Shown one piece after another: positions 1 through 34,241 of a stretch of 34,241 nucleotides of DNA. Numbering within the stretch: the stretch's first letter is position 1; every line of letters begins with the position of its first letter. The DNA comes from Synechococcus sp. UW140. GTDB taxonomy: Bacteria; Cyanobacteriota; Cyanobacteriia; PCC-6307; Cyanobiaceae. The position numbers and the translations under genes were made by a program. The notes beneath the pieces are model-generated. The model worked only from the letters and a program-made list of their open reading frames with translations, did not search any database and was not told the origin of the DNA. The DNA lies in assembly GCA_945877115.1 (NCBI GenBank), contig CAMCQR010000023.1, positions 1-34,241 on the forward strand, in the 5' to 3' direction.

Positions 1-1318
1 AAGGCGGAACTTGGAAGGGGAAGCGATACATGACGCCCGAGAGATCGTCAGTGACGGCCTTGAAGTCCATGCGGCTGACACCCATCTCGATAGCTTGGCC
101 AAAAACGCTCTCGAATGCTGGCACGATTGGCTCCAGGTTCACCTCTTCCCCTAGAAATCCGAGGCTGACAAAGTCCTTGGAGAGGGCGCTGAAATTTCGG
201 TTGACCAGATGGACAACCGCCTGGATCAGGCCCGTGCGGGCCTCCCGGCTGACCGTGCTCATCATGCCGAAATCGAGATAGGCAAGGCGGCCATCGGCGA
301 GGGCCAGCAGGTTGCCCGGGTGGGGGTCAGCGTGGAAGAAGCCGTGTTCGAGCAGTTGCTGCAGACTGCAGTCGACGCCCACTTGAACCATGTCGTTAGG
401 GTCGATGCCGAGGTTGCGTACGGCTTCGAGATTGGTGAGTTTGACGCCATCAATCCATTCCATTGTCAGCACACGCCGACTGGTGGCTTCGTGGTAGATG
501 GCGGGGACGGCGATACGGGGGTTGGCGGCGTGGAGTGCGGCGAAGCGTTCGGCGTTGGCGGCTTCGTTGAGATAATCCATCTCCTCGAATACACGGCGTC
601 CCAGCTCATCAATCAGCCCCACCAGATCGCTGCGGATCAGCTGCACCCGGCGATTCAGCCAGGCGGCAATATTGCGCACGATGTACAGATCAAGGGTGAT
701 CTGCTCCCGCAGGCCCGGCCGTTGCACCTTGACGGCCACCTTCTGACCGTTGTGCAGGACGCCCCGATGCACCTGGCCCAGGGAGGCGGCGGAGATCGGC
801 TCCCGCTCCAGATAGGCAAACAGGCTGTCCACGGGGGCACCGAGATCCTCTTCAATGCAGGCCATGGCCAGCGCTGGATCAAAGCCCGGCAATTGATCCT
901 GCAGTTGGGCCAGTTCTTCGAGCAGGAGCGGCGGCACGATGTCCGGCCGGGTGGAGAGGGCCTGGCCGGCCTTGATGAAGGCCGGCCCTAAGGCCGCCAG
1001 CAGTTCGGCGCATTCGCGGGCCCGGGCGCGGGCCCGTTCGGGCACCTTCAGCTGGCCGGTGAGGTTGTCGGTACCCACTCCCAGCAGAAAAAGGCTGATC
1101 GGGATCAGGGTCTGGCGCAGTCGGCGGGCCAAGCGCTGGGGATGGCCGGCGTAGATGCGGCTGATCGCCTCAGGGTCGTACTCCAGCAGCCCGGCAGTCT
1201 CTATGAAATCGCCTAGATCGGCTGGGTCCCTGGGGCCGTTTTTGGGGCCCGCATTCACCGGGGCCCTTGGATTGGTCGGCGCCACGATGGTCGGCATGGC
1301 GGGGGGGGCGGTCGCCAT
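1..1318 (-). CDS. ABC1/UbiB (AarF) family atypical kinase, C-terminus cut by window edge
   Basis: Reading the minus strand from about 1318 to 1 gives an uninterrupted ABC1-family protein. Visible motifs in order are the family KxGQ segment (FIKAGQALSTRPD), the Ala-rich nucleotide loop followed by GQVH (AASLGQVHRG), the VK lysine (VAVKVQRP), EMDYLNEAANAERF, the catalytic HADPHPGNLL and the metal-binding DFG (LDFGMM). The family comprises protein-kinase-like ATPases; UbiB/Coq8 members support quinone biosynthesis and plant/cyanobacterial relatives act at thylakoid lipids or plastoglobules. The membrane role here is inferred. The start is uncertain: in-frame ATGs lie at 1486, 1402, 1348 and 1318, none with a clear Shine-Dalgarno. 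I chose 1318 because conserved sequence (DLGDFIETAGLLEYDPEAI) begins shortly after it. The 3' end lies outside the window. Confidence 0.9.
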   Translation of the reverse strand, partial: MATAPPAMPTIVAPTNPRAPVNAGPKNGPRDPADLGDFIETAGLLEYDPEAISRIYAGHPQRLARRLRQTLIPISLFLLGVGTDNLTGQLKVPERARARARECAELLAALGPAFIKAGQALSTRPDIVPPLLLEELAQLQDQLPGFDPALAMACIEEDLGAPVDSLFAYLEREPISAASLGQVHRGVLHNGQKVAVKVQRPGLREQITLDLYIVRNIAAWLNRRVQLIRSDLVGLIDELGRRVFEEMDYLNEAANAERFAALHAANPRIAVPAIYHEATSRRVLTMEWIDGVKLTNLEAVRNLGIDPNDMVQVGVDCSLQQLLEHGFFHADPHPGNLLALADGRLAYLDFGMMSTVSREARTGLIQAVVHLVNRNFSALSKDFVSLGFLGEEVNLEPIVPAFESVFGQAIEMGVSRMDFKAVTDDLSGVMYRFPFQVPP

Positions 1319-1726
1319 GGGATCGGTGCCGAAAACGGAGGACCGCATGGCGGCTAGGGCGTTTTCGGCGGTGGTGGCGCTGGCGGGGCCCGTTCGGTCC
1401 ATGGGGGTCGGGGCCGGCAGCGCCGGGCAGGGTTGCTTCGTTTTAGGGCACTTGGTGGGGGTCGTGACGAGGCAAGGTGTCAACATATAATAATGCTCAA
1501 GCCTATTGGATCGGTAGTGATGTTAATTACCATCGGGTAAAATCATTATTTTTATTAATTTCGCGAGGTTGTGATCAATGGTAATCCCCTGGTTTTCAGG
1601 CCGGTTTTTTTATTGTTAATATGACCCCAACTGTCACCCCTTGCCATTTCTATTCCTTCCCTGCAGTGGCGTCGTCAAGGAATAGTCAATTTTCTGCGTC
1701 GTTGTCGACCGGGAAAGGAACAGCTA
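1319..1726. other. Intergenic region between ABC1 kinase and histidine kinase, AT-rich in 1480-1640
   Basis: No convincing gene is visible here. The stretch from about 1480 to 1640 is strongly AT-rich against a GC-rich background. It contains a TATAAT at 1486-1491 preceded at 16 nt by GTGACG (1464-1469), a possible promoter reading toward the histidine kinase. It also has an 8-bp inverted repeat, ATTACCAT at 1526-1533 and ATGGTAAT at 1578-1585. A run of nine or so G residues sits near 1299-1307, inside the kinase. The part nearest 1319 may be coding if the kinase starts at one of its upstream ATGs. Confidence 0.5.
1464..1491 (+). promoter_or_regulatory. Possible sigma-70 type promoter upstream of the hybrid histidine kinase
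   Basis: GTGACG (1464-1469, four of six matches to TTGACA), a 16-nt spacer and a perfect TATAAT (1486-1491) in the AT-rich gap. The start site would lie about 230 nt upstream of the histidine kinase start, implying a long leader. This is a pattern match only. Confidence 0.3.
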
Positions 1727-3835
1727 TTGCAATCCTCCTTGCTGGCTGTTCTCTATTTCCTTACTGGCCTGGCTTCCTTCCAGGTGAATGTTCACAATCA
1801 GGTGGTGACGCCCGTGTTCTTCGCCCCCGAAGGTATCGCCCTGGCGGCGGTGATTCTGTTCGGTCCTGGCCTCTGGCCTGGCATCGTCCTGGGCCAACTG
1901 GTGTTATGCCTCAGTGTTGGCTTGCCACTGGGGCCTGCTTTGCTGATCGGTTTTTCCAATGGGCTGGAAGGGCTGGTGGGTTCCTTTGCTTTTGGTTATC
2001 TCAACCTGCGCTCCGACCTCAAGCGCCTGTCCGACCTGTTGTGGCTGGTGGCCCTGGTCTTTCTGGTGCTGCAACCCTTAAGCGCCAGCCTTGGCATGGT
2101 GGCCTTGCACCACGGCGGCGTTGCAGATGATCCCATTCTTTTCACCCAGGACTGGCTCAATTGGTGGTCTGGCAACGGCATTGCCCAGGCCCAGCTAACG
2201 CCCCTGTTATTGATTCTGTTTAGCCGCCGTCGATCCCTGCGGGACAATCTGGTGGATGCGGTTCTGCCGGCCCTGATTATGGTGGAAGGACTCAGTCTGT
2301 TTGTGGTTGTTACCCAAGGAGGTCTTTCCCTCACCAGCAATCTTGATCTTTATCGGCCCCTGGTGGTGATTCCAGGATTGGTGCGCGGACGCTTGGCAGC
2401 TTGTTTTGCTGCCCTTTATCTCTCCTTTGTTACTTTCTGGGCCACCAGCATTGGCGAAGGACCATTCATTAACTCGGGTGCCACTAACTACTACGGTCTA
2501 AATCTATTTGTGATCACCAGCGGCCTGGCTGGTCTGATTGTGGCCACCTTGATGGATCAGATCAAAGACAGCGAACAACAGGCCGTCAAGAGTGGCGCCG
2601 CCGCCCGGCAGGCTTTGGCTGAAAACCAGAATCTGATCAGCCGTATGAGCCACGAGATTCGTACACCACTTGCGGCGATTCGTAACCATGTTGATCAGGC
2701 CCTGGCCACCCAGTCCGACCGGGATAATCGTTCCAGGTATGGCGCCATCCTTTCTGCTAGTCAGCACGCCCTGGATGTGGTCAACGATTTGCTTGACCCC
2801 CAGAGACCCCTGGGCCAGCAGACCAATATTCGCTTGGAGCGTGTGGAGGTGCGAGACCTGACTAACATTATTTATCAAATTTTAGCACCTCAATTTGAGC
2901 GTAAACGACTCAACTTTCTGGTCGAGATTGATGCTGATGTGCCAGACATCATCCTCACTGATCCGATGAAGCTTAAGCAGGTGATTCTCAACCTACTGAC
3001 CAATGCCGGCAAGTTCACCAGCCAGGGCACGATCCGCTTGCACTGGAGTCTGCTGCCCCCCGGCACCGCCGATGCCAATCCCCTGCGCATCGCCGTTGAA
3101 GATACGGGTCCTGGCCTGGACGCTAACGAAATCGGCAGCCTGTTTCGGCCCTTTCAGCGTCTAGCCAACGTCCATACCCGCGACGAAGAGGGCACCGGCT
3201 TGGGGCTATTCATCAGTCGCGACATTGTCCAGGCCCTTGGCGGCCAGTTGTTGGTGGATAGCCAAAGGGGCCGGGGCAGTTGTTTCTTTATCCTGTTGCC
3301 CTTGCAGGTGCCTGAAAATCTGGTGTTGGCCGGATCAGGGTTCCGTTCCGCCATTGATGGGCCGGCCCAGGTGCGTGGCATGTCCCCATCCGATCCAGGG
3401 GATCGCCGCCTGGCGGGATTGCGCATTCTTTTGGCTGAGGATTACCCCAGTTTGCGCCATTGTTTGCGGGAGATTCTCGAAACCCATGGCGCCACGGTCT
3501 TCGCTGCTGCCAGTGGGGAGGAGGCCCTCGCGCTCATGGCCATTCATCCCATTGAGATGGTGTTGATGGACATGACCATGCCCGGTATCGGTGGCCTGGA
3601 GGCGGCCCGGCGCATTCGCCGCGACCATCGCCCGGACCATCGCTATGACCAACTGCCGATCATCGGCATGACAGGGGATGTGTTTCTCGAAACTGAAAAT
3701 GCCCTGTTGAAGGCCGGCATGAATCGCGTCTTGATCAAGCCGGTCGATACCGAGGATCTGCTCGATATCCTCAGCCACTATCGGCCCCGGACTCCAGCCC
3801 CCGGACCCACCCTTCCCCGGACTTCGCCAACCTGA
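1727..3835 (+). CDS. Hybrid sensor histidine kinase with MASE1 membrane sensor and C-terminal receiver
   Basis: This 702-residue protein has about 260 residues of hydrophobic segments with the MASE1-type PEGIALAA start, so it should sit in the plasma membrane. A HisKA domain follows (RMSHEIRTPLAAI, phospho-acceptor His309). The HATPase domain has an N box (NLLTNAGKF, Asn422/Asn426) and G boxes EDTGPGLD and EGTGLGLFIS. The receiver domain has the acidic pair Glu571/Asp572, phospho-Asp615 (LMDMTMPG) and Lys671. The start is a TTG at 1727, chosen because AAGGAA at 1715-1720 is well placed and no ATG or GTG lies upstream in frame before a stop. No separate response regulator is adjacent, so it is an orphan hybrid kinase. 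The signal sensed cannot be told from sequence. Its last 65 bp overlap the convergent PfkB gene. Confidence 0.9.
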   Translation: MQSSLLAVLYFLTGLASFQVNVHNQVVTPVFFAPEGIALAAVILFGPGLWPGIVLGQLVLCLSVGLPLGPALLIGFSNGLEGLVGSFAFGYLNLRSDLKRLSDLLWLVALVFLVLQPLSASLGMVALHHGGVADDPILFTQDWLNWWSGNGIAQAQLTPLLLILFSRRRSLRDNLVDAVLPALIMVEGLSLFVVVTQGGLSLTSNLDLYRPLVVIPGLVRGRLAACFAALYLSFVTFWATSIGEGPFINSGATNYYGLNLFVITSGLAGLIVATLMDQIKDSEQQAVKSGAAARQALAENQNLISRMSHEIRTPLAAIRNHVDQALATQSDRDNRSRYGAILSASQHALDVVNDLLDPQRPLGQQTNIRLERVEVRDLTNIIYQILAPQFERKRLNFLVEIDADVPDIILTDPMKLKQVILNLLTNAGKFTSQGTIRLHWSLLPPGTADANPLRIAVEDTGPGLDANEIGSLFRPFQRLANVHTRDEEGTGLGLFISRDIVQALGGQLLVDSQRGRGSCFFILLPLQVPENLVLAGSGFRSAIDGPAQVRGMSPSDPGDRRLAGLRILLAEDYPSLRHCLREILETHGATVFAAASGEEALALMAIHPIEMVLMDMTMPGIGGLEAARRIRRDHRPDHRYDQLPIIGMTGDVFLETENALLKAGMNRVLIKPVDTEDLLDILSHYRPRTPAPGPTLPRTSPT

Positions 3836-4724
3836 GTTGACCCCCATAGGGTCCCCGGCCATCCAGACAGGCGGCGCCACAGTGGCAGCCCAGGCTGATC
3901 ACCGCCGCCAGCGGCCATTGGGCCGCCAGTGCCGCCGTCACTCCGGCGGCAAAGGAATCGCCCGCACCGTAGGTGTCTGCTATCGGACGGTTTCTTTGGG
4001 GGGCCAGGAACCGGCCCCCGGGGCTGACCTGCCCGCCCCGGGGGCCTTCGGTGCGAATGATGAGGGTGGGTGGTGGATCGAGATCACCCTCCTGATAGGT
4101 TTCTGCCGGATCGAGGGCACTGCCGATCAGGGCATCGAGCCGCACCCCCGCTTCTTGAAGCACCGCCAGCCGGGTGCGGGGTGTGGCGGTCAGCACCTTG
4201 GCATGGCGCGCTTGACTCAGGGCGTCGGCGTCGGCTGCCGTCACGAAGACCCCGTCGCAGTCCGTCAGCGCCTCCCAGGGCAAGACATCACTGCCGTTGG
4301 CCGCCAGCCGCTCCCCGATCACCGTGATCGTGCGCTCACCATCACCATCGATGAAAGTAATCGCCTGGCGGGTCGGGGCCTCCCTCCAGGCCACATGCAG
4401 CTCCAAGCCCAGGGCGGTCAGTTCCCTGGCTGCCTGTTCGCCGATTCCATCGCGCCCCAGGGCGGTGAAGAACTTCACCGGTTGGCCCGTGAGGCGCGCC
4501 AGCTGGACCGCCGCCACCGCTCCGCCACCGGCGGGGCATTGGTGGAAGGCATGGGCGGCCGTAATCGAGCCCGCGCTGGGCAGCTGGGCCACTTCCACGA
4601 AGCTCACCATTTCCACATGCCCCACCACCGCCAGGTTGAGGTGGGACAGGGGCGGCAAGGATTCCAGGGGCAGGGGTACCGCTGCCAGCCTTTCCCCGGG
4701 GGGGTCGCTGTTGTTGTTCAGCAT
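3771..4724 (-). CDS. PfkB/ribokinase-family carbohydrate kinase
   Basis: About 317 residues from the ATG at 4724; a GTG at 4757 would add 11 residues. The protein has the ribokinase fold hallmarks: an N-terminal substrate segment with a glycine run (CPAGGGAVAAVQLARLTG) and the C-terminal signature DTYGAGDSFAAG, whose final Asp is the catalytic base (about residues 250-256). PfkB enzymes phosphorylate sugars or nucleosides using ATP in the cytosol. The substrate is not identifiable here; fructose-like sugars or adenosine are typical alternatives. The gene is convergent with the histidine kinase, sharing the last 65 bp. Such a long convergent overlap is compatible with antisense interference but may simply reflect compact packing. 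Confidence 0.88.
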   Translation of the reverse strand: MLNNNSDPPGERLAAVPLPLESLPPLSHLNLAVVGHVEMVSFVEVAQLPSAGSITAAHAFHQCPAGGGAVAAVQLARLTGQPVKFFTALGRDGIGEQAARELTALGLELHVAWREAPTRQAITFIDGDGERTITVIGERLAANGSDVLPWEALTDCDGVFVTAADADALSQARHAKVLTATPRTRLAVLQEAGVRLDALIGSALDPAETYQEGDLDPPPTLIIRTEGPRGGQVSPGGRFLAPQRNRPIADTYGAGDSFAAGVTAALAAQWPLAAVISLGCHCGAACLDGRGPYGGQLRLAKSGEGWVRGLESGADSG

Positions 4725-4795
4725 GGTTGCTTCTGGTGAGGCCCAAATCCCTACCACAGCCCTTCAGGCCCAAGAGTCAGATCGAAGAGTCGGCT

Positions 4796-5713
4796 TCAGA
4801 AAAAGAACTTCAGACCGGCTTCGATGCCGTTTTGATCGGTGTTGAAGCCATTGTCGGGGGAGCCGCCATTGTTGAAGCGGATCCCGGCGTAGCGCCAGGA
4901 CAGGTTGACCTGGGTGCTGTTGCCCACCGCATAGCCGAGACCCACCTGGGCGTTGCCCGAGAGATCTTCGGCGCCGCCGAGACCAAAGCCGCCGATGTCG
5001 CCACGGGCGAAGGCCCGTAGGCGGGGAGTGAGAAACACGCTGGCCTGGGTGCCGACCAGGGCCTGGGTCCAGGTGCGGTTGAGGTTGCCCTCGCTCTGCC
5101 ATTGCCAGCCGCTGCCGCTGTTGTCGCGCAGCTGGGCCTTGACCCCCAGTTCGCTGTGCAGCAGCCTCACACCGGCATAGGGAATCACGCTGTAGGCGCC
5201 CGCATGGGCTATGGCCGTTTCAGGGTCGCCGAAGCGGTAACGCAGGGCTATGTCATACACCCCTTGGATGGCGGTGACCTGGGCGTTACCGGTGAAAATT
5301 CCGTCCGCGGTGGTTTTGGAGGCTTGGTCCCCTAACTGGGTGTAACTGGCATCCACCAGCACGCCGATGCGTCCGTATTCGAGGCTGGCTCGGCCCGAAC
5401 CCACCATCTGGATCAGGGGGATCGTCTCGCCGAGCCAAAGATCGGTGTCAGCGCTGAAGCCGCGCACAGTGGTGGTGCCGGTCATGCGGATCGGCAGGAA
5501 GCCGTAGAGCTCGGCTGTTGCAGCCCACGCCTTGGTTTCGCTTGGGGTGGAAGGGGGAGTGCTGTCGCCAGGGGTGCCGGCCTCGACCGGTGCGGCGTCC
5601 AGGGGTGCCGCCAGGGCCGGCTTTGGTGCTAGCTGGGGGACCGCCAGAAGCAGCAAGCCCAGCCCCGCGGCGTAGGTCAACAAAGGCGCGCAACGCGGGG
5701 CTGGGATGGTCAT
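4796..5713 (-). CDS. Outer-membrane beta-barrel-like protein, unknown function
   Basis: This 305-residue protein has a clear Sec signal peptide (hydrophobic run LTYAAGLGLLLLAVPQLA, predicted cut after ALA near residue 36). A Pro/Thr-rich linker follows, then about 240 residues of alternating polar/aromatic beta-strand-like sequence (for example IPYAGVRLLHSELGVKAQL and VNLSWRYAGIRFNNG). It ends in GLKFFF, the terminal phenylalanine signature of BAM-assembled outer-membrane barrels. I do not recognise a specific family. A porin-like or OmpA/OmpW-type eight-strand barrel fits the size. Neighbours are PfkB downstream and a murein hydrolase upstream on the same strand, 134 bp away. No clear Shine-Dalgarno is seen before the ATG. 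Confidence 0.75.
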   Translation of the reverse strand: MTIPAPRCAPLLTYAAGLGLLLLAVPQLAPKPALAAPLDAAPVEAGTPGDSTPPSTPSETKAWAATAELYGFLPIRMTGTTTVRGFSADTDLWLGETIPLIQMVGSGRASLEYGRIGVLVDASYTQLGDQASKTTADGIFTGNAQVTAIQGVYDIALRYRFGDPETAIAHAGAYSVIPYAGVRLLHSELGVKAQLRDNSGSGWQWQSEGNLNRTWTQALVGTQASVFLTPRLRAFARGDIGGFGLGGAEDLSGNAQVGLGYAVGNSTQVNLSWRYAGIRFNNGGSPDNGFNTDQNGIEAGLKFFF

Positions 5714-5847
5714 CGGGGAGGGGCGCGACGGCGGGCGACTGATGCTGGGAACTTATCGGTGCCCCAGCCTTTGTTCTTGATCAAACTTTCTGCACATCGT
5801 TTGATTGTTAGGCCGTCCCCTGGGGTTGGTTTTCTGGCGCGAGCCAG

Positions 5848-6891
5848 TCAAGGCAGGGCTTGCTGGCTGATCAGGATTCCGGCCACCGCTGCGGGCGGGG
5901 CGCTGGCGGGGGATTCTTGCAAGAAGGTGGCCACCGCCAGGGGTTTGGGTTGGTCGTACCCCACCGGCAGCCACAGGTCACCGGCGACGGTGGGGTAATG
6001 GACTTCCCAGTGATAGAGACCGGTGTAGGCAGCAGGATCTTCCTTGATCAGGGAGGCATAGGCGAGGACAGCGCGGCCGTAGTAGTCGCTGTTGTTGTAC
6101 CCCCAGAGCCCCTTGCGGATGTCCTTGAGGCCGCCGCGACGCACCAGATAGCGGGCGGCGGCGTGGATGGCATCTTGGGGATTGCGAATATTGCCTCCTT
6201 TCCCGATGCCCGCTTCCGCCCAGGTGGTGGGTAAAAATTGCATCGGCCCACGGGCATCGGCAATTGACACCCCGTCGATGCGCCCCATGCCGCTTTCCAC
6301 CAGGTTTACCGCCGCTAGCACCTCCCAGGCAATACCTGTTTCAGCGGCGGCGTCGTTGTAATAGCGCAATAGATTGGCGGCTGGTTCGGGGGGGATGATG
6401 CGCCAGGCCGGTACTTTCACGGCCAGGCTTTTGCCGCGACGCATTTCCAGAAAGGCTCGCCGCGCCACCATGTGCTGATCCAGCACCGGTTGCCAGCGGG
6501 GCGGCAGGTAGGCACGCACCTGGTTGGCCAGCTCCGGCCGGGGCGCCAGCGCCCGATAGATCACCTGCTGCTGGTGGCCCAGTTGGGCCAGATCGGCGGT
6601 TGGAGTGGTGGGAGAGCGTAGTGCCGTTTCCACAGCCGTTAATAATCCAGCAATCGTGGCCGGATTGCTCGGCACGACGGGATAGGGGCGTCCGTCGGCG
6701 GCCCGGGGCAAGCGGGGATCCGTTGGCAGGGCCACAACCCCACGGCTGGGGGCGTCGGTGGCCTGGGCGGATCCGAGCGGAGGGGGCAAGCAGGCCACCA
6801 GGCCGAGCAGCAGGCTGGAGGCGGCCACACCCAGCAGCACCCGGCGAGCTCGCCGTGGGGTGAGTCCGCGGGGGTCAAGGGTGGAGGACAT
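5848..6891 (-). CDS. Lipoprotein lytic murein transglycosylase (SLT/MltC-like domain)
   Basis: This 347-residue protein has a twin-Arg-rich n-region, a hydrophobic segment and a lipobox LVAC with Cys34, so it is a predicted lipoprotein facing the periplasm. The C-terminal half carries the goose-lysozyme-like SLT fold. The catalytic Glu is Glu199 in VNLVESGMGRIDG, followed by the ARGPMQFLPTTW motif (residues 213-224) and the NPQDAIHAAARYL / GLWGYNNSDYYGRAVL helices typical of this superfamily. It should cleave the MurNAc-GlcNAc bond of peptidoglycan, producing anhydro-muropeptides during wall turnover. The 95-bp gap to the upstream sulfatase gene suggests a separate or weakly linked transcription unit. 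Confidence 0.9.
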   Translation of the reverse strand: MSSTLDPRGLTPRRARRVLLGVAASSLLLGLVACLPPPLGSAQATDAPSRGVVALPTDPRLPRAADGRPYPVVPSNPATIAGLLTAVETALRSPTTPTADLAQLGHQQQVIYRALAPRPELANQVRAYLPPRWQPVLDQHMVARRAFLEMRRGKSLAVKVPAWRIIPPEPAANLLRYYNDAAAETGIAWEVLAAVNLVESGMGRIDGVSIADARGPMQFLPTTWAEAGIGKGGNIRNPQDAIHAAARYLVRRGGLKDIRKGLWGYNNSDYYGRAVLAYASLIKEDPAAYTGLYHWEVHYPTVAGDLWLPVGYDQPKPLAVATFLQESPASAPPAAVAGILISQQALP

Positions 6892-6986
6892 GCGGGCAGC
6901 GGGTCTGGGCCCAGGGATTGGGGGGGGCCGAGTGGGTCCACGTTATCGGCTTGCTCCCGCCCGGAATCCCCCAGTCCTTGATCCGC

Positions 6987-8492
6987 TCAGGTGCCGCCGC
7001 TGGCGGCATGGGCCATATCCGCCATCACACTGTCGAGGGAGAAGCTGGCTGCTTTTTGCCTGGGCGGGTACTCCTGGAAGGAGGCCAGGAATTGGGCGAC
7101 GTAGGTCTGGGCCGGCACCAGCAGGAAGACATGGTCGAACATCCAGTCCCAATAGGTGTTGGAAGTGATGTCGGCCCGTTCGTAGGGGTCGGTGAGCAGG
7201 TTGAAGATCTTGGGCACCCGCAGCTTCACAAAGGGTTCAGCCCAGATCTGGCATGTGCCCTGGGACCGTTGCTCCAGGAAGACGAACTTCCAGTTGTCGT
7301 AGCGGAGGCCGGTCAGGTCACCGTCATCGGAGAAGTAGAAGAACTCCACCCGCGGACTGCTGGCGGTTTTGCCGGTCCAGTAGTCGAGCATGTTGTAGCC
7401 GTCAAGATGAATCTTGAAGGTTTTGTCTCCTACTTGATGGCCTGTCAACAGTTTCTCTTTGACCATGGGTTCGCCCGCCGCAGCCAAGAGGGTGGGCAGC
7501 CAGTCCAGGTGGCTGACAATGCCGGTGAGAATCGATCCGGCTTCGATATGGCCGGGCCAACGCACCATGGCGGGCACGCGATAGGCCCCTTCCCAGTTGG
7601 TGTTCTTCTCGCTGCGGAAAGGGGTCATGCCGGCATCGGGCCAGCTGTTCATGTGGGGACCATTGTCCGTGCTGTACATGACGATGGTGTCATCGGTGAC
7701 CCCAAGTTCGTCGAGGAAATCGAGCATCTGGCCGATGCAGTCATCGTGATAAAGCATCACGTCGTGGTATTCCGATTGCCAGCGGCCGCTGCGACCCACG
7801 TCCTGGGGCCTGGCATAGGTGCGGAAGTGCATGTGGGTGGTGTTGAACCACACAAAGAAGGGTTCTCCAGTGGCCACCGCATCGCGAATGAAGCGCTTGG
7901 CTTCGGCCATGAACTCATCGTCGGCTGTCTCCATGCGCTTGCGGGTGAGGGGGCCCGTGTTCTCGATGCGTTGGCTGCCGTCGCCATTGGCCCAGCAATG
8001 CAGGACGCCCCGGGGTCCAAAGCGTTCCCGGAAGTTGGGGAAGTCGGCGGGTTGGGGATAGTCGCGCAGCTCCGGCTCCTCCTCGGCGTTCAGGTGATAA
8101 AGATTTCCAAAGAATTCATCGAAGCCGTGCATCGTCGGCAGGTGTTCGTCCCTGTCGCCGAAATGGTTCTTGCCGAACTGACCGGTGCGATAGCCCAGGG
8201 GTTTGAGCAGTTCGGCGATGGTGGGATCTTCGTCCTGGAAGCCCTGCTTGGCGCCGGGAAGGCCCACTTTGCTCAGTCCGGTGCGAAACACGCTCTGGCC
8301 GGTGATGAAGGCGGCGCGTCCGGCCGTGCAGCTCTGCTCGGCGTAGTAATGAATGAACCGGGCTCCTTCCTTGGCGACCCGGTCGATGTTGGGGGTCTGA
8401 TACCCCATCAAGCCATCGCTATAGCAACTCAGGTTGCTCTGGCCGATGTCATCACCCCAGAGGATCAGGATGTTCGGCTTGCCGTTGGGCAT
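6987..8492 (-). CDS. Type I (formylglycine) sulfatase, arylsulfatase-like
   Basis: This 501-residue protein belongs to the alkaline-phosphatase/sulfatase superfamily. The N-terminal metal site is NILILWGDDIG (tandem Asp). The maturation site is SCTAGRAAFITG, with Cys55 to be converted to formylglycine and Arg59 conserved; the pattern is C-x-A-x-R rather than the commoner C-x-P-S-R. Further features are GKNHFGD, the HMHF segment and the second metal site STDNGPH. Type I sulfatases hydrolyse sulfate esters. The substrate is unknown. No signal peptide is visible, since the protein starts directly at MPNGKPNILIL, so a cytosolic enzyme is suggested. An FGE-type activating enzyme lies about 2 kb upstream on the same strand. 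The winged-helix regulator gene ends 83 bp upstream. Confidence 0.93.
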   Translation of the reverse strand: MPNGKPNILILWGDDIGQSNLSCYSDGLMGYQTPNIDRVAKEGARFIHYYAEQSCTAGRAAFITGQSVFRTGLSKVGLPGAKQGFQDEDPTIAELLKPLGYRTGQFGKNHFGDRDEHLPTMHGFDEFFGNLYHLNAEEEPELRDYPQPADFPNFRERFGPRGVLHCWANGDGSQRIENTGPLTRKRMETADDEFMAEAKRFIRDAVATGEPFFVWFNTTHMHFRTYARPQDVGRSGRWQSEYHDVMLYHDDCIGQMLDFLDELGVTDDTIVMYSTDNGPHMNSWPDAGMTPFRSEKNTNWEGAYRVPAMVRWPGHIEAGSILTGIVSHLDWLPTLLAAAGEPMVKEKLLTGHQVGDKTFKIHLDGYNMLDYWTGKTASSPRVEFFYFSDDGDLTGLRYDNWKFVFLEQRSQGTCQIWAEPFVKLRVPKIFNLLTDPYERADITSNTYWDWMFDHVFLLVPAQTYVAQFLASFQEYPPRQKAASFSLDSVMADMAHAASGGT

Positions 8493-8575
8493 GGTTCAAG
8501 CTCAAGCGCACTCCTCGCAGCTTGACCAGCCCATCGACGTTTGTCAGCTCAGAAAACGAGAAGATATTCACCGAA

Positions 8576-10012
8576 TCACGCTGTTTGGCTGGCCGGGGGG
8601 CCGTCGCTCCGCCAGGGGGCCATGGCGATGAGGGTCTCGGTTTGGGAGCGGGGCCTGCTGCTCACCTGGTTCCGAAAGTGGGTCACTACGGCATCTTGCT
8701 GATGGGGGGCTAGAAAAGCTGAATCCAGCAGGTAATACTCCGCGGCGCAGCCATAGGTTGTCGCCAGGCGGAAGAAATGTTCTGCTCCCGCTTTGTCACC
8801 CAGGTTCAGGGTCGCCAGGGCCCACAGGCTGGCCAGGCCCAATTGCCTCGGTTCGAGGCGGTGCGCTTCCCCCACCAGGGATCGGGCCTGGGTCTTCTGC
8901 CCCGCCAGCGCCTGCACAGTGGCGGCAATGGCGTGCAGGCTGCCGAAAGGCTTGTTCAGAATGTCGGAAGCGGACAAGCAGGAGAGTGCTGCTTCGGCGT
9001 TGCCCTGGCTGGCCAGGATCAGGGCCTCGGATAACTGGTTGAGGGGCAGGGAATAGGCCGGATTGATTGTTTGCCGCTGTCGCTTCAGGGCAACCAGAGC
9101 TTCCTGAAACTGGCCCAGATGGGCATGGGCCAGGGCCGCCAGCAGCCAGCCATAGGGACGCTCCGGGTCCAATCCCGTCTCCAGCAACTGCAGAGCCAGC
9201 CGGGATTCGCCAAGGCCCAGCAGCATCCTTGCCCAGGTTCGCTGGCCAGGGCCTGGTTCCTGGGCGATCGGTTGGTGGGTGCGGAAGGACTGTTCGGCCT
9301 CATGGGGCCGACGGTGCAGTTGCAGCATCGTTTCGGCCTGCAGGGCCTGCAGTTCAACCGTCATGGTTTGTTGGGCTTGGGCTTGATCAATCAGGGCTTC
9401 AATCTGTTCGGACAGGCTGGTGGGATCGTCGCCGCCGCAGGCTCGCCGCAGCAACAGCGTGTCTGTCAGAGCCACCAGGGCGGGAGTGAACCGGGGCTGT
9501 TCTTTTAAACAGCGGCGCAACAAGGATTCTGAATGGGAGAGCTGGTTGGGATCCTGTTGCCGCAAGGCCAGGAGGGCGTCGAGGTAATCGTCTTGGGCCA
9601 GGGCTGCTGGCAAGAGAGTGGGGCTTGGGCTGCCAGGGGACGCGCTGGGGGGGTCGAGATCCCGAACGGAAGCCTCAAGGATGTAGCCGGTGCCGTAAAC
9701 GGTGCGGATCAACTGGCTGCCAAGGGGCCCCTGGGCAAACACCTGCCGGAGGCTGTGGACCGCGCGCGCCAGGCTGACTTCGCTGACGAATTCATGGCCC
9801 CAGACTTCGCGCATCAACTGCTCCTTGCTCAGCAAGGTGCGGTTATGGCGTACGAAACATTGCAGGAGGCGTCTCTGCAAGGGGCTCAGCGAAACCAGGC
9901 TTTCCCCCAGCATGAGCATGCCGTCTTCCGACAAGGTGTAGGGCCCCAAGCGCCAACCGTTGCCACTCGATGGTTGGGAAATCTGCTGGGTTGGATCGAG
10001 CGACGTCGGCAT
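8576..10012 (-). CDS. Winged-helix (OmpR/CadC-type) transcriptional regulator with TPR-like C-terminus
   Basis: This 478-residue protein opens with an OmpR/PhoB-type DNA-binding winged helix at about residues 19-112. It shows LSPLQRRLLQCFVRH, the recognition-helix region SEVSLARAVHSLRQVF and the wing LIRTVYGTGYIL. There is no receiver domain in front. A Pro/Ser linker follows, then about 300 residues of amphipathic helix pairs resembling tetratricopeptide repeats (for example GWLLAALAHAHLGQFQEALVALKRQ). This CadC/HilA-like arrangement usually means regulation by protein contacts or an unknown ligand rather than phosphorylation. No transmembrane segment is evident. It sits directly upstream of the sulfatase, a plausible target, and its own upstream region has a direct repeat that could be an operator. 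Targets are inferred. Confidence 0.88.
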   Translation of the reverse strand: MPTSLDPTQQISQPSSGNGWRLGPYTLSEDGMLMLGESLVSLSPLQRRLLQCFVRHNRTLLSKEQLMREVWGHEFVSEVSLARAVHSLRQVFAQGPLGSQLIRTVYGTGYILEASVRDLDPPSASPGSPSPTLLPAALAQDDYLDALLALRQQDPNQLSHSESLLRRCLKEQPRFTPALVALTDTLLLRRACGGDDPTSLSEQIEALIDQAQAQQTMTVELQALQAETMLQLHRRPHEAEQSFRTHQPIAQEPGPGQRTWARMLLGLGESRLALQLLETGLDPERPYGWLLAALAHAHLGQFQEALVALKRQRQTINPAYSLPLNQLSEALILASQGNAEAALSCLSASDILNKPFGSLHAIAATVQALAGQKTQARSLVGEAHRLEPRQLGLASLWALATLNLGDKAGAEHFFRLATTYGCAAEYYLLDSAFLAPHQQDAVVTHFRNQVSSRPRSQTETLIAMAPWRSDGPPASQTA

Positions 10013-10204
10013 GTTGTGTTAAGAAATTGCCATGAACTCCTGATTCAGCAAGACTGGAGCAGGGATTCCGATGTAACTAATGTAACCATACTGACATTTT
10101 GCAAGAACAAGATCCACTTTACGCAATGTTCTCCAAATTTTTGTGCCTATTTGCGCAGAATCTCAAAACCATCGCCCTCCCCCGGTCTTTCTCGTCGGCT
10201 CCCC
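10013..10204. other. Intergenic region upstream of the winged-helix regulator
   Basis: This 192-bp AT-richer gap lies between the end of the DUF202 gene and the start of the regulator. It should hold the promoter of the regulator on the minus strand. The only clear structure is a 7-bp direct repeat described separately. I see no small gene or stable hairpin. Confidence 0.5.
10071..10086 (-). promoter_or_regulatory. Direct repeat, candidate operator of the winged-helix regulator
   Basis: ATGTAAC occurs at 10071-10077 and again at 10080-10086, a 9-bp period, about 60-75 bp upstream of the regulator start codon. OmpR-type winged helices commonly bind tandem direct repeats with near-helical spacing, so autoregulation is a reasonable inference. 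The motif copies are perfect but short. Confidence 0.35.
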
Positions 10205-10585
10205 TCAGTTCAGGGCTCCCCAGATGAGCATGAGCAGGGAGGTGATGCCGATGGCCATCAGGGCCAGGGCGGTGCCGGTGGCGATGGAGGTCTGGCGCGC
10301 ATAGGTGAAGTCGTCCCGGATCAGCCGGGCCAGGTTGCGCCGGTGTTGCCGCGTGGCGGCCGCCATGGCCACGATGCCGGTGAGGATGAAGGCCATGGCC
10401 ACCAGCCGCACGTTCAGGTCGGCGTGGCCGCCGGCGCCGAGGCGGGTGCGGTTGATTGCGCCGACAATCTTGTCGAGGCCGAAGCCAAAGCTGATCAGCG
10501 CCAGGCAGGTGCGGATCCAGGCCATCAAGGTGCGCTCCTCGGCCGCCCGGTTGCGCTCTTTGGCCAGTTCGTTGGTGAGATTCAT
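10205..10585 (-). CDS. DUF202 (YidH-like) small integral membrane protein
   Basis: This 126-residue protein has the DUF202 signature at its N-terminus (LAKERNRAAEERTLMAWIRT, then CLALISFGFGLDKIVGAI). Three predicted membrane helices lie at about residues 27-45, 60-77 and 102-122. The family has no firmly established biochemical function. The start is the ATG at 10585, which overlaps the stop codon of the preceding FGE gene as ATGA, indicating translational coupling. Longer frames upstream only run through the FGE gene. The tight coupling suggests a functional partnership with FGE or with its sulfatase, but this is inference. Confidence 0.88.
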   Translation of the reverse strand: MNLTNELAKERNRAAEERTLMAWIRTCLALISFGFGLDKIVGAINRTRLGAGGHADLNVRLVAMAFILTGIVAMAAATRQHRRNLARLIRDDFTYARQTSIATGTALALMAIGITSLLMLIWGALN

Positions 10586-11547
10586 GGCGTTGGTCTGGAG
10601 ATCACGCAGCGAAAACCCATGTGGCAGGTGCTTGTATCCACCCCCTGGGCCATGCGGGCGGCGGGACGGTAGCGCCGGCAATAGCTTGGGGCACAGAGAA
10701 AGGATCCCCCCTTGACGACCTTGCGGGGGATGCGAATGGCACCCAGGTCGCTGGAGATACTGCGCTCCTTGGCGCTGGCGCTGGCGGCGCAACAGCTGGA
10801 CTCCAGCCGGGCTCCATGGTCGAGGTACCAATCCTGCGTCCACTCCCAGACATTGCCGATCGTGTCCACCAGTCCATAGCCATTGGCGGGATAGCTGCCC
10901 ACGGGCGAGGTGCGCTCCCAACCATCCAGTTGGCTGTTGTTATAGGGAAAGTCGCCCTGGAACGTATTGGCCAGCATCCTTCCACCGGGATGGAGTTCGT
11001 CGCCCCAGGCATAGTCTTTGTCTTCCAGGCCGCCACGGGCCGCCCATTCCCACTCCGCTTCGGTGGGCAGGCGTTTGCCAGCCCATTGGGCATAGGCCTC
11101 TGCGTCCTCGTAGGCGACATGCACCACCGGATGGTGGTCCCGACCCTTGATGGAGCTGCCTGGACCCTCAGGATGGCGCCAATCGGCTCCTGCCACGTAG
11201 TTCCACCAGTTGTAGTGATTGCCCAGGTCCACCGACGCCGCTGGAGCAGCAAACACAATTGAGGCTGGGGCCAGAAGCTCGGGCCGAGCCCCCGGATACT
11301 GGGAGGCGTCGGCGGGCCGTTCGGCCAGGGTGCGGTGACCGCTGGCTTTGATGAATTTCAGGAACTGGGCATTGGTGATCGGGGCCCGATCCATCCACAC
11401 CCCCCCCACCTCCAGTCGGTGCTGGGGCGCCTCCTCGGGGTAGTGGTTGTTCGAGCCCATCAACAGGAACCCCCCTGGAATCCAGACCATGTCCCTGGCG
11501 GGAGGCCGGCCCGGGGGCCTGCGCTCCCCTGATGCGATTAATGACAT
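10582..11547 (-). CDS. Formylglycine-generating enzyme (SUMF1-type), sulfatase-activating
   Basis: This 321-residue protein has the FGE-sulfatase (SUMF1/EgtB/PvdO) fold. Visible features are MVWIPGGFLLMGS, the RLPTEAEWEWAARGG motif (residues 159-173), GLVDTIGNVWEWTQDW and the C-terminal KGGSFLCAPSYCRRYRPAAR. The last motif carries Cys285 and Cys290, matching the two copper-binding active-site cysteines of characterised FGEs, so this is likely a true FGE rather than an EgtB or PvdO paralogue. It would oxidise Cys55 of the nearby sulfatase to formylglycine using O2. No signal peptide is visible, consistent with the apparently cytosolic sulfatase. It overlaps the upstream secreted-protein gene by 10 bp and the downstream DUF202 gene by ATGA, so the three form an operon. 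Confidence 0.93.
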   Translation of the reverse strand: MSLIASGERRPPGRPPARDMVWIPGGFLLMGSNNHYPEEAPQHRLEVGGVWMDRAPITNAQFLKFIKASGHRTLAERPADASQYPGARPELLAPASIVFAAPAASVDLGNHYNWWNYVAGADWRHPEGPGSSIKGRDHHPVVHVAYEDAEAYAQWAGKRLPTEAEWEWAARGGLEDKDYAWGDELHPGGRMLANTFQGDFPYNNSQLDGWERTSPVGSYPANGYGLVDTIGNVWEWTQDWYLDHGARLESSCCAASASAKERSISSDLGAIRIPRKVVKGGSFLCAPSYCRRYRPAARMAQGVDTSTCHMGFRCVISRPTP

Positions 11548-12110
11548 CCCTGCACGGAGACCCGGTAGCTGAAGCCCAGGGAACCCGGGTCACTGCTGGC
11601 ACCCACCTTGAAGTTCATCTCCTTGGCCTGCTTGCCAGGCACGGCCTGAAAGGGCCCAAACATGCGACCGGAGCCGATGGGGGGATTCATGGTTTCGTTG
11701 ATGACCTTCAGGGAGGAGCCATCGCTGAATTTCATAAATCCTTCTACGGGATACTTGGCCTTGGTATCAGAAGAATTGGCGGTGAAGAAGAACTTGAAAG
11801 ACTTGAAGGGATGATCCTGATCCACCAGAAAGTCGGTGTTCCAATTCGGTTTTCCCAACAACTTGCCGGCTCCCACGGACTTGGCCACCACGGGGTTGGT
11901 TCCATCGCCACCGATCGGTTTGAGGAACATACATTTTTCGGCGGCCAAAGCTGGGGAGACGCCGGTGGCCGAGAGCAGCAGGGCCGCGGTGATCAGGGCT
12001 GAGGTTCGCTGGAAGGCCATGGCAGAAAGGGAGAGAGACATCATGGTTGGCATCGAATTCAGCAGGGAGGTCATTTGCAGCGGTGAAGTCGATTTTTGCA
12101 TTATTTGCAT
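11538..12110 (-). CDS. Secreted protein of unknown function, first gene of the FGE operon
   Basis: From the ATG at 12110, preceded by GGGGAA, this is 190 residues. The frame remains open to 12380, but that extension runs into the divergent phosphatase gene and looks non-coding. A hydrophobic segment (ALITAALLLSATGVSPALA) with an Ala-x-Ala site predicts export. If translation starts at the ATG at 12020, it would be a conventional signal peptide. The mature part begins AEKCMFLKPIGG and ends VQGCH, giving one cysteine at each end that may form a disulfide. I recognise no family. Its stop lies inside the FGE start region (10-bp overlap), so it is co-transcribed with FGE and DUF202. Its role, such as substrate binding, is unknown. 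Confidence 0.7.
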   Translation of the reverse strand: MQIMQKSTSPLQMTSLLNSMPTMMSLSLSAMAFQRTSALITAALLLSATGVSPALAAEKCMFLKPIGGDGTNPVVAKSVGAGKLLGKPNWNTDFLVDQDHPFKSFKFFFTANSSDTKAKYPVEGFMKFSDGSSLKVINETMNPPIGSGRMFGPFQAVPGKQAKEMNFKVGASSDPGSLGFSYRVSVQGCH

Positions 12111-12246
12111 GGTTCCCCGTTGGTGATCCCCCTGACCTGATCGACAATTCAAGGCTAGCCAGCCATGAATCGGCAATCCCGGCCGCCGATCCCACTCCCC
12201 GAACTCGTCCACCGCTGCTACCTTTCGGATCCATTGCGGCAGCTCA

Positions 12247-13692
12247 TTGAGTGGACCGCCGCCCGCCCCCCCATCCCCTGCCTCCGAGCCGTCGGTCCCG
12301 GCTGTCCCCGAGCGGGGATTGACGTCATCGTTGTCCTTGCGCCAGTTGCTCGACAGCCTCAGCAGCGAACAACGACGCAATCAGGAGTTGTTGGCTTCCC
12401 TCGCGTTTGCCCTGCGCAGCTTCACCAACCTGCAGCGCTTTCTTGAGCTTGTGCCCCTGGCCGCCTCGCGGCTGGTGCAGGCCGAAGGCAGCCTGCTGGT
12501 GGTCTTCCATGACGATGGCAGGTTATGGCGCGACCATCTCAAGGCCACGGCCGGCGATCGTTGCGGCGAGGTGCTGCGGCAGATCGCCGCCCTCCCCGAT
12601 GGTCCGTTTCAGGACCAGGCAGGTGGGGACGCCGTGGTGGTGATGCTGGATTCCCTGGTGCGTCGCCTGTTGGGTTCGGCCCAGGTGATGGCCACCTCCA
12701 TCGGGGCGCGCAATCGCCAGTCGGGACGGTTATATGTGTTCAGTGGTCGGCGGGGCTACTGCTGGAGCGAGGTGTATCGCCGCCACCTCCAGCTCGTGGC
12801 CGATCTCACCGGGGTGGCCCTGGAGAACGAGATTCTCCAGGAGGACAGGCGCCGCCACGAACGCCTGGATCGACAGCTGAGTATCGGCGCCGAGATCCAG
12901 GCCCAGTTGCTGCCGGACCGCTGCCCCGTCATCGAGGGCATTGATCTGGCGGCCCGTTGTCGACCCGCTTTTCAGGTGGGTGGCGATTACTACGACTTCA
13001 TCCCGGCCCGACCCGAGTCCACCGGGCGCCAGCGGGAGCGCGAATGTTGGGCTCTGGTGATGGGGGATGTGATGGGCAAGGGGGTGCCGGCAGGCTTGCT
13101 GATGACGTTGTTGAGGGGGATGTTGCGGGCGGAGGTGAGTCGGGGTCTGGCCCCGGATCGCATCCTTCATGACCTGAATCGACTGGCTCAGGACGATCTG
13201 GCCCATTCCCACCGCTTCGTCAGCCTCTTTTATTCCGATTACGACCCGCCCAGCCGCCGGTTGCGCTATGCCAATGCCGCCCATAATCCACCCCTGCTCT
13301 GGCGTCGTCAGACAGCCCAGGTGGAACGACTGGATGCACCGGGAATGTTGATCGGGCTGCAGAGTGAGACCAGCTACGGCTGCGGCCAGACCCGCCTCGA
13401 ACCCGGCGACGTCGTTCTTTATTACACCGATGGTGTCACTGAGGCCACGGGCTTCAGTGGGGGTCGGTTTGATGAGGATCGGCTGGTGAAGGCCTTTCAG
13501 GTGAGCTGTGGCCGTGGCAGTGGTGCCCAAGAAATTCTCGACCAACTGTTCGGCCGCTTGGATCGGTTTGTGGGTGCCGATCGCGCCCTCGATGACGATG
13601 CCTCGATCGTCGTCTTCAAACTGCGGGAGGAGGTGATCCTGCCTTCCCTGCCGGGGCCTGACGCCGAGCCCCTGCGACGGGTGCCAAGCTGA
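12247..13692 (+). CDS. PP2C-type (SpoIIE/RsbU-like) serine phosphatase with N-terminal GAF-like region
   Basis: 481 residues from the TTG at 12247. Another TTG at 12319, after GAGCGGGGA, is an equally good start. A GAF-like region at about residues 45-200 ([24 protein letters not shown]...) precedes a linker helix. The phosphatase domain begins at about residue 210 ([16 protein letters not shown]). Metal-binding motifs are complete: GGDYYDF (245-251), MGDVMGKG (272-279), [11 protein letters not shown] (392-402) and DDDASIVVF (449-457). RsbU-like phosphatases dephosphorylate anti-anti-sigma proteins or regulate other Ser/Thr phosphoproteins; no partner is in the window. Only 19 bp separate it from argH, so the two are probably co-transcribed. 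Confidence 0.9.
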
Positions 13693-13711
13693 ACCACCCC
13701 TAAGCCTTGCC

Positions 13712-15154
13712 ATGGCGGCCGACGCTTCGATCCGTTCCCAGGCCTCCGGTGTGACGGGTGGCACGGCGGCCGGCTGGAGCGACCGCTTTGAGCAGGGACT
13801 CCATCCCGCCATCGAGCGGTTCAATGCCTCGATTGGCTTTGACATCGCCCTGCTCCAGGAGGACCTGGACGGCTCCATCGCCCATGCCCGCATGCTTGGC
13901 ACGACTGGGGTAATCACCTCGGAGGAGGCCAGCCGCCTCATCCAGGGCCTGGAGGCCATCCGGGCCGAGGCGGCCGCCGGAGACTTCCGACCCGGCCTGG
14001 AGGCCGAGGACGTCCACTTCGCCGTGGAACGGCGCCTGATCGACCATCTGGGGGACCTCGGTAAGAAGTTGCATACGGGCCGCAGCCGCAATGATCAGGT
14101 GGGCACCGATGTGCGTCTCTGGCTGCGGCGCCGCAGTGACGACCTGGACCAGTCCTTGGTGCGCCTGCAGCGTGCCTTGCTAGCCCAGGCCGAGGCCCAT
14201 GCCGACACCCTCATTCCCGGTTACACGCATCTGCAGCGGGCCCAGCCCGTCTGCCTGGCCCACCATCTGCTCGCCTATGTGGAGATGGCCGAGCGGGATC
14301 GCCAAAGGCTGGCGGATGGTCGCCGTCGCATCAATATCTGTCCCCTGGGGGCCGCCGCCCTGGCCGGTACCCCGGTGCCGATTGATCGCCGCGCCACCGC
14401 GGCCGAGCTGGGTTTTGAGGCGATCTACGCCAACAGTCTCGATGCCGTCAGCGATCGGGATTTCGCGGTGGAATTCATGGCCGCCGCCAGCTTGGTGATG
14501 GTGCACCTCAGCCGTCTCAGTGAGGAGGTGATCCTCTGGGCCAGCGAGGAGTTCGGCTTCGTCAGCCTCACCGATCGCTGCGCCACTGGAAGCAGTCTGA
14601 TGCCCCAGAAAAAAAATCCCGATGTGCCCGAACTGGTGCGGGGTAAGAGCGGCCGGGTCTTCGGCCACCTGATGGGGCTGCTGACCATGATCAAGGGTCT
14701 GCCCCTGGCCTACAACAAGGATTTTCAGGAAGACAAGGAGGCTCTTTTCGATGGCGTCCACACCACACTGGCCAGCTTGGAGGCGATGGCGATCCTGATG
14801 GAGGAGGGTTTGGAGTTCCGGCCGGCGCGGCTGGAGGCGGCGGTGGCAGCCGATTTCTCCAACGCCACGGACGTGGCGGATTACCTGGCCGCCCGCGGGG
14901 TTCCTTTTCGGCAGGCCTATCAGTTGGTGGGTGCACTGGTGAAGACCTGTCTTGCCGAGGGAGTCCTGCTGCGGGACCTTCCCCTGGAGCGCTGGCAGGC
15001 CCTCCATCCGGCTTTTGAGGACGACATCCATGCCTCCCTCGAACCTAGGCGGGTGGTCGCGGCCCGCCGCAGTGAGGGGGGCACCGGTTTTGCCTTGGTG
15101 CGAGGCCAGCTGGACCTCTGGCGCCGTCGCCTGGCTGGAGAGACTGCAAGCTAG
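13712..15154 (+). CDS. argH: Argininosuccinate lyase
   Basis: This 480-residue protein has full family length. It catalyses the last step of arginine synthesis, splitting argininosuccinate into arginine and fumarate. Motifs seen are HTGRSRNDQ (121-129), [10 protein letters not shown] (171-180), [11 protein letters not shown] (241-251) and the superfamily signature [12 protein letters not shown] (293-304) containing the catalytic serine loop. The N-terminus is slightly extended with an Ala/Gly-rich 25-residue lead before [20 protein letters not shown]. The ATG at 13712 follows the phosphatase stop by 19 bp. No other arginine genes are nearby. Confidence 0.97.
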
Positions 15155-15181
15155 GCGCAGGTTCTGCTGATTCCAACAAGG

Positions 15182-15198
15182 ACAGGAGTCCTTCCTGT
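15182..15198 (+). ncRNA. Small hairpin in the argH-rbp spacer, possible leader element
   Basis: ACAGGA (15182-15187) can pair with TCCTGT (15193-15198) around a 5-nt loop. It lies between the argH stop and the GGAGG ribosome site of the leader ORF, and no T-tract follows, so it is not a normal intrinsic terminator. A temperature-sensitive or protein-binding 5' leader structure is possible because rbp genes are often cold-regulated, but this is inference. Confidence 0.35.
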
Positions 15199-15211
15199 TC
15201 GGAGGATTAAC

Positions 15212-15277
15212 GTGGATGAGTTGTTGGCCTTGGCGCCACTTCGATTTCCGCGTTGGTCCCCTCTGGTTCTTCCGTGA
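15212..15277 (+). CDS. 21-codon leader ORF coupled to the RNA-binding protein gene
   Basis: A strong Shine-Dalgarno GGAGG (15201-15205) lies 6 nt upstream of a GTG at 15212, which opens a short frame starting MDELLALAPLR and ending LVLP-stop. The TGA at 15275-15277 overlaps the GTG start (15274-15276) of the RNA-binding protein as GTGA. The RRM gene itself has no Shine-Dalgarno just upstream (pyrimidine-rich CTGGTTCTTCC), so its translation plausibly depends on ribosomes terminating on this leader. The peptide has no recognised family. Whether it acts only as a ribosome loader or as a sensor of translation is unknown. Confidence 0.55.
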   Translation: MDELLALAPLRFPRWSPLVLP

Positions 15278-15777
15278 GCATTTTCGTAGGCAATCTCCCC
15301 TTCCGCGCTGAGCAGGAGGACATCACTGAACTTTTCGCCCCCTTTGGCGAGGTCGTGACCTGCTCCCTTCCCCTCGAGCGGGAAACTGGACGCAAGCGGG
15401 GCTTCGCGTTTGTTGAAATGGCCGATCCCGAGGGCGAGAACCGCGCCATTGAGGCTCTCCAAGGAGCCGAGTTGATGGGACGGCCTTTGCGTATCAACAA
15501 GGCTGAACCCCGGCCCGCTGGCGGCGGTGGGGGTGGGGGCGGTCCCCGCCGCGGTGGCTATGGCGGTGGGGGCGGCTATGGCGGCGGCGGTGGTTACGGA
15601 GGCGCCGGTTACGGAGGCGGCGGTTCTGGCCGTGGCGCTGACTCTGGGGTTGAGCGTGGTTCCGGCGCCCGTGGCTGGGAGGACCGCAGCCACGGCGGAG
15701 CCGGAGACAGCTTCGACTCCGGGCGTGCCCGTCGTCGCCGCACTGGCGGCGGAGATTATCCCAGCGCCGAAGGCTGA
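15274..15777 (+). CDS. RRM RNA-binding protein with glycine-rich tail (Rbp family)
   Basis: 167 residues from the GTG at 15274. It starts SIFVGNLPF, the usual cyanobacterial Rbp N-terminus; an in-frame TTG at 15253 would add only seven unlikely residues. One RRM covers residues 1-80, with RNP2 IFVGNL (3-8) and RNP1 KRGFAFVEM (41-49). The tail from about residue 84 is made of GYGGGG and RGG-like repeats, then a basic Arg patch (RARRRRTGGG). Such proteins bind mRNA and are typically induced by cold or involved in mRNA localisation in cyanobacteria. The start overlaps the leader ORF stop. The gene is convergent with dus, with 13 bp between the stops. Confidence 0.92.
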   Translation: MSIFVGNLPFRAEQEDITELFAPFGEVVTCSLPLERETGRKRGFAFVEMADPEGENRAIEALQGAELMGRPLRINKAEPRPAGGGGGGGGPRRGGYGGGGGYGGGGGYGGAGYGGGGSGRGADSGVERGSGARGWEDRSHGGAGDSFDSGRARRRRTGGGDYPSAEG

Positions 15778-15785
15778 AGAACCCT

Positions 15786-15801
15786 GGGGGCTAGAGCCCC
15801 C
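15786..15801. terminator. Hairpin between convergent rbp and dus genes
   Basis: GGGGGC (15786-15791) and GCCCCC (15796-15801) form a perfect 6-bp stem around TAGA. It lies immediately after the rbp stop and includes the dus stop codon. Neither side has a strong T-tract, so it may act as a weak bidirectional terminator or 3'-end stabiliser. Confidence 0.5.
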
Positions 15802-16843
15802 GATCCTCCAGTTGTTGGGCGGCCGCGATTAACACTTCGGGTCCGGCATCTCGCCGGCAGGCCTCTTGGGTGATGGAGTTTCGCCAGTGGCGTGCTCCTC
15901 CGACCCCCTGTACCAGGTGTACCAGGTGGCGGGCGATGGGCCACAGGCGTCCTCCCCTTGAGCACCATGCTTCGGCATGGGGCACCAGGCCCCTGAGGAC
16001 CGATGCGGCGCTAGCTTCCGATCCAGTTTGGCCGAACAGGACCCGGTCCACCGCCTTCCAACGCAGCGGATGGCCGTAGGCGGCTCGACCCACCATGACC
16101 CCGTCCATGCCCACGGATCCATCGTCGGGTTTGGAGCACCGGGTCCCGGCCAGCATCAATTCGCAATCTTCCAGGGTTTCAAGGCCCCCATTGAGCTCGA
16201 TCAGCAGGCCTGGCCTGGCTTGTTTGAGCTGCTGCACCAGGTCCCAGCGCAGGGGGGGCACGGTTCGGTTTTGGTGGGGGTCCAGCCCCTTGAGCCAGGC
16301 CTTGCGGGCATGGACGCTGAAGCGGCTGGCGCCGCCGCTGGCCACCATGTCCACAAAGTGGACCAGTTCGGCGAAGGAATCACGGGCGTCGATGCCGATG
16401 CGGTGCTTCACCGTGACGGGCAGGCCGCTGGCCTGGACCATGGCCGCCACGCAGTCGGCGACCCGTTCGGGTTCGGCCATCAGGCAGGCCCCAAATCGCC
16501 CTTGAACCACCTTGGCACTGGGACAACCCACGTTCAGGTTGACCTCGTCATAGCCCCACTCGGCTGCCAGAGCGGCGGTTTGCGCCAGAATTTGCGGGTC
16601 GTCCCCCCCCAGCTGCAGGGATAGGGGCCGCTCGATTGGATCACAGCCCAGCAGCCGTTCCAGGCGCCGCTGCCGTTCGCTGCCATCGGTACTGGCATCC
16701 AGAAGAATGTGATGGATGGCCCTGGCCACCACCATTTCGCTATACAGCAAGGCATGGCGGCTGATTTGGCGCATCAGCACTCGGAAATGCCGATCCGTGC
16801 AGTCGAGCATCGGCGCCACACTGAACCGGTAAGCCTGTTCCAT
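15791..16843 (-). CDS. tRNA-dihydrouridine synthase (DusA-like)
   Basis: 350 residues from the ATG at 16843; ATG 16852 would add three residues. Dus enzymes use FMN and NADPH to reduce specific uridines in the tRNA D-loop. Motifs are RFSVAPMLDCTDRHFR (N-terminal FMN barrel start), LQLGGDDPQ, NLNVGCPSAKVVQGRFGACLM with catalytic Cys107, VKHRIGID, FSVHARKAWLKGL (residue His for substrate) and GVMVGRAAYGHP. The sequence resembles DusA more than DusB or DusC. The frame is open upstream to 17017 but that part is antisense to the divergent FAD gene. The start codon shares a CATG with the ATG of that gene, so no intergenic space exists. Any promoter must lie inside the opposite coding region. Confidence 0.92.
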   Translation of the reverse strand: MEQAYRFSVAPMLDCTDRHFRVLMRQISRHALLYSEMVVARAIHHILLDASTDGSERQRRLERLLGCDPIERPLSLQLGGDDPQILAQTAALAAEWGYDEVNLNVGCPSAKVVQGRFGACLMAEPERVADCVAAMVQASGLPVTVKHRIGIDARDSFAELVHFVDMVASGGASRFSVHARKAWLKGLDPHQNRTVPPLRWDLVQQLKQARPGLLIELNGGLETLEDCELMLAGTRCSKPDDGSVGMDGVMVGRAAYGHPLRWKAVDRVLFGQTGSEASAASVLRGLVPHAEAWCSRGGRLWPIARHLVHLVQGVGGARHWRNSITQEACRRDAGPEVLIAAAQQLEDRGL

Positions 16844-18131
16844 GTCCCCCATGCTGCCTAACCAGACGTCGGTCCTTGTGGCCGGTGGCGGTCCGGCCGG
16901 ATTCATGGCGGCGATCACGGCCGCCGAGGCCGGGGTCAAGGGGGTTCTGATCCTGGAGGCCACCGCCGAGCCCCTGCACAAAGTGTTGATCAGCGGCGGC
17001 GGCCGTTGCAACGTCACCCATGCCTGTTGGGAGCCCCGGGTGCTGGTGGGCCACTATCCCCGGGGTGGCAAGGCCCTACTGGGTCCCTTTTCCCGTTTCG
17101 CCGCCGCAGACACCGTGGCCTGGTTCGCCGCCCGGGGGCTGACCCTGGTGGAAGAGGCCGATGGACGGCTGTTTCCTGCCAGCCAGCGCTCATCCTCCGT
17201 CATCGCCACATTGCGGCGCCTGGCCAGTGCCGCCGGTGTTGAGGTTCAATCAATCCAGGCCCTGCAGACGGCCGAGGCCTCAGATGGCGGTTTTCGGCTC
17301 GGCCTGCGCGGTGGGGGGGTCGTGATGGCCGATCGGTTGGTGCTGGCGACCGGCAGCCATCCCAGTGGCCATCGTCTGGCCCGCGCCCTTGGACACACGA
17401 TTGTGCCGCCAGTACCTTCGCTGTTCAGCCTCAGCCTTGATGCGCCTTCGCTGCGCCATCTGGCAGGGGTGGCCATGGATCCGGTGGGCCTGCGTCTTTT
17501 CCCCCCCAGCAATCAAGATCCTGCCCCCTCTCGCGGCCAGAGGGCTGGGCAGCTGCTGCAGCGGGGTGCGGTGCTCATCACCCATAGGGGGCTGAGTGGT
17601 CCAGCCACCTTGCGGTTGACCGCTTTCGCGGCCCGGCTACTGCGGCAATGGGGCTATCAGGCCACCCTTGAGGTGGATTGGACCGGGGGGTTGTCCCAGG
17701 CTGAACTGGAAGCGCATTTCGACGAAGCCCGCCGCCAGCAGGCTCGCCGACAACTGGGCAGTTGGCGTCCCTGGAGCGCCCTGAGCCGGCGGCTCTGGGG
17801 GGCTTTGTTGGAGGGGCATGGCGTTGCCCTCCAACAGCGCTGGGCTGATCTCTCCGGACCCACCCAGCGGCAGTTGATCCAGTCCCTGCGAGGCAGCCGC
17901 TACCCCGTTGTCGGACGGGGCCCCTTTGGGGAAGAGTTCGTGACCGCCGGGGGCGTGCCCCTGGCCGAACTTCACTCAAACACGTTGGAAAGTCGATCCC
18001 AGCAAGGGCTTTATTTTGCGGGCGAGGTGCTGGATGTGGATGGGGTGACAGGGGGCTTCAATTTCCAGCATTGTTGGACGAGCGGCTTTTTGGTGGGTGA
18101 GGCATTGGCCGCTCTAGGTCATTACCATTGA
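16842..18131 (+). CDS. HI0933/YhiN-type FAD-dependent oxidoreductase
   Basis: This 429-residue flavoprotein has an N-terminal dinucleotide-binding fold (VLVAGGGPAGFMAA, glycines at 15-20), the family motif KVLISGGGRCNVTH, a central RLVLATGSHPSGH second FAD motif and a C-terminal GLYFAGEVLDVDGVTGGFNFQHCWTSGF that closes the flavin site. Family members include the BaiN-type reductases, and most are uncharacterised, so the substrate is unknown. Alternative start codons are ATG 16842 and ATG 16851. It is divergent from dus with overlapping start codons, and convergent with pilC, where the two stop codons are separated by a single base. Confidence 0.9.
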   Translation: MSPMLPNQTSVLVAGGGPAGFMAAITAAEAGVKGVLILEATAEPLHKVLISGGGRCNVTHACWEPRVLVGHYPRGGKALLGPFSRFAAADTVAWFAARGLTLVEEADGRLFPASQRSSSVIATLRRLASAAGVEVQSIQALQTAEASDGGFRLGLRGGGVVMADRLVLATGSHPSGHRLARALGHTIVPPVPSLFSLSLDAPSLRHLAGVAMDPVGLRLFPPSNQDPAPSRGQRAGQLLQRGAVLITHRGLSGPATLRLTAFAARLLRQWGYQATLEVDWTGGLSQAELEAHFDEARRQQARRQLGSWRPWSALSRRLWGALLEGHGVALQQRWADLSGPTQRQLIQSLRGSRYPVVGRGPFGEEFVTAGGVPLAELHSNTLESRSQQGLYFAGEVLDVDGVTGGFNFQHCWTSGFLVGEALAALGHYH

Positions 18132-18132
18132 A

Positions 18133-19371
18133 CTAGCGAATTTTCTCGAAGACGGAGAACATTGGGAGATACATAGCCACCAAAATTGATGCCACAATGC
18201 CGCCAACCAAAACGATCATGGCGGGCTCGATCAGGGAGGTAAGCAACTTGACGGTGGTGCTGATTTCGTCTTCATAAAAGTCAGCCACTTTGGATAGCAT
18301 GGCATCCATGTTCCCGGTTTCCTCACCAACCCCAAGCATGCTGATAGCAAGCTCAGGGAATAGGTTTTTGTTGCTTAATGCCGTACTCAGCGGCACCCCT
18401 TCGCTGACATCCTGGCGACTGGCTTTGATGGCATCACTCATCACACTATTACTTGTGGTTTCATAGAGAAGATCAAGAGCCATCAAAATAGGTACGCCGG
18501 CTTTGGAGAGGGAGGCCAAGGTACGGCAGAACTGGGCGGTCACTGTCTTTTGGATCAGGTCGCCAAACAGGGGAAGTTTGAGGATCAATCGATCAACCTG
18601 ACGGCGCCCCAAGTGCGTCTGGTAATAACGCGCAAGCAGCACGAAGATGAGGATGAGTCCGGCAACCAGTAACAAGGCCGCAGGCGAACGAAGAAAGTCA
18701 CTCAGGGTGACCATGAACTGAGTAAAGGCGGGGAGCTCCGCATTGAGGGTCTTGAAAGTGGTGGCAAAGCTGGGAATCAGGAATATCGTCATACCGAGAA
18801 ACACAAGAATGGCCACCACAAAAACCGTGATGGGGTAACCAAGGGCCCCTTTTACCTGGTTCTGAAGTTTGGAGTTCAGCTCTAGCAGTAGGGCCAGCCG
18901 ACGTAGCGTTTCATCCAGGACGCCACCGGCTTCACCGGCTTCCACCATGGCAATGGTGAGATTGTCGAACACCCGTGGCCAGTGCCGCATGGATTTAGCC
19001 AGGCTCTCGCCCTGGTTCACATCCTGAATCATGCTGGCCAGAGCCCTACGAAATAGGGGCGGTTTCTGCTGGCGGTGGATCATGTCAAGACTGCGAAGAA
19101 TCGGCACTCCTGCATTAACCATCGCCGCCAATTTGTTGGCAAAAATCGCCTTATCGTTGATGGTGACCCCTTTTTCCAGCCAGCGCCTCCAGCTCTCCGG
19201 GTCCCGTGGTTTCTCCGCGACAGGGGTGGCGCTGCGAGAGCGACTGAGGGTGGTGTAGGTCACTCCCCGGCGCCGCAGAACCCTGCGGGCTGCTGCCGGA
19301 TTCTCCGCTTCCAGCTTGAGCTCGCGCTGCTGACCAGACTTGGTGCTGTAAGTGGCCGTAAAGGTGGGCAT
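18133..19371 (-). CDS. pilC: Type IV pilus inner-membrane platform protein PilC
   Basis: 412 residues with two GspF/T2SSF domains at about residues 70-195 and 270-395, separated by a long hydrophobic pair (ITVFVVAILVFLGMTIFLIP and LLLVAGLILIFVLLARYY), plus a third membrane helix near the C-terminus (PAMIVLVGGIVASILVAMYLPMF). The conserved GEETGNMDAMLSKVADFYEDE and GEAGGVLDETLRRLA repeats fit PilC. The protein anchors the PilB/PilT motors and the pilin fibre base in the plasma membrane, supporting twitching and DNA uptake. It is the last gene of the pilB-pilT-pilC unit, 29 bp after pilT. Pilins, PilMNOQ and prepilin peptidase are not in this window. Confidence 0.95.
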   Translation of the reverse strand: MPTFTATYSTKSGQQRELKLEAENPAAARRVLRRRGVTYTTLSRSRSATPVAEKPRDPESWRRWLEKGVTINDKAIFANKLAAMVNAGVPILRSLDMIHRQQKPPLFRRALASMIQDVNQGESLAKSMRHWPRVFDNLTIAMVEAGEAGGVLDETLRRLALLLELNSKLQNQVKGALGYPITVFVVAILVFLGMTIFLIPSFATTFKTLNAELPAFTQFMVTLSDFLRSPAALLLVAGLILIFVLLARYYQTHLGRRQVDRLILKLPLFGDLIQKTVTAQFCRTLASLSKAGVPILMALDLLYETTSNSVMSDAIKASRQDVSEGVPLSTALSNKNLFPELAISMLGVGEETGNMDAMLSKVADFYEDEISTTVKLLTSLIEPAMIVLVGGIVASILVAMYLPMFSVFEKIR

Positions 19372-19400
19372 GGACGGAAACGTGGTGTTCGGTGGGAGGG

Positions 19401-20501
19401 TTAGCGGACAGCCATTCCGCCACCCAACTGGAACAGCCGTTCCAGTTCATCGGATCGCCCAGACTTGGCAAGGGCTTCGGTCTTGCTGATGCGACCTTCC
19501 TGTGCCAGGGTCGCCAGAGCCCTTTCCAAGGTTTGCATGCCTTGATTAGCTCCTGTTTGGATTTGGGAATAGATTTGAGCTGTTTTGGCTTCGCGGATCA
19601 GGTTGGCGATTGCTGGTGTATTCACCATGATCTCCTGGGCCATGACGCGTCCAAAGGAGCCCTTGATGACCGAAGTGTTCTTGCAAAGGGTTTGACTGAA
19701 CACCGCCAAGAGACTGCCACTCAATTGCACCCGGATTTGGGCTTGTTGGCCCGTGGGAAAAACGTCGACCATCCGGTCGACGGTCTGGGAGGCGGAACTG
19801 GTGTGCAAGGTGCCAAGGACTAAGTGGCCGGTCTCGGCGGCGGTGATGGCGAGTTGAATGGTTTCTAGGTCGCGCATTTCACCGACCAGAATCACGTCGG
19901 GATCTTCCCGTAGGGCAGCACGTAGGGCATTGCCAAAGCTGCGCGTATCCTCATTGACTTCGCGTTGATGGATGATCGACTTCACATTTTTGTAGGTGAA
20001 TTCAATGGGGTCTTCGATGGTAATGATGTGCTCTGATCTCGTCTGGTTGATGTTATTGAGTACCGAAGCGAGCGTGGTTGATTTCCCCGATCCCGTCGGC
20101 CCCGTCACCAAAACCAGCCCACGGGGCGAGCGACACACTTCCTCGAGGATCGGCGAGGAGCCCAGGTCGGCTAGGGTGGGAATATTGCTTCCCAGTGCGC
20201 GCAAACAGGCGGCGTAGGTGCCGCGTTGACGATAAACATTGATCCGGAACCGCCCTACACCACGGAGTCCGTAGGAACAATCGAGATCCCAGTTCTGCTC
20301 GAGATGTTTGCGCTGGGAATTGCTGAGCAGGGAGAAAATCAGCCGGCTGCAATCATCATCCGTTAGAGATTCGTCGCGGATCTTAGACAACTTGCCGTTG
20401 AAGCGTCCATAGGGTGGTTGACCTGCGGCCAGGTGAAGATCACTGCCACCGGCTTTGACCAGGTCGGCCATCAGATCTTCAATCACCAACTCATCATTCA
20501 T
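19401..20501 (-). CDS. pilT: Type IV pilus retraction ATPase PilT
   Basis: This 366-residue protein is of typical PilT length. It contains a Walker A motif GPTGSGKST (134-142), the Asp box IITIEDPIEFTYKN, Walker B ILVGEMRD, the His box HLVLGTLHTSSASQTVDRMVDVFP, and a C-terminal AIANLIREAKTAQIYSQIQ. That last segment corresponds to the AIRNLIRE retraction motif of PilT. Its presence, and the absence of zinc-binding cysteines, separates it from PilB. It hydrolyses ATP at the cytosolic side to pull pilins back into the membrane. Only 4 bp separate it from pilB. Confidence 0.96.
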   Translation of the reverse strand: MNDELVIEDLMADLVKAGGSDLHLAAGQPPYGRFNGKLSKIRDESLTDDDCSRLIFSLLSNSQRKHLEQNWDLDCSYGLRGVGRFRINVYRQRGTYAACLRALGSNIPTLADLGSSPILEEVCRSPRGLVLVTGPTGSGKSTTLASVLNNINQTRSEHIITIEDPIEFTYKNVKSIIHQREVNEDTRSFGNALRAALREDPDVILVGEMRDLETIQLAITAAETGHLVLGTLHTSSASQTVDRMVDVFPTGQQAQIRVQLSGSLLAVFSQTLCKNTSVIKGSFGRVMAQEIMVNTPAIANLIREAKTAQIYSQIQTGANQGMQTLERALATLAQEGRISKTEALAKSGRSDELERLFQLGGGMAVR

Positions 20502-20505
20502 CGAT

Positions 20506-21963
20506 CTAGCTCCGCGATTCGAGACAGTAGGGGCATTCCAACCATTCGTCCTGGAGGCCTGCGCCGCAACCTTTGCAGGTGAGGGTGCTTAAGGCCCTGG
20601 CCTGGCGTTCCGATTCCAGGCCCGTATCGGTGAGCAGCATGCGTTCGACCTCTTCCAGGCTGGTCAATCCCACCCGCACCAGCTCCAGGCCGTACCCCAG
20701 CAGGGTTTTCATGCCACTTTCGATGGCGAGTCGGCGCAGTTCGTTGGTGCTGGCCCGCCTGGAAACAGCGGCGGCCAGGTTCTCGGTCATGGTGAGCACT
20801 TCGTAAACGCCCACCCGGCCCGAGTAGCCCCGGCCGTTGCATCTCGGGCAGGCCCCCTCGGTTCCAGCGGTCACCGTGCAGGCGCGAAAGAAGCTGGGTG
20901 TGCTGTCGTGGGCGCCGATCAGCCCGAAGTGGGCCAGCTCGTTTTCGCCAGGATGGTGTGGAATACGGCAATCGCTGCACAGTTTGCGCACCAGCCGTTG
21001 GGAGACTACCCCGAGTAAGGAAGCGCTGACAAGAAAGGGTTCTACACCCATCTCATCAAGGCGGGCGAAGGCACTAACCGAGTCATTGCAGTGGAGGGTG
21101 GTGAGCACCAGGTGACCGGTGAGGGCCGCTTCAATGGCGGTCTTGGCCGTCTCAATGTCACGGGTTTCGCCAACCAGAAGTACATCCGGGTCCTGACGCA
21201 TGAAAGCCCGAAGGGCCATGCTGAAGTCGTAGCCCTTTTCGCGATTGACCTGGGTTTGGGTGATGCCCCGCAGGGTGTATTCAATTGGATCTTCCACGGT
21301 GCAGATATTGATTGCAGGATCGTTGCGTTCGCCGAGCAGGGCGTAGAGGGTCGTGGACTTGCCTGATCCTGTCGGCCCAGTAACCAGGATCATTCCAAAG
21401 GGTTTGACCCCCATATTGCGCACTAGCTGCCTGACCGGTCCATCGGTGATCAGGCCATCAAGACCCTCCTGGGTGGCGATGTTGTCGAGCAGTCGCATCA
21501 CCACTTTTTCGCCATAGCGACCGGGCAGGGTGCTGACGCGGAAATCAGTGCTGCGACCGCGGTAACTGCGTCGAATCCGGCCATCCTGGGGAAGACGACG
21601 CTCTGAAATATCAAGATCGGCCATGATCTTGATCCTGGATATGACCGCTGGCGTCAGGTTTTTTGGCAGGCTTTCCACATCTCGCAAAACCCCATCCATG
21701 CGAAAGCGTATTAATAGCCGGTCGTCCTGTGGCTCCATGTGAATGTCACTGGCCTTCATCATTAAGGCTTCAATGAGAATGCGGTCAACCAGATTGAGGA
21801 CAAGAGAATTATTTTCTTCCCGACCGCTGGCTTCCAGGTCTTCGCCAACGTCGTTGGTGTTTTCAGCGCCGGTGCTTGTGACGGCTCGGCTGAAATCAAG
21901 GTCGCTGAAAAGCGACGGGCGATTTGCCCCTTCTGGCCGTGTTGAAAGGGTGTCGTAGTTCAT
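20506..21963 (-). CDS. pilB: Type IV pilus extension ATPase PilB (GspE family), short form with extra zinc ribbon
   Basis: 485 residues. The N2-like region SLVLNLVDRILIEALMMKASDIHMEP begins at about residue 53, followed by Walker A GPTGSGKST (196-204), CTVEDPIEYTLRGI, LLVGETRDIETA and TTLHCNDSVSAFARL. The zinc tetracysteine is split as CSDCR and CPRCN. The protein powers pilus assembly by driving PilC. It lacks the N-terminal MshEN/GspE-N domain that makes many cyanobacterial PilB proteins longer than 600 residues, and the first 50 residues look disordered. It ends with a second four-cysteine module (Cys463, 466, 477, 480; CKGCG and CPYC) resembling a zinc ribbon. It is first in the pilB-pilT-pilC operon, divergent from grpE. 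Confidence 0.94.
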   Translation of the reverse strand: MNYDTLSTRPEGANRPSLFSDLDFSRAVTSTGAENTNDVGEDLEASGREENNSLVLNLVDRILIEALMMKASDIHMEPQDDRLLIRFRMDGVLRDVESLPKNLTPAVISRIKIMADLDISERRLPQDGRIRRSYRGRSTDFRVSTLPGRYGEKVVMRLLDNIATQEGLDGLITDGPVRQLVRNMGVKPFGMILVTGPTGSGKSTTLYALLGERNDPAINICTVEDPIEYTLRGITQTQVNREKGYDFSMALRAFMRQDPDVLLVGETRDIETAKTAIEAALTGHLVLTTLHCNDSVSAFARLDEMGVEPFLVSASLLGVVSQRLVRKLCSDCRIPHHPGENELAHFGLIGAHDSTPSFFRACTVTAGTEGACPRCNGRGYSGRVGVYEVLTMTENLAAAVSRRASTNELRRLAIESGMKTLLGYGLELVRVGLTSLEEVERMLLTDTGLESERQARALSTLTCKGCGAGLQDEWLECPYCLESRS

Positions 21964-22182
21964 GGCGGACTCATCCGGTCGGCGGAGGCGGCAGGGATGG
22001 GATGGGGCGAAGGACTACATCAGGGGGTGGTGTGGACTCTTGATCGCAATCAAGACATGCGCTATCGAATCCATGATACGTCGGTTGTTGGGATTCGGAC
22101 GAAGGTGCGGGCTTCCGCAGCTTGTGGCCGGGCGCCCCTGGCCTTCAACATGGATTGATCCGACATTTCGTGCCCAGGCAGT
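21964..22182. other. Divergent intergenic region between pilB and grpE
   Basis: This 219-bp spacer must hold the promoters of both the pilus operon and grpE-dnaJ. A TTGATC at 22040-22045 with TATCGA 17 bp downstream is a weak promoter-like pair toward grpE. I do not see a CIRCE element (the HrcA operator of many heat-shock genes) or any other recognisable operator. Confidence 0.4.
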
Positions 22183-22929
22183 ATGAGCGGCGATTTCCCA
22201 AGCGCTGGCGACTCCCACCAAGAGCAGTCGACCACCCCTGAGGCCCACGAAGCGGATTCAGGCCGGGGTGAGTCCCCTGGTACGCCCCATCAGGGTGCTG
22301 GCGAGCCGGTCGTTTCAGAGCTTTTGCCTGCTGAGCGAGCGGAAGGGGGCCAGGGTTCCGAGGCACCAGGCCCAAGCGGCACTGCATCGGCCCAGGACCC
22401 AGGTGGCGCCAATCTGGATGCCCGATTCGCGGCCCTGCAGGCCGAGAATGAGAGCCTCAAGGGCCAATACATGCGCATCGCCGCAGATTTCGACAATTAC
22501 CGCAAGCGCCAGAGCCGCGACCAGGACGATCTGCGCCTCAAGATCACCTGCTCCACCCTGAGTGAAATCCTGCCGGTGGTGGACAACTTTGACCGGGCCC
22601 GCCAGCAGCTCAATCCCCAGGGCGAGGAAGCCCAGGGCCTACATCGCAGCTATCAAAATCTCTACAAGCAGCTGGTGGATGTGTTCAAGCAGCTGGGTGT
22701 TTCCCCGATGCGGGTCGAAGGCGAGTCCTTCGACCCCAGCCTGCACGAGGCCGTGCTGCGGGAGCCCAGCCAGGAGTATCACGAGGATGTCGTGATCGAG
22801 GAGTTGCAGCGGGGTTACCACCTCAATGGCCGCGTGCTGCGCCATGCGTTGGTAAAGGTGTCCATGGGTCCCGGTCCAGCTGGCGCCCAGGCCGGCGCCA
22901 ACCTGGGACCTGCTGAGCAGGCTGGCTGA
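22183..22929 (+). CDS. grpE: Nucleotide exchange factor GrpE
   Basis: This 248-residue protein is longer than E. coli GrpE because of an N-terminal acidic, Ser/Gly/Glu-rich disordered stretch of about 75 residues. The coiled-coil starts near [25 protein letters not shown], which contains the family FDNYRKR motif. The C-terminal beta domain carries [40 protein letters not shown]. GrpE accelerates ADP release from DnaK and works with the adjacent DnaJ. The stop overlaps the dnaJ start as TGATG, indicating coupled synthesis. dnaK itself is not in the window. Confidence 0.97.
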
Positions 22930-24050
22930 TGGCGGATTACTACGAGTTGCTGGGCGTTCGCCGCGATGCCGATCCGGAGACCCTCAAGCGGGCCTACCGG
23001 CGCCTGGCACGCCAGTACCACCCTGATGTCAACAAGGATCCGGCAGCCGAGGACAAATTCAAGGAGGTTGGCCAGGCCTACGAGGTGCTGAGCAATCCCC
23101 AGACCCGGGCCCGTTACGACCAGTTCGGCGAGGCCGGCCTAGGCGGTGGCGGCGTGCCCGATATGGGTGACATGGGTGGTTTCGCCGACCTGTTCGAGAC
23201 CTTTTTCAGTGGTTTTGGTGGCGGAGCGGGCGGCGGCGGCGGCGGTCCCCGGCGCCGTGGTCCTCGCCAAGGCAATGACCTGCGCCTGGATCTCACGATC
23301 AGCTTCAGTGAGGCCATCGCCGGCATCGACAAGGAGGTGCAGGTCCGCCATCTGGAAACCTGCGGCACCTGCAAGGGCGCAGGCGCCAAGGAGGGAAGTG
23401 TCCCCACCGGGTGCACCAGTTGCGGCGGCGCTGGTCAGGTGCGACGTGCTACTCGCACCCCTTTCGGCAGTTTCCAGCAGGTGGCCCCCTGTCCCACCTG
23501 CGAGGGCACAGGAGAAATGATCGCCGATCCCTGTGCTAGTTGCGGGGGCCAGGGCCTCAAAGAAGTGCTCAAGACGTTGCGCCTCAACATTCCCGCCGGC
23601 GTCGATACCGGCACCAGGCTGCGGGTAACCCATGAGGGCGATGCCGGCCAGAGGGGCGGCCCCACGGGGGATCTCTATGTGTTTCTTGGGGTCAAGACCC
23701 ATCCCCAGTTGCGGCGTGACGGCATCACCATCTTGTCGGAGGCTCCCCTGAGCTATCTGCAGGCCATTCTGGGTGACACCGTCGAGGTCGAGACGGTCGA
23801 TGGCATCGACAAGTTGGAGATTCCAGCTGGGACCCAGCCCGGCACGGTCCTGACCATGAAGGGCAAAGGGGTGCCCAAGCTGGGCAATCCGGTGGCCCGA
23901 GGCAATCACCAGGTCACCGTCAAGGTTCAGTTACCCACAAAACTCAGCAGCGAAGAGCGGGACCTGCTGGATCAATTGGCCGGACACCACCGAAGCAAAG
24001 GGCAGCGATCGCCCCAGAAGAGCGGTTTGTTCGGGGGGCTCTTCGGCTGA
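22929..24050 (+). CDS. dnaJ: Chaperone DnaJ (type I Hsp40)
   Basis: This 373-residue protein has all type I domains: the J domain at 1-70 with the HPD motif (31-33) that stimulates DnaK ATPase, and a Gly/Phe-rich linker with a long GGGAGGGGGG run. A cysteine-rich zinc region holds four CxxCxGxG-type repeats ([32 protein letters not shown]). The C-terminal substrate-binding domain follows ([24 protein letters not shown]). It overlaps grpE by 1 bp and is followed 2 bp later by the TusA-like gene, so the stretch from grpE to rsgA looks like one operon. Confidence 0.97.
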
Positions 24051-24052
24051 CT

Positions 24053-24289
24053 GTGACTCCTACACCCCTGCAATGCCTCGACCTGCGCGGCGTCCCCTGC
24101 CCACTGAATTATGTGAGGACTCGGCTGGCCTTAGAAATCCTCCCCCCCCAGGGTTGGTTGCAGGTCGATCTGGACTCGGGGGAACCCGAGTCTTCCGTGG
24201 CTGAGGGGTTGCGGGGCGAGGGTCATTGGGTCCAGGTGGAGCACTTACCGCCGGATGGCGCGCGATTGCTGATCCAACGCGCCGCATGA
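24053..24289 (+). CDS. TusA/SirA-family sulfurtransferase-like protein
   Basis: 78 residues from a GTG start 2 bp after dnaJ. The fold is TusA/SirA-like, with LDLRGVPCPLNYVRTRLALE near the N-terminus, the active-site Cys in the Cys-Pro motif, and a C-terminal HWVQVEHLPPDGARLLIQR strand region. TusA proteins carry persulfide sulfur, for example for tRNA thiolation or molybdenum cofactor. The second Pro of the usual CPxP is Asn here (CPLN), a common family variation whose consequence is unknown. Its stop overlaps the rsgA start as ATGA. Why it sits between dnaJ and rsgA is unclear. Confidence 0.85.
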   Translation: MTPTPLQCLDLRGVPCPLNYVRTRLALEILPPQGWLQVDLDSGEPESSVAEGLRGEGHWVQVEHLPPDGARLLIQRAA

Positions 24290-25398
24290 GCGCCACGGAT
24301 TCAGGGTGTTCTGAGCCCCCAGGGGCCGGCGCCAGCCCCCCGTCGATCAAGGGCCGGGTTGTGGCCCTGGAAGCCAATTTTTGCCAGGTTCAACTCGATC
24401 ATCCTGGTCCCAAGGGAGTCCTGAGGTTGCTGTGCACCCGGCGGACGCGCCTGGCCAAGACCGGTCTCCAGGTGTCCGTCGGCGATCGGGTCGGCCTTGA
24501 GGGTGTGGACTGGGCGGCTGGCCGTGCTGCGGTGGCCTCCCTTGAGCCCCGCAACAGCCTGCTGGAACGACCGGCCGTGGCCAATGTCACCCAGGTGCTG
24601 GTAGTGGTGGCCCTGGTCGAACCGGAGCTGGACCCCTTGCAATTGACCCGCTTTCTGGTCACCGCCGAGGCGGCCGGTGTGCCCTTGCAGCTGGTCCTGA
24701 GCAAGGCGGATCGACTGAAACCGAACGAGCTGGCGGCCTGGGTCGAGCGCCTACGCCCATGGGGTTACGACCCCTTGCTGGTGTCCACCCTCAGCGGACA
24801 GGGAATTGCTGAATTGCGCTCCCGCCTGGTTAAAAGTTCTTGCGGCGGCGGGATCGCCGTGTTGTGCGGCCCTTCTGGGGTAGGCAAAAGCAGTCTGCTC
24901 AACGCCTTGATTCCCGGACTGGAACTTCGGGTGGCTGCCGTTTCGGGTCGCCTGCAGCGGGGGCGTCACACCACCCGCCACGTTGAGCTGCATGCCTTGG
25001 AGGCAGGGGGCGATCTGTTGGTGGCGGACACGCCTGGTTTCAATAGGCCCGCCCTGCCCGCGGACTTGGTGCGGTTGGCCTCTGCTTTTCCTGAGGTCCG
25101 CCAGCGACTGCAGGAGGGAGGCTGTCGCTTCGCCAATTGCCGCCATCTGGAGGATCCAGGCTGTCGGGTGGGAAGGGACTGGCCGCGGCATCCGCTGTAT
25201 CGCCGCTGCCTGGAGGAGATCGAAGCCAGCCCCCCGGTGAACCGCAGGTCCCAGGGGGGCACTCGCCAGAAGGGGGGACGGGAGGAACCTTTGCTGGAGG
25301 GCCAGTGGCGCCAGACTTCTCGCCGGCAGGGCCGTCAGGAGCTGGCGGGTGAGCTCAGCCCCCCAGACCCGGAAGATTCAGCTCCAAGCCCCCCGTGA
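24286..25398 (+). CDS. rsgA: Ribosome small-subunit-dependent GTPase RsgA
   Basis: 370 residues from the ATG at 24286, which overlaps the upstream stop as ATGA; the frame is open to 24226 but would overlap the TusA gene. RsgA is a circularly permuted GTPase that helps mature the 30S subunit. Domains in order are an OB-fold ([17 protein letters not shown]), the G4-like motif SKAD (about 139-142, where NKxD is more usual), the G1 P-loop GPSGVGKSS (195-203), [10 protein letters not shown]3 DTPGF, and the zinc site [14 protein letters not shown] (C-x4-C-x-H-x5-C). A basic, low-complexity C-terminal tail of about 60 residues follows. The last 44 bp overlap the convergent ybaB gene. Confidence 0.95.
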
Positions 25399-25696
25399 GC
25401 TCATCCATGCGTTCGCGCATGGTGCTGGTGGAGACCTGATAAGCCTTCTGCAGGGCCTCAAGGATGGCCGTTTCGACGGCCCCAGGCGTTTCGGTGAGCA
25501 AGGCTGGGTCAACCCGCACCTTGAGGGGCTGCTGGTTGCCGGAAAGCCAGATACTGACCTTGCCATCGGCGCTCTGGCCCTCAAGTTCCATGGCCTCGAG
25601 TTCTTCCTGCAGTTTTTGGGCGTCCTGCTGGATCTGCTGGGCCTTGCGGAAGGCTTCGGTGAGCTGACCGAAATTGGGAAGTCCGAAGCCGGCCAT
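25355..25696 (-). CDS. YbaB/EbfC-family nucleoid-associated protein
   Basis: 113 residues, the usual family length. The helix [27 protein letters not shown], the central strand [22 protein letters not shown] and the C-terminal helix [29 protein letters not shown] match YbaB/EbfC dimers that bind DNA as a tweezer-like fold. The product is cytosolic and nucleoid-bound. Its 3' end overlaps the tail of rsgA on the other strand by 44 bp. murB ends the shared strand arrangement 41 bp upstream, so murC, murB and ybaB are likely one unit. Confidence 0.93.
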
Positions 25697-25737
25697 GGAG
25701 ACGTGGAGAGAGGAATTGAATTTACAGGCCGATGCCT

Positions 25738-26706
25738 TTAGAAGCCGAGGCGTTTGACCTCTGGGTGGAGCAGGATTCCGTACTTCTCAAGCACCCTGTC
25801 CTGCACCTGGCCCACCAGCGTGTCGATGTCGGCGGCCGTGGCGGCGCCGGTGTTGACGATGAAGTTGGCATGCATGGGCGAAACTTGGGCTCCCCCAACG
25901 CTCAGGCCCTTGAGCCCCAGTTCTTCGATCAGCTGGCCGGCTTTGCGGGGTTCAGGATTGCGAAAAACACTGCCGCAACTGGGCTGCTGGTAAGGCTGGC
26001 TCTTGGTGCGCGAATGCAGATTGGTGCTGGTGGTGGCCGTGATAGTGGCGGGATCGTGGCCGGGGCTCAGCCGAAAACGGGCCGACAGCACCAGCAGGGC
26101 TTCCTCCTGCAGGCGGCTGTGGCGGTAGGCGAAGGCCAGGTCCCTGGCCTCAAGCACAAAGGGCTGGTCCGGCCGTTTGGGATCGATGACCTGGATGGAA
26201 TGCAGCCACTCGGCGGTACAACCCCCCTGGGCACCCGCATTCATCACGACGGCCCCACCCACGGTGCCCGGGATCCCCACCGCCCACTCGAGGCCATGCA
26301 GACCCTGGCGAGCCACTTTGCGGGCCAGGGTCGGAATCGGTTCTCCCGCCTGGGCTTCCACCCAGCCCTCCTGGGGATCCAGCTGGCTGCCTTGGAGTCG
26401 CCGATTGCACAAAGTGAGGCCGCTCAGTCCGCCATCGGCGACCAAAAGGTTGGATCCGGCGCCGATGCAACGCAGGGGCAAGCCCCTCTCCTGGGCCCAG
26501 GCCACCAGGGACAGAAGGGAGGCCTGCTCCGACGGTTCGGCAAACCATTGGGCCGGGCCGCCAACGCGCCAGGTGGTGAAGTCCCTCAGCTCCACCGCCT
26601 GATGGAGCTCGGCCGGTGGGTTGTCAGCCCGCAATTCAGGCCACCAGGGCGGGGGCCGCGCCGGGGTCTCCCTGGGCGGCCAATCGATCCCAGAGGCTGT
26701 TGACAT
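25738..26706 (-). CDS. murB: UDP-N-acetylenolpyruvoylglucosamine reductase
   Basis: 322 residues from ATG 26706, but this overlaps murC by 71 bp. A TTG at 26634, just after the murC stop, would give a protein starting about 20 residues before the conserved [12 protein letters not shown] and may be the true start. MurB uses FAD and NADPH to make UDP-MurNAc for peptidoglycan. Motifs are the FAD-binding [43 protein letters not shown] and [10 protein letters not shown], with the catalytic Ser in the last. It is immediately downstream of murC, as in other cyanobacteria, and separated by 41 bp from ybaB. Confidence 0.95.
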
Positions 26707-28084
26707 CGCCTGCCCCCATGGCCAGCACCAGATCGCCGGGGCGGGTGCGGCGGACCACGTGTTCGGTGAGTTGGTCGAGGCTGTCGGCCACCAGCACCTC
26801 CAATTGGGGCGCCAGCCGCCGCACTGCCGCCCCCATGGCCTGGCTGGAAATGCCGAGGATCGGATCTTCGCCGGCGGCGTAGAGGGGGGCTACCACCACA
26901 AGATCGGCGGAGGAGAGGGCGATGGAAAATTCTTCGAGAAACTGGGCCGTGCGGCTATAGCGGTGCGGTTGGAAAATGGCGACCAAGCGCTGGGGCGGTG
27001 CGGGTAGGGGGCTACGTCCGCTGTTTACCATCAGCCGAGCCATGGCCAGGGTGGCGCTCACTTCACTGGGATGGTGGGCGTAGTCATCAACGACGATCCG
27101 CTCTTGCCATAGCCCCCGGCAATCAAAACGGCGTCCGGGGGTTCTCACCTGGGCGATGGCCTGTTGCAATTCGGCAAAGGGCACCCCTTCCAGACGGCAG
27201 GCGGCCAGGGCGGCGGTGGCGTTACTGAGGTTGTGGCGACCTGGTAGCGGTAGCTCGAAGCGGCCAACGGACTGGCCGTCTTCGTAGAACTGGGCCACGG
27301 TGCCATCCCCGTGTTCTTCAACGGCAACGGCGGCAAATGAGATGTGCTCGGGGCTCTGGGTGGACCACCAGCGGTCGGCTTCGAAATGTTCGCTCAGGAT
27401 CGGGCAGTCCTTGTTGGCCAGAACCCGTTCCGATCCCGCGGCGAAATGCTTGAGGGTTTCGATGAGGGCGTTGAGATCCGGGTAGTGGTCCGTGTGATCG
27501 AGCTCCAGGTTGGTGATCACACCCAGTTGGGCCCTGAATTTGACGAGGGAGCCATCGGATTCGTCGGCTTCGGCCACCAGCAGCGGACCCTCTCCATGGC
27601 GGGCATTGCTGCCAAAGGCGGGCACAATGCCGCCGATCACGGCCGTGGGATCGCGGTGGGTGGCGGCTAACAGGGTGGCGATCAGGGTGCTGGTGGTGGT
27701 CTTGCCGTGGCTGCCGGCCACGGCGATCGAGGGCTGACTGCTGATCAACGCCGCCAGCACGTCGGATCGATGCACGACGGTCCACCCCTGTTGGCGGGCT
27801 TCCACTAGTTCGGGGTTGGTTGCCGGAACCGCAGAACTGATGACCACGACTGGATTGGCAGCGCCGGCTCGCTGGAGTGTCCCGATCGTTTCAGCCGACT
27901 GGCTGAGGAAGATCTGTACACCGCACTGGCGTAACCCTTCAATCACCGGTGAGCAGCGGCGATCGGAGCCACTGACCTGGAAGCCCCGTTTGGCCAGGAT
28001 GCCGGCGAGCGCGGACATGCCGATGCCTCCGACTCCAATGAAGTGGATCGGCTGTTGGCGATCGAGCAGCAGAGCCAAGTGCAC
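26636..28084 (-). CDS. murC: UDP-N-acetylmuramate--L-alanine ligase
   Basis: 482 residues from a GTG at 28084. It adds L-alanine to UDP-MurNAc, the first step of the peptide stem. Seen are the N-terminal Rossmann-like UDP site [17 protein letters not shown], the ATP loop GSHGKTTT (124-131), [38 protein letters not shown] and [15 protein letters not shown], all standard for MurC. GGAG lies directly in front of the GTG with almost no spacing. The gene is divergent from gap across a 207-bp intergenic region and co-directional with murB. Confidence 0.96.
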
Positions 28085-28291
28085 CTCCGGGTCGAGCCGA
28101 AAATAAGCCGGCGACCATACCCCTCCTTTTACTGGTTGCTTCGCTTTCTGGCCAGCCTGGGCCTGCGGTTGATGGCGAGCCGGTGGGCTGGGCCGAGGCC
28201 GTCGATCGTTTTGGGGAGGAAGTGCGGAGATCCAGTCTGTAGGATTTGCTCCCGAAACGCCCTAGCCAGCGGTTTTCCGCCCCCCCAAGCC
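28085..28291. other. Divergent intergenic region between murC and gap
   Basis: A 207-bp spacer that must contain promoters in both directions. An open frame crosses it in frame with gap, but the sequence does not resemble a GAPDH N-terminus and the homologous start is at 28292. I see no confident promoter, operator or riboswitch. Confidence 0.4.
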
Positions 28292-29314
28292 ATGACCCTG
28301 CGCGTAGCGATCAACGGATTCGGCCGCATTGGCCGCAACTTCACGCGTTGCTGGCTCAGCCGAGGTCTCGATACGGGGATCGAGGTCGTGGGTCTTAACG
28401 ACACCTCCGATCCGAAGACGAACTCCCACCTGCTCCAATACGACACCATGTTGGGGCACATCCGCAATGCGGAAGTGAGCTATACCGACGACACGATCGT
28501 CGTTAATGGCAAGCACATCAAGTGCTTCTCGGATCGCAACCCCCTCAACCTTCCCTGGAAGGAGTGGGGCGTTGATTTAGTGATCGAAGCCACCGGCGTT
28601 TTCATTGATCAAAAGGGTGCTGGAAAGCATATTGAGGCGGGCGCCAAAAAGGTGTTGATCACAGCTCCCGGCAAGGGTCCGGGCGTCGGCACCTTCGTTG
28701 TGGGCGTCAATGCTGATCAATACCGACATGAAGATTTCGACATCATCAGCAATGCCAGCTGTACCACCAATTGCATGGCGCCCCTAGTGAAGGTGCTTGA
28801 TCAATCCCTCGGCATCGTTAAGGGGATGATGACGACCACCCACAGCTATACCGGCGACCAACGCATCCTGGATGCCTCCCATCGCGACCTGCGCCGGGCC
28901 CGTGCGGCCGCAGTCAACATCGTGCCTACCAGCACCGGTGCCGCTACCGCCGTGGCGCTTGTCTATCCGCCGATGAAGGGCAAGCTCAATGGCATCGCCA
29001 TGCGGGTGCCGACCCCCAACGTCTCAGTGGTGGATATGGTGCTTGAAGTGAGTCGGGCCACTACTAAAGAAGAAGTGAACGCCATCTTCAAGGCCGCTTC
29101 TGAAAACGGCATGAAGGGCATCATTAAGTATTGCGATTTGCCCCTCGTCTCCACGGACCACGCCGGTACCGATGAATCCACGATTGTGGATGCCGATCTC
29201 ACCATGGTGATGGATGGCAACATGGTGAAAGTAATCTCCTGGTACGACAACGAATGGGGCTATAGCCAGCGAGTTGTTGATCTTGCCGAAGTGGTCGCCA
29301 AGAACTGGAAGTAA
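28292..29314 (+). CDS. gap2: Glyceraldehyde-3-phosphate dehydrogenase, Gap2-type (photosynthetic)
   Basis: 340 residues starting at [17 protein letters not shown], the conserved N-terminal NAD(P) fold. The catalytic Cys157 lies in [29 protein letters not shown] near residue 35 is typical of NADP-using Gap2/GapB enzymes of the Calvin cycle, and [21 protein letters not shown] is the family S-loop. It reduces 1,3-bisphosphoglycerate in the cytosol and also serves gluconeogenesis. The C-terminus ends in EVVAKNWK-stop, and an intrinsic terminator follows. A diverged copy of its last 26 codons plus terminator lies about 3.5 kb downstream at 32749. In related picocyanobacteria I recall thiL next, but here an accessory region follows. 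Confidence 0.97.
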
Positions 29315-29338
29315 GGCTGGGGCCAATCCCCCTTCCTG

Positions 29339-29364
29339 GGCCGTCCTGCGGGGCGGCCTTTTTT
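29339..29364 (+). terminator. Intrinsic terminator of gap2
   Basis: GGCCGTCC and GGGCGGCC pair around a short loop (29339-29358), with one G-T pair, followed by six T residues. It starts 25 bp after the gap stop. A close relative of this hairpin follows the duplicated gap tail at 32856. Confidence 0.85.
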
Positions 29365-29707
29365 GTTGGCTCCTGCCTGGTGGGACCGCCAGGGTTGCCC
29401 AGATCAGCGTCCAACGCTTGGCTGCTGCCCGCCTGCAGCGCTTCTGCCATGGGGTGCGCCAGGGCCTGATCTCAGTCGATGCGGATAGCAGCCGACCGCC
29501 CCGCGGCTGGATCTCGATCACCTGATAGCGCAGCGGCGCTCGGTGGGGGCTTGTCCCGACCCATTAGCCCTTACAAAGCATTGATGACACATTAAAAAGA
29601 GACGATTCAAGATGACAAATAGATTTAGAGGAGTATCTTGACAAAGAAACCGGCCGGGTCGGCACCATAAGACGACCACGGAATTAGACAGGGAAAATAA
29701 AGAAATA
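29365..29707. other. Region downstream of gap without a recognisable gene
   Basis: The first part (to about 29530) is GC-rich and encodes short open frames on both strands that match nothing I know. A few bases and residues near 29385-29410 resemble the stretch after the second gap tail (about 32905-32935), as if both derive from one ancestral flank. The second part (29570-29707) is abruptly AT-rich, with a TTGACA at 29638-29643 but no good -10. This base-composition change marks the start of foreign-looking DNA. Confidence 0.5.
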
Positions 29708-30493
29708 ATGAATGATGAAAACATGTATGTTGATTGGGAGGGGGTCAGAATTGAAGAAGTATGGTTAATTTGTGCTATAAATTTATCCATTCCTGCCCAG
29801 GGCTTTTCAATCCTTTTCCTCCCTGTTCTCTACCCGCTACCTAAACCGATCTGTTTGGCCATGTCTTGCCGTAAGCCCGCCGCAACCCAATCCCTATCGG
29901 CTGGCTCAGCAAAAGCCCTGAATATTCAGATTGTTGTCGATAACGATTTTGCCCTATTCTCCGGTACCAATACAGGCGTCAATACTCTTCTTTATCAGAA
30001 TAACGTTGTTTGGAATTCCCAAGGCCTTCTTGAGGCAATAGCGGATGCACCCTCGACCGACAACGTTTACTACCTATTGGCTATGGGAGGGGGATCCCCA
30101 GAAGAGGCTTTCGGCACCATTGGCAATATTAATATTACTACGGCAACGGGGGTAAAAGTAAGCAACAATCTGGAGGGCTCTCTCTCTGGTTATAGCTTAG
30201 GCGCTGTTACAGACGGATCCTATACTCCCAGCCTTGTGGATGTTCAAGCTGCCTTCCCAACCCTCACATTTTCAGCCCCACCGGCTCCGGGCTGCGCAAC
30301 TGTTTGTAATAATTTCCCTGGCCTCAGCAACGGCCAAAGTTTTCTAATTGATGGTGGAACGGCGGTTCTTTTCGCCATCCCTTATGGCGGTTCCCCTGCT
30401 GCCGTGCCTGGCCCCCTGCCAATCTTCGGAGTTCTGAGCGCATTCCAGGTGTCCAGGCGGATCCGCCGAAGACTTCGGCGCACTGACGGCTGA
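29708..30493 (+). CDS. PEP-CTERM-like surface protein with GPLPIFG tail, unknown function
   Basis: 261 residues if the ATG at 29708 is used; ATG 29861 gives 210. The conserved-looking part starts around AGSAKALNIQIVVDNDFALF, where AGSAKA resembles the end of a signal peptide. The preceding residues do not form a clean signal sequence, so the N-terminus may be altered. The middle is Asn/Thr/Gly-rich beta-type sequence, with a short CATVCNN cysteine pair. The C-terminus is the three-part sorting signal type: AVPGPLPIFG, a short hydrophobic stretch, then RRIRRRLRR. This matches PEP-CTERM-like anchors processed by exosortase in cyanobacteria, which would place it on the envelope or outside. Lower GC and AT-rich flank suggest acquisition. 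Confidence 0.65.
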   Translation: MNDENMYVDWEGVRIEEVWLICAINLSIPAQGFSILFLPVLYPLPKPICLAMSCRKPAATQSLSAGSAKALNIQIVVDNDFALFSGTNTGVNTLLYQNNVVWNSQGLLEAIADAPSTDNVYYLLAMGGGSPEEAFGTIGNINITTATGVKVSNNLEGSLSGYSLGAVTDGSYTPSLVDVQAAFPTLTFSAPPAPGCATVCNNFPGLSNGQSFLIDGGTAVLFAIPYGGSPAAVPGPLPIFGVLSAFQVSRRIRRRLRRTDG

Positions 30494-30642
30494 ATTTCTT
30501 CGCCTAAGAGGGCCTAAGAATCGCCCATCAGCATCCGATAAGCAGGGTCGCTGGCCACGGATCCGATAGTATGGGTGATTATAATGTCGATCGCATAATC
30601 GCGGCTGGCTTCATTAACGTAGGTTTTTAAGCTTCACCGAAA

Positions 30643-30665
30643 AGCTGCCTTATTGGCGGCTTTTT
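30643..30665 (+). terminator. Intrinsic terminator downstream of the GPLPIFG protein
   Basis: AGCTGCC (30643-30649) and GGCGGCT (30655-30661) form a 7-bp stem with one G-T pair around TTATT, followed by TTTT. It lies about 150 bp after the CDS stop. Confidence 0.75.
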
Positions 30666-30725
30666 CATTGGCCACTTTGCCGTAAAGAGTTGGCTGGATC
30701 AGCCCTGGTGGTCCTGCGCTTGGCC

Positions 30726-30731
30726 CCTAGA
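30726..30731 (+). repeat. Left target-site duplication CCTAGA
   Basis: Six bases identical to 31778-31783 flanking the insertion sequence, matching the NCTAGN target preference of IS481. Confidence 0.85.
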
Positions 30732-31777
30732 TGTGTAGTCCCACCACGTTGTTCAGCTGACAAAGGGGTGTGAGGTCGCCAGGGTCGGGGTGTCACCGCC
30801 CGTCCCAAGACCTCACTCCCCATGCATAGCCACCCCAATGCCCGACTGACGCCGATCAGTCGGGAACGCCTGATCCGCAGGCACCTTGAGGATCGTGTGC
30901 CGCTCAAGGCCCTTGCGGCACAAGCCGGGATCAGCCTGCGCAGTGCTTACAAGTGGCTGGCGCGGTTCCGCGATGGCGGCATAGCGGCACTGGCGGATCG
31001 ACGGAGTGTTCGCCGCACCCAGCGGCGGACGCTCGATCCGCAGCAACTGCAGCAGGCCGTGGACTTGCGGCACCAGCGCTGCACGCTCAGGCGCATTGCC
31101 AAGGCCCTCTGCGCGCCTCTGGCCACCGTTGGCCGGCTCATGAAGGACTTGGGGCTGGGACGACTCAAGAACCTTGACCCCAAACCTCCTGTGCGGCGCT
31201 ACCAGTGGGAGCGGCCGGGCGACATGATCCATGTCGACACCAAACAGCTGGCGAGGTTTGAGCGCGTAGGACACCGGATCACCGGTGACCGCCGTCAAGG
31301 CTGCTCACGAGGCGCCGGCTACGAGAAGGTGCACGTCGCCATCGACGATGCCACCCGCCTGGCCTACGTCGAGGTGCTCGCCGACGAGCAGAGAGCGACG
31401 ACTCTTGGATTCCTGGCCCGGGCAGTCGGCTGGTTCTCTGAGCAGGGGATCACCTGCCGACGGATCCTCTCGGACAACGGCCCCTCCTACCGCTCAGGTG
31501 ACTGGCGAAAAGCCTGCCAGGCACTGGCCCTGAAACCCATCCGCACCAAGCCCTACACGCCGCAGACCAACGGCAAGGCTGAGCGTTTCATCAAAACCCT
31601 CCTGGTGGAATGGGCGTACGTCATGTCGTACCAGACCTCCCAGTAGCGGAACCACTGGCTACCTCGGTATCTGGGGATCTATAACGGCCACAGGTGCCAC
31701 ATGGCTCTCGGTGGCCTCACCCCTCAGCAGTCCTTACAGCGGCTGCTGATCGCTGAATGACCTGGTGAGAAAACACA
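30732..31777 (+). mobile_element. IS481-family insertion sequence, 1046 bp, with 6-bp target duplication
   Basis: Imperfect terminal inverted repeats are visible: TGTGTAGTCCCACCA at the left end (30732) and, on the reverse strand, TGTGTTTTCTCACCA at the right end (31777), identical at 12 of 15 positions. Both ends are flanked by CCTAGA (30726-30731 and 31778-31783). This is the NCTAGN 6-bp target duplication described for IS481/IS1002 of Bordetella, so the family assignment rests on protein, ends and target together. One transposase gene fills the element and is interrupted by an amber codon. The intact duplication implies a fairly recent insertion. Confidence 0.92.
30822..31760 (+). pseudogene. 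IS481-family DDE transposase interrupted by an in-frame TAG
   Basis: The frame begins with a helix-turn-helix (VPLKALAAQAGISLRSAYKWLARFRDGG) and an integrase core with the DDE triad Asp139 (IHVDTKQL), Asp218 (LSDNGPSY) and Glu254 (GKAERFIKTL). A TAG at 31644-31646 ends translation after 274 residues. The same frame continues without further stops to TGA 31758-31760 and encodes the normal C-terminal family segment (RNHWLPRYLGIYNGHRCHMAL, then GGLTPQQSLQRLL). The gene is thus a single nonsense mutation away from intact. The truncated product keeps the whole triad but loses the last 37 residues, so activity is doubtful. The GC-rich codon use is like the host. Confidence 0.9.
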
Positions 31778-31783
31778 CCTAGA
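31778..31783 (+). repeat. Right target-site duplication CCTAGA
   Basis: Second copy of the IS481 target duplication, immediately after the right terminal inverted repeat. Confidence 0.85.
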
Positions 31784-31792
31784 GCGCTCTCC

Positions 31793-31798
31793 CATAAT
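31793..31798 (+). promoter_or_regulatory. Possible -10 element for the AroE-like gene, next to the IS end
   Basis: CATAAT (31793-31798) lies 17 bp before the GTG start. A matching -35 would fall inside the right end of the insertion sequence, but only a poor candidate is present there. Weak pattern match. Confidence 0.2.
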
Positions 31799-31815
31799 GG
31801 AAGGGAAGTTCTCCC

Positions 31816-32673
31816 GTGATTTCCATGATTCCTCCCCAGAAGCAGATGACTGGGATGCTGGGTCATCCGGTGGCGGAAAATCCCATCGATATCATGTTTG
31901 ATGCCGTTTATTCCCATTACGGCTTGAATTGGCAATTCTGGAAAAGCGATGTGCCGTCGGTTGAGTTGTTGCGACCTGCGGTGGCGGGCTTGGCGCCTCT
32001 GGGTTATCGAGGGGTGGGTATCACCGTGCCCTACAAGGTTGAGGTGATTCCGCTTCTCGATGAGGTCGACGCCGATGTCAAGGCCATTGGGGCAGCAAAC
32101 TATCTCACCATTGAGAACGGTCGGCTGATTGGTCATAACAATGATGGCAAGGGTGTGGTGAAAGCGATCCAAAAACAACGCAGTCTCAAGGGCGAGCATG
32201 TGGTGATGCTGGGGGCCGGTGGGGCCGGGCGGGCGATGGCGGTGGAGATCGCCTGGGCCGGCGCCGCCCAGCTCACCCTGGTGACCCGCCGCGAAGCCCA
32301 GGGCCGGGAGGTGGCCGAACGGATTACGGCGGTGTCGGCGGTTCCGGCCACCTGGCAGGCCTGGAGCTCACCGGTGCGAGTGCCGCCGGGCACCACCCTG
32401 CTGATGAATGCCACCCACCTGGGTTGCGCCCCGGATCTGGAACCCGTGCCGATCGACTGGTCCAGCGTCGAGCCCGGTTGCCTGGCGGTGGATGTGATCA
32501 CCAATCCGCGCATCACGCCGTTTCTGCAGACGGCCCGGGAGCATGGCTGCGGTGTGGTTGATGGGGTGGAGATGCTGGTGCAATTGGCGATGCAGCTCTT
32601 TACCCTCTGGACTGGAATTGCTCCGGAGGAGAAGGTGTTCCAGCGGGCGGTGGCGGCGGCCCTGGGCGAGTAG
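31816..32673 (+). CDS. Shikimate dehydrogenase (AroE)-like protein lacking the shikimate-binding serines
   Basis: 285 residues from a GTG at 31816 preceded by AGGGAAG; ATG 31825 is the alternative. The fold matches AroE/YdiB: TVPYK with catalytic Lys74, IGAANYL, GHNNDGKG with catalytic Asp110, the NAD(P) loop GAGGAG (133-138), MNATHLG and DGVEMLVQLA near the C-terminus. In true shikimate dehydrogenases the N-terminal GxPxxHSxSP loop supplies two serines for the shikimate carboxylate. Here it reads GHPVAENPID, with both serines and the His replaced. The chemistry is probably conserved but the substrate is likely different, as in SDH-like or quinate/aminoshikimate paralogues. It begins 32 bp after the IS target duplication, in the accessory region, so it is probably not the housekeeping aroE. 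Confidence 0.85.
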   Translation: MISMIPPQKQMTGMLGHPVAENPIDIMFDAVYSHYGLNWQFWKSDVPSVELLRPAVAGLAPLGYRGVGITVPYKVEVIPLLDEVDADVKAIGAANYLTIENGRLIGHNNDGKGVVKAIQKQRSLKGEHVVMLGAGGAGRAMAVEIAWAGAAQLTLVTRREAQGREVAERITAVSAVPATWQAWSSPVRVPPGTTLLMNATHLGCAPDLEPVPIDWSSVEPGCLAVDVITNPRITPFLQTAREHGCGVVDGVEMLVQLAMQLFTLWTGIAPEEKVFQRAVAAALGE

Positions 32674-32696
32674 GGGTCGGCGCCTTGCTCTCTGTA

Positions 32697-32747
32697 GTCA
32701 ACACCGATTTCGCCACGGCCGGCAGCTTCATGGTGGGCACCACCAGT
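32697..32747 (+). pseudogene. Fragment of a third PEP-CTERM-like gene
   Basis: Seventeen codons read [17 protein letters not shown]. This matches the segment just before the GPLPLFG tail of the downstream protein (NEFATAGTVIVGTTA, about 33780-33826). The fragment breaks off exactly where the gap-tail copy begins, so the junction is a recombination breakpoint. Confidence 0.7.
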
Positions 32748-32748
32748 C

Positions 32749-32826
32749 ATCTCCTGGTACGACAACGAATGGGGCTACAGCCAGCGTGTCGTTGATCTCG
32801 CCGAAGTGGTTGCCAAGAACTGGAAG
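32749..32826 (+). pseudogene. gap2: Diverged copy of the last 26 codons of gap
   Basis: All 26 codons align without gaps to the C-terminal end of gap2 (29234-29311), with 73 of 78 bases identical. The five differences are all synonymous third positions. The stop codon is changed from TAA to GAA. The upstream part of the gene is absent. Purely synonymous change means this tail evolved under selection as part of a working gap gene elsewhere before it was left here, probably by recombination with DNA of a related strain. Confidence 0.92.
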
Positions 32827-32855
32827 GAAGGCAGGGGCCCTTCTCCACCATCAAG

Positions 32856-32880
32856 GCCGTCCTTCGGGGCGGCATTTTGT
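32856..32880 (+). terminator. Terminator hairpin following the gap-tail copy
   Basis: GCCGTCC and GGGCGGC pair around a short loop, followed by ATTTTGTTGTTT. It occupies the same relative place as the gap2 terminator at 29339 and shares much of its stem sequence, so it was carried along with the tail. Confidence 0.75.
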
Positions 32881-33284
32881 TGTTTGGGCTGGTCGGTTGC
32901 CCACGGCTGCCCGGATCTACACCCAACGGCTGACCGTTCGCGGGACCATCTCCGGGCAACCATGTCCTAGCTGCTGGACCGCCTCGGTAGTACGTGGGTG
33001 ATCCCTGCGCCACGAGTTGCCCGAACCCCTGCGCCAGCATGTGGCCCGGGGGCGGGCGGCTGGCGCCCTGAGGGCCCTTGCCAGCTCCTTAGCCCTTGGC
33101 TGACGAGGTGTTTTGCTTCGACCGACAGGGTTGGCAGCATCGCCGCAGCGGCAGTGAACTGACTCCAGCCGCCCATGGCCGGCCTGCTGTTCGGCGTGCC
33201 CTGTCCAATTGGAGCACTGGCATTGTCCCCCCCCCAGCAGGAATAGCGCATTATTCGAAAGATTTTTTTAGAATCTACGATCTA

Positions 33285-33935
33285 ATGACACGATTCCATT
33301 GCCTTAGGGCCTCTTGCCTGGCGGCTGCGATCGGTGGCTCGGCATTGGTGGGTATGGCTCCCGCCGCCCAGGCCGCTATTACCGAGTACACCAACAAGGC
33401 CGCGTTTGAGGCGGCACTGGCGCCTGGGGCCTATACCGAAACCCAAATGTATGGCAAGTATCCAAATTATTCAGGAGGCTCGGGTTTTTCCTATACAGCC
33501 GCAGCAACAGCCGGCAGCTATAATATATCCCCTAATGATCTGACCACTAGTGGTAGCGTCCCATCTACTCTCACATTTTCTTTTGGTTCGGGAATCAAGG
33601 CTTTCGGGGGATATTTTTACGTTAGTGATCATACTGATAGCGTTGTCAGCAGTAGCTTGCAAATTAGGCTTAATAGCAACTCCTTTGCAACGACGAAAAC
33701 GCCAACCTCGACCACTACATTTTATGGCTTTATTTCTGATATGGATTTAAACGACGCAACCATTGCTGTCAATTTTGTTAATGAATTCGCCACGGCTGGC
33801 ACCGTGATCGTCGGCACCACGGCTTCGGCGCCTGTCGCCGCGCCTGGCCCTCTGCCCCTGTTTGGCACCGCTGCCGCCTTCGGCTGGAGCCGGCGCCTGC
33901 GCCGCCGTCTGGTTGGCGGCCGCCCCGGTTGCTGA
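33285..33935 (+). CDS. PEP-CTERM-like secreted protein with GPLPLFG tail, unknown function
   Basis: 216 residues from the ATG at 33285. An ATG further upstream (33096) is in frame but adds sequence unlike a signal peptide. The N-terminus MTRFHCLRASCLAAAIGGSALVGMAPAAQAA is a good Sec signal with an AQA cleavage site. The mature part (ITEYTNKAAFEAALAPGAY onward) is Ser/Thr/Gly-rich with predicted beta strands, ending in VAAPGPLPLFG, a short AAAFGW hydrophobic region and RRLRRRL. This is the three-part PEP-CTERM-like sorting tail. The same pattern occurs in the protein at 29708 and, as a fragment, at 32697. Exosortase is not in the window. Codon use in the middle is more AT-rich than the core genes. 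Confidence 0.75.
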   Translation: MTRFHCLRASCLAAAIGGSALVGMAPAAQAAITEYTNKAAFEAALAPGAYTETQMYGKYPNYSGGSGFSYTAAATAGSYNISPNDLTTSGSVPSTLTFSFGSGIKAFGGYFYVSDHTDSVVSSSLQIRLNSNSFATTKTPTSTTTFYGFISDMDLNDATIAVNFVNEFATAGTVIVGTTASAPVAAPGPLPLFGTAAAFGWSRRLRRRLVGGRPGC

Positions 33936-34035
33936 ACGCGATCGGGCGGCCCTGCTGGCGGCTGCTCTGGTTGGCGGCCGTGGGTGAGCGAACCCACTGA
34001 CTTGGTTCAACTAAGGCGACTCCGCCATCCCTCCC

Positions 34036-34119
34036 GTGCGCCAGGTCAACCTGCACGAGGCCAAGACCCATTTCTCCCGGCTCGTGGCGGTGGCGATCCC
34101 TTCGATCGCCTGCTCCTAG
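34036..34119 (+). pseudogene. Truncated Phd/YefM-like antitoxin start
   Basis: From a GTG at 34036 the frame reads VRQVNLHEAKTHFSRLV, the hallmark N-terminus of Phd-family antitoxins. It then leaves the family and stops at TAG 34117-34119 after 27 codons. The normal protein would be about 75-85 residues. It appears to be a deletion remnant joined to a toxin fragment in another frame. Confidence 0.65.
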
Positions 34120-34127
34120 CCCAGGAA
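34092..34127 (+). pseudogene. PIN-toxin C-terminal fragment in a second frame
   Basis: Twelve codons read GDPFDRLLLAQE, matching the conserved DPFDRLL-AQ segment of Phd-partnered PIN (VapC-like) toxins. It lies directly after the antitoxin stub but in a different frame. A deletion of the middle of both genes would explain the arrangement. Confidence 0.55.
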
Positions 34128-34241
34128 TCAGTCCGCAGACCAGAGCGGCACCACCTGACTCCGGCGAATGTTGCCGTCGAAGGTCGCCAGCGGCAGACCC
34201 TGGGCCAGGGCGGTGGCCACGATTAGTCGATCAGCTTGGTC
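34128..34241 (-). CDS. PIN-domain (VapC-like) toxin, C-terminal end, runs off the window
   Basis: Minus-strand frame entering from the right edge: DQADRLIVATALAQGLPLAT, then FDGNIRRSQVVPLWSAD and stop at 34128. The D-x-A-D-R-L-I-V-A-T-A pattern is the third conserved block of PIN-domain RNases, including the acidic residues of the Mg2+ site. VapC toxins cleave tRNA or rRNA and are held by a cognate antitoxin, expected to the right of the window. It is a different copy from the forward-strand fragment and faces it. Confidence 0.8.
   Translation of the reverse strand, partial: DQADRLIVATALAQGLPLATFDGNIRRSQVVPLWSAD

Follow-up and report, generated by a model that had tools for sequence, protein, structure and literature searches.

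Most characterised branches of the shikimate-dehydrogenase (SDH) family besides 5-ketofructose reductase (5KFR) act on cyclic acids. In Arabidopsis SDH (PMC4892741), the C1 carboxylate of the substrate is held by Ser336, Ser338 and Tyr550, the C4 hydroxyl by Asn406, and the C5 hydroxyl by Gln578 and Gln582; Thr422 sets the orientation of the substrate, the catalytic residues are Lys385 and Asp423, and the Arg of an NRT motif is a mark of NADP(H). The quinate-type enzymes (YdiB of E. coli and the quinate dehydrogenase of C. glutamicum) keep an S-x-[ST]-P loop, the Tyr and the Gln. The canonical loop Ser pair is missing from the sampled relatives of SDH-L (HI0607, 1npy) and of the 4k28-type protein of P. 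putida. The 5KFR of Gluconobacter sp. CHM43 (7cok, 7col) reads A-[ED]-N-P where the canonical loop has H-S-x-S and also lacks the carboxylate triad (N, T and P at the three positions), and it retains the Thr and the first Gln. Promiscuous reduction of iminosugars by ordinary SDHs is reported in PMC9881201, which shows that sugar-like ligands can be accommodated by the fold. PMC7954740 describes an SDH-family protein of C. pasteurianum that shares 48% similarity with a 5KFR yet showed no activity towards 5-ketofructose, a point against reading a sugar substrate from kinship with 5KFR.

The window, by which we mean the whole stretch of 34,241 nucleotides that was analysed, contains a forward-strand open reading frame of 285 codons that begins at a GTG (31816–32673), and we number residues of the product from this codon. 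In 60 of 83 rows of relatives, however, an ATG, GTG or TTG falls exactly at the site of the ATG at 31825; the latter is therefore the more likely start, and the predicted product of 31825–32673 would be 282 aa long. The product contains the Pfam N-terminal domain Shikimate_dh_N (PF08501; 47.1 bits against a cut-off of 27), and it has the SDH fold, with a TM-score of 0.84 to 1nvt. NCBIfam aroE models cover it over nearly its full length with scores under all curated cut-offs listed, the nearest being TIGR00507 (195.3 against 200.2), and a comparison of E-values indicates that at least one member of the family exceeds the TIGR00507 cut-off. Because members score near or over the cut-off of an aroE model, automatic annotation is likely to name them shikimate dehydrogenase, falsely implying two routes to shikimate.

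The sequence-only reading had described an AroE-like protein that kept Lys74, Asp110 and the NAD(P) loop, with a substrate loop rewritten to GHPVAENPID, and each of these features was found in the reading frame. The loop occupies residues 16–25 (31861–31890, forward strand, as are the features that follow) in place of the GxPxxHSxSP of AroE. Lys74, in the motif ITVPYK (codon 32035–32037), aligns with Lys385 of Arabidopsis SDH and is predicted to be catalytic from the role of that residue (PMC4892741). Asn109 and Asp110 lie in GHNNDGKG (32140–32145); Asp110 is also predicted to be catalytic, and Asn109 stands where Thr is usual. The dinucleotide-binding loop GAGGAG was located by alignment at residues 133–138 (32212–32229), and this pattern together with T-R-R at 157–159 suggests NADP(H) as the cofactor.

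A scan of genome contigs found 110 relatives, of which we kept 80, all with at least 69% identity. Of 86 aligned rows, 85 had the same residues at all ten loop positions and one was gapped there, which shows that the loop substitution is fixed and is not noise. In the same alignment, K74 was identical in the 85 rows with letters at that position, and N95, D110, K112, Q256 and L257 were found in every row. A 42-member alignment of the family had a mean column identity of 82%, and the catalytic pair K74 and D110 and the dinucleotide loop were invariant in it. The full-length reading frame and these invariant motifs rule out a pseudogene or degenerate aroE. A literature search (with most subscription journals outside its reach) found no description of the family, which is apparently uncharacterised, distinct and highly conserved, with 5KFR as its closest relative.

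This relationship was supported by sequence, structure and phylogeny. The best PDB sequence match to the product was 7cok (174 bits, about 36% identity), followed by 1nvt (145 bits). An AF2 model (pLDDT 88.5, pTM 0.85) gave the SDH fold, with 7cok_B (Z 34.5) and 7col_A (Z 34.0) as best structural matches; the highest-scoring entry for any other enzyme reached 31.2. The YdiB and C. glutamicum type matched at Z about 31, and P. putida Ael1 (3pwz) at 26.8. In a 41-row tree, the 15 rows of the window family formed one clade (100/100) that was sister to the 5KFR clade (99/98), and a 60-row tree gave the same sister position (100/99). The position remained (99/97) when residues 1–45 and four pocket motifs were removed, indicating that the grouping is not a product of the shared loop. 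In all three trees the window family was sister to the 5KFR clade and not nested in it. It also fell outside all sampled AroE branches in the 41-row and 60-row trees, where YdiB and the quinate dehydrogenases occupied separate branches; SDH-L and the 4k28-type protein differ in loop sequence and sit on distant branches. Thus, the comparison with AroE, YdiB and SDH-L and the structure prediction, both proposed from the sequence, placed the family apart from these groups and beside 5KFR. For these trees, L118 (a near-duplicate of L117) was left out of the 41-row and 60-row sets, and the long branches L095, L147 and L154 were left out of the 60-row and motif-removed sets. Canonical AroE sequences were pulled by loop pattern from 12 loci, 10 of which yielded a sequence; L119 and L120 yielded none. 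L119 is the locus in carrier genome G401 that scored 54 bits, and its match is probably the family gene itself.

We mapped the substrate contacts of Arabidopsis SDH onto the 86-row alignment; the equivalences are our own mapping, in which the C-terminal helix is without gaps. The carboxylate ligands Ser336, Ser338 and Tyr550 correspond to N22, I24 and T229, so the Ser-x-Ser and Tyr of the AroE carboxylate site are absent from the product. The Gln pair that binds the C5 hydroxyl is lost (Gln578 to L257, Gln582 to L261), and Thr422 corresponds to N109. Conversely, the Asn that binds the C4 hydroxyl is kept (Asn406 to N95), as is the catalytic dyad (Lys385 and Asp423 to K74 and D110), and NRT reads T-R-R. 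The proposal of a rewritten loop was borne out, although the changes go beyond the loop: N109, T229, L257 and position 68 of the pocket are different as well. With Asn, Ile and Thr in place of all three carboxylate ligands, an acid is probably not what the enzyme acts on. Loss of the loop alone is no pointer to sugars, as the SDH-L and 4k28-like branches are also without the canonical Ser pair.

We consider it probable, from the motifs and the sister position, that the product is an SDH-fold oxidoreductase that depends on NADP(H), belongs to a family sister to 5KFR and has a neutral keto-sugar or keto-polyol as its substrate. Such an enzyme would reduce the ketone of this uncharged substrate, or catalyse the reverse reaction. 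The carbonyl carbon would receive hydride from NADPH, with Lys74 and Asp110 handling the proton. The pocket, unlike those of AroE and 5KFR, would be built by the E-N-P loop, N95, N109, T229 and perhaps Q256 and Q260. Binding of a polyol is not assured, however, because the C5-hydroxyl Gln retained in 5KFR is a Leu (L257) here. The earlier suggestion of an SDH fold acting on a substrate other than shikimate is supported by the separate canonical aroE in the genome (see below); of the acid or sugar derivative that it offered, the sugar is favoured by the sister position to 5KFR, and the acid is less supported because the carboxylate ligands are all replaced. More tentatively, the family may constitute a branch of the SDH superfamily not described before, with members in at least five phyla, whose NADP(H)-dependent reaction would use a neutral keto-sugar or keto-polyol beyond those of the characterised members. 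Such conservation beside 5KFR suggests that sugar-acting SDH-fold enzymes are broader than one acetic-acid-bacterial type. The family offers a concrete target for assay, and we regard it as a case of probable misannotation and not as a categorically new system.

An organic acid other than shikimate, for example a quinate-, aminoquinate- or dehydroquinate-like compound bound at a rearranged carboxylate site, is an unlikely substrate. Cyclic acids are the rule among characterised branches other than 5KFR, and Asn22 and Thr229 could still give hydrogen bonds to a carboxylate. Nevertheless, the three carboxylate ligands have changed, the family groups with the sole branch whose substrate has no carboxylate, and there were no quinate-catabolism genes among the Pfam matches listed for neighbours.

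It is also unlikely that the enzyme is a 5KFR proper, detoxifying or recovering 5-keto-D-fructose, the substrate of 7cok. The two share the sister position in three trees, the best match in sequence and in structure, the Lys/Asp dyad, the DGKG motif, an Arg at the NRT-like position, and the [ED]-N-P loop (found in seven of eight rows of the 5KFR clade, with G-N-P in L160). Yet identity is at least 69% within the family and no higher than about 39% to the plasmid proteins that resemble 5KFR. All five pocket positions compared also differ from 7cok to the family: T24 to I, N68 to A, G, C or T, T109 to N, P229 to T, and Q257 to L. That is, because the pocket differs from that of 5KFR as well (N109, T229, L257), the neutral keto-sugar or keto-polyol favoured here is probably akin to 5-ketofructose but a different compound.

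The surroundings of the genes argue against a 5KFR proper as well. A GMC oxidoreductase gene adjoins four of the seven 5KFR-clade members whose surroundings were examined, and one more has a sugar-epimerase-type neighbour. The four are plasmid homologues from Agrobacterium, Thioclava, Gemmobacter and Rhizobium, about 37–39% identical to the gene product and 56–60% identical to 7cok, with the same E-N-P loop; each directly follows the GMC gene (three annotated, the fourth identified by Pfam). These alphaproteobacterial plasmid cassettes (L090–L093), of which the three annotated ones also carry an AraC regulator, look like a sugar oxidation/reduction module. In contrast, a sugar-oxidase neighbour is not conserved in the window family. 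Among 142 immediate neighbours of loci L010–L089 (counting in-frame neighbours about 240 bases or longer), no Pfam family occurred more than six times, the commonest being PRPP synthetase (6) and superoxide dismutase (5). Thirty neighbours scanned singly included none that was conserved, and clustering of neighbours on ORF lists and by a heuristic gene caller gave no conserved partner of the gene. PF00732 matched in all 28 genomes tested, carriers and non-carriers of the family alike, and the GMC link of the 5KFR clade is therefore not transferable to the family. The substrate is thus not betrayed by any conserved neighbour, and the want of a conserved operon partner counts against the keto-sugar reading too.

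That the product is a shikimate dehydrogenase of diverged loop, kept as a redundant or back-up enzyme, is very improbable, despite the retained dyad and fold, the TIGR00507 score just under the cut-off and the family member that appears to exceed it. The sequence-only reading had asked whether the genome has a separate canonical aroE, and one is present: a second PF08501 gene at G000:C30:5668–6492 (91.9 bits), with the canonical loop GDPLRHTLSP and a score of 356.6 against the NF001314 equivalog cut-off of 248 bits. This copy rules out the gene as the only aroE of the genome. The two products share the fold, the Lys/Asp catalytic pair and the loop that binds the dinucleotide; however, they are 31% identical, the family lies in a different clade, and it is without the three carboxylate-binding residues and the C5-hydroxyl Gln of AroE. 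At least two PF08501 genes were found in all 22 carrier genomes examined (21 distinct, as the contig and coordinates for G093 are identical to those for G390), although the second in G401 matches only weakly and in part (27.2 bits). The second SDH gene in the carriers tested, the position outside all AroE branches sampled and the family-wide loss of the Ser, Ser, Tyr and Gln contacts all speak against a back-up role. A non-catalytic regulator or binding protein that keeps the fold would fit a stand-alone gene whose operon partner is not conserved, but is hardly credible given the invariance of the catalytic Lys, Asp and dinucleotide loop in the 42-member alignment.

The distribution of the family across genomes is patchy. 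Record titles assign carriers to five phyla (Cyanobacteriota, Planctomycetota, Actinomycetota, Verrucomicrobiota and Pseudomonadota), but bin labels are uncertain: they are the submitters' titles, and some are probably wrong, such as that of L011, which is titled Bifidobacterium and falls among cyanobacteria. The tree across the five phyla was a quick one with a very long outgroup branch, from which L006 and L054 were left out. Members were found in 27 of 201 genomes of the window's taxonomic family (two of them partial matches, and its own genome counted) and in 6 of 386 sampled genomes of its phylum. In Pseudomonadota, the centre genome was the sole carrier among 57 genomes of its family and 274 of its class; among 398 of the phylum it was the only one above 60% identity, and 20 others matched at 30–38%. 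In viral contigs, none of 42 pattern matches was confirmed as a relative of the family. Two diverged copies, a few kb apart and on opposite strands, were observed in L015 and in genome G763 (contig C1), those of G763 being 86% and 75% identical to the window's gene.

An IS481-family element (30732–31777, forward strand) lies 5' of the gene, between it and an upstream ORF; it has short inverted ends, CCTAGA on both sides and a transposase ORF at 30822–31646. The element is missing from the relative L054, which is 89.7% identical over 1173 aligned upstream bases. The L054 copy of the gene itself (1211–1916) lacks about 143 bp, not a multiple of three, and is either a pseudogene or an assembly error. 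Relatives show the order murC–gap–gene, with the gene downstream of gap in L010, L012, L014 and L016. We concluded that the gene, linked to gap, was in place before the IS481 element inserted next to it. The gene had been described from the sequence as lying in an accessory region beside an IS; the IS is there, but "accessory" is only partly apt because the murC–gap–gene order is kept in relatives. Independent acquisition, also proposed, fits the patchy spread over five phyla, but recent arrival with the IS does not, since relatives keep the gene downstream of gap and L054 is free of the element. A suggested link to the neighbouring surface proteins found no support in the tally of 142 neighbours, and a link to these proteins or to the IS was rejected on the basis of this tally, the gap linkage in relatives and the IS-free L054.

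A CATAAT hexamer (31793–31798, forward strand), a putative −10-like element, precedes the gene and is also found upstream of relatives such as L010–L013, L016 and L054. The IS481 element ends 15 bases before it, and from this spacing the −35 region of the gene may have been replaced by the element. The ORFs at 29708–30493 and 33096–33935 had no Pfam or NCBIfam match; we take their C-terminal ends to be PEP-CTERM-like. Downstream of the gene, a fragment at 32675–32743 matches L054 (2365–2433) and is followed by a partial copy of the gap 3' end at 32745–32928, which is 79% identical over 189 bp to 29230–29416 and, within the coding part, agrees at 75 of 81 bases. This flank (32675–32928), with its L054-like fragment and partial gap copy, looks like a recombination scar.
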